Assembly: GCA_030619765.1 (NCBI GenBank) | Contig: JAUXAU010000001.1 | Location: 24,704 to 88,703 of the forward strand | Length of the DNA: 64,000 nt | Reading direction: 5' to 3' | Source of the DNA: Thermoplasmatota archaeon | Lineage (GTDB): Archaea; Thermoplasmatota; E2; DHVEG-1 | In this document: positions 1-64,000 of the stretch, piece after piece | Position numbering within the stretch: the first letter of the stretch is position 1 | Layout of the letters: each line of letters begins with the position of its first letter | Notes under the pieces: model-generated | What the model saw: only the letters and a program-made list of their open reading frames with translations | Databases searched by the model: none | Told to the model about the DNA's origin: nothing | Program-made: the position numbers and the translations under genes

Positions 1-27
1 TCGAAAGACTTTAAATAGGAGGTAGTT

Positions 28-678
28 ATGACAACTGCCAAAATGAAGATGGGTAAAATTGTAGAGGATCTGACATTGTATCCAAGAAACAAGATAAATC
101 CGTACAATGTCAGTCAAATGAGAGAATCTTTAAGAGCCGGACAACGACTTCCGGTAATTTTGGTTGATCAGCAAAATAGATGTGTTGATGGGATTCACAG
201 ATTGCGAGCTATGAAGGCAGAATATGGTGCCAATGTAGTTGTCTCTGTTCATGTTAAAAAGTATCAAGATGATAGTGAGTTTTTTTGTGACGCAATGGAA
301 ATGAATTCCAGGCATGGATTTCAATTAACTATTTGGGATAGGGTTAAATGTTTAATACAAGCACAGGATATGGGTATTCCGCTTGATTCTGTTTCAAAGA
401 GTTTATCAATAACAACTGAAAAAGCTGAATCATTGCTTAAAAGACAGAGTGAAGAAGGTGTTCCTTTAAAGTGCGGGATGGATCATTTCAGTGGAAAGAA
501 GATGACATCAGAACAAGCCAGTTTTAATAATGGTGATGCAAGTGGAAAGATGACACTTTTTCATGTCAATCAATTGATAAAAAAGATTGAGACTGGAAGC
601 ATTGAGGATACAGAGAATGTTCATGCTGGTTTGAAAAAGTTGTATGGATTGATTCACGTATTTTTGGAGGAGGCTTAA
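28..678 (+). CDS. ParB/Srx-fold N-terminal-domain-like protein
   Basis: ORF with SD aggagg; motif pattern NPYNVSQMRESLRAGQRLPVILVDQQNRCVDGIHRLRAM resembles the ParB N-terminal (ParB/sulfiredoxin) domain. Confidence 0.7.
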   Translation: MTTAKMKMGKIVEDLTLYPRNKINPYNVSQMRESLRAGQRLPVILVDQQNRCVDGIHRLRAMKAEYGANVVVSVHVKKYQDDSEFFCDAMEMNSRHGFQLTIWDRVKCLIQAQDMGIPLDSVSKSLSITTEKAESLLKRQSEEGVPLKCGMDHFSGKKMTSEQASFNNGDASGKMTLFHVNQLIKKIETGSIEDTENVHAGLKKLYGLIHVFLEEA

Positions 679-679
679 T

Positions 680-1399
680 ATGACAGATGGAGAAAGAGCT
701 GCATGGAAGATGTACGTGAAATCGTTTTATGATGCTCAGAGAAAGCGAATAGACTATGCAAACAGGCTTCATAAAAAGAAAAACAATGATTCAACCAAGG
801 GTGAATATAAAGAGTTGCCGTTGGCGGATAGGCTGTTGTTTGAGGATTTGTTAAAGAATCATCAGGATATAGAGAAGGTGATACTCAAAGCTATGTGTAA
901 AAAGCTTGAAAGTGTACCTATTTGGAAAGAGTATCTAAAAGATGTTCCTGGTGTAGGACCAACAATGGCTGCTTTAATCGTTTCAGAGTTTGACATTGAG
1001 AAATGGATAACTGTGAGCAAAGGATGGAAGTTTGCTGGTTTACATGTTGAGAATGGAAAAGCACTAAAACCCATTAAGGGTGAGAAACTTTGCTGGAACA
1101 AGTTTTTAAGATCAAAACTTTTAGGAGTTTTGGGGCCAAGTTTTCTTAAGTGTAATAGTCCGTATCGAGAGTACTATGACAACATGAAACATCGATTAGA
1201 GTCTAAGAATTGGGGTGTTGCAAGTAAGAATCCCACAGATAAAAGTAGACCAAAGGCGGGACATCAACATAATGCTGCAATACGCTACATGGTTAAGATG
1301 TTTCTCAAAGATCTTTATGTTGCTTGGCGTACTTTAGAGGGATTGGATGTAAGGCCTCCGTACAATGATGAGTATGGGAATGGGCATCATAGTGAATAG
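680..1399 (+). CDS. IS110-type transposase C-terminal (Transposase_20/HhH)-like protein lacking the N-terminal DEDD domain
   Basis: LKDVPGVGPTMAALIVSEFDIEKW...KFAGL...KFLRSKLLGVLGPSFLKCNSPYREYYDNMKHRLE...HNAAIRYMVKMFLKDLY matches the order of motifs in IS110 C-terminal domains; only 239 aa. Confidence 0.6.
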   Translation: MTDGERAAWKMYVKSFYDAQRKRIDYANRLHKKKNNDSTKGEYKELPLADRLLFEDLLKNHQDIEKVILKAMCKKLESVPIWKEYLKDVPGVGPTMAALIVSEFDIEKWITVSKGWKFAGLHVENGKALKPIKGEKLCWNKFLRSKLLGVLGPSFLKCNSPYREYYDNMKHRLESKNWGVASKNPTDKSRPKAGHQHNAAIRYMVKMFLKDLYVAWRTLEGLDVRPPYNDEYGNGHHSE

Positions 1400-1425
1400 A
1401 TGTGACTTTTATGGTCACGTGCCAT

Positions 1426-2244
1426 GAGAAAACCATAACCGACAAGCGAGCCACATTTTAGGAGAAAACCAGTAGGAGGAAGCGCGTCAATTTTCTTAAG
1501 GAAACCATGCCAGAGAAACGAGTCAGACAATCAAAGAAAACCAAATCTGATAAGCGAGTCATCTTGGACAAGAAAACCACTGAGCACAAGCGAGTCGTAT
1601 CATTTGAGAAAACCAGAGTGAAAAAGCGAGCCATTGTTTGAGAGAAAACCGTTGAGTGGAAGCGTGCCGAAAAGTCAAAGGCATCCATGTTTTATAGCGA
1701 GCCACTGTGTAGGAGAAAACCAGCATGAATAAGCTAGCCATGTCGAGCGAGAAAACCAATGGCAGTAAGCGAGTCACGAAACCAAAGGAAGCCAAAAGGT
1801 GAGAGCGAGCCACGGACAGGAAGAAAACCACCCAAGAAAAGCGAGTCAGAGGGTTAAAGGAAACCAAGAAGGGCAAGCGGGCCAACTACATTGAGAAAAC
1901 CAGATAAGAGGAGCGAGTCATCCCGGGCAAGAAAACCACTCTGCACAAGCGAGTCAAAGAGTAAAAGAAAACCAGATATCTGAAGCGAGTCACGCAGTCC
2001 AAGAAAACCAGAAGAAGTAAGCGAGTCATAAGCAGCGAGAAAACCATGAAAGGAAAGCGAATCAAATTAACAAAGAAAATCAAGTCGCATAAGAGAGCTA
2101 CACTGTAGAAGGAAACCAGAATGGGAAAGCGAGCTAGTTGGCAAAAGAAAACCATATCAGCAGAGCGAGTCATTAAAGTAAAGAAAACCATGAATGAAAA
2201 GCGAGCCGAGAGACGGAAGAAAACCACAGGATTTAAGCGAATTT
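1426..2244. repeat. Phased alternating array: 46 x (10-bp block + 8-nt variable spacer), two block types alternating
   Basis: A blocks AAGCGAGYCA start at 1444,1480,1516,1552,1588,1624,1660,1695,1731,1767,1803,1839,1875,1911,1947,1983,2019,2055,2091,2127,2163,2199,2235; B blocks RAGAAAACCA start 18 bp before each A block (first at 1426). Only one 1-nt slip, between 1660 and 1695. Confidence 0.97.
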
Positions 2245-2261
2245 TTTAAAGGATAAATTAA

Positions 2262-3575
2262 ATGGATTTTTTATTAAGTTCTGATGTTGCTAACGAACAA
2301 ATAATTTTATCTGCAGCAACTCAATCACTCAACCATTATGGACTTTTTGCCAATTTATCTGTAGAGGATTTTTTGAAACCCGAGCACCGGACTGCAGCTC
2401 GTGCACTGTTAGACATTGGTGAACCATGTGGAGTTGAGTTGCTGCATTCTTTTTGTAAGAAGTTGGATTCATCAATACCAACAATAGAAGACTTACAGGA
2501 ACTTTACAGCAAGAAGTTGCCTCCTATCAAAGAATTTCAGAAACACATTGAGCTCTTAAAATCTGACACTCGCCGACGACAAATTGAGGATCGGTTACTT
2601 CCACAGCTTCTTGAAAACTTAGCCACAAAATCAAAACCCATCAGTGAAATTTCTGCAATCGCTGCGCAAATAAAGGAAGTGGCGGATAGCGGTGCTGGAA
2701 AAATATTTTTCTTAAACACAGAAGAATTGTTAAAGCAATACGAAAAGTCATTGTCTGCTGGAAACTTTTTTAGCTGTGGTTTTGGTAAAATAAATGATAG
2801 CTTAGTTAGGGGATTTGCTCCGGGGGAAGTGACAATTATTGCAGGTCGCCCTGCAATGGGAAAATCTACCTGGGCAGTTGAATCTGCAATCAGGTTGTCA
2901 CGCAAAAAAGTAACGACTTTGTTTTTCTCGCTGGAAATGGATCCACTAGCAATTGTTAATAGAATGATCTCTCGAATATCTGGCATTCATTTAAGCCGAT
3001 TGACAAAGGCTCGACAAGGTTTAACTCAGACAGAACACAGAAAAATTTGGGATGCAGAAACTAGATTGAGAAAGAACAAGTTTTTATTCTTGTGTGGTAA
3101 AAGCGCAAGTTTACAGTTTATCTCAGAGCAGATTAGACGATTCAAGATTAAATATGAAGTTGATTACTTAGTTGTTTTTGTTGATCTTTTTGGTAAAATA
3201 CAAGATTTAAGGAGTAGTTATCTTGCGCAAAGCACTGAAAAATGTTTGAATAGAATCCAATCTATGGCCCAAGAGTTGCAAGTTCATTTCGTGCTGACTG
3301 CACAAATAAATAGAGATGCAGAAAAGGGAAAATCGGTTTGGGACTATCGTCCTAAATTGAAAAATATTAAAAATGCTGGAGCTTTTGAAGAAGTTGGTGA
3401 TTTGATTCTTTTATTGTTCAGGGCAAAGTATTACGACAATCGCATTAGAGATGATGTGCTGGAGGTAAATATTGCGAAGCAAAGAAATGGGGAAGCTGGA
3501 ACAACACATAGATTTCTTTTTCAAGGCGAAACTTCTCGGATAATTGATACAGATATCACAGACCTGAGGGAATAA
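2262..3575 (+). CDS. dnaB-like: DnaB-like replicative helicase
   Basis: GEVTIIAGRPAMGKSTWAVESAIRLS Walker A, FSLEM, Q-rich DnaB C-terminal motifs. Confidence 0.9.
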   Translation: MDFLLSSDVANEQIILSAATQSLNHYGLFANLSVEDFLKPEHRTAARALLDIGEPCGVELLHSFCKKLDSSIPTIEDLQELYSKKLPPIKEFQKHIELLKSDTRRRQIEDRLLPQLLENLATKSKPISEISAIAAQIKEVADSGAGKIFFLNTEELLKQYEKSLSAGNFFSCGFGKINDSLVRGFAPGEVTIIAGRPAMGKSTWAVESAIRLSRKKVTTLFFSLEMDPLAIVNRMISRISGIHLSRLTKARQGLTQTEHRKIWDAETRLRKNKFLFLCGKSASLQFISEQIRRFKIKYEVDYLVVFVDLFGKIQDLRSSYLAQSTEKCLNRIQSMAQELQVHFVLTAQINRDAEKGKSVWDYRPKLKNIKNAGAFEEVGDLILLLFRAKYYDNRIRDDVLEVNIAKQRNGEAGTTHRFLFQGETSRIIDTDITDLRE

Positions 3576-4511
3576 ATGGAAAAAATTGTTGTTAAGGTGG
3601 TGTTGAAAAAACATCCTGAATTGATGCAAGTAAACACGCATAGACTTTTGACTGATCTGGGTGCAATTGAAATCAAGCGTGTAGATGATGAATGGAAGTT
3701 TTCGTGTATAAATCCAGATCATCCAGACATTCATCCATCAATGAGTTTCAACGAAAAAAATGGCTACTACAACTGTTTCTCTTGTGGTGCGAAGGGTAGA
3801 TGGTGGATCTCTTTAGTCATGCAGGCCACGAAATGTTCTTACAACGAAGCTGTTGATACTGTTGTAGAATATGTTGTGTTGGTAAGAGATCATGTTGAAA
3901 AACCAGAACCCAAAAGACTGATCAGGGAGAAGCATGTATGTCCAGATCTTGTGGACATACCCTACAAAGCAATTAAATATTTAGATCATCGTGGAATTCC
4001 TTTATGGTTTGCAGTACAAAAGAAGGCACGATGGAATGAAGATATGCAAAGAATTGTTATTCCTGTAGAGTCGGCTGGATGGACAGCACGAAAGATTGAA
4101 GACAATATTGAAGTAAAGTGGTTACACTCTAGAGGCTTCTCAAAAAGTAACACCTTATATAATTATCACCTGTATAGAAAAAAGAAAATGGTAGGAGTTG
4201 TTGAAGGTGTGTTTGATTGCTGGAAGGTGGAGTTGTGTGGATTTTCTTGTGTTGCAACTCTAGGAGCTCAAATAACAAATAATCAATTAAACCTTTTAAA
4301 TCAGTTTCCAGAACTTGTAGTCATACCTGATAATGATCAAGGTGGGGATCTATTCGTTGAGAAAATTTCAATGCTGTCTTCAGTAAATTTATATGTTGTT
4401 AAACTTCCAAAAAAAGATGCGGGTGATTGCGGCCTGGGTGAGCTAAGGGAGTGCTGGGAAAACAAGGTATCATTTTGGTCTCACTACTCACATTTATTTA
4501 AAAGGAGTTAA
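3576..4511 (+). CDS. dnaG-like: DnaG-like primase (CHC2 zinc finger + Toprim)
   Basis: CINPDHPDIHPSMSFNEKNGYYNCFSCGAKG zinc finger; VVEGVFDCWK and VVIPDNDQGG Toprim motifs. Confidence 0.9.
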   Translation: MEKIVVKVVLKKHPELMQVNTHRLLTDLGAIEIKRVDDEWKFSCINPDHPDIHPSMSFNEKNGYYNCFSCGAKGRWWISLVMQATKCSYNEAVDTVVEYVVLVRDHVEKPEPKRLIREKHVCPDLVDIPYKAIKYLDHRGIPLWFAVQKKARWNEDMQRIVIPVESAGWTARKIEDNIEVKWLHSRGFSKSNTLYNYHLYRKKKMVGVVEGVFDCWKVELCGFSCVATLGAQITNNQLNLLNQFPELVVIPDNDQGGDLFVEKISMLSSVNLYVVKLPKKDAGDCGLGELRECWENKVSFWSHYSHLFKRS

Positions 4512-4528
4512 AAAAAATTAAAAAATGC

Positions 4529-4557
4529 TTTACTTTTTTGCTGAAAGATGCTATTAT
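4529..4557 (+). promoter_or_regulatory. sigma-A-type promoter, TTTACT-N17-TATTAT with extended -10 TGC
   Basis: tttact tttttgctgaaagatgc tattat; same layout as 19459 and 35552. Confidence 0.75.
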
Positions 4558-4575
4558 AGATAGTAGGAGAAAGAT

Positions 4576-5316
4576 GTGGTCGACAATAAACAGTACTTGA
4601 AAATGAAGGAAAAGTTTCTACCATTAAAATTAAGGTTGATGAACGATTTTAAAAGGTCATTAACGAGAGATGAGATGGGACAAATTCTCGATATCGCAAT
4701 ATGGCAAGGTATGGAAAGCTGTCAGAATAAGAAGTATATGGTTTCATCTGTTTCATCTTATATGAAATGGGGGCTTAAGCTAGCAGTAAGAAAAGAAAAT
4801 GCTTATCAAAATCATTATGTTAATTCAGAAATTTTATCCACATGTGAATATCCTGCAAACGATAACAAAATTATCAACACTGTAATTCTTGATCAAATGA
4901 TTTTAAAAGCCACTGAGGGTTTTATTTCAAATGGTAGTTTTATTGTACTGACAGAAAAAGAACGAAATGTTATCAATTACCTGAGAAAGTTTAATCAAAA
5001 AGATATTCCAGAAGAACTTAATGTGTCGAAGGCTGTTGTATGTGAACGTAAAATCAAGGCTTTGCACAAAATGAGGTTAATGATGAAAAAGTATGAGCCA
5101 CACCCTGTGTGGTGTGAAAGACGTATGAAAAATCGTGATCCAAATAGATGTGGCACGTGCCCTTTAAAGGGCTCGTCTTTTATAAAATGTCAGGCAAGAA
5201 ATATGCCGAAGCAGAGGATGAAGCTTTTTGAACACAGCCCTGAATTTTTGGAAAAGCTGGGCTTTGTGCCAAGGAGAATAAGAGTTGCTAGAGAATTGAA
5301 AGGGGAATCAATTTAA
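4576..5316 (+). CDS. Sigma-like/HTH protein with C-terminal cysteine cluster (GTG start)
   Basis: LTEKERNVINYLRKFNQKDIPEELNVSKAVVCERKIKALHKMR resembles sigma region 4; CERRMKNRDPNRCGTCPLKGSSFIKC cluster. Confidence 0.5.
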   Translation: MVDNKQYLKMKEKFLPLKLRLMNDFKRSLTRDEMGQILDIAIWQGMESCQNKKYMVSSVSSYMKWGLKLAVRKENAYQNHYVNSEILSTCEYPANDNKIINTVILDQMILKATEGFISNGSFIVLTEKERNVINYLRKFNQKDIPEELNVSKAVVCERKIKALHKMRLMMKKYEPHPVWCERRMKNRDPNRCGTCPLKGSSFIKCQARNMPKQRMKLFEHSPEFLEKLGFVPRRIRVARELKGESI

Positions 5317-5423
5317 TAAGATTAAGTTATTATCACAGAGAAAACCACTGTATGGGAGCATTTGATTCTCCTTTTATTATTTGTAAACTAAAGCCGGAGG
5401 GCTTTAAACTTAAAGGAACATAT

Positions 5424-5846
5424 ATGCGAAAAGTAAAAAGAGAGTTAAAAAAAGTTGCTGGGCCGAAAAGGAAAAAGGCTGTCAAGCCAACAAGGAAAAA
5501 GAAAGCAGGAAAAACTGTTGAGCCAAAAAAGAAGCGTGAAGTGCTGATGGTCAGTGTGCCGGTACAAAATCCAGAAACTTGGATGCTTGTTGCATTGGCT
5601 GCAATATTGTGGCCTCTGTGTGTAGTGTTCTGTAGAGTTGGATTTTTTCTTGATGAGACACATTGGCGTATCTTGGATTTGCGCTCTATGCAAAATGTCT
5701 CATTTAAGGAACATGTAAAGAAAGTTAGTAATAGGAAACTGATGAAGCTTTACAAAAGATCGCAAATGCTGGCACGGTACAACAATCCGGAAGCCAAGAA
5801 AAAGTTTAGGTTAATAAAATCAGAACTTAAAAGGAGAGGAAAGTAA
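5424..5846 (+). CDS. Lys/Arg-rich protein with hydrophobic segment, unknown function
   Basis: ORF track start 5352; ATG at 5424 has the better SD (aaagga). Very basic N-terminus then WMLVALAAILWPLCVVFCRVGFF. Confidence 0.6.
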   Translation: MRKVKRELKKVAGPKRKKAVKPTRKKKAGKTVEPKKKREVLMVSVPVQNPETWMLVALAAILWPLCVVFCRVGFFLDETHWRILDLRSMQNVSFKEHVKKVSNRKLMKLYKRSQMLARYNNPEAKKKFRLIKSELKRRGK

Positions 5847-6388
5847 TGGCAAGAGTAAGAAAAAACGAGTTAGTTGAGTACTATTGTGGAAACACAAAGT
5901 GTGGAAAGGTTGTCTCAGGGAATGACAAAATGTGTCCCTTCTGTAAATCTAACTTTGTTCCTCTTGATTCAGAGGATAATAAGGTTGAGGAGACAAAGGC
6001 AAAGATTGAACATGTTTTAGAGGAGCAAAAAGAAACTCCTAAGGCTGACAAGCAAAGAAAGCTTAAGCCTAAAGAAGAAGTGCCTGTTGATCCTGGTGAA
6101 ACGAAGGAGGAGATGCAAGAAGAAGAACTTGTGAAGGCAGAGCAGCCTGACGAAGCAGAAAAAGAAGTAGATGTGCAAGAAGAGGAACCGGCAGAAGATG
6201 AGCAAGATGATGAAGATGTAACTGAAGACATCAAGGACATTCTGTCTGACGGAGAGATAGAAATTGCATCTCTGGTGAAAATGATTTCGCAAGGTGGAGT
6301 TGCTCTTAACGAAGCAAGTATCAAGAAACAACTAGACAAATTAGGAGCAACTGTAGATGCTGAAGGCATTGTCACACTTAACGATTAA
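5846..6388 (+). CDS. Zinc-ribbon plus acidic tail protein, unknown function
   Basis: CGNTKCGKVVSGNDKMCPFC followed by E/D-rich region. Confidence 0.65.
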   Translation: MARVRKNELVEYYCGNTKCGKVVSGNDKMCPFCKSNFVPLDSEDNKVEETKAKIEHVLEEQKETPKADKQRKLKPKEEVPVDPGETKEEMQEEELVKAEQPDEAEKEVDVQEEEPAEDEQDDEDVTEDIKDILSDGEIEIASLVKMISQGGVALNEASIKKQLDKLGATVDAEGIVTLND

Positions 6389-6845
6389 GTTTAAAAAACT
6401 TCATCCGGATGCAAAAACACCAACTCATGCTTATGAATTGGATGCAGGATGGGACTTCTACGCACTAGAAGATATTCAGCTCCCTGCTCTTGGTATAGGA
6501 CTTGTGCCTACTGGAATTGCTATTGAGATGCCTAAATCAATTATGATAGAAAAATTTGATGGTGGTGTCGTTAGCTTAATATGTGAAGCACAGATGAGGC
6601 CTCGGAGCAGTCTTCGTTTAAAAAATGTTCTGGTAACATTGGGAACGATTGATGCTGGATACCATGGAGATGTATCTGCTATTGTTGTAAACTATAATAG
6701 CTTCATCTACACAGTAGAAAAGGGAGAGAAAATTTGTCAGGTTGTTGTCGCACTAATTCCCTTTATAAAGTATAAAGAGGAAAAAGAGTTGAGTACATCT
6801 GATAGAGGAGAAAAAGGCTTTGGCTCGAGTGATCAAAAGAAGTGA
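6357..6845 (+). CDS. dut: dUTPase
   Basis: AGWDFYA, RPRSSL, GTIDAGYHGDVSAIVVN, GEKICQVV, C-terminal RGEKGFGSS motifs. Confidence 0.92.
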   Translation: MLKALSHLTIKFKKLHPDAKTPTHAYELDAGWDFYALEDIQLPALGIGLVPTGIAIEMPKSIMIEKFDGGVVSLICEAQMRPRSSLRLKNVLVTLGTIDAGYHGDVSAIVVNYNSFIYTVEKGEKICQVVVALIPFIKYKEEKELSTSDRGEKGFGSSDQKK

Positions 6846-9378
6846 GATATCACAGGAAATAATTGATGCAGGTGGTGTTGCTGGTCGTAGGTTGACTGAA
6901 GCTGCTAAAAAGGCAGTAGAAAGACCTGGTCGGAAACCAAAGCAAGTTAAAAGCAACTGTGAGATTTGTGGTCTGGGAGAAACAAGTGTTTCTGATAGTG
7001 GTGTGCGCAGAAAAAAAGTTGTTAGCGTGCATTCTAAAGATGTAAGAATAATGCTGATTGCAGAATCTCCAGGAAGTGTAGAAATTGAGCGTAATGAACT
7101 ACTTGTAGGACCTGCTGGACAACTATCAGATAGGATTTTAGAAGATGGGAATCTTCCTAGGGGAGATGTTTTTGTTGCAAACATTTTGAAATGTCGCCCA
7201 TTAAATGACAGAGATCCTAAACCTAAAGAAATTAAAGCTTGCTTTCCTTTTTTGCTTGAAGAAATTCGTAAAGTAAAGCCTATAGTGATAATGCCACTTG
7301 GATCTCCTGCACTTAAAGCAATAACAGGCCTGACAAGTATTGAGCGTTGGGCAGGAAAAAGACTTTATTCAAGGATATATAACTGTTGGATCATTCCAAT
7401 GATTCACCCAAGTGCCATTCTGCGTAGAAAGCATCAAACTTTTGACAGTATTTTAGAATGGGACATGTTAGACTACAAGATATCTGTTAAGGCAGTGAAA
7501 GCAGCAAAGAAAAGTCAACATGCTATGAGAAGAATTTTAAAAGTTGATAAGAGATTGGTGGCATCAAAAGAAGAAGCGGCAATGTATTGTAGGCTATGTA
7601 AACAGGCGAAAGCATTTGCATTCGATTTTGAAACATACTTTGAGTTCAGTGAGTATATGAAGAAAGGTCTTACAAATTTCCCTGGGGATAAAATTGCTAA
7701 AGGTTTGGGGCTTTGTCGCCAGCCTGGCTTTGCAGTGTATATTCCAGAAGAGTTTCTTGATAAACAAATGTTAATGGATTTGTTTAGTTCTGAGAATATA
7801 AAAATTGCACACAACTTTAAATTTGATCAAGATGTGGCAGCTGAGCTGGGTATTGAAATAAAGGGAAAGCGGTTTGACACTATGCTTGCACATCATCTTA
7901 TAGATGAGAACCTGCCACATGGATTGGATGATCTTGAATGGGTGTATCTGGATAAGGGTGGCCGATTGAATGTTGCAGATGAGTATTATGATACACCTTA
8001 TTGGGATTCCATTTCACAAGAAATAATGTGTGATTATTGTTGTGATGACTGTGAAAGCGCATTTTTGTTGTTTGAGAGATTTCAAAAGATTCTAAAAGAA
8101 CAGCAACTTGATTATGTGTTTGAGAATATCTCTATGCCTTTAATTGATGTTGTCTCCAGTATGGAAAAGAATGGAGTGTATATAGATCAAGAAAAAACAC
8201 AACGGTTATCTGATTGTTGCACTGAGATTGCTGAGTTAGAACAAACTGTTGTTCACAATGCTGCTGGTGGAGAATTTAATATCAACTCTGGTCAGCAACT
8301 TGGGAATGTCCTCTACAAGAAACTTCGTCTGCCGGCAAAAAAGACTCCAAAAGGTAACTGGAAAACAGATGCTGATACTCTTGAGAATCTTATCCCATTT
8401 GATAAATCAAATATTATAAATCATGTCCTGGCTTATAAGAAGCAAAAAAAGATATTGTCAACTTATTGTAATCGCATCAAGAGAATGTTAAAGGATAGTG
8501 GAGATGGGAGAGCTCATTTTAAATATGTACAGCATGGAACTGTAACTGGAAGATTGTCCAGTGGCTTCCATCAATTCCCACGAGACAAGATGATAAGAGC
8601 TCAAATAGCTGCACCTCTTGGAAGGAAACTTATATCAACAGATTTTGAACAGATTGAACTTCGTATTGGTGCACTTATGTCAGGTGATAAAGAGTTGTTA
8701 AGAGCTTTTGAAACAGGTGAAGATATTCATAGATTTATAGCTGCACAAATTTATGAATGTTCTTTGGATGAAGTTACTGATGAAATGCGAACTAATGCTA
8801 AACGATTTGACTTTAGTGTATTCTATGGCGCTGGTGTGGGTTTAATTGTAGAATATTTTGGTGTAAGCCTTGAGAAGGCTCAGAAGTTGTATGATGCATT
8901 TTTTAATAGATTTAGAAGAGTGAAAGAATGGGCTCAAGAGCAATACGATTTTGTGAGTGAAATGAAATTTGTTGTTGATATTTTTGGTAGACGCAGACGA
9001 TTACCTGCAATAGATAGTGAAAATGAAGGATTCAGGGCAGAAGCAGAAAGGCAATCGATAAATAGCCCGGTTCAGGGTGGGGCTTCTGATTGTGCATGTA
9101 TTGCTTTAATAAGACTTTATGATCGTATCAAGAGAGAAGAATTAGATGCAAAGATTATTGCGTTTATTCATGATGAAATTATTCTTGAGGTGGATGATAG
9201 TATATCAGATTATTGTTGTAAGCTCGTTAAAGAAGAATGTGAGAGGCCAATTCCTCAAATTGATGTTCCTCTTAAAGTGGACATAAATGTTGTGCAGAAT
9301 TGGTGGGATGATCATGAATCTGGCACAAGATGGGATGAATATAAGGATGTAGAAAAGTTGAAAAAATTCTGGAGGTAA
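6820..9378 (+). CDS. polA-like: Family-A DNA polymerase with N-terminal family-4-like uracil-DNA glycosylase domain
   Basis: N-term CEICGL..MLIAESPGSVE..GPAGQLSDRIL..NILKCRP..PLGSPALKAITG (UDG); middle FDFET 3'-5' exo; C-term STDFEQIELRIGAL..RTNAKRFDFSVFYGAG..IHDEIILEV (PolA). TTG start. Confidence 0.88.
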   Translation: MARVIKRSEISQEIIDAGGVAGRRLTEAAKKAVERPGRKPKQVKSNCEICGLGETSVSDSGVRRKKVVSVHSKDVRIMLIAESPGSVEIERNELLVGPAGQLSDRILEDGNLPRGDVFVANILKCRPLNDRDPKPKEIKACFPFLLEEIRKVKPIVIMPLGSPALKAITGLTSIERWAGKRLYSRIYNCWIIPMIHPSAILRRKHQTFDSILEWDMLDYKISVKAVKAAKKSQHAMRRILKVDKRLVASKEEAAMYCRLCKQAKAFAFDFETYFEFSEYMKKGLTNFPGDKIAKGLGLCRQPGFAVYIPEEFLDKQMLMDLFSSENIKIAHNFKFDQDVAAELGIEIKGKRFDTMLAHHLIDENLPHGLDDLEWVYLDKGGRLNVADEYYDTPYWDSISQEIMCDYCCDDCESAFLLFERFQKILKEQQLDYVFENISMPLIDVVSSMEKNGVYIDQEKTQRLSDCCTEIAELEQTVVHNAAGGEFNINSGQQLGNVLYKKLRLPAKKTPKGNWKTDADTLENLIPFDKSNIINHVLAYKKQKKILSTYCNRIKRMLKDSGDGRAHFKYVQHGTVTGRLSSGFHQFPRDKMIRAQIAAPLGRKLISTDFEQIELRIGALMSGDKELLRAFETGEDIHRFIAAQIYECSLDEVTDEMRTNAKRFDFSVFYGAGVGLIVEYFGVSLEKAQKLYDAFFNRFRRVKEWAQEQYDFVSEMKFVVDIFGRRRRLPAIDSENEGFRAEAERQSINSPVQGGASDCACIALIRLYDRIKREELDAKIIAFIHDEIILEVDDSISDYCCKLVKEECERPIPQIDVPLKVDINVVQNWWDDHESGTRWDEYKDVEKLKKFWR

Positions 9379-9382
9379 TGTA

Positions 9383-9565
9383 ATGAAACAGTGTTCCAAA
9401 AAAGCAATACAAAAGTTGCAAGAACGAATTCCTTTGAATATAGGGATAAGAGTTAATGTTGGGAAGGCAAAAGAAGATTATGCAGAATCTATGGGAAAAG
9501 TTGTTGAAGAGTTATCAGACAATGAGAAAAAGCAGGCTATTTTAGATGCTGTTTTGGCCTCGTAA
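9383..9565 (+). CDS. Small free-standing homolog of a tape-measure-protein segment
   Basis: NIGIRVNVGKAKEDYAESMGKVVEELSDNEKKQAILDAVLAS aligns with NLGITVKIGKANEVYAESIGKTVRQLSDQEKKQALLNAVLTS in the 58471 ORF. Confidence 0.8.
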   Translation: MKQCSKKAIQKLQERIPLNIGIRVNVGKAKEDYAESMGKVVEELSDNEKKQAILDAVLAS

Positions 9566-9594
9566 TTATGTGGTAAGAAAGTAGGAGTAGCAAA

Positions 9595-10116
9595 TTGGAA
9601 GATTTATTACAATGGTTGAAAAATAAACATCAAAAATTAGAAGAAAAAATGAAAGTGCTGTTTGGTGATGAAATTTCTTTTGCAGAATTAAATAAGAGAA
9701 TGGCTAATTATGGCTCTGATTATGCTTGGGCAATAGCAGAAGATTCAATTGCAGAAGAAGTCTACAGAAAGAAAAAACTTGCTTTTGATCAGTGGCTAGA
9801 TAGACTCCTTGCTATTGCAAAAACAGAAGATCCGAAACAGGCAGTGAAAGCATTGCAAGCGATCATTGCTGCAGAAAATAAAGAAGAATGGATTAAGTGG
9901 AAACATGAACTTTTGCAGCTTGAACTACGAAAAAATGCACGATCAATGTTTATAAAAGTCTGGGGAAACATGAAGGATATTTACATAGAACTTGCACGAA
10001 ATATGCGTGCTGATTATCAGTCTTCAGGTGGAGTTTCCATTGGGGAGACTGGTAAACAAAGAGTAGCAAAAATTAAACGAATAAGGAGATTAAGTAATGA
10101 ATCTGAAAAAGCTTAG
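9595..10116 (+). CDS. Hypothetical protein
   Basis: 173-aa ORF, TTG start, SD aggag, overlaps next gene start. Confidence 0.55.
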   Translation: MEDLLQWLKNKHQKLEEKMKVLFGDEISFAELNKRMANYGSDYAWAIAEDSIAEEVYRKKKLAFDQWLDRLLAIAKTEDPKQAVKALQAIIAAENKEEWIKWKHELLQLELRKNARSMFIKVWGNMKDIYIELARNMRADYQSSGGVSIGETGKQRVAKIKRIRRLSNESEKA

Positions 10117-11083
10117 GGAATATAAGCAAAGGATTGACAAAAATAGAGCATCTAGTGGAGGATTTTCAGATGAGCTGAAGTATGTCATACAATCAGGAGC
10201 AAATGTTGTCAGACTCGTGGGGGATCCTCAACTCTGCATTAGAGCATGGATTTTAGGTGATGACAATAAACCATCTCCTTATGCGTTTGAGCAGGATGGG
10301 TTGTGGATGAGTATGTTAAAAGATGTGCTGGATTATACTATGGAAAAAGATAGTGATGGTGACTGGCATCGTCGTTATGTACTTGCTGATACACAACCTC
10401 ATATTCTAAAAATGGTACGTGATGAAGGATGGGATACTAAAGAAAGGTATCTCATGAATTGTATCCCCAGAGATAATCCTATGGCACATTTGAAGAAACA
10501 TGCTGTGTTGTTAGTTCAATCAGAAGCAGATATTGGGATAGGGCCCATGGCATTTACGGAGTTTGAAAAAGTTGCAGAGAATTATGGCGATCCTGAAACT
10601 TATGATGTTGTATTTAAGAAGGAAGGATCAAAGTTGAAGACAAAGTATGATTGTCAGATGGCAGTAAAGTCAAATGAGGATTATGGTGCGAAAGTTGTAG
10701 AGGGACCTTTGAATAAGGAAGAGGCTGTGTATGAGTTGTACAACTTGGAGGAAATTGTAAAGCCCACTTCTGCAAGTACTATTTTAAAAAACTTTCGTGA
10801 TAGAATTGCATCAATAGATGAAGCTTTACAAACTAACTATGTAGATGAGTGGGAAAAGTTGGCACAGGAAGAAGGTGGAGAGGAGTCTAAAGAAGTTGAG
10901 GTGGAAACAGTTAGAGCTCCAGCAAAAGGAAGGGTAAGGAAGAAAAAAGAAGATGAGGATCCAATTAAAGCAGCGTTTCCTAAGAATGCAAAGTTGTTGC
11001 CTTGCGACGCGTGTGCAAAAGAATTCCCATCAGATATGACAAGCTGTCCTTATTGTGGGGCAGAATATACTTTGGAGGATTAG
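10097..11083 (+). CDS. Probable ssDNA-binding protein (gp32-like) with C-terminal zinc ribbon
   Basis: Position next to SbcCD/PolA; VRLVGDP..W...LMNCIPRD; acidic linker; CDACAKEFPSDMTSCPYCG. Confidence 0.55.
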   Translation: MNLKKLREYKQRIDKNRASSGGFSDELKYVIQSGANVVRLVGDPQLCIRAWILGDDNKPSPYAFEQDGLWMSMLKDVLDYTMEKDSDGDWHRRYVLADTQPHILKMVRDEGWDTKERYLMNCIPRDNPMAHLKKHAVLLVQSEADIGIGPMAFTEFEKVAENYGDPETYDVVFKKEGSKLKTKYDCQMAVKSNEDYGAKVVEGPLNKEEAVYELYNLEEIVKPTSASTILKNFRDRIASIDEALQTNYVDEWEKLAQEEGGEESKEVEVETVRAPAKGRVRKKKEDEDPIKAAFPKNAKLLPCDACAKEFPSDMTSCPYCGAEYTLED

Positions 11084-11284
11084 ATGAATGTTAAAGAAAT
11101 CACTTTTGGTTTTGGTTATACAATGAAAATGGATGATGGTGGGTATGTGAAATCATCATATTCATCAATGAGAACTTTAGAACCTGGTGAAGTTGAAGAG
11201 GAAATTCGTGAGGAACTTGCTGAAGATGTGATTCAATTTGTTGTTGATAAAATCACAGGCTTTATAGAGGAGCTAAAAGAATGA
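11084..11284 (+). CDS. Hypothetical protein
   Basis: ORF tightly packed between neighbours. Confidence 0.55.
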   Translation: MNVKEITFGFGYTMKMDDGGYVKSSYSSMRTLEPGEVEEEIREELAEDVIQFVVDKITGFIEELKE

Positions 11285-12360
11285 AAGTAGGAGCGATCGC
11301 TGATTTACATTTTGGTAAGAATGTTGATGGTAATGCAAGACTTGATAGGAATGAGGAAACTTTTAGACAGCTAGAGAAAGCTTGTAAACTTCTTTGTACA
11401 GAGAAAGTGGATGCTATAGTTGTATTAGGGGATCTTTCTCATTCAAATCATCCATCAATAGGTGCAAATAATTATATTCGTGATGCACTGTCACTTTTGG
11501 ATTCTAAATCTATTCCAACTTTAGTGTTTCCTGGGAACCATGATTATACCCATGAAGGGAATCATGTGTTACAACCTTTCATGACGAACCAGTATCAAAA
11601 TGTTGCAATAAGAGATGAGTCTTGTAAATGGTATGAAATGTGTGTTGTCCCTCACGCGCCAAGAGGAACATTTGTGGATGTAAAAAGCAATGATGAGTAT
11701 AAACAAGCTGTAAGTGATGGACTTCGTAATGTGTTAAGGGCGTTCCCGTCTGATATTCTTTTGACTCATGCTCAAATTTCTGGGGCAGAAGTTGGTGAGA
11801 ATTATATGTTTGAAAGCGGTGCTTTAGAATTGGAGACTGTTTCAAGAATAAGGTTGATTGTTGCTGGAGACATCCATAAAAGGCAGTTGTATAGAATAGG
11901 AGAAACTGTAATATGTTATCCAGGTAGCTTAACACAGACAGATTATGGAGAGAAAGGACAAAAGAAGGGAGTGGCTATATTCGATACAGAAACGTTTGAT
12001 GTAGAGCTTATGGAAGTTAAAGGATATATACAGTATTATAATCTAAAATTTGATACTGTAAATCAAGTAGATGAAGTAGAAAAACATGTTTGGGAAAAGT
12101 GTATTGTGAATGTGGAAGTTTCAGACGAAGCTCAAAAGGCTTCAATAGTTCAAAAAATACTTGAGAAAAATCCATTATCTATTAGAGATATCAGTGTTGC
12201 AGAACATGAAGATGTTAAGCAAGTTTCTGAACTTGCATCTTTAAATTACAAGGAGCAACTTAAAGAGTATTTGAACAGTAGTGATTTTAATAGTACTGAT
12301 TGCGATCGTTTACAAACTCTTGCAGAGAATGTAATGGAGGAAGTACATGATAATAAATAG
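11281..12360 (+). CDS. sbcD-like: SbcD/Mre11-like nuclease (T4 gp47-like)
   Basis: DLHFG, LGDLSHSN, FPGNHDYTHE, THAQISG, AGDIHKRQ metallophosphoesterase motifs. Confidence 0.9.
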   Translation: MKVGAIADLHFGKNVDGNARLDRNEETFRQLEKACKLLCTEKVDAIVVLGDLSHSNHPSIGANNYIRDALSLLDSKSIPTLVFPGNHDYTHEGNHVLQPFMTNQYQNVAIRDESCKWYEMCVVPHAPRGTFVDVKSNDEYKQAVSDGLRNVLRAFPSDILLTHAQISGAEVGENYMFESGALELETVSRIRLIVAGDIHKRQLYRIGETVICYPGSLTQTDYGEKGQKKGVAIFDTETFDVELMEVKGYIQYYNLKFDTVNQVDEVEKHVWEKCIVNVEVSDEAQKASIVQKILEKNPLSIRDISVAEHEDVKQVSELASLNYKEQLKEYLNSSDFNSTDCDRLQTLAENVMEEVHDNK

Positions 12361-14338
12361 GATAAGAGTGAAGAACTTTGGATCATTTATTGAAGCTGAA
12401 TATTGTCCACAGAAAGGAATAACTGGAATTTTTGGTGATTGCGGTACAAAAGAAGCTTCAAATGGATCTGGAAAGAGTACTTTGCTAGAAGCAATTTTGT
12501 TTGCACTTTATGGTAAGTCTGCAAGGGGAAATCTTCAAGATGTTTATTCAGATTATGGAACAGATGATTTGGAAGTTGAACTTGAATTTTCTTTGTGGAA
12601 TAATTATTATAGAATTCTTAGAACATGGAGTCCTAAAGGAGGAAGCTTTTTAAAGTTGTATGAAGATAAGAAACCATTCGAAGGGAACATTGATGAGGTA
12701 CAAGGAAGAATATTGGAAATTATTAAGTTGCCATATTCTGTATTTATTGCAATATCGTTTTTCTTGCAGGGAAAGGGGAATCTGTTTACAGCAGCTAAAT
12801 CAGCACCGCGATTAGAATATGTGAGAGAGATACTACTGCTATCCTTTTGGGATAAATGTTATGATTTGACAAGTAAGAAGCTACGCACATACGAAAGCGA
12901 TCAGGTAAAATGTCAGAATTTAGTTGCTGCAGAAAAATTGTATATATCAGAACATGAGGGAAGCTTTTCTGAGGATAGCTTGAAAGAGTTGAAAATAAAA
13001 AAAGAAAAGTGGGGAAAGAAGGTTGCTGAACTTGTAGTGGAACAGAAAGCACTTTTGGAACTAAAGCAATCACAACAGGATACATTGGGTCAGATAAATG
13101 TTGTTAATGAAAAAATTGAATTGAATAGGAAAGTGCTGGATCGGATTTTGAGTGCAAAATCTGATCTTACAGATGCACTAAAGCGAATTCATGTAAGAAC
13201 TCCTGCAAAAGTATATCGCTTTGTAGATGGATTATCGTCTAAAGATGTTCAAAAAGATAAGTATCAGCTTACAAGAGAACTGGCTGAAGTGAATATTCTT
13301 TTGAAGCAGGAACAAAGTTTTCTGTCTTCAGCTCCTGATAAGGCATGTCCAACTTGTAGAAGACCTGTTGAAAAAGGTGATTTAGATGGATTAAAACAAG
13401 AAGCACTTAAGAAGAAGGATGCCTTAGATGTAGCAAGAAGAAATTTTGTTAGTAAGATTAAAGAGGATGATGAATCTTTAGAAGTGCTTGAAACATATCA
13501 ATCAGATAATTTGAGAGCACCACAGATCCTTCAGGACAAGTTAAGTCAGTTGCAATTGTCGAAGCAGTTGAAAAAAGCAGATGATGATGTTTTGAATGTA
13601 AGTAATGAAATGGCACATTTTAAAAAGACACTTTCAGACTTGAATCAAAGTCTGGGTGATATGGCTGAGATAGATAAACAAATTCAAGAGACGGAAAGTG
13701 CAAGAAGTCGTGCAGATTCTATCTGTAATAAAACAGATGCTCAAATAACATCAATAGAGATTATAAAAACGCATATAGAAAAAGCACAAAACAAGTTGAA
13801 GCAATTTGAATTTGAGCTTGATGCGGCCGGCTGTTTGGTAAGGGATTTTAAAGTATTGAAAGGTGTGTTTTCTAAAACAGGTATATCGTTTTTTGTTATT
13901 CAACAAGTTGTGAAACAAGAATTGGAGAAACTGGCCAATGAATTTTTGAGACAACTGTCTACATTCAGGGTACAATTTGCATTTGAATCGTCAACAGGTA
14001 AACCAACACTCGATATTATTATTTGTAACGGACAGATTAAAAGAAAATATGAGACTTATAGTGGAGGCGAAAAAGCGCTGATAGATTTTTCAATCCGTAT
14101 GGCTTTGAGCGAGCTGTTAAGTAAAAGAAAAGTTGGTGGTCGTGTAGAGTTTGTTGTGCTGGATGAAATTTTCGGTGCACTGGATTCAAAAAATAAAGGT
14201 GCGTTAGAAACAATGTTAGCTATGTTAAGAAAACGGTTTGAACAATTATTTGTAGTGTCGCATATTCCATTGGATATTTCGTTTGATAGTATAGTTGTGG
14301 TGAAAAAGCGGAATGAAGTTAGTGAGCTAGTGATGTAA
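12347..14338 (+). CDS. sbcC-like: SbcC/Rad50-like ATPase (T4 gp46-like)
   Basis: N-term ASNGSGKSTLLEAILFALYG; CPTCRRP zinc hook; YSGGEKALIDFSIRMALSE; VLDEIFGALD. Confidence 0.92.
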   Translation: MIINRIRVKNFGSFIEAEYCPQKGITGIFGDCGTKEASNGSGKSTLLEAILFALYGKSARGNLQDVYSDYGTDDLEVELEFSLWNNYYRILRTWSPKGGSFLKLYEDKKPFEGNIDEVQGRILEIIKLPYSVFIAISFFLQGKGNLFTAAKSAPRLEYVREILLLSFWDKCYDLTSKKLRTYESDQVKCQNLVAAEKLYISEHEGSFSEDSLKELKIKKEKWGKKVAELVVEQKALLELKQSQQDTLGQINVVNEKIELNRKVLDRILSAKSDLTDALKRIHVRTPAKVYRFVDGLSSKDVQKDKYQLTRELAEVNILLKQEQSFLSSAPDKACPTCRRPVEKGDLDGLKQEALKKKDALDVARRNFVSKIKEDDESLEVLETYQSDNLRAPQILQDKLSQLQLSKQLKKADDDVLNVSNEMAHFKKTLSDLNQSLGDMAEIDKQIQETESARSRADSICNKTDAQITSIEIIKTHIEKAQNKLKQFEFELDAAGCLVRDFKVLKGVFSKTGISFFVIQQVVKQELEKLANEFLRQLSTFRVQFAFESSTGKPTLDIIICNGQIKRKYETYSGGEKALIDFSIRMALSELLSKRKVGGRVEFVVLDEIFGALDSKNKGALETMLAMLRKRFEQLFVVSHIPLDISFDSIVVVKKRNEVSELVM

Positions 14339-14341
14339 TAC

Positions 14342-14546
14342 GGTTCGGTTTGGTAAGGCGAGGTATGGTGAGGTAAAGTGGGGTATGATTGGGTCTGGTA
14401 TGATGTGGTAAGGTAGGGTTTGGTGAGGAATGAGTGAAATAAATTTGACAATATGTGGTAAGGCATGGTCGGGTATGGTAGGGTGATGTTTGGTCGGGTC
14501 GGGTGAGGTGCGGTATGGTAGGGTCTGGTAAGGTGAGGTAGGGATT
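14342..14546. repeat. Phased GGTNN pentamer array (two blocks, common 5-bp phase)
   Basis: 19 pentamers at 14342-14436 and 18 at 14457-14546, separated by 20 bp (4 x 5); 28 of 37 pentamers begin exactly with GGT. Confidence 0.95.
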
Positions 14547-14561
14547 CAAAAGGGGGAGATT

Positions 14562-15629
14562 TTGATATCAAAAGATCTACAAAAAATGCTGGATAAGCAA
14601 TTCGGTCCTGGCAAAGTTGTCCAGGCAAAAGATGCAAAGGCTCTTGCTTATGAACGGTTACCATCAGGTTCTGTACAATTAGATAGGGCTTTAGGTGGTG
14701 GATTTCCTCTAGGAAGGATTATAGAATTTCTGGGACTGGAGGGTCATGGAAAAACGACGGTGCTTTTAAAAACTATTGCAGAAAATCAAAAGGCCGGACG
14801 AACTTGTGCACTTGTTGCTACAGAGGAATTCGATACAAAATTTGCTCGAACTCTTGGGGTTAATTTGGATGAATTAGAGCTTAGTGTTCCTGAATCTTTA
14901 GAAGAAATGATTGATCTTGTAGAGGTGTTAGTTGCTTCAAGGGAAATTGTTGTTATTGGAATTGATTCAATTACTGGTGGATTGCCTTTATTTGTACAGG
15001 AAAGAAGTGCAGATGAGCCTACAAGAGGGGTTGAAGCAAAGTTGAATAATTTATTCTGTCGAAAAGTTGTTACCGCGATGGCACCTGGAAATTTAACAAA
15101 GAAAGAGAATAGGCCTTGGTGTACTGTTATTTATACAAATCAATTGAGAGCTACTATGGGTAGTAGTAAATTTCCCTTACCTCCTGAAGCTGGTGGTGGA
15201 ATGGGCCTTAAGTTTTTTAAATCTATTAGTGTATTTTTTAGGAGATTGCAATGGATAAATAATGTGGGTAAAGTAGCTAAAGCATCAAAAGATAAGAAAT
15301 GGGGACAGACAATTATGTTTATGGCAAAAAAGAATAAAACTTTTATCCCGTACGGAATGGGTGAGATTGACTTTTATTTTAGGGATTCTAAAGTTGTTAG
15401 AGCAGGGCAATATGATTCCTTAAGAGAGTTAATTGCATTAGCAACTGAGCTTAATGTGATTAAACAAAAGGGGTCATATTTTTATATTGCAAATGAAAGG
15501 TTTCAAGGTAAGGAGATTTTAATAGATGCTTTAAGAGCTGATATGGGTATAATGCAACTGCTGAAGGACTCATGTAACCTACCATTCTGGTATTATGAGA
15601 TTAAAAAGAAGAGGGAGATTGCATTGTGA
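14562..15629 (+). CDS. recA-like: RecA-like recombinase
   Basis: LPSGSVQLDRALGGGFPLGRIIEFLGLEGHGKTTVLLKTIA Walker A; VVIGIDSITGG Walker B; TTG start. Confidence 0.85.
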   Translation: MISKDLQKMLDKQFGPGKVVQAKDAKALAYERLPSGSVQLDRALGGGFPLGRIIEFLGLEGHGKTTVLLKTIAENQKAGRTCALVATEEFDTKFARTLGVNLDELELSVPESLEEMIDLVEVLVASREIVVIGIDSITGGLPLFVQERSADEPTRGVEAKLNNLFCRKVVTAMAPGNLTKKENRPWCTVIYTNQLRATMGSSKFPLPPEAGGGMGLKFFKSISVFFRRLQWINNVGKVAKASKDKKWGQTIMFMAKKNKTFIPYGMGEIDFYFRDSKVVRAGQYDSLRELIALATELNVIKQKGSYFYIANERFQGKEILIDALRADMGIMQLLKDSCNLPFWYYEIKKKREIAL

Positions 15630-15940
15630 AAACTCCAAAATGGTTGGACAAAGATCGAAGAAAAAAAGAAAGTATTAAACAAGAAAGAGATGTTGCAGAA
15701 CATGTAAAGGGTCGTGCTCATCTGGCTTCAGGTGCGCCATGGTTTGACAAAGGTGATGTGAACAACCAAACATGTTTAATTTCTTGTAAACAAACAAAGC
15801 ACGCAGTATTCCGATTGTCTTTAAGGGATTTAAAGGAGATAGAAAATCAAGCAAGAAAAAAAGGTTTGTTGCCTGTAATGTTTGTATGTATATCAGGGGA
15901 TGAATATGTTATCCTTAGAAAGGATGATTTGAGTTGGTGA
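15626..15940 (+). CDS. PDDEXK-type nuclease / Holliday-junction-resolvase-like
   Basis: QERDVAEHV..ASGAPWFDKGDVNNQTCLISCKQTKH pattern. Confidence 0.55.
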   Translation: MKTPKWLDKDRRKKESIKQERDVAEHVKGRAHLASGAPWFDKGDVNNQTCLISCKQTKHAVFRLSLRDLKEIENQARKKGLLPVMFVCISGDEYVILRKDDLSW

Positions 15941-15946
15941 AAGGGT

Positions 15947-16483
15947 GTGAAAAAGAAATGGTTTGTTATCACTCTGCCCTCAAGAAGCAGAGATAAAATA
16001 ATTGGAAAGAGGATGTCAAAGATTACTCAAGAGATTGAAGGGAGTATGGGTGTATATATTCCACAAATAAGAAATGTGGATTTGCAGGAGGAGGATCTGT
16101 TTCCTGGATATGGGTTTATATATCTTTCGGAGAATATTTCAGCAGAACAATTTTTTAATAAATTTGAAGATCATAAATCTTTGTTGTCAGTGTTAAAAAA
16201 AGTTGTGGTAGAAGAAGAAGGTGATCTGAAAGTCCCTGCAGAAATTGATAAGGAAATTATCAGAGATGTTAAGCAAAGATGTGCAGGTATAAAGGTTTTA
16301 AGAAAAACTAAATTTTCTGAAGATGATCGTGTGCACATAACGAGAGGAATATTTGAGGGGTTTGTGGGTGTTATAAAATCCCTTGATTTATTAGAGGAGA
16401 AAGTCTCTGTAGGTATATATTTCCTCGGATCTGAGGTGGCTATTAAAGTTGACATGGAGGACATTGAAATAAATGAAACTTAG
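15947..16483 (+). CDS. nusG-like: NusG-like transcription elongation/antitermination factor
   Basis: WFVITLPSRSRDK.., YIPQIR, FPGYGFIYL, and KOW-like DRVHITRGIFEGFVGVIKSLD; GTG start. Confidence 0.75.
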   Translation: MKKKWFVITLPSRSRDKIIGKRMSKITQEIEGSMGVYIPQIRNVDLQEEDLFPGYGFIYLSENISAEQFFNKFEDHKSLLSVLKKVVVEEEGDLKVPAEIDKEIIRDVKQRCAGIKVLRKTKFSEDDRVHITRGIFEGFVGVIKSLDLLEEKVSVGIYFLGSEVAIKVDMEDIEINET

Positions 16484-18389
16484 TGAAAATGCAGAGACTT
16501 TATTAAAAGAGAGATATTATCAAGAGGGAGAAAATTGGGAAAAGTTGTGTCATAGAGTTGCTTATTTTTTAGATGTTGATGAGATGTATGCAGAACAGTT
16601 TTACAAGATATTAAAAAATTGTTTGTTCTTGTCTAATTCTCCAACGCTGATGAATGCTGGAACAGGTGTAAAAAATCTGGCGGCATGTTTTGTATTGCCT
16701 GTGCCGGATCGGTTAGATGGAATATATGATATATTAAAAACAGCAGCGTTGATTCATGCGAGTGGTGGAGGAACAGGATTTGATTTTTCAGAGTTGCGAC
16801 CTAAGGGAAGTATAATAGGCAGTACAAGAGGAACCACATTAGGCCCTGTTAGTTTCTTGAAAGTGTATAATGCTTCTACAGAAATTATCAAACAAGGTGG
16901 AAGACGAAGAGGGGCTAATATGGGGGTTATGCGAGTTGATCATAGAGATATAATGGAGTTTATAAATTGTAAGTGTGTGGAAGGGGATGTTGCAAATTTT
17001 AATATCTCTGTTGCTATAACAGATGAGTTTATGAAAGCTTGTGAAGATGGAGAATCTTTTACGCTTGATTATAATCTTCATGGATTGGATCCCATAGTGG
17101 AAGATGCTAATATGCTGATGGATAAGATTGTAGCTAATGCCTGGCAGAATGGGGAGCCTGGTTTATTTTTTATTGATACTGCTAATAGATTGTCTGGTAT
17201 TGATGAACACATTGCAGCAACTAATCCTTGTGGAGAAATTGATCAGCCGCCTTATGGTAGTTGTACTTTAGGTTCAATAAATCTGTCAAAACTTGTTAAG
17301 GAAGGTAAAGTTAATTATCCGGATTTGAGAGAAGTGGTTCATTATGCAATCAGATTTTTAGATAATGTTATAACAAAATGTGAGTATACAATTTCTGAGA
17401 TTAGTGAAAGAACATTATTTTACCGGCCTTTAGGATTAGGTGTAATGGGGTGGGCGGACATGCTTATTAAATTGGGAGTTGTGTATGGAAGCAAAGAAAG
17501 CTTTGAATTGGCTGAGAAAGTTATGATTGTTATTCAAGATGCAGCTCAAGAGGCAAGTAAGAAGTTGTGTGAAGAGAAAGGAGAAAATGGTGAGAAAAAG
17601 GGGCGAAGACATGCAAGATTAACTTCAATAGCACCAACAGGATCGCTTTCGTTGATTGCTAATTGTAGTTCAGGGATTGAGCCAAACTTTGAATGGATGT
17701 ACGAATCACATCGTGTGGATCAAATATTTACACATTATCATCCACTGGCAAGAAAATACTTAGAAAAAGGGGAGAAGCTACCTGAATATTTTGTGACCAC
17801 ATTTGATGTAGTTCCTGAGCAACATGTTGATATGCAGATTGCTTTTCAGAAACACACAGATCATTCTATCTCAAAAACCATCAACTTAAAGAAATCTGCA
17901 ACTAAGGAAGATATTAAAAATATATTTTTTAGAGCGTGGAGAGGGGATTGTAAGGGGATAACAGTTTATCGTGATGGAAGTAGAAAAGAACAGGTATTAG
18001 TTGCAAAGACTAGAGAGGAAATTGAAAGCCCTACAAAAATTGCTCCTATTCAAAGACCACGAAGATTAAATGGAGTTACAGGAAAGGAAGAAACAACTTT
18101 TGGTTCGGTTTATGTTACTGTTAACTTTCTTGATAAAGTTCCAATTGAGGTTTTTTTAAACATAAAGGATATAGATATGAATGGTCTGAGTAGAATGATT
18201 TCTTTAGCATTGAGGAGTAATGTGTCAGTTGATGAAGTTATCAAACAACTTGTTTTAAGTGGTGGAGAAATTGAGAGTGCTGTGGCCAATGTATTACAAA
18301 AGGTTTCAAAAAGGTGGGGGGAAATAAAAGAATGGCGAGAGGTAAAAGGCAGTTGTGAACTAGAAAGGTGTGCAGAATGCAATCTGTAA
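16473..18389 (+). CDS. nrdJ: Class II (adenosylcobalamin-dependent) ribonucleotide reductase
   Basis: LSNSPTLMNAGT, SGGGTGFDFSELRPKGS, NPCGEIDQPPYGSCTLGSINL, APTGSLSLIANCSSGIEPNF, C-term CELERCAEC. Confidence 0.88.
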   Translation: MKLSENAETLLKERYYQEGENWEKLCHRVAYFLDVDEMYAEQFYKILKNCLFLSNSPTLMNAGTGVKNLAACFVLPVPDRLDGIYDILKTAALIHASGGGTGFDFSELRPKGSIIGSTRGTTLGPVSFLKVYNASTEIIKQGGRRRGANMGVMRVDHRDIMEFINCKCVEGDVANFNISVAITDEFMKACEDGESFTLDYNLHGLDPIVEDANMLMDKIVANAWQNGEPGLFFIDTANRLSGIDEHIAATNPCGEIDQPPYGSCTLGSINLSKLVKEGKVNYPDLREVVHYAIRFLDNVITKCEYTISEISERTLFYRPLGLGVMGWADMLIKLGVVYGSKESFELAEKVMIVIQDAAQEASKKLCEEKGENGEKKGRRHARLTSIAPTGSLSLIANCSSGIEPNFEWMYESHRVDQIFTHYHPLARKYLEKGEKLPEYFVTTFDVVPEQHVDMQIAFQKHTDHSISKTINLKKSATKEDIKNIFFRAWRGDCKGITVYRDGSRKEQVLVAKTREEIESPTKIAPIQRPRRLNGVTGKEETTFGSVYVTVNFLDKVPIEVFLNIKDIDMNGLSRMISLALRSNVSVDEVIKQLVLSGGEIESAVANVLQKVSKRWGEIKEWREVKGSCELERCAECNL

Positions 18390-18925
18390 TTGGATTGGAT
18401 TTATCTTTAGTGCACACAGGAGTGGCTGTAGGAGTTGTAGATAATTCTTCGCATCATTTTACATCTTTTGTTGTCTCATGTAAAGAGAAAGGTCCTTATC
18501 GATTGGACTTAATTCGTAAGAGAATAAAACATATTTTAGGGGAAGATCTCAGCGGTGTTGCAATTGAAGGGTATAGCTTCGGAAGTAAAGGGAGGGGGAT
18601 TTATGGGATAGGTGAGTTAGGAGGGATAATCCGATTGATGTTGTACAACAATAGATGTAATGCTATAATTGTTCCTCCTTCAGTTTTAAAAAAATTTGTA
18701 TGTGATAAGGGCAACGCTCCAAAAGATAAAGTTGTGAGTTGTTATAATGAGCAGTTTGATGAGCACTTTTTGGTGAAGGAGAATAATGAAGTAGATGCTT
18801 TAGGTTTGGCTCGGATAGCGGCGGCGTATTTTTTAAATGATTACACAGAATTAAATGAAAGACAGGTAGATATGATTAAAGGAATAGAGGAGAAATGTAA
18901 AGTATGGTGTTTTCGGCGGAGTTAG
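18368..18925 (+). CDS. ruvC-like: RuvC-like Holliday junction resolvase
   Basis: IGLDLSLVHTGVAV, VAIEGYSFGSKGRG, IIVPPSVLKKFVCDKGNAPKDKV, NNEVDALGLA. Confidence 0.75.
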   Translation: MCRMQSVIGLDLSLVHTGVAVGVVDNSSHHFTSFVVSCKEKGPYRLDLIRKRIKHILGEDLSGVAIEGYSFGSKGRGIYGIGELGGIIRLMLYNNRCNAIIVPPSVLKKFVCDKGNAPKDKVVSCYNEQFDEHFLVKENNEVDALGLARIAAAYFLNDYTELNERQVDMIKGIEEKCKVWCFRRS

Positions 18926-19458
18926 ATAAGTTTTGTTGTGAGTCTTTTTTTAAATCAGCGTCTGCGGATGATAGGGTGCGCCAGGCTAGACGGATGAAGA
19001 TGATGTTAGGAAAATCAAAGATTATCATTGATAGATATTTTCTAAAACAAGATAAGCGAATACTTATGATATACTTTTTTCATAATCAGAACATAAGAGA
19101 TTTGAGAGGGTTTTATCCATCTTCAATAAAATGGAATTTTGTGATCGAACACAAAATCAGAAAATTAGTGCGCAGACTTAAATTATTTATGGATTTTTTT
19201 CAAAACTATGATTATAAAACTATTTTCTTTGAGGCTAGAAGGGTGTTGTCTCAAAAACAGTATGAATTTTTAAATGTGTATTTAAAATGCCACTCTGTTG
19301 GGAAAAGTGCCCAGGTGTGTCTGAATAGAAAAACAGGAAGGATTGGATGTAGTCATGTAGCGATTATATACAGGCTGAAAATGTTGCTTAGAAAGTTAGA
19401 TGAAATGAGTCTTTGGACTGGCCCTTTAATGAATCTTGTTTTAGGGTTGAAAAGATGA
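18904..19458 (+). CDS. Sigma-like/HTH protein
   Basis: LSQKQYEFLNVYLKCHSVGKSAQVCLNRKTGRIGCSHVAIIYRLKMLLRKLDEM resembles a region-4 HTH. Confidence 0.4.
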   Translation: MVFSAELDKFCCESFFKSASADDRVRQARRMKMMLGKSKIIIDRYFLKQDKRILMIYFFHNQNIRDLRGFYPSSIKWNFVIEHKIRKLVRRLKLFMDFFQNYDYKTIFFEARRVLSQKQYEFLNVYLKCHSVGKSAQVCLNRKTGRIGCSHVAIIYRLKMLLRKLDEMSLWTGPLMNLVLGLKR

Positions 19459-19487
19459 TTGACTTTTTTGCTGAAGTGTGCTATTAT
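19459..19487 (+). promoter_or_regulatory. sigma-A-type promoter TTGACT-N17-TATTAT, extended -10 TGC
   Basis: ttgact tttttgctgaagtgtgc tattat, ATG at 19504. Confidence 0.85.
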
Positions 19488-19503
19488 ATGAGGAGAGGAT
19501 AAA

Positions 19504-20385
19504 ATGAAAGTGGGCTTAATTGGTTTAGGGAACATGGGGATGATCCACTATCGTGTTTTATGTGACATGCTTCGTCGAAAAGAGATTGATGATATTGAAG
19601 TTTATGATATTAACAGTAATTTGAGAAAAGGTAAGGAAACCAAGTGGGCACCAGAGAAAGAATTGATAGACTGGGCAGATGCTGTTGTAATAGCAACTCC
19701 TACATTTACTCATGGAGACCTGGCAAAGAAAGTTTTGGAGAAAAAGAAGCCTGTATTTGTTGAGAAGCCGCTGGTGTTTGAGCCTATGATAGCTTTGGAT
19801 TTTCTTGGCGCTCCTGTGTTTGTAGGTTATATTGAGAGATATAATCCTGTTGTGCAGTATCTGAAAAAGCACTTTGCAGAGTTTGGAGAAGTTTTATATG
19901 TAACAACAACGCGTGTTAATAATGTGCCTCAAAAGAGTAGGAAGATAGAAGGGATTGTTAGGGATTTGGGAGTACATGATTTTGATCTTTTATGTTGGTT
20001 GTTTGAAGATAAGCCGTATGTAACACATCAGTATATCTTAAAAGATGCTGCTAAAAGAGATATATTTGCATCAATAGATTTTTCGATCAATGATATTGAA
20101 GCTAATGTAAGATTGTCTTGGATAGACTTGCAAAAAGAAAGACAAATAGATGTTTATACAAATACTTGTGTGGTTCTGGTTGATTTGATGCAGCAAGAAA
20201 TTATTATTTTTGATAGAGCGGGTGAAAGTGTAGAGTATACGGAACGATTTAAAGGAGAACCTGCTTTATTAGAGATGAGAGCTTTTCTGAAAATGGCAAA
20301 ATGTGGAAAGAATGATGCTTATGATTATTTGGGATTGAACTCTTTGTCTTGTGCTAGAGAAGTAATGAGGAGGGAGAAAAGATGA
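19504..20385 (+). CDS. Gfo/Idh/MocA-family oxidoreductase (WbpB/WlbA-like)
   Basis: KVGLIGLGNMGMIHYRVL NAD-binding; VIATPTFTHGDLAKKVLEKKKPVFVEKPL; GYIERYNPVV. Confidence 0.8.
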   Translation: MKVGLIGLGNMGMIHYRVLCDMLRRKEIDDIEVYDINSNLRKGKETKWAPEKELIDWADAVVIATPTFTHGDLAKKVLEKKKPVFVEKPLVFEPMIALDFLGAPVFVGYIERYNPVVQYLKKHFAEFGEVLYVTTTRVNNVPQKSRKIEGIVRDLGVHDFDLLCWLFEDKPYVTHQYILKDAAKRDIFASIDFSINDIEANVRLSWIDLQKERQIDVYTNTCVVLVDLMQQEIIIFDRAGESVEYTERFKGEPALLEMRAFLKMAKCGKNDAYDYLGLNSLSCAREVMRREKR

Positions 20386-20831
20386 GCAAGATCAGTGATT
20401 ATTGTATTATTGGTTCAAATATTCTTGTTGGTAAAAATGTAACAATTTGGCATTGGGTGCAAGTTAGAGAAGATGCTGTAATAGGTGATGATGTTGTGAT
20501 TGCGAAAGGTTGTTATATTGGTAAAGGAGTACATATAGGAAGTCGTACAAGGATTCAAAACAATGTGTCCATTTTTGAAGGTGCAGTGATTGATGAGGAT
20601 GTCTTTATAGGACCTCATGTTTGTTTTACGAATGATAAATATCCTCCAAGTGAAGCATGTCCTGAAGTGACTATTGTTGGAAAAGGAGCATCAATTGGAG
20701 CTAATTCAACTATTTTACCTGGGGTTGTAATTGGCAAGTGTGCAGTAATAGGAGCAGGAGCTGTTGTAACAAAAAGTGTTCCAGCAGGAGAGGTGTGGGT
20801 TGGAAATCCTGCAAGGAAGATGATGAGATGA
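20382..20831 (+). CDS. Left-handed beta-helix N-acetyltransferase (WbpD/WlbB-like)
   Basis: Hexapeptide repeats; GPHVCFTNDKYPPSE...GKGASIGANSTILPGVVIGKCAVIGAGAVVTKSVPAGEVWVGNPARK. Confidence 0.85.
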   Translation: MSKISDYCIIGSNILVGKNVTIWHWVQVREDAVIGDDVVIAKGCYIGKGVHIGSRTRIQNNVSIFEGAVIDEDVFIGPHVCFTNDKYPPSEACPEVTIVGKGASIGANSTILPGVVIGKCAVIGAGAVVTKSVPAGEVWVGNPARKMMR

Positions 20832-21052
20832 TATTTGATGGTGAGTGTATTCGTAATAAAGATTGGAGAAAAAGGTGCAATATAGAATATTATACTGAAA
20901 AGGATATTGCGTTGATGATGGGTGTTATTGATAATATTGTAGATCTACGTGTGTTGAATCAGATACAATATTTAATGCATAGAATGTTAGGACATGTTAT
21001 AAATATTCAAGAAATTGAGCTGGAGTTTCATTCAGAGTTTGGTTGTAATTAG
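20828..21052 (+). CDS. Hypothetical protein
   Basis: In-frame ATG at 20828 (track start 20738 overlaps upstream gene). Confidence 0.5.
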   Translation: MIFDGECIRNKDWRKRCNIEYYTEKDIALMMGVIDNIVDLRVLNQIQYLMHRMLGHVINIQEIELEFHSEFGCN

Positions 21053-21060
21053 GAGGAGAT

Positions 21061-21687
21061 ATGAGTTGGTATGTAGATCGGTTTTTGAACTTAAAATGTT
21101 CAGGGGATATTCTTAATATTGTCAATCCTCTTACAAAACCAATGAAGGAAATTTCAGAATCTATGGGTATTATTAAACTTATAAAACCTATTGTGTTAGA
21201 GGATCCTATGAAATATATCCTCTATGATCTATGCGCTGGGAATGCACTGACATCTATAATAGCAAGTTTTTTGTTGCCTGTTGCAAGGTCAATAGCTGTA
21301 GATGTGAAAATGAGAAAAAGACCATTTGAGAAAGTTGAGAGATTTGAATATTGGGAAAGGGATATTAACATGTGGAAACTTTTTGTCTATGATTATCATA
21401 CGATAATTATATCAGTTCATCCTTGTGGGAAGTTGGCAGAACGTATAATAGATATTTTCTTGAACGATAAAGCAGAATATTTGTTTTTGATGCCTTGTTG
21501 TATAAATAATAGGAGAATGAAAGACAACTTTTTAGTAGATGAGTTTGGAAAAGAGATAGACTGGATTTATTATTTGAAAAATAAACTTGAAGGGAATAAT
21601 GTTTGTGTAGAGGTAATAAGAGATACAAACATCATAAGTCCGAGAAATATTATTATAAAGGGTAGGAGAAAGGATAAGGAGGAATAA
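21061..21687 (+). CDS. Putative SAM-dependent methyltransferase-like protein
   Basis: ILYDLCAGNALTSIIASFLLPVARSIAVDV; SVHPCGKLAERIID; SD aggagg. Confidence 0.45.
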   Translation: MSWYVDRFLNLKCSGDILNIVNPLTKPMKEISESMGIIKLIKPIVLEDPMKYILYDLCAGNALTSIIASFLLPVARSIAVDVKMRKRPFEKVERFEYWERDINMWKLFVYDYHTIIISVHPCGKLAERIIDIFLNDKAEYLFLMPCCINNRRMKDNFLVDEFGKEIDWIYYLKNKLEGNNVCVEVIRDTNIISPRNIIIKGRRKDKEE

Positions 21688-22296
21688 GTGGAAACAGTTA
21701 AGTTGGTATGGATGGACACAGAGACCACAGGATTGAATCCTGAAAAACATGGAATAATTGAACTTGCAATGCTTATACAACTTAATGATGATGTTGTGGA
21801 TGAGTTGCATTATTTTATGAATCCTGTAGGAAGGGAATCTACTGAAGAAGCCTTACAAATTTCTGGTCTCACTGCAAAGGAAATTGATGGGTTTGTAGAT
21901 TGGAGAAATGTAAAACAAAATATTAAAAGGATACTACAACGATATGTAAATCCTTATAACGCAGAAGATAAATTTGTAGCAGCTGGCTACAATGTAAAAT
22001 TTGATTTAGATATGCTTCAAGGGATGTGGAAAGCGTCAGGAGATAAGTATTTGTATTCCTTTTTTGATTCTCCAAAGTTGGATGTTTTATCTTTAGTGGC
22101 TATAGCAAGATGGGTGGGAGTGTTGGATAGATCTCGTTCAAACACATTAAGTAGTGTGGCAAAGTTGATAGGAATTCCTTTTGAGGAAGGAGAAGCACAT
22201 GGAGCATTGGCAGATATTAAGAAAACAAGAGATGTTGCATATATTTTAAAAGACAAAATTCAGAATAGAGTGCCGAGGAGGGTTTTAAAAAAATGA
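21688..22296 (+). CDS. DEDD 3'-5' exonuclease (DnaQ/RNase T-like)
   Basis: WMDTETTGLNPEKHGIIELAML; GYNVKFDLDML; GEAHGALADIKKTRDV; GTG start. Confidence 0.8.
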   Translation: METVKLVWMDTETTGLNPEKHGIIELAMLIQLNDDVVDELHYFMNPVGRESTEEALQISGLTAKEIDGFVDWRNVKQNIKRILQRYVNPYNAEDKFVAAGYNVKFDLDMLQGMWKASGDKYLYSFFDSPKLDVLSLVAIARWVGVLDRSRSNTLSSVAKLIGIPFEEGEAHGALADIKKTRDVAYILKDKIQNRVPRRVLKK

Positions 22297-22484
22297 AAAT
22301 CATAGTTGAGGTGGCAGACCCGTGGCCTTTTGGTGGATGCGAAGTATTTATTCATGTAGATGATCAAAATGGTAAAGTGTATCAACGAAAAGAGATTTTG
22401 GGAGAGAATTTGTTTGTAGCGGGTTTTGATCAGATCTGGAAAATAATAGGAGAAGAGATAAGCTATAATTGGAGGACAGGGTGA
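22293..22484 (+). CDS. Hypothetical protein
   Basis: ORF overlapping both neighbours by few nt. Confidence 0.45.
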   Translation: MKIIVEVADPWPFGGCEVFIHVDDQNGKVYQRKEILGENLFVAGFDQIWKIIGEEISYNWRTG

Positions 22485-23701
22485 AAATAGTTGTAGTTGG
22501 ACTTGGAACAATTGGGTTGCCTGTGGCGGCTGCATTTGCTTCTGTGGGATGCGAAGTTGTTGGTGTAGAAGAATCTAAAAGTGTAAGAGCTTCTATTACA
22601 CTTAAACGATTAGAAAAGTTTAAGTTGTTAACTCCAATAAAAATGTTTGATGTAACATCAAATATAGATGTAGTAAAAGATGCAGATGCCATTGTTGTAT
22701 GTGTGGGACTTGATTGGAATGGAAAGGAGCCAGTATTTGATCCTTTTGTAGACTTATTAAGAGTGCTTGGAAGACGAATAAAAAAAGGAGTTCTTATCTG
22801 TGTAGAGACAACGATACCTCCCGGGACAATGGTAGGCGTTGTAAAGACTCAGTTGGAGATGAGTGGCGGTTTGATTGCAGGAAAGGATTTTTACCTTGTA
22901 CATGCTCCAGAAAGAATAGCAGCAGGAAGGGAGATGTATAATCTTTTGTTCTTGCCAAGAGTGATAGGAGGCTATTCTGAAAAATGCCGGCAGAAAGGAT
23001 TGGAATTATATTCCAAAATAAATAAAAATGTTACATTGATGTCTTTAGAAACTGCAGAGATAACCAAGTTGGTAGAGAATGCTTATAGGGATGTCAATAT
23101 AGCATTTGCAAATGAGGTGTCTCTTATTTGTGATGCCTTTGGAGTAGATGTAGGAGATGTGAGAGTACGTGTAAACGAATTGCCTGATATTATCGGAGCG
23201 ATGAATAATCCAGTTAGAAATATGCACGTTCCTGGGATAGGGGTTGGAGGGTATTGCTTACCAAAAGATTCACACTTGTTGTTATGGGGGTGGAAAACTC
23301 TCTTGTTTCCTAATTGCGAGTATAGACCTCCTGTTCCGTCTGTAATTGAAAATGCAAGATGGCTCAATGATATGATGCCAGAAAGAGTTGCTGGAAAAAT
23401 CAATCGATTAGTTGAAAATAGATGTCTTAAGGATCCAAGAATTCTTATATTAGGAGTTGGGTTTGCTCCAGGAATTACAGATAATAGAAATTCTCCAGCA
23501 ATAGAGCTTTTTAAGCTTTTGCATTACAGAACATATTTACATGATCCTTATCAAAAACGATATAGAAATGAAATAGATGCTGATATTACTGTTTTAGCAA
23601 CTGCGCATGATTGGTATAGACTTCATTTAGAACCTTTGATTTTGGAAGCTCTGCTAAGAGATAGAGTTGTTTGTACGAAAGGGGAAAGGATATGGAAATG
23701 A
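22481..23701 (+). CDS. UDP-N-acetylhexosamine 6-dehydrogenase (WbpA/WecC-like)
   Basis: KIVVVGLGTIGLPVAAAFASVGCEVVG; ETTIPPGTM; HAPERIAAGR; active-site GVGGYCLPKDSHLL; GTG start. Confidence 0.85.
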   Translation: MKIVVVGLGTIGLPVAAAFASVGCEVVGVEESKSVRASITLKRLEKFKLLTPIKMFDVTSNIDVVKDADAIVVCVGLDWNGKEPVFDPFVDLLRVLGRRIKKGVLICVETTIPPGTMVGVVKTQLEMSGGLIAGKDFYLVHAPERIAAGREMYNLLFLPRVIGGYSEKCRQKGLELYSKINKNVTLMSLETAEITKLVENAYRDVNIAFANEVSLICDAFGVDVGDVRVRVNELPDIIGAMNNPVRNMHVPGIGVGGYCLPKDSHLLLWGWKTLLFPNCEYRPPVPSVIENARWLNDMMPERVAGKINRLVENRCLKDPRILILGVGFAPGITDNRNSPAIELFKLLHYRTYLHDPYQKRYRNEIDADITVLATAHDWYRLHLEPLILEALLRDRVVCTKGERIWK

Positions 23702-23880
23702 TTATTATAAGCAAATACAATTTCGATAATTTGTTTCAGCAGACTTTAGACAAGCTTAAACTTGAGAGATTTACAAGTGATGAGAAAAGTGCCCAATTTG
23801 AAAATACACCTATTGGTCAAATGCACAGAGCATTTCATTATGAGGTATGTGTGTTGAAAGATAGATTGGAGAAAGGGTAA
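23671..23880 (+). CDS. Hypothetical protein
   Basis: ORF; ATG at 23692 is an alternative start. Confidence 0.4.
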   Translation: MYERGKDMEMIIISKYNFDNLFQQTLDKLKLERFTSDEKSAQFENTPIGQMHRAFHYEVCVLKDRLEKG

Positions 23881-23882
23881 TC

Positions 23883-24125
23883 ATGAAACATACACCGGGA
23901 CCGTGGGAATGGAGATCCATAGATGGCGGCTGGGACGGCGTAGATTCAAGTTATGGCTTGATATGCAAGCTTAGCCTGAATAATCGTGCCAACGCTCGCC
24001 TGATAGCAACGGCACCGAAGCTGCTTAAGGCATGTAAGGCAGCTCTCGCAAAGTGCCCGTTTCCGGTTGGTGCAGCGCTAGTTAAAGAGCAATTGCAGAT
24101 CGTTATTGCCGAGGCAGAGGAATAG
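23883..24125 (+). CDS. Small phage protein with HTPGPW / NARLIATAP motifs
   Basis: HTPGPWEW...NNRANARLIATAPKLLKACKAAL, a recurring small phage/prophage protein pattern; visibly higher GC. Confidence 0.6.
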   Translation: MKHTPGPWEWRSIDGGWDGVDSSYGLICKLSLNNRANARLIATAPKLLKACKAALAKCPFPVGAALVKEQLQIVIAEAEE

Positions 24126-24129
24126 ACCG

Positions 24130-24429
24130 ATGAATGAGACAAGCTGTAAATTTAATAAAGCATGGATTGGACTTTGCGGCAAGGAACCAGTTAATGAACG
24201 AGGTATGTGTCCAGAGCATGCTGTAAAAAAATGTGTTTCGTGTGGTAAACCAGCTACAAGAGAATGTAGCCATACAGGCCAATTTGTATGTGGTTATTCG
24301 TTATGTGATGATTGTAGGCATGGGATTCCGCCGGCCGGTGAAGAGGGATATTTTGGTTGTGCCGGGGGTCATGTATCAAAGAAAGTGTACAAGAAGCAAC
24401 ATGAAGAAAGATATAGCAAAAAGGAGTAA
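24130..24429 (+). CDS. Cys/His-rich zinc-binding small protein
   Basis: CKFNKAWIGLCG...CPEHAVKKCVSCGKPATRECSHTGQFVCGYSLCDDC; in-frame ATG at 24130. Confidence 0.6.
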   Translation: MNETSCKFNKAWIGLCGKEPVNERGMCPEHAVKKCVSCGKPATRECSHTGQFVCGYSLCDDCRHGIPPAGEEGYFGCAGGHVSKKVYKKQHEERYSKKE

Positions 24430-24586
24430 AGATGTGAAAGCAAAAATGGTTCAAGTTCAGAATCCAAGAACAAAAAAATGGGTGAAAATAAATACACAAA
24501 CAGGTGTAATAGTTGCTCATAAGAAAACAGTTGGCCCATATAAGAATGTAGAAAAAAAGGAGCAAGGGAATGGAAGCAACAATTAG
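24401..24586 (+). CDS. Hypothetical small protein
   Basis: MVQVQNPRTKKWVKINTQTGVIVAHKKTVGPYKNV; in-frame ATG 24401. Confidence 0.5.
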   Translation: MKKDIAKRSKDVKAKMVQVQNPRTKKWVKINTQTGVIVAHKKTVGPYKNVEKKEQGNGSNN

Positions 24587-24785
24587 TGATATAGTTGTAA
24601 AGATGCCATTATGGATTTGGTTGTTGGTATTGAATGTGGGATTGACTGGATTTGTGATAGAAGGCTTTGTTAGAAAAATGCAAGATATTAAAAGAAAATC
24701 TGTGAGAAGTGTTGAAGCTGCTTGTGTTTTAATGTCTACATACATTCCAAGAAAAGTCAGAAGGAAAAAGAGATTATGCCGGTAA
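24570..24785 (+). CDS. Small membrane protein
   Basis: LWIWLLVLNVGLTGFVIEGFV hydrophobic segment. Confidence 0.45.
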   Translation: MEATISDIVVKMPLWIWLLVLNVGLTGFVIEGFVRKMQDIKRKSVRSVEAACVLMSTYIPRKVRRKKRLCR

Positions 24786-25099
24786 AGTTGACTGCAGAAA
24801 AAGTTAAGATGCTCCGAGAAGAATATGCTGAGGGAATAAGGGAAATAAAATTGTTAAGAATGAAAGCTGATCTATTTGGAGCTGAACTTATTGGAAAAAT
24901 CAGTCTGCTCGAAATTGAGATTGCTGAGGAAGTAGAAGCATTTAAACAAAAAGTAATAGGTGCAAGATATGGAATTACGGAAATGCAGGTAAGTAGAATA
25001 TTGAGTGGCAAGCAATGGAAGGACACAAAAGAAGTTGTAAAGGATATGGGTAGAACACAAGAATGTCCTGAATGGATGGTGATAGATGCGAGGCGTTAA
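24776..25099 (+). CDS. HTH small protein
   Basis: GARYGITEMQVSRILSGKQW HTH-like. Confidence 0.55.
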   Translation: MPVKLTAEKVKMLREEYAEGIREIKLLRMKADLFGAELIGKISLLEIEIAEEVEAFKQKVIGARYGITEMQVSRILSGKQWKDTKEVVKDMGRTQECPEWMVIDARR

Positions 25100-25256
25100 G
25101 GTTAAATTGTTGAGGAAAATATTGGGGCAGAATCTAAAGAAGATTCCACCTAGACATGTTCAGAGAGTTTGGAAACATCTTAAGAGAGCATACAACAGAA
25201 TACCTTGGAATAAGAGACATGATGTTTGGAAGGAATTGGAAGGAGTAAAGTCGTGA
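25086..25256 (+). CDS. Basic small protein
   Basis: ORF MRGVKVKLLRKILGQNLKKIPPRHVQRVWKHLKRAYNRIPWNKRHDVWKELEGVKS; below track length cutoff. Confidence 0.4.
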   Translation: MRGVKVKLLRKILGQNLKKIPPRHVQRVWKHLKRAYNRIPWNKRHDVWKELEGVKS

Positions 25257-25627
25257 GTGAAATTGTTCGTAAAACACAAGCAGGTACATGGAATGGTGAT
25301 AAAGAAGAACTTGATGGTAAAGAGTTCATTAAAGAACGAACGAAAACATTGCTTGAGGTTATTCATGATGGAAGACCGATTATTGATGCTGGTGTTGCTG
25401 AGTTTGTTACACAAGTTTATCATCAAGGAAGAAAAGATATGTATGAAAAGGTTTTCGAAGTTGTTAATAAGAAGCTCCCTGAAATTGCGATGAAAGCTTT
25501 TGAGCATGTGAATAAGCGATTGGAGGAAAGATTATGGATGAAGAATTCATCAAGAAGCAAGCAAAAGGGTTATCTGAGCTTGTGGGTACGACTGCGATCG
25601 GCATTTCGTTTTTTGAAGAAGTGTTAG
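25253..25627 (+). CDS. Hypothetical protein (paralog of next ORF)
   Basis: GTG start at 25253; shares VYxxGRxDxxxxxVEVxxxxLPxI pattern with 25534-25767. Confidence 0.5.
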   Translation: MSEIVRKTQAGTWNGDKEELDGKEFIKERTKTLLEVIHDGRPIIDAGVAEFVTQVYHQGRKDMYEKVFEVVNKKLPEIAMKAFEHVNKRLEERLWMKNSSRSKQKGYLSLWVRLRSAFRFLKKC

Positions 25628-25767
25628 TAAGAGTTTATAAGAAAGGACGAGACGATCAGTTTAAGCAGGATGTAGAAGTTACTCAAAGAGAACTTCCTAA
25701 AATAATAAAAGAACAGCTTGATCAGTGTCAAATGAGAGCTAATAAAGCAATTGATAAGGAGGGGTAA
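25534..25767 (+). CDS. Hypothetical protein (paralog of previous ORF)
   Basis: ISFFEEVLVRVYKKGRDDQFKQDVEVTQRELPKIIKEQLDQ. Confidence 0.5.
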   Translation: MDEEFIKKQAKGLSELVGTTAIGISFFEEVLVRVYKKGRDDQFKQDVEVTQRELPKIIKEQLDQCQMRANKAIDKEG

Positions 25768-25769
25768 AA

Positions 25770-26405
25770 ATGGAAGTAGTAGTTGATGGTATTCAATATG
25801 CGCCAGTAAAAACAGTACAAGTACATAATTTTCCAAAACTGGAATCTCCGTTTGTAAGAACAGGAGTGAAACATGGAATTATAGATGAGATTGCAGAAGA
25901 TATGGAATGGGTGTTTGAAGATGATGAAGTGATTTGTTCCGAAAAGATAAATGGAACAAATGTTTCTATTGTAATTCAGGGAGGACAACTGATAGGAATC
26001 TACAACAGAAAAAATAAGATAGAAATTGGCATTTTGGAAACTAATCGATTTTTGGAGGGCACAAGAAACGCACGTGCAAAAGGTTGGATTAAATTAGATC
26101 AAGATGGACAATTTTTTGGGGAATTGATGGGGCCTGGAATTCAAGGAAACTTTCTGAAGTTGCAGCAGTGCTTGTGGTTTCCTTTCAGGTACATGAGAGA
26201 AAAATGTAAGTGGAGATCATGGGGCAAGTATCCAAAAACTTTTGATGTGATAAGTGAATGGTTTAAAGAGGATCTGTTTAGTTTAATCTACATGCATTAT
26301 TTTGCAGTAGAAAAAGTAATGTCGGAAGGAGTTGTATTTTATCAACCATCGACAGGAAGGATGGCAAAGTTGAGAAGGGATATGTTTTCGTGGTATAAGA
26401 AGTAG
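25770..26405 (+). CDS. RNA ligase (Rnl2-like nucleotidyltransferase)
   Basis: CSEKINGTNVSI nucleotidyl-lysine motif; FFGELMGPGIQGN; SEGVVFYQPSTGRMAKLRRDMFSWY motifs IV/V. Confidence 0.8.
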   Translation: MEVVVDGIQYAPVKTVQVHNFPKLESPFVRTGVKHGIIDEIAEDMEWVFEDDEVICSEKINGTNVSIVIQGGQLIGIYNRKNKIEIGILETNRFLEGTRNARAKGWIKLDQDGQFFGELMGPGIQGNFLKLQQCLWFPFRYMREKCKWRSWGKYPKTFDVISEWFKEDLFSLIYMHYFAVEKVMSEGVVFYQPSTGRMAKLRRDMFSWYKK

Positions 26406-26568
26406 CCACTTGCGATGTGGCAGCATTGGGTAAGGTTGCACTATCTTTAGGAACGGTTCTGCCAAAACGGACGGGGATTTGTAGCGTGCGAAAGGTGCGT
26501 GCGATGGGCAAAGATCATCCATCAGGGTACAGGTGCCGAGTGTGGAATCCGGCCAGGTGGCTTTTTTT
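26404..26568 (+). ncRNA. Candidate structured RNA closed by a 9-bp terminal stem and followed by poly-U
   Basis: AGCCACTTG (26404-26412) pairs along its full length with CAGGTGGCT (26554-26562), then TTTTTT; internal TGGCAG/CTGCCA, GATGG/CCATC, GCCG/CGGC pairs; GC-rich versus surroundings; no ORF. Confidence 0.6.
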
Positions 26569-26579
26569 AGGAGGAAAAA

Positions 26580-26672
26580 GTGACGATGTTAATTGAGATT
26601 GTAGCTTATTCTTTAGCTTTGATAGCAATATCACTTTTTGTTTTCTCTGTTTGGAGGGATAGGATAAAATGA
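26580..26672 (+). CDS. Small membrane peptide
   Basis: SD aggagg 5 nt before GTG; (V)TMLIEIVAYSLALIAISLFVFSVWRDRIK. Confidence 0.4.
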   Translation: MTMLIEIVAYSLALIAISLFVFSVWRDRIK

Positions 26673-26806
26673 ATGCAGAAGAATTTTTTGAAAGGGTGGA
26701 GAGCTCATTGGGAGAGACAAAGTGTCGTGATCCAAGTGGATGTGATTATTTTATATCTGATATGGATGAGTTGTTTGATGATTGGAATGAAAAGGCAGAG
26801 AGATGA
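26669..26806 (+). CDS. Small acidic protein
   Basis: MNAEEFFERVESSLGETKCRDPSGCDYFISDMDELFDDWNEKAER; ATGA overlap. Confidence 0.4.
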   Translation: MNAEEFFERVESSLGETKCRDPSGCDYFISDMDELFDDWNEKAER

Positions 26807-26816
26807 GTAAAAAATA

Positions 26817-26888
26817 GTGTGGTTAGTTTAATGGAAAAACACTGGACTGTGAATTCAGAGATTAGGGTTCGAATCCCGACCACACCCA
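26817..26888 (+). tRNA. tRNA-His (anticodon GTG), CCA encoded
   Basis: Cloverleaf: gtgtggtt...actggactgtgaattcag (anticodon arm, GTG)...agggttcgaatccc (T arm)...gaccacaccca; G-1:C73 pair possible. Confidence 0.9.
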
Positions 26889-26901
26889 TAAGGAGAATAA
26901 A

Positions 26902-26994
26902 ATGTTTTGGATGGAATTTTTAACGGGAGTTGTGGTAATGGCATTGATAGAGGCTATTTGGATATGTGTTGTAATGTATAATTGGGGAGGATAA
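26902..26994 (+). CDS. Small membrane peptide
   Basis: MFWMEFLTGVVVMALIEAIWICVVMYNWGG with SD aggag. Confidence 0.4.
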   Translation: MFWMEFLTGVVVMALIEAIWICVVMYNWGG

Positions 26995-26996
26995 GA

Positions 26997-27242
26997 ATGA
27001 GGTTTGAAAAAGTTGAGAAGATAGAAGATAGTATACAATCAACTTCTTTTATGACTGTGCGTGATTTAATAAATATGTTGACCAAAGAATTGGAGGAGAA
27101 TGAAGTTGATAATACTGTGATTGGACATTTTGAAGAAGATCATGATAAAGAAACAATTACACTTGTTGAATCTATTTCTTCTGCAGAAGTTAAAATTATA
27201 GATGACCATTTGCAGATGAGGTTTGGTTGGGAGTTGGTGTAG
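26997..27242 (+). CDS. Hypothetical protein
   Basis: In-frame ATG at 26997 with SD ggagg. Confidence 0.5.
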   Translation: MRFEKVEKIEDSIQSTSFMTVRDLINMLTKELEENEVDNTVIGHFEEDHDKETITLVESISSAEVKIIDDHLQMRFGWELV

Positions 27243-27497
27243 ATGTCAGGATATTGGAATGGGTTAATTCTTGTAGGTTTTTTGATAGCAGTGGGAATAT
27301 ATGTATGGTTGATGCTTACTTGGGGAGTGAGCCCTAAGAGAAGTGTTTACAAGATTCCAAAAGTTACAACATTTGCAATGAGACCATCTACAAGGGAACT
27401 TCGTATAAGGTTTAGAATAAAAGTTAAAAGGGCAAAAAGGAAACAAAGAATTATGGTAGTGTTTAGAAAAGTGCTGGATGTTATATTCCCGAGTTGA
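27243..27497 (+). CDS. Small membrane protein with basic tail
   Basis: GLILVGFLIAVGIYVWLMLTWG then basic tail. Confidence 0.5.
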   Translation: MSGYWNGLILVGFLIAVGIYVWLMLTWGVSPKRSVYKIPKVTTFAMRPSTRELRIRFRIKVKRAKRKQRIMVVFRKVLDVIFPS

Positions 27498-27508
27498 GGA
27501 GGAGAAAT

Positions 27509-27874
27509 ATGGATTGTGGTTGTAGAAAATGTGAAGTTCCAATGAGGTGTGCAGTAGTTAAAGAAAAGTTGAAGGCTGAGATTAAATATGACAAGGATTC
27601 AAAACCACATGAGATAGTAATGGGTGGGGATCCTGAAAATCCTACGTGGAAGGAATATTTGGATCAGTACAAGGAAGAATTTCAGCCACATATAGAAGCA
27701 ATTAAAGAAGCGATATTAGAAGCAAAGTTAGAAAACACAGTTGCTAGTAATATATGTAATGATATTTATTTTGTTGTGGGTGATGTGGGTGTTGGATTTA
27801 CTTGGCGTGCATGGGGAGACCTTTTGCAAGCGATTCACAATAAGCGTGAAGGATATATGATGTACTATATGTAA
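27509..27874 (+). CDS. Hypothetical protein with N-terminal Cys motif
   Basis: MDCGCRKCEVPMRC; SD gaggag. Confidence 0.45.
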   Translation: MDCGCRKCEVPMRCAVVKEKLKAEIKYDKDSKPHEIVMGGDPENPTWKEYLDQYKEEFQPHIEAIKEAILEAKLENTVASNICNDIYFVVGDVGVGFTWRAWGDLLQAIHNKREGYMMYYM

Positions 27875-27876
27875 AG

Positions 27877-28329
27877 GTGGTTAGTATGATCATGAAGATG
27901 GATGTTAGTGGTATCTACATGCAATTAGAAGGAAAGGAATTTGTTGAAGAATATCATGTTAGACATAAGGTGAAGTCTGCTTTGATACTACGCAATTATA
28001 ATACAAAGAAAGCAATGGAGTCTGTTAAGAACATTGTGTCATCTATTATGGGTAAAACAGTTGTTGAAATTGGAGCTGGAGTGGGTTATCTTGCTATAGA
28101 AATGGCAAAATATGCTAAGAGGGTTTTTGCTATAGAAGCTGATCCTGCGTGGTCATGGTATTTCACTGAATACTTGTATAAAAACAAGCCAAAGAATTTA
28201 ACGTGGGTTTTTGGTAGTGCTGATGAGATTCCTATAATAGCAGATGTGGCAATAATTTGTTCATGTTCAGGAATAAAAGATATGAAGAAGAAGGCTTATA
28301 AGATGGCAAAGAAGGTGTTAATTCTGTAG
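27877..28329 (+). CDS. SAM-dependent methyltransferase (rRNA dimethylase-like fold)
   Basis: TVVEIGAGVGYLAIEMAKYAKRVFAIEADPAW. Confidence 0.7.
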   Translation: MVSMIMKMDVSGIYMQLEGKEFVEEYHVRHKVKSALILRNYNTKKAMESVKNIVSSIMGKTVVEIGAGVGYLAIEMAKYAKRVFAIEADPAWSWYFTEYLYKNKPKNLTWVFGSADEIPIIADVAIICSCSGIKDMKKKAYKMAKKVLIL

Positions 28330-28348
28330 AAAAAATAAGGGGTATATA

Positions 28349-28444
28349 ATGGATTGGGAAATAGTTGTAATGACAATTGGTTTTTTTGCTTTCTTAGGAT
28401 GGATAGTTTGGTTGTATTTTAGAAGCTTTAATAAGAAGCTTTAG
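28349..28444 (+). CDS. Small membrane peptide
   Basis: MDWEIVVMTIGFFAFLGWIVWLYFRSFNKKL. Confidence 0.35.
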   Translation: MDWEIVVMTIGFFAFLGWIVWLYFRSFNKKL

Positions 28445-28464
28445 TACTATTTGAGAAGGCATAA

Positions 28465-28677
28465 GTGAGAAATGCAAGAACACGGGTATATTGTCCTTGG
28501 TGCAGAAGTATAGCAAAGAAAGAAGGGCCGCCTGTAATATTAGGATCAATCAATTTGATTATTTCATACAAGTGTTATGAGTGTGGCTGTCCTTTCATAG
28601 TTTGTGGGAGGGTTGAGTCTCCGTACAATGTAAAAAGATGTAAGAGGGAGATAAAAGTTGTGATGGAAGATTTATGA
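28465..28677 (+). CDS. Zinc-finger small protein
   Basis: CPWCR...CYECGCPF; GTG start. Confidence 0.45.
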   Translation: MRNARTRVYCPWCRSIAKKEGPPVILGSINLIISYKCYECGCPFIVCGRVESPYNVKRCKREIKVVMEDL

Positions 28678-29459
28678 GTGTAAAGCTAATGTTGGGCGAT
28701 TGTTTGGAAAGGATGAAGGAAATCTTTGATGGTTCTGTTGATATGGTGTTGGCTGATCCACCTTATGGGACAACTGCATGTAAGTGGGATTCTGTTATTC
28801 CACTTGAGCCGATGTGGGAGCAATTAAAGAGGGTTATTAAGCCTAATGGGGCAATTGTAATGACTGCAAGTCAGCCTTTCACTACGACTTTGATTAGTAG
28901 TAACATGAAGATGTTTAAGTATTGTTGGGTATGGAACAAAACAACACCTGTTGGCCATGTAGTTGCAAGGGTGAGACCGATGCAGTTGCATGAGGATGTG
29001 TGCGTGTTTAGTACTGGGACAATGCTAAGTGGTGGTAGTAGGAACAATATGGTGTATAATCCTCAAGATTTAAAATTTTATAATAAAATAGTTGATTCAA
29101 CAAGGCAGTTGAAAGACAATGAACAAAATCAATTTAGACGGAATAGTCATAAGAAAAATCATTTACAAGAATGGACTAATTATCCTAAGACAATAATCCA
29201 GTTTAATAAAGTTTTAAGTAAAAGAAGTGTTCATCCTACTCAGAAGCCTGTAGCTCTTATGGAATATCTTATCAAAACTTATACTAATGAAGGTGCAATT
29301 GTTTTAGATTTTGCAATGGGAAGTGGGTCAACTGGGGTTGCTTGTATTCATACTGGACGAAGTTTTATAGGAATTGAGTTGGATTTAAATTATTTTGAAG
29401 TGGCAAGAAAAAGAATTAGTTGTTCACCGTATCGTATAAAAAGAGAGATAAAAAGTTAA
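28674..29459 (+). CDS. DNA methyltransferase (N6-A/N4-C, DPPY)
   Basis: MVLADPPYGTTACKWD; VLDFAMGSGSTGVACIHTGRSFIGIELD. Confidence 0.9.
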   Translation: MSVKLMLGDCLERMKEIFDGSVDMVLADPPYGTTACKWDSVIPLEPMWEQLKRVIKPNGAIVMTASQPFTTTLISSNMKMFKYCWVWNKTTPVGHVVARVRPMQLHEDVCVFSTGTMLSGGSRNNMVYNPQDLKFYNKIVDSTRQLKDNEQNQFRRNSHKKNHLQEWTNYPKTIIQFNKVLSKRSVHPTQKPVALMEYLIKTYTNEGAIVLDFAMGSGSTGVACIHTGRSFIGIELDLNYFEVARKRISCSPYRIKREIKS

Positions 29460-29473
29460 AAATAAAGGTTGAA

Positions 29474-29503
29474 AAGCTACAGAAAAAGATGCTTTTCTAG
29501 CTT
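29474..29503 (+). terminator. Hairpin at module boundary, possible terminator
   Basis: AAGCT-ac-AGAAAA-agatgc-TTTTCT-AGCTT followed by attatt; intergenic. Confidence 0.45.
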
Positions 29504-29642
29504 ATTATTGGTGTTTTACCTTACATTTCCGTTAAAAATTTACGTTGTATATATAGCTTTTATGATATTATTTTTATGGTATTTTAAAAAATTTGAGTGA
29601 TTGAAATAGGAGGATGGGGAGAGAGGGGAGTAGGCAGGCAGT

Positions 29643-30125
29643 ATGAAATTGACAGAAAATCAAAAAATAGTAGCGAAGTTGCTGGCGTGGGGAGTAAGTC
29701 AAGCAGAAGCAGCGAGAAGATTAGATGTAACTCAAGCAACTATTTACAATTGGCTCAAGAAAAAAGTGTTCCGAGAGGAGCGGGATTTTTGGATTCAAAG
29801 GGCCAATGAAATATGGGAGCGAAACACTGAAAATGTTTTAGGATTAGCAAGTGACCGTCTTGTAGAAATAGTGAGAGACGGAAAAGATGCTGATTCTTTG
29901 AAAGCGATTGAAATGATTTTAAGAACTAAAGGTAAAATGAAAGATACATTGGAAGTCAAGGATGTGACACCAGGAAAGGGAGAAGCAATTGGAAAGTTTA
30001 TTGAGTCCCTCGCAAGAGCTGAACTTGCCGTCGGAATTACATATAAAGGAACGGCTGGAGAGATTGCAGAAGAGGACAAGAAAATTAGGATTAGAAGGGA
30101 GCCTCGCAAGCTTATTGAAGATTAG
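29643..30125 (+). CDS. Terminase small subunit-like (HTH)
   Basis: VAKLLAWGVSQAEAARRLDVTQATIYNWLKKK immediately upstream of large terminase. Confidence 0.7.
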   Translation: MKLTENQKIVAKLLAWGVSQAEAARRLDVTQATIYNWLKKKVFREERDFWIQRANEIWERNTENVLGLASDRLVEIVRDGKDADSLKAIEMILRTKGKMKDTLEVKDVTPGKGEAIGKFIESLARAELAVGITYKGTAGEIAEEDKKIRIRREPRKLIED

Positions 30126-31791
30126 CATAGCAGAGGATGAAATTGGTAATGGGATAGAATTTCTGCTTGATGAAATAAAGGGAAAAGAAAAAGCAAAAGA
30201 AGTTGAGCAATATAAAAATGATCCTGCTGGTTTTATAAATGATCGTTGTTGGATCTTCAATCCAGAAAAAGATCCTGCGGTGTTTCGTTTTAAGTTGTAT
30301 GACTATCAAAAAGATTTTATTAGAGATGATATATATCCAGCATATAAGAATCAAGAAGATATCCTGGATGAAAAAAGCCGGCAGATGGGTTTTAGCTGGC
30401 TTTATATGGCGTTTTTCTTATGGGGTCTTTTGTTCAACGAAGGGTTCTCAGGCTTTGCCATGTCGTACAAGGAAAGATTAGTTGATGACGGTGGTTCAGA
30501 ATCAAGTATAGATAGTTTGTTTGGCAAGTTGCGATTCTTGTACGATAACTTGCATAGAGAAGAATCTGATGAGTTTGAATTTGATACACTGCATTTCAAG
30601 TTCTTAAGGATTGTAAATAGAAGAACAGGGGCTTATCTGATAGGTGAAAGTTGTAATGTAAATGCAGGTCGTGGTGGTACATATTCTTTTGGGCTATGGG
30701 ATGAAGTGGCCTCAACACCTAAGAGTGAGAGGATACATCCTAGCTTTCATCAGGCAGTGCGTTGTAGATGTTACAATTCGACTGTTAGAGGAAAAGGAAA
30801 TGTGTTTGCACGATTAAGACATGATGCAAATGTTAACATCAAAAAGTTGACATTTCATTGGAGCTTGCATCCAGACAAGTCTGTAGGGCTTATAAAAGAT
30901 GAGGATGGGAAATATAGTTCACCTTGGTATAGAAACGAGTGTTTAAGTTTAACACCCACTCAAGTTGCACAAGAACTTGATATTGATTATGAAGCATCTG
31001 TTGAAGGAAGGATATATACAAAGTTTCAACGTGCAGTTCATGTCAGGCCTTTAGATTTTAATCCAGAATGGAAATCCAGTTCAATCATTTCATGGGATTT
31101 AGGTGTGGCAGATGAGACGGTTGGCACTGTTATGCAAATGGATAATCAAGGTAATATTGGAATAGTTGATGAGATAGTGGGGACGGATGAAGAGATCCGA
31201 TTTTACATTGCTTTAATTTGTGGAGTGCAGCCGCCAGAGTTTAAGTTTCTGCCTGCAGAAAAAAGAAAAGTTGTAACACCTTTTCTTTTTCGAGCTAGAC
31301 AATATGGGTATGGGGATTTGATTAACGTTGCTGGGCCTGATTCTTTGCAGCGATCAATAACTTCAAAAGCATCTGTGGTGCAACAGTTCAGGACTGCTGG
31401 AAGGCTGGGCCGTGATGAGAGGACCGGTAGAATAACAGACAGAAGGTACAAGAATCTTCAGATTATTCCCTTGACAGGATATAGAGTAATGGATCGTGTT
31501 GTAGAGACAAAGAAAATAATGGATCCGAATCGAAACCATCTTATTGTTAGTGAACGATGTGTTAACACTATTGAATGTTTGCTAAATTATCAATGGTCAC
31601 AAACTGCTGAAGGTACAAATAGAGAAAGTCCAGAACACAATTGGGCGAGTCATTCTGCGGATAGTGTTGGAATGGGTGTCTTGTGGTACATGAAACACAG
31701 AAAACCTGGAAGGAAGCCACCTGTTGGTGATAGAATTTCAAGGAGGAAGCCACAAGGGCTTATGGGCACTATGAGAGTTGGTAGACGATAG
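30115..31791 (+). CDS. terL: Terminase large subunit
   Basis: FRLYDYQKDFIR-type helicase motif, DEKSRQMGFSW; nuclease-like SWDLGVADETVGTV; start uncertain (track 29989, TTG 30115 plausible). Confidence 0.8.
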   Translation: MKISIAEDEIGNGIEFLLDEIKGKEKAKEVEQYKNDPAGFINDRCWIFNPEKDPAVFRFKLYDYQKDFIRDDIYPAYKNQEDILDEKSRQMGFSWLYMAFFLWGLLFNEGFSGFAMSYKERLVDDGGSESSIDSLFGKLRFLYDNLHREESDEFEFDTLHFKFLRIVNRRTGAYLIGESCNVNAGRGGTYSFGLWDEVASTPKSERIHPSFHQAVRCRCYNSTVRGKGNVFARLRHDANVNIKKLTFHWSLHPDKSVGLIKDEDGKYSSPWYRNECLSLTPTQVAQELDIDYEASVEGRIYTKFQRAVHVRPLDFNPEWKSSSIISWDLGVADETVGTVMQMDNQGNIGIVDEIVGTDEEIRFYIALICGVQPPEFKFLPAEKRKVVTPFLFRARQYGYGDLINVAGPDSLQRSITSKASVVQQFRTAGRLGRDERTGRITDRRYKNLQIIPLTGYRVMDRVVETKKIMDPNRNHLIVSERCVNTIECLLNYQWSQTAEGTNRESPEHNWASHSADSVGMGVLWYMKHRKPGRKPPVGDRISRRKPQGLMGTMRVGRR

Positions 31792-31853
31792 CAACTTAAA
31801 ATAATAAAAACTTGTATTTGATTTTGTCCTATATCTTAAAATAAGGATGTGGC

Positions 31854-32261
31854 ATGAAAAGAGTTGTAAAACGTCCAGTGGTAAAAAGTAAGAAGGCTTC
31901 TGCAATTAAAAAGGCAGCAGAAAAGGCAGTAAGGGCTCGTGCAATGATGCCTAGTGAAGTGAAAGTTGGTATCAAAATATTTCAGATTGTAAAAGGAGAT
32001 CCAGGAGAAAGTCCGAAAGGGGATCGCTTTTGGGGAGTTGTTAATTACAGGGAGCGGTTAATAATTATTGCAGAGGATCTTTTTGCTCAGGATGTTCAAA
32101 TGACTATTCTTCATGAGATATTGCATGCGTTGTTACTTGCAATTGGAAGAGGTGGGTTGGATAGAGTGAATGAAGGATTGGTAAATTCTATGGAATGTGG
32201 GCTTTTTCAACTTATTCAAGATAATCCTGAATTGATGCGATATTTGCAGGAGAAGTTTTAA
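31854..32261 (+). CDS. Small zincin-like metallopeptidase-fold protein
   Basis: MTILHEILHALLLAIG HExxH. Confidence 0.55.
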   Translation: MKRVVKRPVVKSKKASAIKKAAEKAVRARAMMPSEVKVGIKIFQIVKGDPGESPKGDRFWGVVNYRERLIIIAEDLFAQDVQMTILHEILHALLLAIGRGGLDRVNEGLVNSMECGLFQLIQDNPELMRYLQEKF

Positions 32262-32498
32262 ATGTTTATTGCTGATGATACCAGGAAAAAGGGGAATGAG
32301 TTGCTAGATGAATCAATAGCACATCTTGCAAAAAGAGGTGTTGTCAGTGCATTGGTTGCTTACATAGTTGAAAATCCTGATAAGACTAGTGATGAAGACA
32401 ACATTATCTTTGTTGGAGAATATGCTCCAGGTGGTGAGGGAAGGAGGCAAAATCTTCGTAGAAATGTGGTGACATATTTTGCGAAAACAACAATATAA
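32262..32498 (+). CDS. Hypothetical protein
   Basis: ORF in tightly packed late module. Confidence 0.45.
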   Translation: MFIADDTRKKGNELLDESIAHLAKRGVVSALVAYIVENPDKTSDEDNIIFVGEYAPGGEGRRQNLRRNVVTYFAKTTI

Positions 32499-32510
32499 AA
32501 GGAGATTAAG

Positions 32511-33011
32511 ATGATAGGAGAACATGGAGAATTACATGGTAAAAGAGGAAGGATAGTAAAAAAGAGAACAGAGGTGTCAATAGAAGATCAACTTGATATA
32601 GCTCAAGAACAGGCCAGGTTACTTTCTTCAAAGCAATTAGAGAAGCCAGACATGATTGGGAAATTTGCTGGTAGTGGTGTTTCAAAGATAAAGAAAGAGC
32701 CGGAGGAAAAACTTGAAAGGGTCTCAAATAGAAGAAGTGATGAGGAGTTGCAAAGATTGCGCAAAGAAAAGCCTGTGGCAAGAGAAGGAGATATAGGAAT
32801 ACGGACAATTGGAATTGGCAAGTTTTCAAAAGAGATCGTAAAAGGATCAACTAATATTAGTACAGGAATGAGGGATGAGTTGACACCAGTGAAGTTCAAG
32901 GCTCCAATAAAGACTGGAATTGGTAATGCTTCTGAAGTGAATCGAATTCGTCCTGTTGGAGACAGACTGCATAAAGATGTAACAAATCAAAAGCTTAAAG
33001 GAGACAAGTAA
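32511..33011 (+). CDS. Hypothetical late protein (paralog of 33250 ORF)
   Basis: MIG start, LDIAQEQARLL, SDEELQRLRKEK. Confidence 0.5.
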   Translation: MIGEHGELHGKRGRIVKKRTEVSIEDQLDIAQEQARLLSSKQLEKPDMIGKFAGSGVSKIKKEPEEKLERVSNRRSDEELQRLRKEKPVAREGDIGIRTIGIGKFSKEIVKGSTNISTGMRDELTPVKFKAPIKTGIGNASEVNRIRPVGDRLHKDVTNQKLKGDK

Positions 33012-33253
33012 TGGCAGAAAGAAGTTTAACTGTTCAAGAGAAAAAATGGCAAGCGGAATCTGATGCAAGAAGTCTGATTCATGCAGAAGAAGTAGTGGGG
33101 GATACACCACGATTAAAAAGAGCGCTTGTTGAAGTTGATAAGATTGTTGTAGAAAAACAAAAGGAAGCTAAAGCAGCCCAAAAAGTTGCAAGAAAGAAAC
33201 CAGCATTAAGAAAACAATCTGTTAGAACATTCAGAACAAGGAGAAAAAAATGA
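33011..33253 (+). CDS. Basic small protein
   Basis: C-terminal KVARKKPALRKQSVRTFRTRRKK. Confidence 0.5.
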   Translation: MAERSLTVQEKKWQAESDARSLIHAEEVVGDTPRLKRALVEVDKIVVEKQKEAKAAQKVARKKPALRKQSVRTFRTRRKK

Positions 33254-33714
33254 TAGGAAGGTTTGGAAGTCAGCATTCAGGAAAAGTGAAGAAAAGTGTA
33301 GGTTTGCCCACTTCAGTAAAAACAGTTAGGGAGTTGTCAGCTGCAGAAAGGATTGCAATAGTGCAAGAACAGAATCAGATGATGGGAGAGAGTGAAAGAG
33401 AAGAAAAGCAGACAGAACTTAAGAAGGAGCCGATGAGTGAGAGCATGATTGCAATGGAAAATATCAACAAGCAGCGTCAACGAGATATAGAAAAGGATGA
33501 TGCATGGAATCGAAGAATCAATAATTGTGATAGTGCAGAAGAGCTGCAACAATTGTTAAAGGCCAAATCTGGTAAAGTTGGCAAGATAAGGGTTGGATTT
33601 ATATCTGGAGATGCACGAGTTGGAGGAGACACTTCAAAATTAGATAATTTGACATCTGGATTGACTGCTGAAGGCAAAAGACTGGCAGATCCTAATGCTT
33701 TGGAGTTGGACTAA
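33250..33714 (+). CDS. Hypothetical late protein (paralog of 32511 ORF)
   Basis: MIG start, IAIVQEQNQMM, NNCDSAEELQQLLKAK. Confidence 0.5.
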   Translation: MIGRFGSQHSGKVKKSVGLPTSVKTVRELSAAERIAIVQEQNQMMGESEREEKQTELKKEPMSESMIAMENINKQRQRDIEKDDAWNRRINNCDSAEELQQLLKAKSGKVGKIRVGFISGDARVGGDTSKLDNLTSGLTAEGKRLADPNALELD

Positions 33715-33764
33715 TTGAGAATGCAATGAAAAGAAAATACAAGATGTTAGAATGAGGCAATTAA

Positions 33765-35450
33765 ATGTATTCTCGAAATGAGGAACAAGAGAAAAGAAAA
33801 CTAAACTACTCACGTTATAGAAAGTTGTCTGAAAAGGGCTACTCTATCTCTGAGGAAACTGCACAAACAGCTTTATATTTTATCAATGAGGATCCTTTTG
33901 GTAGGGCTTATTATATGAAGTCTTTGGGTGAAGTGGTTATTAGAGATCCTTTGGAAGGACGTGAATATACTCAGGAGGAGTGGGCCAATAAAGAGTTCAT
34001 AGTTGATAACAAAACTCAGTTGATAAATAAGGCGTCAGCTGATTTAGTTGTAGGAAAATTGTTAAGTGTTACATTTAAAGAAGATGCATCTTCAGATGTG
34101 CAAAGGGAATGGTTAAAAGAATTTGTGAAGCGTAATGAGTTGCCAACAGTCCTTTATGAAAGTGCAATGAGGAACAGTGCTTTAGGGGATCAATATTATG
34201 AGTTGGGTGTTGTTGATGGTAAAGTTAAAGTGGAAAAGAAAGATCCTTATCATATTGATGTCATCACTGATGATGAAGGTTTGGAGGTGCTAGGATATGA
34301 GATTGCGTGGGAGATAGAAGTTGCAACTGAAGAAGTTACGACTGTTTTTAAAAAGAAGAAAAGAGTGCAAAAAACTTATGTACAGAAGAAAATCCATTAT
34401 CCAGGAAAGATTAGATGGGAGTTGTATGAGGAAAAGGAAAAGGATTTGGTTGCAGTTCCTTTGATATCATATCTTGGTAATGTCGATTTAGTGGATCGTG
34501 CATTAAAAAAACCGCACATGAGAGCATTGCTGGTTGATAATGATATAGAAGGAAGTGTTGAAACTGAGGATCCACAATATGCTTATATTGTAGAGGAAAA
34601 TACTGGAGTTGATGCTCCATTGTTAATACACTGGCCAAACTATAGAATGTTTTCTGTGTTTGGCGTTTCTGATAATGGTGTGATAGAGGCCCTACAGAAT
34701 TCTTTAAATAACAGAGAGACTCAAACAAATGATATCCTGGACAAACATGCTGATCCAGCAATGTTTGGGGATGCGAGTTACCTTGACAGTGAAGGAAATC
34801 TTGTGATGACTGGCGGAGGTGGGCGGTATTTTCCAGTTACCCCAGGAAGTGAGACTCCAGGATATTTAGAATGGGGTGGACATGTGGAGGATTCAGCTAA
34901 AGAAATACAAAGGTTGTACAAAGCAATTTTGGACAACACTGAAATTGCAGCAGAGCTTCTTAATATGGGAGAATCGACTGGAGGGATTGCATCTGGTAGA
35001 GCTTTGATGTATAAACTGATCAGATCCTTATGTATGGCAGCCCGCAAGCAGACGTATATGAAAAAAGCTGTGTTGAAAATGATTCTTACAGCGCAAAAGT
35101 TGCAGGAAGTTTGGGTTGATGGTCAAGGTGTATTAAGTGCTGACGAGGAGATAAAAACAGATTGGCCAGACCTGCCGGAAGCTGAAGTTGCAATACAATC
35201 GTCTATACCTACTGATACAAAAGAAGTTATAGATGAAGTTGCTGTTCTGGTTGATAAAGGATTGTTGTCAAAAGAAACAGGATTGTCTATAATTGCAAAG
35301 TATTTTGAAGAGATTGAAGAGGAAAAGGAGAAACTTAAATTAAAGGCTCAAGAGGATAGGGAAGTTGAGATAGAAAAGAAAAAGATGCCTGACTTAATGG
35401 CAGGTATACCTGAGGAAGCTGAAGAACCTGGAATAGGTGGAGGTGAATAA
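33765..35450 (+). CDS. Portal protein
   Basis: Position between terminase and head genes; SPP1 gp6-like layout (QLINKASADLVVGK..., GVDAPLLIHWPN..., ALQNSLNNRETQTNDIL). Confidence 0.75.
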   Translation: MYSRNEEQEKRKLNYSRYRKLSEKGYSISEETAQTALYFINEDPFGRAYYMKSLGEVVIRDPLEGREYTQEEWANKEFIVDNKTQLINKASADLVVGKLLSVTFKEDASSDVQREWLKEFVKRNELPTVLYESAMRNSALGDQYYELGVVDGKVKVEKKDPYHIDVITDDEGLEVLGYEIAWEIEVATEEVTTVFKKKKRVQKTYVQKKIHYPGKIRWELYEEKEKDLVAVPLISYLGNVDLVDRALKKPHMRALLVDNDIEGSVETEDPQYAYIVEENTGVDAPLLIHWPNYRMFSVFGVSDNGVIEALQNSLNNRETQTNDILDKHADPAMFGDASYLDSEGNLVMTGGGGRYFPVTPGSETPGYLEWGGHVEDSAKEIQRLYKAILDNTEIAAELLNMGESTGGIASGRALMYKLIRSLCMAARKQTYMKKAVLKMILTAQKLQEVWVDGQGVLSADEEIKTDWPDLPEAEVAIQSSIPTDTKEVIDEVAVLVDKGLLSKETGLSIIAKYFEEIEEEKEKLKLKAQEDREVEIEKKKMPDLMAGIPEEAEEPGIGGGE

Positions 35451-35551
35451 TGCCATGTAAATTTAAATCTAAAGCAGCGAAAAGAAGATATGAGGCTTAT
35501 AAACATATCCATATAATACCCAAGAAGAAGAAGAAAAAACGGAAAAAATAG
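35450..35551 (+). CDS. Very basic micro-protein
   Basis: MPCKFKSKAAKRRYEAYKHIHIIPKKKKKKRKK; TAATG overlap with portal. Confidence 0.4.
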   Translation: MPCKFKSKAAKRRYEAYKHIHIIPKKKKKKRKK

Positions 35552-35580
35552 TTGACAAATTTAAGGAATCCTGCTATTAT
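35552..35580 (+). promoter_or_regulatory. sigma-A-type promoter TTGACA-N17-TATTAT, extended -10 TGC
   Basis: ttgaca aatttaaggaatcctgc tattat. Confidence 0.88.
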
Positions 35581-35598
35581 ATGTAGAGGAGTAATGGT

Positions 35599-35802
35599 TT
35601 GACAGGAAGTCAGGGTCAATCTTCTACCGGTAAAAAAGGTGGTAGAAAAGTTGGAAGAAATACAAAAAAGTGTCAGCGCTATCAAGATAGAAATCAAAGG
35701 GAAAAGAATAAAGCGAGAAGGGATGTAAAAATGCAAAGAAAGTTTGAAAAGCGCAAACAAAAAAGAAAGATGGTGGTTAGGATTGTTAGGGAGCTTGCAT
35801 GA
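35599..35802 (+). CDS. Very basic small protein (TTG start)
   Basis: TGKKGGRKVGRNTKKCQRYQDRNQREKNKARRDVKMQRKFEKRKQKRKM. Confidence 0.5.
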   Translation: MTGSQGQSSTGKKGGRKVGRNTKKCQRYQDRNQREKNKARRDVKMQRKFEKRKQKRKMVVRIVRELA

Positions 35803-36722
35803 GGGCGTTAGTTCCCTACTATGGTGGAAAGCAACGAATAGCAAAGAAAATAGTTGAGTTGATTCCACCTCATTTAATTTATTGTGAACCGTGTTGTGGT
35901 GGTGCCGCGGTGTTCTTTGCAAAAGGTCCTCTTTTAAATCCCAAAAACTATAAGGAAGCTTTAAACGATATTGATAAAAGATTGATAAACTTCTATCGTG
36001 TTATTCAAGAAAAGCCTGGAGAGTTGTTGTGGAGGTTGAAAAACACTCTCTATAGTGAAGCTGAATACAAGAGAGCCAAGGTTATTTTACAACACTTGCA
36101 AAATTTTTCTGCTGTGGATAGAGCGTGGGCTTATTATGTTGGTGTGGGTCAGGCGTTCAGTAATATTGTGCTTGGAGGTTGGAGGAGATGTTTTGTAGGT
36201 AGCTCAGCGCTTACTTGGAGAAACCGTGTAAGAGGGCTTAAAATGTTTTTAGGAAGAATGTCAAATGTGTATTTAAGTTGTGTTGATGCTTTGACGTTTA
36301 TCAAACAGTGGGATAGTCCTCAAACATGTTTCTATTGTGATCCGCCTTATCCTGGTTCAATTCAAGGTTACACATACAAATATAGCTATGACGAATTCCA
36401 AAAGCTTGTTGATGTTCTTGCATCAATTCAAGGTAGCTTTCTGTTGTCTTGTTATAAGTTGAGTACTAAAGAGATAAAAATCCCAAGTGAGTGGGAACTT
36501 TTTGGGATCAAAACAACTATGACAGCAACTATGAAAGGACGAGTCAGTACCAATAAAAGTAAAAAAGCAACTCAGGAGGAGTTAGGAGATGCGAGCAGAG
36601 TTGAACTAATCTACCGTAAACTTAGAACTGCCAAAGTCCGCCCTGATATTCAGATTATTATGGACAAGATGCGAAAGAGGATTCCTAGGAAAATAAAAGT
36701 GTTTAGGGAGGTGCTTGAATGA
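35799..36722 (+). CDS. dam-like: D12-class Dam-like adenine methyltransferase
   Basis: VPYYGGKQRIAKKIVELIP; YCEPCCGGAAVFFAK; NDIDKRLINFYRVIQ; FYCDPPYPGS. Confidence 0.9.
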   Translation: MRALVPYYGGKQRIAKKIVELIPPHLIYCEPCCGGAAVFFAKGPLLNPKNYKEALNDIDKRLINFYRVIQEKPGELLWRLKNTLYSEAEYKRAKVILQHLQNFSAVDRAWAYYVGVGQAFSNIVLGGWRRCFVGSSALTWRNRVRGLKMFLGRMSNVYLSCVDALTFIKQWDSPQTCFYCDPPYPGSIQGYTYKYSYDEFQKLVDVLASIQGSFLLSCYKLSTKEIKIPSEWELFGIKTTMTATMKGRVSTNKSKKATQEELGDASRVELIYRKLRTAKVRPDIQIIMDKMRKRIPRKIKVFREVLE

Positions 36723-36916
36723 GTTACTCACAAGAAAAAGTTGAGATGATTCAGGGTTGTGAATTCTTTGCATCTGCTGTGAAAATAATTGAAGGTGTCA
36801 TTAAGGATACAAAGCGTGCTTGTATTGATTCTATCTACATGTCAGGAGCATTTTTAAGTACATTGGATTATGTTAGATTGAAGGAAGCAATAGAGAAAGT
36901 TGAGATTCAAACCTGA
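36719..36916 (+). CDS. Hypothetical protein
   Basis: ATGA overlap ORF. Confidence 0.45.
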   Translation: MSYSQEKVEMIQGCEFFASAVKIIEGVIKDTKRACIDSIYMSGAFLSTLDYVRLKEAIEKVEIQT

Positions 36917-37301
36917 GAAAACTATTGGCTCTCGATTCTTTGCAACAACTTATAAGACGGTTGTGAAGAAGTTGAGGATTGATCCTATTGGAGAAGGAAT
37001 AACTTTAAGAAGACGAATCGAAAGATTGTTTTGGGGTAGAGATTTTCTTAAGCTTGAAGACAAAAAGGAGAGGGAGAGAAGATTAGATTTAGCAAATCGA
37101 TTAGTTGACGTTTATGGACAAAGATCTCGCAAGTTTTATAGAATATATCAGATGTATTGTTATTATAAAGGGCAGCTGAAGGGAGTGCCTTTAGTAGAAG
37201 ATGTTAAAAAGGAAACTGCTAGGATTAAGCAAAAGATAAAGAAATTATTTGAGGAGAAAAAGAATGGGAAAGAACATTCACAGAGTAACAAAAAAAGGTA
37301 A
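36900..37301 (+). CDS. Hypothetical protein
   Basis: Overlapping ORF with non-ATG start. Confidence 0.45.
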   Translation: MRFKPEKTIGSRFFATTYKTVVKKLRIDPIGEGITLRRRIERLFWGRDFLKLEDKKERERRLDLANRLVDVYGQRSRKFYRIYQMYCYYKGQLKGVPLVEDVKKETARIKQKIKKLFEEKKNGKEHSQSNKKR

Positions 37302-37461
37302 GCCTGGGTATCAATATGGAGAAGATGGAGACATTTTTCTTTACAAACCTAAAAATAAGGAAAGCAGAATAGAAGCTAAACAAAAAGCTTTTAAGCAATC
37401 TGCTAGAGCAAAGAAAAAGACTGCAAGGGTAAGAAAGGATAAGAGGAGAGAAAAGAAGTAG
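37264..37461 (+). CDS. Very basic small protein
   Basis: MGKNIHRVTKKGKPGYQYGEDGDIFLYKPKNKESRIEAKQKAFKQSARAKKKTARVRKDKRREKK; SD gagg. Confidence 0.5.
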   Translation: MGKNIHRVTKKGKPGYQYGEDGDIFLYKPKNKESRIEAKQKAFKQSARAKKKTARVRKDKRREKK

Positions 37462-37589
37462 TGTCAATAACATCAGTGAAAACTTTGCCTGATCTTGTTC
37501 AGACAGTATATGCAAAAGGCAAGAAGCAAAAAAAGAGCAAGAACAAGAAGAAGAGAAAAAAGCGCAAAAGGAAGCAGAAAAATGACTGA
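37461..37589 (+). CDS. Very basic micro-protein
   Basis: VSITSVKTLPDLVQTVYAKGKKQKKSKNKKKRKKRKRKQKND; GTG start overlapping TAG. Confidence 0.4.
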   Translation: MSITSVKTLPDLVQTVYAKGKKQKKSKNKKKRKKRKRKQKND

Positions 37590-37866
37590 TGGAGATAGGC
37601 CTCTTGATATGCAAATGGGTGAGCGTTGTGATATTTGCGGACGATTGTATCGAATGCATTATCAGGTGTCAGATGATGTTTGGAGTAAAGTGATACCATC
37701 TGGTAATAAGACTGGATATCTATGCTTGTCGTGTGCTGATTTTCGAGCACGTCAAAAAGGTATTGAATTATGTTTTAAAGCTGAAGTTCGTAGTAGTCGG
37801 ACTATGGAAGAGATTCGGGATTCTTGGGATAGATATCGGTGTGCATGTAGTAGGGAACAGAAGTGA
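37582..37866 (+). CDS. Zinc-finger protein
   Basis: CDICGRLYRMHY...GYLCLSCADFR...CACSREQK. Confidence 0.5.
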   Translation: MTDGDRPLDMQMGERCDICGRLYRMHYQVSDDVWSKVIPSGNKTGYLCLSCADFRARQKGIELCFKAEVRSSRTMEEIRDSWDRYRCACSREQK

Positions 37867-38669
37867 AATATATTGTCTCTTCTAAGGACAGAGCTTGTCA
37901 GTTGGATTTGCATATCCGATGCATGTTAGAAAGATCACAACTTGATGGTGTGTATATTCTTTATGATTACAGCACTCCTTTTTACAAAGAAGGATACCGC
38001 AAGTTGCAGCAGAATCATTACCTAAAGGTGTTGTGGATCTCAGAAGTGAGATTTAAATATGACTTGGTTAGAATTGTAGAGAAGCAATGTGGTGATTATG
38101 TATTGATGATGGCAGATGATCAATACTTTATTGATAGTTTTGATGATGCATTGTTGCCTCTTATGTTTGAGGATCCAAATGTGCATTCTGTTTCTATTCG
38201 ATTGATGGATCAGATGACTATTAGTGGACCTTCTCGTGAATATATGGGTAAGCCGCATTTTATATGTCGAACAGATGGTTTACTGGTTTGGGATTGGCAG
38301 AAAATAGTTGCTCATTTTGATTGGGGTTATCCTATGGCAACAACTGGCACAATCTTTCGTAAAGATGATATTCTTCCTTTTCTAAAAAAGTTTTATTATA
38401 CAAATATTGGTTGGTTGGAGAATCAACTGAATCATAACAGAATGCAGGACAAACCTCTTATGGCTTCTTTCAATAAAAGTTGTACAGTGGAGTTACCATT
38501 TAATTGTGTTATTACTGAGATAGATAATCCTTGTAAAGGGATGTCATTGATGGCACTCAATAAAAAATTCCTTGAAGGGTGGATCATAGACACGAAAACA
38601 GCTTATGATGTTGATACTAAGGATTCTTTTATGTCTTATGAGGCAAATATAAGATTTATAAGGTATTGA
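37863..38669 (+). CDS. Glycosyltransferase-like (GT-A fold) protein
   Basis: MKYIVSSKDRACQLDLHIRCMLER...VLMMADDQYFID. Confidence 0.5.
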   Translation: MKYIVSSKDRACQLDLHIRCMLERSQLDGVYILYDYSTPFYKEGYRKLQQNHYLKVLWISEVRFKYDLVRIVEKQCGDYVLMMADDQYFIDSFDDALLPLMFEDPNVHSVSIRLMDQMTISGPSREYMGKPHFICRTDGLLVWDWQKIVAHFDWGYPMATTGTIFRKDDILPFLKKFYYTNIGWLENQLNHNRMQDKPLMASFNKSCTVELPFNCVITEIDNPCKGMSLMALNKKFLEGWIIDTKTAYDVDTKDSFMSYEANIRFIRY

Positions 38670-38670
38670 G

Positions 38671-39759
38671 ATGAAGATATATTGTATTCTATTAGATGCA
38701 ACGCCTGAAAATTCTAAATCGATACACTTTTTTGATGATAGACACTTTCAAAGGTTGCATCAGATTAGCAATTGTTTCACGATTACATCTCTAGTTTCTA
38801 TGTTGACATCTTACATGCCTTCAGACTTAATTAAAGGTGGTATTGGTTATAATAGTAATAGAAACTATTGGAGAGAAAACGGGCAAGTCCATTGGCCCTT
38901 TGAAGATAAATACATTTTAAGTATTCTAAAGGATCATAAGTGGGATATAGAAATTCATGTACCGATAAGACAGCACTATCGGCAATGGTTTTTGGAGAGT
39001 GTAAGCAGCAGATACAAAGTAACTTCTGTAGAGAATAGGAAAATGAATCTGAAGGAAATGTATCGATGTTGGTCTTTGGATAATGAAATGCTTAATGATC
39101 ATATCCTGGAAGAAAAGAGTTACATTAAAAAGATACAGTCTGAAGATGTCAAGAATAAGTTTTATCTGTTTGCGTACAATTATTACCACTTTCCTGCATG
39201 TCAAGAATTAGATCATTTGTGTCCTATGATGATGGAGAAACAATTGAATGTGCTGAGTTCCTGGGATTTTGATGAAGAGGATGCTCTCTTCTGGATTTTT
39301 TCAGATCACGATTGTGGACTCAACTTTGATTATAAATGCCAACCAATTGCTTTTAATATGTGGGCTCAGGTTAAAGATAATACAAAGTATCCTTTATGTA
39401 TCGAATCTCGATATACTTCAATAAGAGATTTTGCTCCAACCGTGCTTAGGAAGTTGGGTATTAGTCATAAGTGTGGTGATGAAACTTACTCTATAGAAAT
39501 GAATCAAGATAGTGATCGTATCTACTATGTAGAAGATAGTAGAATGGCAAATGAACGTTGGAAGTCTGTTACTTTTGTAGCTTGCAAGTTTGGTGATTGG
39601 GTAAATGGAGTTCCTCGCAGGTTGGTGTCAGTCTCTTATTGCAATAAGGTATATTATTGTTATGAACTAAACTTAGCGGATGGTAAATATGTGGAATTAA
39701 AAGAGGTAGACGAATCTTTGAAGTCTAATTTGATGGCAAGGTTTAAGAAGTTGATATGA
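38671..39759 (+). CDS. Sulfatase/alkaline-phosphatase-fold protein
   Basis: ALFWIFSDHDCGLN and TSIRDFAPTVLRKLGI, typical of the sulfatase fold C-terminal half. Confidence 0.5.
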   Translation: MKIYCILLDATPENSKSIHFFDDRHFQRLHQISNCFTITSLVSMLTSYMPSDLIKGGIGYNSNRNYWRENGQVHWPFEDKYILSILKDHKWDIEIHVPIRQHYRQWFLESVSSRYKVTSVENRKMNLKEMYRCWSLDNEMLNDHILEEKSYIKKIQSEDVKNKFYLFAYNYYHFPACQELDHLCPMMMEKQLNVLSSWDFDEEDALFWIFSDHDCGLNFDYKCQPIAFNMWAQVKDNTKYPLCIESRYTSIRDFAPTVLRKLGISHKCGDETYSIEMNQDSDRIYYVEDSRMANERWKSVTFVACKFGDWVNGVPRRLVSVSYCNKVYYCYELNLADGKYVELKEVDESLKSNLMARFKKLI

Positions 39760-40412
39760 TCGTAATTTGTAATTTTGGAGATGCCCGAAGTGGAACTACT
39801 TTAATAAAAAAGATGTTTATGCAGGCTAATGGATATCTTAGTTTTAAGTTGGCTGAGGGACATGCACTACATCCCTGGAATTCAAATACAGGATTGATAG
39901 ATGTTGCAGGATTATTTAAAGAACATAAAATTGTTTTTGTTAGAACACTCAGACATCCAATTGATATAATGGAAAGCTTATGCTTTATTCATTCTAATGT
40001 GGCAGAAATGAAAGAATTCCGAAGAAGACTAAGATTGCTTAAAAATGGTTTTGTCAATACGAAAAAACAGATACCTATATTGAAAGCACCTTCGTATTAT
40101 TATTATATAGCGAAAGTTGTACTTATAGATGTGTATTATGAAGATTTGGGAAATATAGAAAAGCGTAGAGAGTTTTTTAATCAAGTCACAACATTTTTTC
40201 CTTGTTCTGAAGAAGCTGAAAAAATTAAGAATGTGTGGGGGTTGTACTTAGCAGATGTTTGGAATAAAAAACCTGTTAGGAAAGGGAGATTAATGAGCAA
40301 TGAGAATGATAGGATTTTATCTAAGGAGCATGATGAAATAATTCTTGCAGAATTGTCTGATATGATAGATGAGGAGGGATTAAGAGGAAAGAGTAAATAT
40401 GTGAATGACTAA
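39756..40412 (+). CDS. Sulfotransferase-like protein
   Basis: GDARSGTTLIKKMF (PAPS-binding-loop-like) and FVRTLRHPIDIMESL. Confidence 0.6.
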   Translation: MIVICNFGDARSGTTLIKKMFMQANGYLSFKLAEGHALHPWNSNTGLIDVAGLFKEHKIVFVRTLRHPIDIMESLCFIHSNVAEMKEFRRRLRLLKNGFVNTKKQIPILKAPSYYYYIAKVVLIDVYYEDLGNIEKRREFFNQVTTFFPCSEEAEKIKNVWGLYLADVWNKKPVRKGRLMSNENDRILSKEHDEIILAELSDMIDEEGLRGKSKYVND

Positions 40413-41742
40413 CCTTTTAGGGGGTTACATGAGTAAGAATAGCTGGATAAGAAAAAAACTTTCCGAGTTGAAAGATAAAAGGAAAGTTTTAGAATTGTAT
40501 GAGCAATTTGTTTTAGAAACAAATTCAAAAATGACTAAAAGGAGTTTTGAGAGACAACTTTATAAAGTACGACCTTTACAAGAAAGTGGCAGAGCGAGTT
40601 TTGAAGAGACTGGGAATTATGGAGTTGCTGAAGCAACTCGTGTGAAGACATTGGATGATCTAATTCAGGTATGTAAAATTGATTTAGATGTTTGGAATAT
40701 TGATAGACACGTAATAAATAAATGGGAAACAGGGTTAGATCAAGTTGCACTTTTCCAAGTTAAAGCATGGTTGTCAAAAAAGGTGTTGAACAAAACTCAA
40801 TTTGAGCCGCTGAAGAGAATTGAGATAACACCGCAAAAAATTGACTTGGCGATGGGTGAAAAAAGAAAAGCAAAAGTTGCTCTTGTTCTTGCAGATGCTC
40901 AAATGGGTTATAGTAGAGATCAACAAACTGGGAGATTGATTCCGTTTCATGATAGAAATGTTTGGGACACTGCTCTTCAGATAGCGTACGAAATAAGACC
41001 TGATCTGATTGTTTATAATGGTGACATGTTTGATCTGACAAATTGGTCAAGCAAGTTTCTTCACTATCCTAGTAATGATCAAACACTTTTGCCGGCAATG
41101 ATTGAGTTAGCATGGTGGGATGCGGAAATGCGATTTCTTTTCCCGTATGCTGCAAGAAAGTTTATTCCTGGCAATCATGAAGATCGTTTGATTAAAGCAA
41201 TAGTTGTCAATCAGGCACAAGCTTATGGATTAAAATGTGTAGACAACTTGGAAGGATATGACGTGTTGTCAATTCCAAATTTAATGGGAATGGATATTTC
41301 TGGATTAGAATATTTAGGAGATTATCCAAATGGGCAATATTGGTTAAATGAAGATGTTAGAATTTCTCATGGAGAGACAATAAGATCTGGTGGAGGCAAA
41401 ACTGTTGCTGCTATTGTCAGAGATGCTGTCCATTCTGAAATAGTTGGACATATTCACAGGGTCGAATACGCTGCAAAGACAAAAGATGTCCACAATGGTA
41501 GGAGAATTGTATTTGCTACATCTTTTGGAACCATGGCCCATATAGATGGGAGGGTTCCCGCAAGTAAAGGAGATATTGATTGGCAGCAAGGAATCGGTGT
41601 AGTTTATTGGACAAAAGATAGTTGTACTTCATATTCAGTTCCTATTAGTGATAATGCTGCTATATTTAATGGAAAAGTTTTTAAGGGAAAGGACAGAGGG
41701 AAACAAATTGCAAAAGATACAGGCTGGAGGACATTAGAATGA
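40405..41742 (+). CDS. Metallophosphoesterase with N-terminal HTH-like region
   Basis: LADAQMGYS, YNGDMFDLTNWS, FIPGNHEDRL, SHGETIRSG, VGHIHRVE. Confidence 0.8.
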   Translation: MTNLLGGYMSKNSWIRKKLSELKDKRKVLELYEQFVLETNSKMTKRSFERQLYKVRPLQESGRASFEETGNYGVAEATRVKTLDDLIQVCKIDLDVWNIDRHVINKWETGLDQVALFQVKAWLSKKVLNKTQFEPLKRIEITPQKIDLAMGEKRKAKVALVLADAQMGYSRDQQTGRLIPFHDRNVWDTALQIAYEIRPDLIVYNGDMFDLTNWSSKFLHYPSNDQTLLPAMIELAWWDAEMRFLFPYAARKFIPGNHEDRLIKAIVVNQAQAYGLKCVDNLEGYDVLSIPNLMGMDISGLEYLGDYPNGQYWLNEDVRISHGETIRSGGGKTVAAIVRDAVHSEIVGHIHRVEYAAKTKDVHNGRRIVFATSFGTMAHIDGRVPASKGDIDWQQGIGVVYWTKDSCTSYSVPISDNAAIFNGKVFKGKDRGKQIAKDTGWRTLE

Positions 41743-42104
41743 GATTGATTTATGTTGCAGGACCTTATCACGCTTCAACTTATTCTGGAGTAGAAGATAA
41801 CATAAGAGAAGCAGAAAGGGTGTCAATGGAATTGATTGCAAGAGGTTGGGCAGTTCTTACTCCACATAAAAACACTGCGCATTACGAAATCTATGGCAAT
41901 GTGGCTGATGATTGGGATCATGACTTTTGGATGGATATGGATTTTGAAATATTGAGAAGATGTGATGCTATCTTTATGATGAAGGATTGGAAAAAATCTA
42001 AGGGTACTAAGATGGAAATTAAATTGGCTAAGAAGTTGAAGATACCTGTTTTTTATGAGCGCATACGTTATCCAAGCCCGGGAAGTGTTTCAGTACGGGT
42101 ATGA
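41739..42104 (+). CDS. DUF4406 / nucleoside 2-deoxyribosyltransferase-like
   Basis: IYVAGPYHAS..NIREAERVSMELIARGWAVLTPH..GTKMEIKLAKKLKIPVFYE. Confidence 0.65.
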   Translation: MRLIYVAGPYHASTYSGVEDNIREAERVSMELIARGWAVLTPHKNTAHYEIYGNVADDWDHDFWMDMDFEILRRCDAIFMMKDWKKSKGTKMEIKLAKKLKIPVFYERIRYPSPGSVSVRV

Positions 42105-43531
42105 AAAATCCTGGTTGGTATGTAAATGGAACAGACAAGTTGTTAGAAGATTCAATTAAATCAATGAAGAAATTTAATCGTAAGTATCTTCGTGACATGG
42201 GAACTGTGTTTGAAGTTGAAAAAGTTTTTAAGAAAATTGATGTCAACAAGTTTTCTATTCCAGAATTAAAAGATATGGCATTGGATACTATTCGTAGAAA
42301 GAAATTGACCAATCCTGCAATGAGTGGTAGGATACCCATTTTGTGCAAGGATGGATTAACAAGACATTATCAGCCAGAACAATGGGCTGAAACGATTGCA
42401 AGAACTCGCAGTAGAGGATTGCAAGAAGAGGGTCTACATAATGAAATGGCAAGGGCTGGATTTGATTTAGTGATTGTGTCTATTGGAGGTTCAGGAGATC
42501 CTTGTAAGTTTTGGGAAGGAAAGATTTTGTCTATATCTGGGCAGACGCCAGGATATCAGACAGTGCAGGAAGCACAAAAAATTCATTTGTTCCATCCGCG
42601 ATGTGTCCATTCTTCATCGCCAATAATGGCAACGCAGGTAGAAGGTGAGAGAACTGTTGTTTGGGGTAGGGATTTTTCTAAAGGGGATTTAGAGAAAAGA
42701 GCAATGAAAACTACAGGAGTTGTAAAGAAAGTTGCTGCAAAAAAGGCGGCAAAAAAAGTTGCTGAAAAAGTTGTTAAGAAGACTGTGACTGGAGAAGACT
42801 TTGTACGGGAACAAATAAAAAAATATAAGTGCTCAGATAGTAATGATGATATGACATCTGTTGGTAAATCGTTTGTTGAGCAAGCAAAAGCATTAGCAAG
42901 AGAAGAAAAACGAGTTCGGAAGGGATTAGATAAACTTCCTTATGTGACTAACAATGAGATAAGGATTAAAGTTGTAGAAATGTTGGGTCAGTATCGTGAG
43001 CTGGGTGGGACAATAAATATTAAGAGTGGTGATAAAAAAGCTATTGACTTATTGCTTAAGAATCTCTCTGCGTATCCAAAGGATTGGGTGAATCAATTGA
43101 AGAAAAAGGGTCTTAATCGTGTTACTTATGTTGAAAACACCACTTCACTTTTTAGACCAACTGAAAATCTTATAAATCTTGGTAATTCTCTTAAAGATTC
43201 TGCGGTGCATGAATTAGGGCATTTTTTTGATGATAGATTATCTACAAAGACAGTGAAAAAACATGTTAACGAGTTCCTCCGTACACGTACAATTGGTGAA
43301 GCTGCACAACATTTGGAAGGCTATCCTGATTATGTTATAGCAAAAAAAGATAAATTTGTAACTGGATATATTGGAAGAATATATCCAAGTAATGATACGG
43401 AAGTGTTCAGTATGGGAATGGGGTATTTGCATGGTGCTACATCGCTTAGTCGCGATACTTGGGAATGGGTTGGATGGGGAGTTGATAAAGAGATGGACGA
43501 TCTTATCTTAGGTATTCTTCTTTGTAAATAG
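42101..43531 (+). CDS. Minor capsid/MuF-like head protein with C-terminal zincin-like domain
   Basis: DPCKFWEGKILSISGQTPGYQTVQEAQKIHLFHPRCVHSSSP (minor capsid motif) and DSAVHELGHFFDDR (HExxH). Confidence 0.65.
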   Translation: MKNPGWYVNGTDKLLEDSIKSMKKFNRKYLRDMGTVFEVEKVFKKIDVNKFSIPELKDMALDTIRRKKLTNPAMSGRIPILCKDGLTRHYQPEQWAETIARTRSRGLQEEGLHNEMARAGFDLVIVSIGGSGDPCKFWEGKILSISGQTPGYQTVQEAQKIHLFHPRCVHSSSPIMATQVEGERTVVWGRDFSKGDLEKRAMKTTGVVKKVAAKKAAKKVAEKVVKKTVTGEDFVREQIKKYKCSDSNDDMTSVGKSFVEQAKALAREEKRVRKGLDKLPYVTNNEIRIKVVEMLGQYRELGGTINIKSGDKKAIDLLLKNLSAYPKDWVNQLKKKGLNRVTYVENTTSLFRPTENLINLGNSLKDSAVHELGHFFDDRLSTKTVKKHVNEFLRTRTIGEAAQHLEGYPDYVIAKKDKFVTGYIGRIYPSNDTEVFSMGMGYLHGATSLSRDTWEWVGWGVDKEMDDLILGILLCK

Positions 43532-43540
43532 AGGTGGTAT

Positions 43541-43888
43541 ATGAAAAGGAGAATGATAAAATCTTTCGACTACACTTCAAAAATGAGTTGGACAATGACA
43601 GGAGTGTACGAGGGAAAAAAAGCATCTATAACTTGGAAGGATGGTGAGTTGTTAGGGGATAGTGAATTGTCTGGAAGTCAAGCAATTGTACGTAGAATAA
43701 TTGCTGTTGCAAAAACGATGGAAGGAAAAGAATTAGGCCCTGTAATGGGACCTTATACCTATAAGGACCATTTAAAAAGCCCTCTTACAACTTTATGGTT
43801 ATCACCCTTTGTATTTGATGAGGATCCTAGACCGAAATCGTTTGGGGATGTCCCATACGCATGGGCACCTAAGGGAGCAAAGGTTTAA
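43541..43888 (+). CDS. Hypothetical protein
   Basis: ORF with SD gaggtgg. Confidence 0.5.
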   Translation: MKRRMIKSFDYTSKMSWTMTGVYEGKKASITWKDGELLGDSELSGSQAIVRRIIAVAKTMEGKELGPVMGPYTYKDHLKSPLTTLWLSPFVFDEDPRPKSFGDVPYAWAPKGAKV

Positions 43889-43978
43889 TTGTAATTGTTG
43901 CTTTTGAGTGGAATTCTACCTTACATTTTTAATAAAGATACACAATAGGTGAGAACGTATAATAATAAGGAGGTTGCA

Positions 43979-44767
43979 ATGGATTTATTGCACGATGGGT
44001 TAATAAGCCTCATTAGATTTGATGTAGGTGAGGGCGGTGGGGGTTCCGCTGGCGAGGCTAATCCTCCTGAAGGTGAGAAGGAGGGTGGAAAAAAAGTAGT
44101 TGATGAAGAAGCTGAAGCAATATTAAAGGCTGAGCCTAAAGAAGTTGATGTTGACAAGCTTTCTGAATCAGAACTGCGAGCACTTGTAAGAACAATGGAA
44201 AAAAGTGGCGATAATTTAAGGACAACCGCTGACAAATTTAAGGATCTTGCACGTGAACGGCTCCATGAAATAATGGAAAAGAAAGCAAAAATAAAGGATA
44301 TTGAAGAGGAAAAGGAGTCGACACGTAAAACAGAGATGGAGGAAAAAGAACAGTACAAGAAACTGTACGAAGAAGTAAAGCCCCAATCTGATGTTTTGAA
44401 AAAAGATGCAGCTGAGACTCACAAATATTTTGGAGAAGAGTTTGAGAAGCTAAGGGAGGAACTTCCTGTAGAATATCACAAACTTATTCCATCTGGAGTT
44501 GATGTTCGCACTCAAATAAAATGGATAAGGGATTTTATGGAGGTACTTCCAGCAAAGGAAGCGCAAGTTAAGGAAGAGGGTGTAAAGAAAAAGAGTGAAG
44601 GAGAGCCTAAAAAGAAAGATGTAGGTGAAGGTCCAGGGCCTATTGGAAAATCATCTAAAACAGATACATCAAAGGCTACAATAGAAGAACAGATCAAGGG
44701 TTGCAATAGTGCAAAGGATCTTGAGGATCTATTGTTTCAATATGGCAGAAAAGCTGATGCTGATTAA
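43979..44767 (+). CDS. Scaffold-like protein
   Basis: Highly charged coiled-coil-like ORF immediately before major capsid; ATG 43979 with SD aaggagg. Confidence 0.65.
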   Translation: MDLLHDGLISLIRFDVGEGGGGSAGEANPPEGEKEGGKKVVDEEAEAILKAEPKEVDVDKLSESELRALVRTMEKSGDNLRTTADKFKDLARERLHEIMEKKAKIKDIEEEKESTRKTEMEEKEQYKKLYEEVKPQSDVLKKDAAETHKYFGEEFEKLREELPVEYHKLIPSGVDVRTQIKWIRDFMEVLPAKEAQVKEEGVKKKSEGEPKKKDVGEGPGPIGKSSKTDTSKATIEEQIKGCNSAKDLEDLLFQYGRKADAD

Positions 44768-44837
44768 GTTGGTAAATTGAAATCAACAAGTTAAAATCTA
44801 CTTTATAAAGATACGTTGTGTTGGAGATAAGGGGATG

Positions 44838-44881
44838 GTGCTGGCAAGTGCACTGGATTCGTGCTTGGGAAAGAAGAGCAC
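44838..44881 (+). promoter_or_regulatory. Structured 5' leader upstream of major capsid gene
   Basis: Nested stem: GTGCT(44838-44842)/AGCAC(44877-44881) around CAAGTGC(44845-44851)/GTGCTTG(44861-44867). Confidence 0.55.
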
Positions 44882-44905
44882 AAAAATCTAAAAAGGAGAA
44901 AATAA

Positions 44906-45832
44906 ATGGCTGATACTTATGTTGGTATAGGAACATTAACAGGACTTGTAAGGACTGCGTATTCGGCAGCTGTGGAATTTGCTTTTCAACCTAAGTTGTA
45001 TTTTGCACAATTTGGACAGCCTAAGAAGTGGTCTATAACCGATAGAGATCCGATGCCTGGTAACGTTGTAACGTTTACCATATTCAGTGACCTTTCTACT
45101 TCAACAGGAGAACTTTCTGAAACCGGTGATCCTACTCGTACTACAATGGGCCGCACTCAAAAGAGTGTGACGCTGAAGGAGTATGGACAGCTGGTGACAA
45201 GAAGTCGAAAAATTCAGCTTTTGAGCTTTGCTAATATTGATATGGCGGCTGCCAGGGTTGTTGGTGACTCTATGGGGCGGAGTGTTGATTTTATTGCTCG
45301 GGCTGCGTTTGATGCTAACTCCACGTACGCAAAGTACGCTTCTGGTAGTGAGGCAGCTAGTATGGCAAACACTCCAGGAACTCGGTTGACAGCGGCAGAT
45401 GTCCGCTATGCGAAGAATAGACTTGCAAGGGAAAATGTTATTAAAGCCGATGGCCAGTTTTATATTGCTATAGTGCATCCTGACTGTGCGCATGACCTCA
45501 GAGCTGAGGTGAGTGCGGCTGGAGGGACTTGGCGTGCTCCAAAAGAGTATGTTGAGCCTGAAGACATCTACATTGGTGAAGTTGGGGAATTTGAGGGGTT
45601 TAGATTTATCGAGACTTCTCAATGCCAGATACGGTATGATATTGGTTCTCAGGGGGCGACCCTGGGGGGCGATATATATACAAATTATTTTTTCGGATAT
45701 CAAGCAATTGGTTATGCCGAAGGAGTTGCACCTAGCATGGGAATTTCGGGTCGATTTTTACGGGCCCTCCATGTCAGTAATGATGTGGCAAACAGATCGC
45801 TAAGTCAGGGAAACCTAAGGGCAGCCGCCTAA
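44906..45832 (+). CDS. Major capsid protein (N4-gp56-like family)
   Basis: Position after scaffold; GNVVTFTIFSDLSTSTGELSETGDPTRTTMGRTQKSVTLKEYGQLVTRS...HPDCAHDLRAE... Confidence 0.75.
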   Translation: MADTYVGIGTLTGLVRTAYSAAVEFAFQPKLYFAQFGQPKKWSITDRDPMPGNVVTFTIFSDLSTSTGELSETGDPTRTTMGRTQKSVTLKEYGQLVTRSRKIQLLSFANIDMAAARVVGDSMGRSVDFIARAAFDANSTYAKYASGSEAASMANTPGTRLTAADVRYAKNRLARENVIKADGQFYIAIVHPDCAHDLRAEVSAAGGTWRAPKEYVEPEDIYIGEVGEFEGFRFIETSQCQIRYDIGSQGATLGGDIYTNYFFGYQAIGYAEGVAPSMGISGRFLRALHVSNDVANRSLSQGNLRAAA

Positions 45833-45854
45833 GGCAATCCTGAGCTAGCAAATC

Positions 45855-46073
45855 ATGAAAGTGATTGGGCAAGTGCAGAGACTTTACACGATCCACCTTT
45901 TAGAGGTGAAGAGAAAGTCCAGGCCTAATCGAAAGATTAGGATTTACCTACCATTCGACGCGTTGCAACGATTGCTCAACTTATATTGGTACGGATTATT
46001 TGGTTGGGGAGAACTTCGTGATGTATCGTTGCACAAGCTGTACACGACAAGTTCGGTTGGAGCATGGGTGTAA
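45855..46073 (+). CDS. Hypothetical protein
   Basis: ORF between capsid gene and terminator. Confidence 0.35.
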   Translation: MKVIGQVQRLYTIHLLEVKRKSRPNRKIRIYLPFDALQRLLNLYWYGLFGWGELRDVSLHKLYTTSSVGAWV

Positions 46074-46084
46074 GACAAACAAGA

Positions 46085-46115
46085 GGGGGAACTTAAATTT
46101 GTTTCCCCTTTTTTT
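46085..46115 (+). terminator. Intrinsic terminator after capsid operon
   Basis: GGGGAA cttaaatttgt-region TTCCCC followed by TTTTTTT. Confidence 0.8.
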
Positions 46116-46129
46116 CAAAAGGAGAAAAG

Positions 46130-47128
46130 ATGTCATTTAAAGGAAGGAAGCATTCCGAAGAAGCAATACAGAAAATGAGGAAGCGGATTCCTTGGAACAA
46201 AGGAAAGAAAGGATATCAGGTTGCTTGGAACAAAGGAAAGCATCATTCTGAGAAAACTCTTAAAAAGATGAGTGAAAAATTGAAGGGTAAAGTTGCCTGG
46301 AATAAAGGAGAACCATGTTCTGAAGAAGCAAAACAGAAATTGCGAAAAGCAAATTTAGGACAAGTTCCTTGGAATAAAGGAAAAGTGGGATACTATTCGA
46401 AAGAAACTATTAAAGGATGGAAGGAGTCTCATTTAGGAAATAAACCTTCTGAAGAAACAAAGAGAAAAATGAGTAAAGCGCAAAGAGGAGAAATGAATCA
46501 CTTTTTTGGTAAACGACATATGGATAAAACAAAACAAAAAATAAGTCGTGGTAATTCAGGAAAGAAGCGCTCTGAGGAGGTAAAGCAAAGAACACGTGAA
46601 AGTACATTGGGAAGAAAGAATCCATTTTTTGGTAGACGCCATACAAAAGAAACAAAACAAAAATTGAGCAAGAAAGTGAAAGAGCTTTGGAATGATCCAG
46701 AATACCGAAAAAATATGGGAGGACCAAGACCTTCAGTAAAAGGTGAGAAGAATCCAAAATGGAATTCTGATCGCAAACAAAGATTTGCTCCTTACACAGA
46801 ATTGTTCCGTGATTTTGAATATAGAGCACTTTTGTATGAGCGACAAAATGGAATTTGTCTAAGGTGCAAGAAAGAACTATCCTTGCGAAAAGTTTTGCAT
46901 CACGTGAATTCTGATAAACAACTTGATCATCCATTTAACTTGGCATGGATGTGCAAAACATGTCATCACCGGCTCAAAAGGAGTGATGAAAAAAGAATCC
47001 TTTCAGAGTTAGTCAAGCTGAACAGCAATGCTGCAATTAAATACTGGACAGACATGTACACAACTGAACCAACAAAAACAGGAATCCCCAGAACAATAAG
47101 ACTTCCCAGAAAAATAGCAAACAAATAA
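46130..47128 (+). CDS. Free-standing homing-type endonuclease (NUMOD3 repeats + HNH)
   Basis: Repeated WNKGK/SEEaKqK units; ICLRCKKELSLRKVLHHVN..HPFNLAWMCKTCHHRL. Confidence 0.8.
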   Translation: MSFKGRKHSEEAIQKMRKRIPWNKGKKGYQVAWNKGKHHSEKTLKKMSEKLKGKVAWNKGEPCSEEAKQKLRKANLGQVPWNKGKVGYYSKETIKGWKESHLGNKPSEETKRKMSKAQRGEMNHFFGKRHMDKTKQKISRGNSGKKRSEEVKQRTRESTLGRKNPFFGRRHTKETKQKLSKKVKELWNDPEYRKNMGGPRPSVKGEKNPKWNSDRKQRFAPYTELFRDFEYRALLYERQNGICLRCKKELSLRKVLHHVNSDKQLDHPFNLAWMCKTCHHRLKRSDEKRILSELVKLNSNAAIKYWTDMYTTEPTKTGIPRTIRLPRKIANK

Positions 47129-47141
47129 AAAAGGAGAGGAT

Positions 47142-47393
47142 ATGGTAAAACGAACAAATGACTTTACCATTGCTGTAAAGAATCAAGAGGTGTCTCCAAG
47201 AAGAGTCAAACGAAAACCAATAGAACAGAACGAACAACCCAGCAAACCAAAAATAGATTGGGATGAAAGAAACAAAAAATGTGCAGAGATGGAAGAGTAT
47301 CTGCTTAAAAACGGATGCGCAAAAGCGATAACATTTGATTATGACAGATTAGTTCAAGAAATGAAAAAGAGAGGAAAGAAAAATTATGCCTGA
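47142..47393 (+). CDS. Hypothetical protein
   Basis: ORF with SD ggagagg. Confidence 0.45.
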   Translation: MVKRTNDFTIAVKNQEVSPRRVKRKPIEQNEQPSKPKIDWDERNKKCAEMEEYLLKNGCAKAITFDYDRLVQEMKKRGKKNYA

Positions 47394-49614
47394 AGAAGTA
47401 AAAGAAACAGTCAAAGAAAAGAAAGGCGGGAACAAGGATAGAGCAACAGTATCTGTTGCAATTGTCGCAAAAAATGAAGAGAAGACGATTATTCCCTGTC
47501 TAAAAAGTGTAAGGGATGTTGTAGATGAGATCGTTGTTCTTGTAGACGACACTACAACTGATCGAACATTTGAGTTGGCTGAGTCCAGGGCAGATACAGT
47601 CGACCATTACAAGTGGGCCGAAGACTTTGCAGATGCAAGGAATCAAGCAATCGCTTGCTGTACAAAAGAATGGATTCTAATTATGGATGCTCATGAAATA
47701 TTGCATCCAAAATCAAAAGATGTTTTAACTAATCTTTTGTATAGAGTTACTTCTAAAGCACTGGAATCTAAATTGGCTCAAACCAAAGAAGGTGATAGGG
47801 AAAGGGCTAAAGTTGAATCATTAATCCTCAAAAAGGATCTTAGTGACACTGAAATTTTCAGTGCGTTCATTTATATGAACCCAAAGGGAAGTAATATTGA
47901 TGAGTTGGTCCCAGACACTTTTTTCATGCAACCACGACTGTTTAAAAACAACGGAATGCACAAGTATGTTGGTAGAGTACATAACTGGCTTGCAACTAAA
48001 AAAGAAAGCAATGCTCAGAAACGACCAGTAAACGAACTGGTGTTTATTCACAAAAAGCCTGAAGAGATAACAGAATCACGAAAAATCCAACGGGCAGACA
48101 TGAATGTACGACTCCTTAAAGAGGATATTAAGGAAAAGCCTGGTTGGGCACGTCCTCATTTCTACCTGGCAAACACTTATCATGAAATGAAAAAGTTTGA
48201 TGAGTCTTTAGAAACTTTTGAAAAGTATTTAGAGTTGTCAGACTGGGGCGCAGAGCGAGCACACGCCATGTTAATGATGGCTACAATTTGTGGTGAACAA
48301 AAGGATTACAAAAAAGCAGAAGAGATTCTTAAAAAAGCAATTGCTGAAGATTGGGAGCGTGCAGAGATTTATTGTTTGCTAGGTGATATAGCTTATGATC
48401 AAAAGAAATTTTATCAAGCAGAACATTGGTGGAAATCAGCAATTGACATGAAGCCGCCTCTAAATGGACTATTCCTACATGGCCCTGCTTATACTTACAT
48501 GCCATACGAGAAATTGGCAAAGTTGTATTCAGCGGTTGGTGAATGGATGAAGGCGTACGAGAATGCAAAAGAGGCAATAAGGCTGCAAAGTCCGGATTCA
48601 CAACTTCCAAATTTAATGATAATATGGAAACAGCGATTGGGGATTAAGCCTGACACAATGAAAATTGTTGTCTATGATGAGGATAACAGATTTACTTTCT
48701 TAAGTGATATTCGAGATAGGCTGGCACAGAAATACAATGTTGCAACTTCTGTCAAGTATCAAGCAGAGTATGCAAAGTGGGGAGACATTGTCTGGTTTGA
48801 ATGGTGTAACCAGAATGTTGTTGAGGCTACTTCGTTGGACAAACCAAAGAATCAAAAATGGATTGTTCGGTTGCATGGATTTGAACTGATCAATAAGGCA
48901 AGATTGATGCATCTTGATTGGTCTAAAGTGGATGCTCTTGTGTTTGTTGCGCAGCATGTTAAGCAACATTTTATGGAAACGCAGTGGCTGCCAGAAAGTA
49001 CAAAGAGTGTTGTTATTCACAACGGTGTAAATATGCCTATGTGGAGTTTTGCACGAAGAGAATTCAGCAAGTCAAAAAACATTGGAATCATTGGTATGTT
49101 AACTGATAAAAAAGGTCCATTGCTTTTGGCAAAGGTGATTAGAAGGTTTGCAAAGGTTCATCCTGAGTACAAGTTTCTGTTGAGATTAGATGTTCCACGT
49201 GATGTAAATATCAATGTAAAGATGTTAGAATATGAGTTGAGAGGATTGAAGAATTATGAATGGGTGCCTAGAGTTGAGTCAATAAACTCGTGGATGGAGA
49301 ATCTCAAGTTTTTGATATCAACAAGCATTTTAGAATCATTTAGTTATGTAGTTGCAGAGGCAATGGCAAAGGGAATCAAACCTTTGATCCACGACTTTAG
49401 AGGATCGAGAAACTTGTGGCCCGAAGAATTGATTTGGAGGGACATGGATGAGTTGGACAAAGTTTTAGAAGGCAACTATGACTCTAAAAAATACAGGATG
49501 TGGATTGACAAGAGATATTCACTTGACGGACAGATGGAAAAAATTGAAGCGTTGATGAAGGAGCTTTATGGGAGTATCGAAAAGACAGATATGGAACGGG
49601 ACAGATTGGAATGA
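47386..49614 (+). CDS. Trimodular glycosyltransferase: GT2 + TPR-like + GT-B
   Basis: VSVAIVAKNEEKTIIPCLKSV..IMDAHEIL; TPR FYLANTYHEMKKFDESLETFEKYLEL; C-term VIHNGVN..IIGMLTDKKGPLLLAKVIRRF..STSILESFSYVVAEAMAKG. Confidence 0.8.
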   Translation: MPEEVKETVKEKKGGNKDRATVSVAIVAKNEEKTIIPCLKSVRDVVDEIVVLVDDTTTDRTFELAESRADTVDHYKWAEDFADARNQAIACCTKEWILIMDAHEILHPKSKDVLTNLLYRVTSKALESKLAQTKEGDRERAKVESLILKKDLSDTEIFSAFIYMNPKGSNIDELVPDTFFMQPRLFKNNGMHKYVGRVHNWLATKKESNAQKRPVNELVFIHKKPEEITESRKIQRADMNVRLLKEDIKEKPGWARPHFYLANTYHEMKKFDESLETFEKYLELSDWGAERAHAMLMMATICGEQKDYKKAEEILKKAIAEDWERAEIYCLLGDIAYDQKKFYQAEHWWKSAIDMKPPLNGLFLHGPAYTYMPYEKLAKLYSAVGEWMKAYENAKEAIRLQSPDSQLPNLMIIWKQRLGIKPDTMKIVVYDEDNRFTFLSDIRDRLAQKYNVATSVKYQAEYAKWGDIVWFEWCNQNVVEATSLDKPKNQKWIVRLHGFELINKARLMHLDWSKVDALVFVAQHVKQHFMETQWLPESTKSVVIHNGVNMPMWSFARREFSKSKNIGIIGMLTDKKGPLLLAKVIRRFAKVHPEYKFLLRLDVPRDVNINVKMLEYELRGLKNYEWVPRVESINSWMENLKFLISTSILESFSYVVAEAMAKGIKPLIHDFRGSRNLWPEELIWRDMDELDKVLEGNYDSKKYRMWIDKRYSLDGQMEKIEALMKELYGSIEKTDMERDRLE

Positions 49615-49639
49615 TGGGTGTACATCATGTGACAAAAAA

Positions 49640-50017
49640 ATGAAAAATGTTCTTTATCGATTTCATGTGTATCGTCCGGATTACCCTGGAGGGAAGAGTT
49701 GTTATGTTCGTAGAGCACATGTTGTTTGGTGGTTAAATACTAAACAAGTTATTCCAAAGGGGTTCTGTATTCATCATAAAAATGGTGATTCTTTAGATGA
49801 TCAATTTGAAAATCTTGAGTTGCTTACAGCTGGACAACATACTACTTTACATCATACAAAGAAACGGCTTTCATTTACATGTAAATCTTGTGGAAAAATA
49901 TTTTATCATCCTTCTTGGTATGTAAACAGTCGAAGAAAAAGAGGTGGAAGTGGAATAAAAACATGTTCTCGTTCATGTTCTAATAAATTAAGAATAGGAT
50001 GCAAATATGCGGTTTAA
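49640..50017 (+). CDS. HNH endonuclease
   Basis: RRAHVVWWLNTKQVIPKGFCIHHKNGDSLDDQFENLELLTAGQH; C-terminal Cys-rich finger. Confidence 0.8.
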   Translation: MKNVLYRFHVYRPDYPGGKSCYVRRAHVVWWLNTKQVIPKGFCIHHKNGDSLDDQFENLELLTAGQHTTLHHTKKRLSFTCKSCGKIFYHPSWYVNSRRKRGGSGIKTCSRSCSNKLRIGCKYAV

Positions 50018-50981
50018 AATAGGGTTTGATCCAAAAGATAAAAAGAAACTACACAAATATTGGAATGAGATTTTAGACAAGCAACTATGGTCGGATGGGA
50101 GATTCTGGCCTTTGTTTAACGAGAAGTGGAAAAATTATGTTGGTGTAAGGTCTATTGCATTGTCAAATTGGTCTGATGCAATGCGACTTGTAATGAAATA
50201 TTTTTTATTATGTGATAAAACCGTTCTTGTACCTTCTAATACATTTATGGCAACACCATTAAGCGTCATGGCAGCGGGTGGAAGAGTAGAATTTGTAGAC
50301 TGCAATAAAGATGATCTTTGCATGAGCTATTATGATCTTGTAAAAAAAATTGATATGTTCAAACCTGCTGCAGTTGTAGTTGTTCATATTGGTGGGCATA
50401 TTGCTTTTGAAATTGAAGCGATTGTAGAGTTATGTGATCAAAAAGGAATTGTGCTTATAGAAGATTGTGCACAGGCTCATGGCGCCGATTGGTATGGAAA
50501 GAAAGCAGGAACTTGGGGGGATTGCGGTATTTATTCTTTCTATGCAACCAAAACAATATCAACTGGTGAAGGTGCTATGTTAGTTGCTAATGAATACGGA
50601 TTGGTTGACTTTGCTCAGAAATACAGTGATTATGGAAAACCTGATTATGCAATACATGGTCAAAATGCAAGGATGAGTGAGTTCAACGCAGCGATCGGAG
50701 TTGTAGAAACTGATAGACTGGATGATATTGTTAAGTGGAAAAATGCGTATGCAAGAAAGTATTTGGATAAGAAGTTTTCAAGAAGGATCCTCTTGCCATC
50801 AGGAATGACTTCAGGATTGTACAAGTATATTGTATTTGAGCAGCTTAAAGAATCAACGGGTAGGGTATATTCGGATCCCTGTCATCATTACCTCAAGAGG
50901 GATTATGAATTGCCAAACACTGATTGGGTTGCAAAAAATCATTTGTGTGTACCTCTTTTTTATCAAGGAGCAAAGTTATAA
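50007..50981 (+). CDS. DegT/DnrJ/EryC1 sugar aminotransferase (WbpE/WlbC-like)
   Basis: VPSNTFMATPLSVMAAGGRVEFVDC; IEDCAQAHGADWYGKKAGTWGDCGIYSFYATKTISTGEGAM; NARMSEFNAAIG. Confidence 0.88.
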   Translation: MRFKIGFDPKDKKKLHKYWNEILDKQLWSDGRFWPLFNEKWKNYVGVRSIALSNWSDAMRLVMKYFLLCDKTVLVPSNTFMATPLSVMAAGGRVEFVDCNKDDLCMSYYDLVKKIDMFKPAAVVVVHIGGHIAFEIEAIVELCDQKGIVLIEDCAQAHGADWYGKKAGTWGDCGIYSFYATKTISTGEGAMLVANEYGLVDFAQKYSDYGKPDYAIHGQNARMSEFNAAIGVVETDRLDDIVKWKNAYARKYLDKKFSRRILLPSGMTSGLYKYIVFEQLKESTGRVYSDPCHHYLKRDYELPNTDWVAKNHLCVPLFYQGAKL

Positions 50982-51157
50982 TGCCTACAAAAACATTTGA
51001 GAAAGAACTTACAATCAGAATTAGTTATGATGGTTTTGATCCTGAACTGGACAAGCATGTCCAAAAGCTGTTAGAAGAAATTGGAGCTGTGCAGTACGCG
51101 CAAGGATTTAACCACTTAACCAAAGAAAGAGATGTATGTTTCAAACTTGAAAGTTGA
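50981..51157 (+). CDS. Hypothetical protein
   Basis: In-frame ATG at 50981, SD aaggag. Confidence 0.45.
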   Translation: MPTKTFEKELTIRISYDGFDPELDKHVQKLLEEIGAVQYAQGFNHLTKERDVCFKLES

Positions 51158-51163
51158 GGATGA

Positions 51164-52519
51164 ATGAGAACACTTATAATTGTTCCTCCTTTCTACAGAT
51201 TAAGAGGAGGAAGAAATAATTGGGTCAGTCTCGGAGCAGGTTACGTCGCTACAATGCTGGACGATTGTGGATATGAAGTAAAAGTTTATAATGCAGATCA
51301 TGTAGAGTGTGATGTTGATATAAACTTAAAAGAGATTTTTGATGGCGCATCTTTGCGGCAGAATCTTGCTGAAGATGATCCTATATGGGACGAAATCAGA
51401 GAAAGGATTGTAGATTACTGTCCAGATATTGTAGGAATATCAGCCACTTTTGTTACGAATATTCCTATTATTAACAAGATAGCACGAATTATAAAAGCAT
51501 GGAATCCTAAATGTAAAATTGTTGTCGGTGGTAATAATACTGTACTAATGCCAAAAGAAACGATGACTGAGGACATCGACTATATGATTCGTGGTGAAGG
51601 TGAGAGACCAATGATGGAACTTGTAGCTGGTGTTTCACTTCCTTCTATTGATGGACTTAGTTATAGATATAATGGAAAAGTTTATTATAATCAAGAGAAC
51701 CCTTTTATAAGAAATCTTGATAATATATCGTTTTTGAAATTGGAACTACAACTTATTCCAATCAAAGATCCAGAGAACAACTTTGGAGTATTATGTACTA
51801 GTAGAGGATGCCCTTTTAGTTGTACATTTTGTTCCTCCCCTGTTTTATGGAAGAGGAAAGTGAGATATCGAAGTGTGAAAAATGTGGTAGATGAAATAAA
51901 GTATCGATACGCTAAATGGGGAGTGCAGAAATACTATATAAGCGATGATAACTTTAACTTGCCTCCGAAAAGGACCTTAGAGTTATGTAAACAGATGCAA
52001 GAGTTGCCTTTCCGTATTCAATGGATTTGCGAGGCGCAACTAAGCACATTTTCAGAGTTGATTCTTGAAGAAATGAAAAAGGCAGGTTGTGTTCGTGTCA
52101 AGCTTGGTGTAGAGTCAGGTTCTGAAAGAGTTTTGAAGTTAATGAACAAACCTTTTACAAAAGATAAGATAAGAGAGAAAGTTGGATTGGTAAAAAAAGT
52201 TGGGATTCCCTGTACAATGTACGCACTAATAGGAATGCCGACCGAGACAGTTAAAGAGATGCAAGAAACGTATGAATTTATGAAGGAGTTAGATCCAAGA
52301 TACATAAGTTTAAGTGTTGCAGCACCTCAACCTGGCACTCCATTATATGAACAAGCAAAGAAGGAAGGACTCTTAAAAGATTTTTCTGAAAAGTCTCATC
52401 AGAGTTATCACTCAACATTAAATAAAAATGTTAGCAAGGAAATAGTTGATAAATTCCTGGATTTTAATGCGAAGAAAAATTATGCAAGGAGTATTTGGGA
52501 AGAAGATGATAAAACTTAA
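51164..52519 (+). CDS. B12-binding-domain radical SAM protein
   Basis: LGAGYVATMLDDCGYEVKVYNAD; GVLCTSRGCPFSCTFC; KLGVESGSERVLKLMNK. Confidence 0.85.
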   Translation: MRTLIIVPPFYRLRGGRNNWVSLGAGYVATMLDDCGYEVKVYNADHVECDVDINLKEIFDGASLRQNLAEDDPIWDEIRERIVDYCPDIVGISATFVTNIPIINKIARIIKAWNPKCKIVVGGNNTVLMPKETMTEDIDYMIRGEGERPMMELVAGVSLPSIDGLSYRYNGKVYYNQENPFIRNLDNISFLKLELQLIPIKDPENNFGVLCTSRGCPFSCTFCSSPVLWKRKVRYRSVKNVVDEIKYRYAKWGVQKYYISDDNFNLPPKRTLELCKQMQELPFRIQWICEAQLSTFSELILEEMKKAGCVRVKLGVESGSERVLKLMNKPFTKDKIREKVGLVKKVGIPCTMYALIGMPTETVKEMQETYEFMKELDPRYISLSVAAPQPGTPLYEQAKKEGLLKDFSEKSHQSYHSTLNKNVSKEIVDKFLDFNAKKNYARSIWEEDDKT

Positions 52520-53405
52520 GTCGATAGTTCGTGGCAACTTGAATTCTTTTGAGTTTCTTCGTGATGAGTACTTTAAGAAAAAGTATGAGTTGGTAGAAGA
52601 TTATAATGATGCAGATGTAGTTTGGGTAGAATGGGCAAATGAGCAAAGTGTGGATGCTTCTTTTGATTCACCAAAACGGAATGTTATTGTGAGGGCTTTA
52701 GGAAGTGAGTATTATCAAAACTTCTGGGCAGCGTGGGGTGGACAAATACACACAGTTATCTCTGTAAACCCTTTGTACAAATTTCCAGTTCATACAGTCT
52801 ACATTCCAGGTTTTGTTGATACAGATTTTTGGAAGCCACTGCCAGGTTCTAAAAGAAGAAATGCAATCGCAATGGTTGGTAATTTTGATTATGTGAAGAA
52901 TCAGTTAGGATTGCTTAGGCTTCTTGCTGAGAGACCTAAATATTTTAATGAGGTTTTGCTTGTGGGTGGTATCACTGCACAAAAAGACTGGAAAAAAGAT
53001 CAGAAGATTACAACTAGAAAAATTATTCAGCAACTTGTATATTTTGCACAGCAACATGGAATAAACTTACAATTAATAGATCATCAATTTAAAATGCCAT
53101 TGAGAGAGATATACAATTCTGTTAAATTTGTGGTTAGCAATTCTATCAACGAAGGATGTCATGCTGTAATTCAGGAAGCAATGAGTTGCGATACAAAAGT
53201 CTTAGTTGCTGATTGGATGGGTTCAAGAGATATCTTTTTTGAGCCATACATTTATAGTACAGCAAAGGAATTTTGGCTTTTAGTTGATCATTATCCAAAG
53301 AAAGAATTGAGAGAATGGGCAAAGAGATATTTTTCGATGGAGGTTATACTGCCCCAGATTGATAAGGTGATAGAAGGTGTATATGCTTCCAATAATATTT
53401 CCTAG
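52506..53405 (+). CDS. GT-B glycosyltransferase
   Basis: IAMVGNFDYVKNQLGLLRLLAERP; SNSINEGCHAVIQEAMSCDTKVLVADWMGSRD. Confidence 0.65.
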   Translation: MIKLKSIVRGNLNSFEFLRDEYFKKKYELVEDYNDADVVWVEWANEQSVDASFDSPKRNVIVRALGSEYYQNFWAAWGGQIHTVISVNPLYKFPVHTVYIPGFVDTDFWKPLPGSKRRNAIAMVGNFDYVKNQLGLLRLLAERPKYFNEVLLVGGITAQKDWKKDQKITTRKIIQQLVYFAQQHGINLQLIDHQFKMPLREIYNSVKFVVSNSINEGCHAVIQEAMSCDTKVLVADWMGSRDIFFEPYIYSTAKEFWLLVDHYPKKELREWAKRYFSMEVILPQIDKVIEGVYASNNIS

Positions 53406-54204
53406 TAGGGCAGATAATTATCTTCAAAAAATTCTTAAATCCTTACAACCAATTAGGAATAAAATTTGTTTGTATGTTGCTGTGCCGGAAGAATCTATTT
53501 ATTCCATTCCACAGTTGCATGATTTCAAGCATTATTTAGTTGGATATAAGCATAGTCCAAACTTATCTCACTATAGAAATATAGCTATGAATGCTTTTAT
53601 AGATTCTCCTTCTGTCGACTCAAAGTTTGTTTTATATATTGATGATGATTTTGTTTTCACTTATCCTGAGAAGTTTCTTGATGTTGTTGATCTTATTATA
53701 AATAGGGTGGATGATAAATGTGGAGTTGTAGAACTTCGGAAAGGAGATAGAGAACTTGATTTAATGATTATGGCGATGGATGGAATAGGACAAGGGTTGC
53801 TTTTAAGAGCAAGCGCTCTCCGAAGAGATGAGCTCTTACCTTGCAAGGGAGGGAGTGACGATACCTTCTGTGTTGCTAATATGTACTTGAGAGGATTAGA
53901 TATTTACATTGCAACTAGTAAATATGTTCCTGTTCATGAGACTCATACAAAGTGGGCAAGGAAGGAGATGACTTATCCTAGAGGTTATGACGAGTTGCTT
54001 ACGGAAGTTTCTGGTAAAGCTGTTATGTCTTGTTTGGCTAGAATGATTCATGAGAAGAGACTTATGAAAGTTAGTAACAACGTTGCGGAAATATTGAATC
54101 ATTTAGGAGTTAAACATGTGAGTGGAGGGAATGTAAAGAAAGTTGGTGTTGGTGTTGGATGGCGTTGTCTACATTTTTATTTGGAGAAAGAAAATGCGAC
54201 ATGA
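53377..54204 (+). CDS. Glycosyltransferase, GT2-like
   Basis: SNLSHYRNIAMNAF-like LSHYRNIAMNAFID; FVLYIDDDFVFTYPEKF. Confidence 0.65.
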   Translation: MYMLPIIFPSRADNYLQKILKSLQPIRNKICLYVAVPEESIYSIPQLHDFKHYLVGYKHSPNLSHYRNIAMNAFIDSPSVDSKFVLYIDDDFVFTYPEKFLDVVDLIINRVDDKCGVVELRKGDRELDLMIMAMDGIGQGLLLRASALRRDELLPCKGGSDDTFCVANMYLRGLDIYIATSKYVPVHETHTKWARKEMTYPRGYDELLTEVSGKAVMSCLARMIHEKRLMKVSNNVAEILNHLGVKHVSGGNVKKVGVGVGWRCLHFYLEKENAT

Positions 54205-55081
54205 TAAAATCAGTGTTATTATCCCAACTTACAACGAAAAGGAACCACTTCTTAGAAAAGCAATTGATAGTATCCTTAATCAGACATATGAAAACATTGA
54301 ATTGATTGTAATTGATGATGGTAGTACAGATGCTACTCCTGAGATTTTAAGAAGCTATGGTAAAAGTATCAAAATTTTCAGGAGAGAAAGAACTTCATCT
54401 TTTAGATCTGTCTCTGAGGCGTTTAATATTGGACTTGAAAATGCCAATGGATTTTTTTGGCACCACAGCGCGGCCGATTGTTGGCATGAAATTGATTGGG
54501 CAGAAAGATGTATTGATTTTCTTGCAGGTAGAGAAGATGAAGTATTGGGAGTTTACACTGATTTTTCGATTCATGATTATAATGGTCAGATTCGCCAAAT
54601 AAATGTGGGTGCCAGATACAATCCTAATAAAAGTTCTTTTGAAAACTTTCGACTTTATGAGTCTCTTGGTGGAAGACTTATTAGAATGGATATTGCAAGA
54701 AAAGCTGGGTGGTGGGACATACGATTCCCAAGAAAGCAGACACGAGAGTGGACATTAAGAGTTCTACAACAAGGTGATTTTGAATATTTGCCGGTTACTC
54801 TTTGGCATTTTGTGTTTCATGAACCAGATCAAATGAAACGAAATGCTTCGATTAAATATAGAATCTTATGTGACTTAAAAAATGGCTACAACTTAGAACA
54901 CAATGTTAGGATAGCAAGTGGAAGTGTTTGTGGTCGGTGGGCAATGATAGACGCATTTAGAGAATTTTTTACATCTCCAGTTTGGGAGAAAGAGCGATTG
55001 GAAGGAAAGACAAAACAACTTTTAGATGATGCAAAGAAAGTTTGTGATGAAGAAGCGAGTGAGGAGTGGAATAGAACTTAA
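54194..55081 (+). CDS. GT2 family glycosyltransferase
   Basis: ISVIIPTYNEKEPLLRKAIDSILNQTYENIELIVIDDGSTDATPEIL. Confidence 0.92.
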   Translation: MRHDKISVIIPTYNEKEPLLRKAIDSILNQTYENIELIVIDDGSTDATPEILRSYGKSIKIFRRERTSSFRSVSEAFNIGLENANGFFWHHSAADCWHEIDWAERCIDFLAGREDEVLGVYTDFSIHDYNGQIRQINVGARYNPNKSSFENFRLYESLGGRLIRMDIARKAGWWDIRFPRKQTREWTLRVLQQGDFEYLPVTLWHFVFHEPDQMKRNASIKYRILCDLKNGYNLEHNVRIASGSVCGRWAMIDAFREFFTSPVWEKERLEGKTKQLLDDAKKVCDEEASEEWNRT

Positions 55082-55090
55082 GGAGAAATC

Positions 55091-55516
55091 ATGGCATGGA
55101 CAACTTTATCTACAGTAGATCAATTGAAAAAAAATCTTCCTATGTTAAAGGATACTAATATAGGTGATGCAGAATTAGAAGATAATATTGAAGAGGCTGA
55201 TGAAATTATACGTGATGACCTCAGCAAATTTGTGGATTGGGATGAAGTTGAGGCTTTAGATTCTGTTCCGAGGACGATCAACCGTTTAGCAAAATATCAA
55301 GCTGCGTTGATTACAATTGTACGCAACTTTTACGATAACGAAAAGATGCTGGGTTCTGGTGAGATTGAAGAAAATACTGTTTATACTTACTACAAAGAAA
55401 GATATGACAAGTTGTTAGAACAATTTGAGGCAGGATCAATCAAGTTGCTTGATGATGAGAATGAGGAGTTGGGAGCAAACGTTGCCCGTACACCTGGATT
55501 AGGAAGAATCATTTGA
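55091..55516 (+). CDS. Head-tail connector-like protein
   Basis: Position; MAWTTLSTVDQLKKNLPMLKDTNIGDAELEDNIEEADEIIRDDLSKFVDW. Confidence 0.55.
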   Translation: MAWTTLSTVDQLKKNLPMLKDTNIGDAELEDNIEEADEIIRDDLSKFVDWDEVEALDSVPRTINRLAKYQAALITIVRNFYDNEKMLGSGEIEENTVYTYYKERYDKLLEQFEAGSIKLLDDENEELGANVARTPGLGRII

Positions 55517-55971
55517 TCTCTGTTGATGTAGATTTTAACAATACCTTAGATGTCTTACACGCTGTTGAAAGCATTGCACAGAATCAAAGAAAGTGGGGCT
55601 TGTTCAGAAAAATGGCAAGGTTTCTTTTCCACAGTTGGTGGGGAGAGACATTTGCAAGGTCTGGTGCAAGAAGAGGGCATCCTGCTTGGAAACCCTTAAA
55701 CGAAAGATACGCAATATGGAAAGCAAAACAAGGAAAGTCGAAAGCTATTTTAAGATATTATGGACACTTACAAGCATCTCCAAACATTTTAGGAGAAAGT
55801 AAAACAACTTTACAATGGGGTACAAATATCCCTTACGCACAGTATCATCAAGCACCAACTAAACCAGGCCGTCCCCCTAAAAGAGAGATTATTTTTGTTA
55901 CAAGAAAAGATGAAAGTGAAATTGAATCTTTTGTTAGAGACTTTATTGATAATGTGTTGAGGAAAAAATGA
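55513..55971 (+). CDS. Phage virion morphogenesis/tail completion protein (Mu gpG-like)
   Basis: SWWGETFARSGARRGHPAWKPLNERYAIWKAKQGKSKAILRYYGHLQAS. Confidence 0.65.
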   Translation: MISVDVDFNNTLDVLHAVESIAQNQRKWGLFRKMARFLFHSWWGETFARSGARRGHPAWKPLNERYAIWKAKQGKSKAILRYYGHLQASPNILGESKTTLQWGTNIPYAQYHQAPTKPGRPPKREIIFVTRKDESEIESFVRDFIDNVLRKK

Positions 55972-56438
55972 GTCGAAAATATATGGAGGATTCTCTTAAC
56001 GGAGTTAAGAATTACTTTAATGATAATTTAGACAACATGCTCGCAACAATTGAATCAGAAAGAGAAGAAGTTGTTAAGCGAGTAGGACATATAAGTGTGG
56101 GGGAATCAAGGAAACAAATTTTTCCAAGGATAAGCATTCTTCCAGATCAAACAGACCATGATTATGGATTTGAAGATGCTCCTTTAACAAGGCCTTGGCT
56201 TATTCATTCAATTGCGGTTTTGATTGAGTATTCTTCTGGAGACCTAAGCGACGTTAGAAAAACAATAATGCGATACGACGAGGCAGTGAATAGGCTGCAA
56301 GAAGCAGATAGTACATTTGAGAATGCATTTGTAGATGTCCAACTGGGCACGGTAGACTATACCCCGATGATGGAGGACTCAAGCACTAAAAAAATGATGC
56401 AGGGTCTTTCAGTACAACTAACAGCAAAAAGTTATTAA
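55968..56438 (+). CDS. Tail terminator-like protein
   Basis: Position and size between connector and tail tube genes. Confidence 0.45.
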   Translation: MSRKYMEDSLNGVKNYFNDNLDNMLATIESEREEVVKRVGHISVGESRKQIFPRISILPDQTDHDYGFEDAPLTRPWLIHSIAVLIEYSSGDLSDVRKTIMRYDEAVNRLQEADSTFENAFVDVQLGTVDYTPMMEDSSTKKMMQGLSVQLTAKSY

Positions 56439-56463
56439 AAACAAAGAAAAGGAGGTATAAACA

Positions 56464-57837
56464 ATGCCTAGTACAAACAATATAAAATTAAGCGTGGGTG
56501 TGGAGGCCACTGGTGCAAGTGCGGGAGTTGCTGTAAAACGTACAGCGGTTGTGCCTATATCCGGACTTATAGGAGTAGATAGAAAACCAAATACAGGAGA
56601 GGATCCTGCTATCATAGGAAATAACATAACATCTGGAGAGTACATACTTTTTGCAGATGTTGGTGGTGATATTCCTTTAGCAATAAGACCAACGGGTGGA
56701 TTTGCTATGCTAGTGAAATCAGTGCTTGGTGAGGAAGGAGCAACTCCTGATCAGGTTGGCGCTATGATGCGATTCCGACATACTGGTGTAACAGGAGACA
56801 GTTGCAAGGTAACAGTTACGGGTGATATTATTTCATCTTATATTGGTAGTAAAGGAGCTGAGACTGCTGATCTTAATTTTGGTGCAACTGGAGATATTGA
56901 TCTATCTATCACTGGTAGTTATGGAACTCTTGGAAAGCTTGTCACTGCAATAAACGGGTATGGAAGCTACAATGCAGAGAAGGTGTTTGGAGCGGATGCT
57001 TTTGTTACAGAAACATCTATAATTGCTTTTGCAGCTAATGCACAAGGAAGAAATACTTGGGTGCATCTGTGGTTTGGAAGTAATAGTTCAGGAGCTTATA
57101 GACATGTTTTTACAGCACATCTTGAAGACCAAGAGAGACCCACTCTAACACTACAAAAAGATGGATACCATGACAACTTTCAGTATCCGGGATGTGTGGT
57201 TGATGTTCTAAATATAAATGGAGCATTGAAGGCCATGTGTGAAGGAAGTGCAACTGTGCTTGGATTCACAGAAGCAACAGCAACAGAAGATACTACCTTG
57301 ACTTTGGAAGATTACAAGCCGTTAATTTTCTACCAAGGAGACTTTACAATTGGCGCGCATGAGTATGACTACATCAGAAACTTTGATTTCTCTATTGGCA
57401 ACAATAGTAATCCAGATGGATACGGTGGGGGATCAGTTGATAGATTGTATCATCAAAAAGGCAAGCTTGACATCACAGGTAGTATGCAAGTAAGATTAGA
57501 TTCGGATTCGTTTGCTGAGAGAGCAAAAGTTTTTGCGGATACAGCTGCAGCTGTTGCATTCTCTTTGAAGGGAGGCTTTGTGTCTGGAGTTGTACCTGAG
57601 ATGATGTTGATTGAAATGCCTTATTGTAGCTTGACAAACTTTGAGAATCCAGAAAATGCAGGGGTGTTGGATGCAGACATCAGTTATCGTGCAACTAAAC
57701 CTAAAGGCACTGTCTACAATGAGCCAATCACAGTTACAGTAATCAATGATGATGCATCTGCGTACAATAAATTGCTCAATAAAGGAGGAGTAAATGGGTT
57801 GGGAAAAACAAGCCCGAGAAAAACAAAGAAGGAATAA
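56464..57837 (+). CDS. Major tail (tube) protein
   Basis: Position directly before tail chaperone/tape measure; repetitive DIDLSITGSYG / GKLDITGSMQVRL pattern. Confidence 0.6.
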   Translation: MPSTNNIKLSVGVEATGASAGVAVKRTAVVPISGLIGVDRKPNTGEDPAIIGNNITSGEYILFADVGGDIPLAIRPTGGFAMLVKSVLGEEGATPDQVGAMMRFRHTGVTGDSCKVTVTGDIISSYIGSKGAETADLNFGATGDIDLSITGSYGTLGKLVTAINGYGSYNAEKVFGADAFVTETSIIAFAANAQGRNTWVHLWFGSNSSGAYRHVFTAHLEDQERPTLTLQKDGYHDNFQYPGCVVDVLNINGALKAMCEGSATVLGFTEATATEDTTLTLEDYKPLIFYQGDFTIGAHEYDYIRNFDFSIGNNSNPDGYGGGSVDRLYHQKGKLDITGSMQVRLDSDSFAERAKVFADTAAAVAFSLKGGFVSGVVPEMMLIEMPYCSLTNFENPENAGVLDADISYRATKPKGTVYNEPITVTVINDDASAYNKLLNKGGVNGLGKTSPRKTKKE

Positions 57838-58261
57838 GCATACTCTTGAGTCTCTTAAAGATCATTGGGTCATTATTGGAAAGTGGTCAGTAGAGGCTCA
57901 AGAGGAACTTGCAAGACAAAGAAAATCTGTTGAGTTAGATAAGGATGGGAAAGTTCTTGGGTTACAAGGTGGAGAGATGATTGTTTTTCATAAGACTGTG
58001 ATTAAGCACAGCATTTTGGATCACAACTTTATAAAAGAGGACAAAACAAAAGAAGATTTTAAAGATGGTGAATTTCTTGATCGTCTTTTAGGATTTCCTG
58101 AAGTTGAAGAAGAGATTTTTAGTCTTGCAATGGGACTTAATCGCCCTTTAGCAGTGGAGAACGAATCTCAATCAGAGACTGCACAGAATGGTTCCTCAAC
58201 GGAACCCAATTCGAAGTTGGAGCGGCGCTCCCGGACGGTAGAATCCCATCAGAAGAATTAG
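57794..58261 (+). CDS. Tail assembly chaperone, short (G) form
   Basis: Located between tail tube and tape measure; contains C CCT TTA slippery site in frame. Confidence 0.7.
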   Translation: MGWEKQAREKQRRNKHTLESLKDHWVIIGKWSVEAQEELARQRKSVELDKDGKVLGLQGGEMIVFHKTVIKHSILDHNFIKEDKTKEDFKDGEFLDRLLGFPEVEEEIFSLAMGLNRPLAVENESQSETAQNGSSTEPNSKLERRSRTVESHQKN

Positions 58262-58470
58262 ATCAATGGATCTCTTTCATAACAGAGTGTCTACGATTTT
58301 TAGATGGTGATGGAACCTACAGACATTGGAAATATGAAGGAGGCTTCTCACAACAACCTTGGATAGATATACAAATCTATGATGAGGTTCGTTCTGCATA
58401 CATAACACAACAAAATAGAAAAATGAAACAAGCCTCAAAAAAACATGCTTTTAAAAAAAGGAGAAGATAG
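58144..58470 (+). CDS. -1 frameshift extension (GT/T part) of the tail assembly chaperone
   Basis: Frame opens right after TAA at 58138-58140; slippery CCCTTTA at 58144-58150; encodes SSGERISIRDCTEWFLNGTQFEVGAALPDGRIPSEELDQWISFITECLRFLDGDGTYRHWKYEGGFSQQPWIDIQIYDEVRSAYITQQNRKMKQASKKHAFKKRRR; stop TAG 58468-58470. Confidence 0.8.
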   Translation, partial: PFSSGERISIRDCTEWFLNGTQFEVGAALPDGRIPSEELDQWISFITECLRFLDGDGTYRHWKYEGGFSQQPWIDIQIYDEVRSAYITQQNRKMKQASKKHAFKKRRR

Positions 58471-60921
58471 TTGGCAAAGCGAACTGATGTTGATATAAAT
58501 GTACGTGCCCATGACAAAGCAACTCCTCAAATAGGCAAGGTTGATAAGTCTCTACAGCAAATGAGTAAGAGAACTGAGCAATCTTTTAAAAAGACTCTAC
58601 TTCCTGCTTGGGTTAAATTTACTGCAGCGACAACGGCAGCAGGTGTGGCATTAAAGAAAGCTTTCGATGCATCTAAATATGCTGCAGATGTTCTACAAGT
58701 TCGTATGTCTTTTGAAAGTATTGCTAGAGAATCTGGACTGATGGCAGATGAAGTTATTGATAGTTTAGGTAGAATGGCTGGTGATACTATTAACGAGTTA
58801 GATTTAATGTTGGCTGCTTCTCGTGCAAGTCTTTTAGGGCTTCCAATGGATAAATTAGATGAGCTTATGCAAATTGCTAGGGCGTCTGCTACTGCTACAG
58901 GACAAAGCGTACAGCAGATGTTTAGTGATATAGTTGTTGGTATTGGAAGAGCATCCCCTATGATTTTAGACAACTTAGGAATAACAGTTAAGATTGGAAA
59001 GGCAAATGAAGTCTATGCAGAGTCTATTGGTAAAACTGTCAGACAGTTGTCAGACCAAGAGAAAAAGCAGGCCCTTTTAAATGCTGTCTTAACTTCAGGT
59101 GAAGATATTATAAGAAAAGTTGGTGAAGCAGGTCAAATAATGACGCCTTCAGAATACTTTCAACAAACAACTGCAGCAGTTCAAAATATGACTGAAACAA
59201 TAGGAAGTGTGTTACTTCCTGCTTTTTTAGCTACAACTAAAGTAGCAACGCAAATGGCAAAAGGAGTTACTAAGACAATCAATCAGTTGAGAAAAGATGT
59301 TGCTGCTCCATTGCCTGAAATAGAAGTTCCAGAAGAACCGTTAAGTAGATTAGAAGATAAAGTTAAAAGTTTGTCAGAGATATTTCTTCCTCGTGCTGTA
59401 GAAAAACTTACTGAGCTAGAATCTAAATATGAAACAGTTCAAGCAGCGCTAAAGTTGTTAGAAGATGAAATGGGATGGCATGTAAAAGCTCTTAATGAAA
59501 ACGAACAGGCACAATTTACAAATTATTTATCTCTTTTGGATTTAGAAGCAAGTTTTAAGTCTACTGGTGAAGCAAGTGCAGGCTCCGCACAGGCACTGCG
59601 AGAGTTGAATCTTGAATACAAAGATGCTATCCCAGATAGAAAAGAGTATATTGAAACAACAGAAGAAGAAATAGATAGACTTAACAAACTAATAAAACCA
59701 AGAAAGGATGCAGAGGAGGCAAAGGAAGATGTAGAGGCTGCTGCAAAAAGATTAAAAATATCTCAAGCATATTGGAAGTGGGAGATTGCTTCTCTGGAAA
59801 AAGTGACAGATTTGAATGAGGATCTAGTTACTTATGGTCGTACATTAGAGTATGTTAAAAAAGCGATAGGAAAAGAAGATGAGGAGTGGATAGAACATGT
59901 TACTTTTATTAAGGAGCAATTAGAAGAGCAATTAGGAGTTACAAGTGACATTAAAGATATAACAGAGCTTATAGCTGTTGCTAAAGGGAATGAACTTGTT
60001 TTAGCAAGGACAATAGAAGCTATTGATCTTGGTATGATAACTGTTAAAGAAGGAGTAAGAGAGGAAACAGAGAAGAATTTAAAATATGTTACAATGACAA
60101 GAGAGGAATTAGAAAGACAGTTACAAGCATTAAAGGATCAAGCAAGAGCCGTGGCACGTATAGAATGGAAACCTCCGGAACTTGTCATGCCAGAACCAGA
60201 AGGTTTTGACTTTGCAACATGGACTGCAGGTTGGATGGATGTTGGTGTTGGAATATCCTCAGCAGTTGAAGGAATAGATGATGCAGATAAGAAAGCTAAA
60301 GCATGGCAAAAAACCTTAGATAAAATAAATGAAGTTTGGTCAGACATTCAAACTGGAATAGATATTATCAATACAACTGTTGGTGGATTTTTTGATGCAT
60401 GGAATGCAAATATAGATGCAACTACACAAAATCAAATCACAGCTCTTGAGGCTCAATTAGAAGCTGTAGAAGCAGGAAGTGATGAAGAGAAAAAGATTTT
60501 AGATAAAATTACTCAAATAAAAAATGATGCTGCGATGAGCGACTTTAGAAGGAGTCAAGCAACATCTGTTGCTAACGCAATCATGTCTGCTGCAGGAGCA
60601 ATTATTAAATGTTATGAGTTGTTAGGGCCAATAGGTGGAACCATTGCTGCGATAGGAGTTGGGGTTATAACAGCTGCTCAAATAGCATTGATTGCAGGAA
60701 CAGCACCACCCGCATTCGCAAAGGGTGGTAGAGTAGATGAACCAACATACGCACTTGTTGGTGAGAAAGGGCCTGAATGGATTATCCCAGAAGAGATGCT
60801 TAAAAGAGGCTTTGGTACAACAATTGTAAATAACTTTTATGTGCAAGGATCATATATTGCAAGAGAAGGGCTGGGAGAAGAAGTGATGGGATACATTGGA
60901 GGAGAGATGCGTGGCTATTAA
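58471..60921 (+). CDS. Tape measure protein
   Basis: 816 aa; ARASATATGQSVQQMFSDIVVGIGRASPMILDNLGITVKIGKANEVYAESIGKTVRQLSDQEKKQALLNAVL; FAKGGRVDEPTYALVGEKGPEWIIP; TTG start. Confidence 0.9.
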   Translation: MAKRTDVDINVRAHDKATPQIGKVDKSLQQMSKRTEQSFKKTLLPAWVKFTAATTAAGVALKKAFDASKYAADVLQVRMSFESIARESGLMADEVIDSLGRMAGDTINELDLMLAASRASLLGLPMDKLDELMQIARASATATGQSVQQMFSDIVVGIGRASPMILDNLGITVKIGKANEVYAESIGKTVRQLSDQEKKQALLNAVLTSGEDIIRKVGEAGQIMTPSEYFQQTTAAVQNMTETIGSVLLPAFLATTKVATQMAKGVTKTINQLRKDVAAPLPEIEVPEEPLSRLEDKVKSLSEIFLPRAVEKLTELESKYETVQAALKLLEDEMGWHVKALNENEQAQFTNYLSLLDLEASFKSTGEASAGSAQALRELNLEYKDAIPDRKEYIETTEEEIDRLNKLIKPRKDAEEAKEDVEAAAKRLKISQAYWKWEIASLEKVTDLNEDLVTYGRTLEYVKKAIGKEDEEWIEHVTFIKEQLEEQLGVTSDIKDITELIAVAKGNELVLARTIEAIDLGMITVKEGVREETEKNLKYVTMTREELERQLQALKDQARAVARIEWKPPELVMPEPEGFDFATWTAGWMDVGVGISSAVEGIDDADKKAKAWQKTLDKINEVWSDIQTGIDIINTTVGGFFDAWNANIDATTQNQITALEAQLEAVEAGSDEEKKILDKITQIKNDAAMSDFRRSQATSVANAIMSAAGAIIKCYELLGPIGGTIAAIGVGVITAAQIALIAGTAPPAFAKGGRVDEPTYALVGEKGPEWIIPEEMLKRGFGTTIVNNFYVQGSYIAREGLGEEVMGYIGGEMRGY

Positions 60922-63900
60922 ATGGATATCTGAATCAAGAAGAGATGGTCTAAGTTCAGTTGCAGAAAAAGATCTTCGCTTTTATGTGGGGTTTAGACAA
61001 TTAGAATATCCTCCCCACTATGGACATGATTTAGCATACACTCTAATCACTTCTGAAGATAATCAGCCGGGTTCACATAATCTGACTGGCGGCAACGCAA
61101 GATTTTTATTAGACTTATCTTCTAAACTAACTATAGTTGTAAGAGTAAAACCTACATTTGCTTATGATGTTGCAACTGATCAATGTGCTTGGTCGTGGTA
61201 CATAGATGCAACTCATAGATTGAGATTGATCTATCAAGCATCAAGTGACAAATATGTACTCGCTTGGCAAGATGGAGGAACGGAAAGAACTCTTGAAAAA
61301 ATAGATGCTTATACGAGTAATGGTGAGTTGCAAGTCTGGACTGATATATATTGTGTTATCAACTTAACAACTGGAGATACTACTGGATCGTCTTTGTGGG
61401 TAAATAGTACAAAAGAAGATGAATCTTGGTCAGGTAATGTAGATGTTAAATCAAGCAATTTTCCAGAGTTTGAAGTTCGTGCTGAAAATGGAACGGAAGG
61501 TGCTTATACTGTAAATTACCTTCGAATGTTCCTTGATAAGATAGCAACAAGTATAGATATAGGCAATGGTTTTAAAAATGTTGAAAATGAAGAAGTGTTC
61601 TGGTATTTCAATGGAGAAGGAGTTGGAAGGGCACGGTGTAATATTAGTGCTTATGTAAATAGAGCATTTTATAGTGAAGGAAGTGCAAAGGGTTGGAAAG
61701 CAAGCACATTAACTATGAACTTGCTAAATGTCAATGGAATGTTCTCTGACGATCAGTATGTTGCTTGGGATCCTGTTAATCACAAGTATAATGGACTCTC
61801 ATCACAGAAGTATATGCAACAACGCTCTCCTGTTTATTCTGAAATATGGTGGACGAGTGAATTTGAGCCTCTTTTTGTAGGTAAACTCAATGAAGGAAAA
61901 TTTTCAAGAAGAACCCAAATAGGACGTGCACAAGTAATTCTTACTGCAGAAGACAAAGTCGCAGACATAGCAAAGAAAGGGAAACGGGTTGCGGTAAGAT
62001 ATGAAGATAAGAAGATGTGTGATAATACAGAAGCAAATAGTCTTCTTCATCTATTAGTAAAAACAGTTACTCAAACAGAAGTACGCAGCTACTTAGCAAA
62101 CAACAGTTTTGAGAATGCTACAATTTCTGATAGTTGGACAGTTGCAGGGGCAGGAGCAACTTTTAGTAAAGTAGGTGGTGGATTATTTGGCAGCAATCAA
62201 GGTGATTTGGTTTATGGATCTGCTGCATGTTCTGTTCGACAGATAGTTACTTTTATCGGAACAAAGAAATTAAACATTGGGGAAAAATATTATTTCTTTT
62301 TGTATTTGAAGTCTGCATCTGCATGTGCTGATAAGATAAGATTATCAGAATATGATGATGCAGCAGAAGCAGATTATACAGAAGTTGATTGGACATTAAG
62401 TGGTGGAGAAGGATGGAAAAGATTTATTATAGCTCATACTATTACCAATGCAAATTCTGACAGATTAAGAGTAACAATCAATCTAAACGACAATGTAACT
62501 TTATCTCTTGATGGTGTTATGTTGTCAGAGAATAATTATAATTGGTTCGTGCTAAATGTTAATGATGGTTCTTCTGGAGTAGAATCAGCAGATGATGTGA
62601 TCTCTTCTGTATATAACACAATTGGTTTTGATGCAGACCCAGTTAATATAACACATCCTTGGATGACAGTTTTTGAAAATATACCTGTTTGGGGATATTT
62701 GAAGAAACTTGCGAATGCGACTGCTTGTCAGTTTATGGGAATTGATAGTGCAGGATGTTTCAAGTATAGGAGCATGCTGAAAACTGGTTATTCTGATCCA
62801 GGATCTCTTTTAACAATATCTGAAGTTGCTGGTATGAATACGATGTTGGGGCGTCGAGCAAATAAAATAATTGTACATGGCAAGAGAATTGTGAAAAGTA
62901 ATAGAGTGGAAAGATTGTGGGCAGCTGCAGCCGCGGGAGATTGGGAACGGGATGGATTATACATAAACGAAGTGATAGCAAATGGAGGTTCTTGGCCTGA
63001 TCCTACTGAGTTTGAAGAATACTGGGCAAAATATCTGGTATTAGGATATGAAAGTGGAATAATAGGATGGACAACAGAATATATTCTATGGCAGCCAGGC
63101 ATGCCTATAGTCTATGGTGGTGTAGCTGTCGGACCTTTAAATCCTTATGTTCCAGTAGAAGTTCCTGTCTATGGAGTTACAGATTATGTTGCAGCACAAG
63201 AGCAACCAAAGATAATTGGTGCTAAAGATGCAAGTTTGGTTTATAGTCCTGCTGGCTTTACAAAAGAAGTATTTGATTTAACTTCTAAAGCAAGTTCAGC
63301 AAGAATTTTATTGACAAATAATACTGGTAATAATTTAACATTAAGAGAGTGCTCAATATTAGGTAAGCCTGTTATTCAAAAAGAGGGGTGGTTGCATGAC
63401 TCTTTTGTCGACTATGAAGATATCAATAAAAATGGTGAGAATACATTTGAGTTAAGTAATGATTTTATTATATCAGGAAGCCAAGTAAATAGCCTTGCTG
63501 ATTGGTATTGGAAAATTCTAAGAAGTGATAAGCATCAATATACATCACCTCTTCCTGGATTCCAATGCTTTCTTGAACCTGCTGAGTGGTACACACTACA
63601 AGTAACTAATAGCAAGCATGAGGCTATCAACTCTATAGTAAAATGCACTTCTTTAAAGACAGAGTGGGCTCGCAAAGCTCCGAGTAAAACAGTTGCAACT
63701 TTTGCAGAAGTTTTGGAAAGTTGGACAAAGGATAGTAATGTGAATGCAATATTTACAAGTGCAGGTGCTCCTACAGTTCTCTCAAGCAGAGAGAAAATTG
63801 TAGTTGCATCATCAACTTTTACAGGTCCTGCAGATTTTTATTGTGATGGTGTAGATGATCATCTTCAACTTAATGCAGCTCTTGCAGTGGCTGCTGCTCG

Positions 63901-64000
63901 GGGTGGTGCAACTGTTGAAATGACGGAAGGTCAATTTAATATTAACGCAAAAGTTGCTCCTGGTTCAAATACAACATGGCAAGGAAGAGGGAAAGGTGCA
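60911..64000 (+). CDS. Large tail-tip/fibre protein running off the window; C-terminal part enters a pectate-lyase-like beta-helix
   Basis: Frame 2 from GTG 60911 reaches 64000 and the track lists no terminated + strand ORF there; end reads GPADFYCDGVDDHLQLNAALAVAAARGGATVEMTEGQFNINAKVAPGSNTTWQGRGKGA. Confidence 0.75.
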   Translation, partial: MAIKWISESRRDGLSSVAEKDLRFYVGFRQLEYPPHYGHDLAYTLITSEDNQPGSHNLTGGNARFLLDLSSKLTIVVRVKPTFAYDVATDQCAWSWYIDATHRLRLIYQASSDKYVLAWQDGGTERTLEKIDAYTSNGELQVWTDIYCVINLTTGDTTGSSLWVNSTKEDESWSGNVDVKSSNFPEFEVRAENGTEGAYTVNYLRMFLDKIATSIDIGNGFKNVENEEVFWYFNGEGVGRARCNISAYVNRAFYSEGSAKGWKASTLTMNLLNVNGMFSDDQYVAWDPVNHKYNGLSSQKYMQQRSPVYSEIWWTSEFEPLFVGKLNEGKFSRRTQIGRAQVILTAEDKVADIAKKGKRVAVRYEDKKMCDNTEANSLLHLLVKTVTQTEVRSYLANNSFENATISDSWTVAGAGATFSKVGGGLFGSNQGDLVYGSAACSVRQIVTFIGTKKLNIGEKYYFFLYLKSASACADKIRLSEYDDAAEADYTEVDWTLSGGEGWKRFIIAHTITNANSDRLRVTINLNDNVTLSLDGVMLSENNYNWFVLNVNDGSSGVESADDVISSVYNTIGFDADPVNITHPWMTVFENIPVWGYLKKLANATACQFMGIDSAGCFKYRSMLKTGYSDPGSLLTISEVAGMNTMLGRRANKIIVHGKRIVKSNRVERLWAAAAAGDWERDGLYINEVIANGGSWPDPTEFEEYWAKYLVLGYESGIIGWTTEYILWQPGMPIVYGGVAVGPLNPYVPVEVPVYGVTDYVAAQEQPKIIGAKDASLVYSPAGFTKEVFDLTSKASSARILLTNNTGNNLTLRECSILGKPVIQKEGWLHDSFVDYEDINKNGENTFELSNDFIISGSQVNSLADWYWKILRSDKHQYTSPLPGFQCFLEPAEWYTLQVTNSKHEAINSIVKCTSLKTEWARKAPSKTVATFAEVLESWTKDSNVNAIFTSAGAPTVLSSREKIVVASSTFTGPADFYCDGVDDHLQLNAALAVAAARGGATVEMTEGQFNINAKVAPGSNTTWQGRGKGA

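What the first reader, a model, noticed from the sequence alone, without database searches (positions are those of the whole stretch)
28..2244. ParB-like gene + stand-alone IS110-C-terminal-like gene + phased array as one candidate system
The array starts 27 bp after the IS110-like stop codon. The 239-aa protein shows the IS110 HhH/Transposase_20 motif order (VPGVGPTMAALIVSEF, KFAGL, LRSKLLGVLG, NSPYREYY) but lacks the RuvC-like DEDD half, and where IS110 proteins normally have the catalytic Ser-Gly after the AGL motif I read NGKALKPIKG. This suggests a repurposed DNA-/RNA-binding protein rather than an active transposase. IS110 enzymes are known to use a bridge RNA; whether the array is an RNA partner here is speculation.
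Basis: partly seen in the sequence, partly recalled or inferred. Interest (0 to 1): 0.85.

Follow-up and report, generated by a model that had tools for sequence, protein, structure and literature searches.

The report
Phage TIGR-TasA guide-RNA system with ParB
A bacteriophage carries a TIGR-Tas system, a recently described RNA-guided DNA-binding system whose short guides come from a repeat array, here next to a ParB-like DNA-clamp gene; this exact gene combination was reported in 2025, so it is a good new example of a known kind rather than a discovery.

Summary
The system is published: TIGR-TasA with tasParB (Faure et al. 2025, PMC12045711). The 239-aa protein is TasA: NCBIfam TIGR_Tas 158 bits against a cut-off of 100, best solved relatives TasR and TasH, predicted fold closest to TasR/TasH and next to IS110. 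The array is a dual-repeat TIGR array of 23 units of 36 nt: edge RAGCGAGYCA, 8-nt spacer A, loop RAGAAAACCA, 8-nt spacer B, with truncated edges at both ends. The 216-aa protein has a ParB/Noc/KorB fold. Nearly all relatives examined carry such an array. ParB-linked TasA cluster in the tree; their arrays keep an extra fixed purine (23/23 versus 5/37 loci). Guide targets were sought in the phage contig, 2.2 Mb of its bin and 1.2 Mb of related loci: none stood clearly above mispaired controls. Likely mechanism: tigRNA-guided, non-cleaving DNA binding, with ParB as partner. New member of a known kind.

The parts
28..678 (+). tasParB: 216-aa ParB-like protein (N-terminal ParB/sulfiredoxin-like domain with DGIHR motif, central helix-turn-helix-type region, C-terminal helix)
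   Evidence: AlphaFold2 model pLDDT 93; Foldseek: Noc 7ol9 6.5e-6, ParB 6sdk 1.3e-5, KorB 8qa9 5.3e-5; PHROGs ParB-like only weak, 2e-3; 27 Tas-linked homologues aligned
680..1399 (+). tasA: 239-aa solo Nop-domain Tas protein without nuclease domain
   Evidence: NCBIfam NF052498.1 158.3 bits, cut-off 100; TasR 9mty E 2.4e-21, TasH 21kl E 1.6e-13; fold: TasR 2.5e-10, TasH 3.6e-9, IS110-family ISCro4/IS621 about 2e-3
1413..2240 (+). dual-repeat TIGR array, 23 tigRNA units of 36 nt: edge RAGCGAGYCA / 8-nt spacer A / loop RAGAAAACCA / 8-nt spacer B; one irregular unit near 1667-1713
   Evidence: unit table and column counts; 36-nt register
1413..1417 (+). 5'-truncated first edge repeat (GGTCA); it also overlaps one arm of a small inverted repeat GTGAC...GTCAC
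   Evidence: sequence
2235..2240 (+). 3'-truncated last edge repeat (AAGCGA) followed by an A and a T run; no terminator-like hairpin found here, and the DnaB-type helicase gene starts at 2262
   Evidence: terminator scan; helicase PF03796

Best explanation
This is a phage-borne TIGR-TasA system of the tasParB type. The array is transcribed, probably together with tasParB, tasA and the downstream replication genes, and cut within the edge repeats into 36-nt tigRNAs. A TasA dimer holds one tigRNA by its two CCA/box-C and box-D-like motifs. Spacer A then pairs with one DNA strand and spacer B with the other, so a 16-bp site reading A + reverse complement of B is opened and sharply bent. TasA has no nuclease, so the complex binds without cutting. 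TasParB most likely acts with it at that site, as a partner that stabilises, spreads from or bridges the bound DNA, so that the site is blocked or repressed. The likeliest targets are competing mobile elements. Shown here: identity of the three parts, the array anatomy, conserved linkage and one clustered set of ParB-linked TasA. Inferred from published TasR/TasH/TasA work: processing, RNA binding and tandem-spacer DNA binding. Inferred only: the functional ParB partnership, the silencing role and the nature of the targets (silencing of other mobile elements about 0.4).
For: TasA identity. Array anatomy identical to the published description (two alternating 8-12-nt repeats, truncated edges at both ends). 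FpTasA bound 36-nt RNA from its own array, and TasR/TasH use the two spacers on opposite strands: PMC12045711. ParB-tasA operons and their 10-nt repeats are described there. Relatives: 36-periodic dual-repeat arrays parsed beside 59 of 83 distinct tas loci, and motif chains of 4 or more alternating repeats in most of the re-examined loci that had seemed array-less. ParB fold. ParB-linked TasA cluster together, 27 of 29 rows of one group, 2 changes on the tree against 23 expected by shuffling. ParB-linked arrays share the extra fixed purine, 23/23 versus 5/37 (Fisher p 4e-12, not corrected for kinship).
Against: No target was identified: self-search of the 88.7-kb contig, 2.19 Mb of the bin and 1.22 Mb of related loci gave nothing clearly above mispaired spacers. 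The bin is archaeal while the contig is a bacterial-type phage, so the true host genome was not tested. Nothing shows that ParB binds TasA or its targets. The 8-nt spacers give only 16 bp, and array transcription and processing were not measured here.
Confidence: 0.85

Rival explanations
1. Self-regulation: the tigRNAs point at the phage's own genome, and TasA-ParB is a programmable repressor, replication or packaging organiser for the phage itself. The locus sits at the head of the replication gene block.
For: The array is followed within 22 nt by DnaB helicase, primase, a sigma-region-4-like protein and PolA genes with no terminator-like site between array and helicase.
Against: No spacer pair matches the 88.7-kb contig above mispaired controls. 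The neighbours of tasParB-tasA-array differ among relatives, so replication-gene linkage is not conserved.
Confidence: 0.15
2. Maintenance or partition: TasA-tigRNA takes the place of a fixed parS and loads ParB for segregation of a plasmid-like prophage or for inheritance bias.
For: ParB fold; persistent tasParB-tasA linkage; TasR drives plasmid loss rather than blocking entry in E. coli (PMC12045711).
Against: No ParA gene was recognised among the proteins profiled, and no own-genome targets were found; partition would need sites on its own genome.
Confidence: 0.12
3. A decayed IS110-like insertion beside an unrelated tandem repeat.
For: Weak Transposase_20 similarity; IS110 NCBIfam match of 18.5 bits against a cut-off of 140.
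Against: Intact conserved ORF, TIGR_Tas equivalog above cut-off, and the same array type beside nearly all relatives, across distant phages and archaea.
Confidence: 0.01

Closest known systems
TIGR-TasA with tasParB operons (Faure et al. [quoted passage not shown] S14)
   Same: Operon of parB-like gene and tasA, dual-repeat array next to it, 10-nt edge and loop repeats
   Different: Individual sequence only; 23 units is longer than the most usual 5-15. Two things not stated in the parts of the main text I read: the ParB-linked TasA cluster in the tree, and the fixed purine is shared by all their scored arrays.
TIGR-TasA of Flavonifractor plautii (FpTIGR)
   Same: Solo Nop-domain Tas protein, dual-repeat array, 36-nt units
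   Different: FpTIGR has 18 nt of spacer in all (9+9); the window has 8+8. No ParB is mentioned for FpTIGR in the text read.
TIGR-TasR and TIGR-TasH
   Same: Nop domain, closest solved structures (9mty, 21kl), tandem-spacer array
   Different: They carry RuvC or HNH nucleases and cut DNA; the window protein has none
IS110 family transposases (IS621, ISCro4) with bridge RNA
   Same: Similar C-terminal/Nop fold; RNA-guided
   Different: No DEDD domain, no transposition machinery, array instead of a single bridge RNA
ParB / Noc / KorB
   Same: Fold and GxHR-type motif in the N-terminal domain
   Different: No ParA partner recognised; linked to TasA instead; CTP binding untested
Type IV and V-M CRISPR (non-cleaving interference)
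   Same: Proposed functional analogy (made in PMC12045711): guide-directed blocking of other mobile elements without cutting
   Different: Unrelated proteins; repeats and spacers far shorter; two spacers per guide

Membership tests
TIGR-Tas (TasA) | Nop-domain Tas protein | tested here: met
   NF052498.1 158 bits over cut-off 100; Foldseek TasR/TasH top hits
TIGR-Tas (TasA) | Adjacent array of two alternating 8-12-nt repeats with short (typically 9-nt) spacers, 36-nt unit | tested here: met
   23 units, 10+8+10+8; 16 nt of spacer in all is also reported for SpTIGR
TIGR-Tas (TasA) | Truncated edge repeats at both array ends | tested here: met
   GGTCA at the start, AAGCGA at the end
TIGR-Tas (TasA) | Rho-independent terminator after the array (typical, not required) | tested here: not met
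   None found by pattern scan; described as typical only, so it does not exclude membership
TIGR-Tas (TasA) | No nuclease domain (TasA rather than TasR/TasH) | tested here: met
   239 aa; no RuvC/HNH Pfam match; model covers coiled coil plus Nop only
TIGR-Tas (TasA) | Processing to 36-nt tigRNAs and RNA-guided DNA binding | not testable with these tools
   Needs RNA sequencing and binding assays
tasParB | ParB-fold protein in an operon with tasA | tested here: met
   1 bp between the genes, fold, same linkage in relatives
tasParB | 10-nt repeats in the array | tested here: met
   Purine before AG in all 44 repeats scored
IS110 transposase | N-terminal DEDD/RuvC-like domain | tested here: not met
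   No Pfam match to PF01548; protein too short
IS110 transposase | Full-length IS110 family score | tested here: not met
   18.5 bits against cut-off 140
CRISPR-Cas | 25-36-nt repeats with similar-sized spacers, and cas genes | tested here: not met
   10-nt repeats, 8-nt spacers; no defence-library hit for the two proteins scanned; the wider window was not scanned for cas genes
ParABS partition | parA next to parB, and parS sites | tested here: inconclusive
   No ParA among the proteins profiled, but not every ORF was scanned; parS not sought

The most novel reading that the evidence does not exclude
TasA-tigRNA acts as a programmable parS: it marks any 16-bp site and loads the TasParB clamp there, which then spreads or bridges DNA, so that a phage can silence or tether chosen DNA by RNA-guided ParB loading. 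The single clustered set of ParB-linked TasA and its distinct repeat form (extra fixed purine, 8-nt spacers) would then reflect a ParB-specific version of the complex.
Probability: 0.2. Interest if true: 0.85.

Novelty: new member of a known kind. Interest (0 to 1): 0.3.

Why it matters
TIGR-Tas is a young family of compact, motif-free RNA-guided DNA binders whose natural role and targets are unknown (PMC12045711). This locus adds a clean, long TasA/tasParB example in a tailed phage. With its relatives it indicates that ParB was recruited to TasA few times, probably once, and that the recruitment goes with a different array format. That makes the ParB question experimentally sharp.

Tried and rejected
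Target search with the published geometry (A + reverse complement of B, gap 0-2) and the opposite geometry in the 88.7-kb contig: not above mispaired controls. Same in 2.19 Mb of the bin, for the window array and for the second Tas array on contig C96: no signal. Same for about 2,000 neighbouring spacer pairs from the relatives against 1.22 Mb of related loci: overall null. One class, loop-centred 8-nt pairs with at most one mismatch, gave 42 hits against 26.4 +/- 5.7 in nine mispaired sets. It is one of several classes looked at and its hits are scattered, so I do not claim it. Decayed IS110 next to an unrelated repeat: rejected. CRISPR: rejected on repeat format. Reading the bin as the host: rejected, because its ribosomal RNA is archaeal while the contig carries bacterial-type RecA, PolA, DnaB and DnaG. 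A padded BLAST of three mycobacteriophage spacer-pair targets gave no match, but 18-nt matches are near the E-value limit, so this says little.

Full report
What is there. Two same-strand genes, 28-678 and 680-1399, are followed by a regular array to about 2240 and then, from 2262, by phage replication genes: DnaB-type helicase, DnaG-type primase, a protein with sigma region 4, and later a UDG-PolA protein, RecA and ribonucleotide reductase. The window is bases 24704-88703 of an 88.7-kb contig that also encodes portal, terminase-like, minor head and tape-measure proteins, so it is a tailed phage.

The array. Laid out in register it has 23 units of 36 nt: edge RAGCGAGYCA, 8-nt spacer, loop RAGAAAACCA, 8-nt spacer. 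The repeats are near-invariant and the spacers look random. The array starts with a 5'-truncated edge (GGTCA) and ends with a 3'-truncated edge (AAGCGA). One unit near 1667-1713 is irregular by one base. No terminator-like hairpin follows, so co-transcription with the helicase operon is plausible but not shown.

The proteins. The 239-aa protein matches NCBIfam NF052498.1 (TIGR-Tas) at 158 bits, cut-off 100, and IS110 at only 18.5 bits, cut-off 140. Its best solved relatives by sequence are TasR 9mty (2.4e-21) and TasH 21kl (1.6e-13). Its predicted structure (pLDDT 90) is closest to TasR and TasH, then to IS110-family recombinases. No nuclease domain is found, so it is TasA. The 216-aa protein has no Pfam match, but its model (pLDDT 93) matches Noc, ParB and KorB, so 'ParB-like' is right.

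The known system. The TIGR-Tas paper (PMC12045711) describes exactly this: Nop-domain Tas proteins with dual-repeat arrays, processed to 36-nt tigRNAs whose two spacers pair with opposite DNA strands, and a parB-like gene, tasParB, in operons with tasA, with 10-nt repeats. The finding is therefore a new member of a published kind.

Relatives. Scans gave 11 and then 80 viral loci (87 confirmed in the second scan, best 80 kept) and 7 loci from bacterial or archaeal genomes. Of 83 distinct tas loci, 59 have a parsed 36-nt array within 1.5 kb. Most of the loci that seemed to lack one show, on a motif search, chains of at least four alternating edge/loop motifs 18 nt apart, mostly right beside tas; in L067 the chain lies about 6 kb away, and L070, L081 and L088 show no convincing chain.

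ParB linkage. A tasParB homologue was found at 27 of the 81 loci placed in the tree. The ParB-linked ones fall in one group of 29 rows (27 with ParB), needing 2 changes against 23 for shuffled labels, with the window at its base. In all 23 scored ParB-linked loci the base before AG in both repeats is a purine in at least 94% of repeats; only 5 of 37 other loci reach 90%. The Fisher p of 4e-12 ignores kinship, and since the group is clustered the effective number of events is small. Other neighbours are not conserved.

Targets. From the published cut geometry I derived the target as spacer A followed by the reverse complement of spacer B (my derivation from the 8-nt 3' overhang and the C-5 rule). 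Searches of the phage contig, of 2.19 Mb of the 3.17-Mb bin and of 1.22 Mb of related loci found nothing clearly above mispaired controls. One class showed 42 against 26.4 +/- 5.7, noted but not claimed. The bin's ribosomal RNA is archaeal, so it is probably not the host of this bacterial-type phage, and the negative result is weak evidence about true targets.

Mechanism. Best supported is non-cleaving, tigRNA-guided DNA binding by a TasA dimer with TasParB as partner, used most likely against competing mobile elements. Identity and anatomy are shown here; processing and tandem-spacer binding are carried over from published relatives; the ParB role and the targets are inference.

A side observation worth follow-up: about 74 cultured Mycobacterium smegmatis phages carry the region of a TasA homologue, often unannotated or called transposase, with stem-loop guide-like units in the gap upstream; in the seven compared, stems are conserved and spacers differ between phages. 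In the held library the only paper that holds both 'TIGR-Tas' and 'mycobacteriophage' is the TIGR-Tas paper itself, where the word stands only in the title of a cited review.

Noticed in passing
L095 2660-2990 and L242-L247 (Mycobacterium phages Rufus, ConceptII, Snazzy, Rajelicia, Corvo, Bircsak, Barriga): TasA homologues (Rufus gp73 scores 232 bits to TIGR_Tas), annotated hypothetical or transposase, with about five stem-loop units upstream of form CCA + 9-nt spacer + CG..CCA loop + 9-nt spacer + CG; stems conserved, spacers hypervariable between phages. 74 cultured phage records have the region.
   Followed up: partly
L006 3849-6774 (contig C96 of the window's bin): A second Tas protein (294 aa, TIGR_Tas 138 bits, no nuclease found) with 36-nt arrays on both sides (32 and 11 units parsed), on a contig with archaeal TFIIB and Alba genes.
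   Followed up: partly
whole window / contig C16: The bin's rRNA operon is archaeal, but this contig is a bacterial-type tailed phage; probably mis-binned (GC 36.9% against a median of 35.6%).
   Followed up: partly
L096 4653-4985 (Microcystis phage Mvi-JY20): Cultured phage with TasA (193 bits) and an unannotated dual-repeat TIGR array (ACGAAACCC / ATGCGAGCC) directly downstream. No self-target with at most 3 mismatches in the first 100 kb, using approximate spacer boundaries.
   Followed up: partly
L097 3515-3935 (Rhodococcus phage Peregrin): TasA homologue (206 bits) with stem-loop units upstream having stems of 17-25 bp.
   Followed up: no
L017 7249-12709: Very long TIGR arrays on both sides of a tas gene in a 216-kb viral contig.
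   Followed up: no
window 1403-1418: Small inverted repeat GTGAC...GTCAC between the tasA stop and the array, overlapping the truncated first edge.
   Followed up: no
window 7051-9375: Uracil-DNA-glycosylase-type domain fused to family A DNA polymerase.
   Followed up: no
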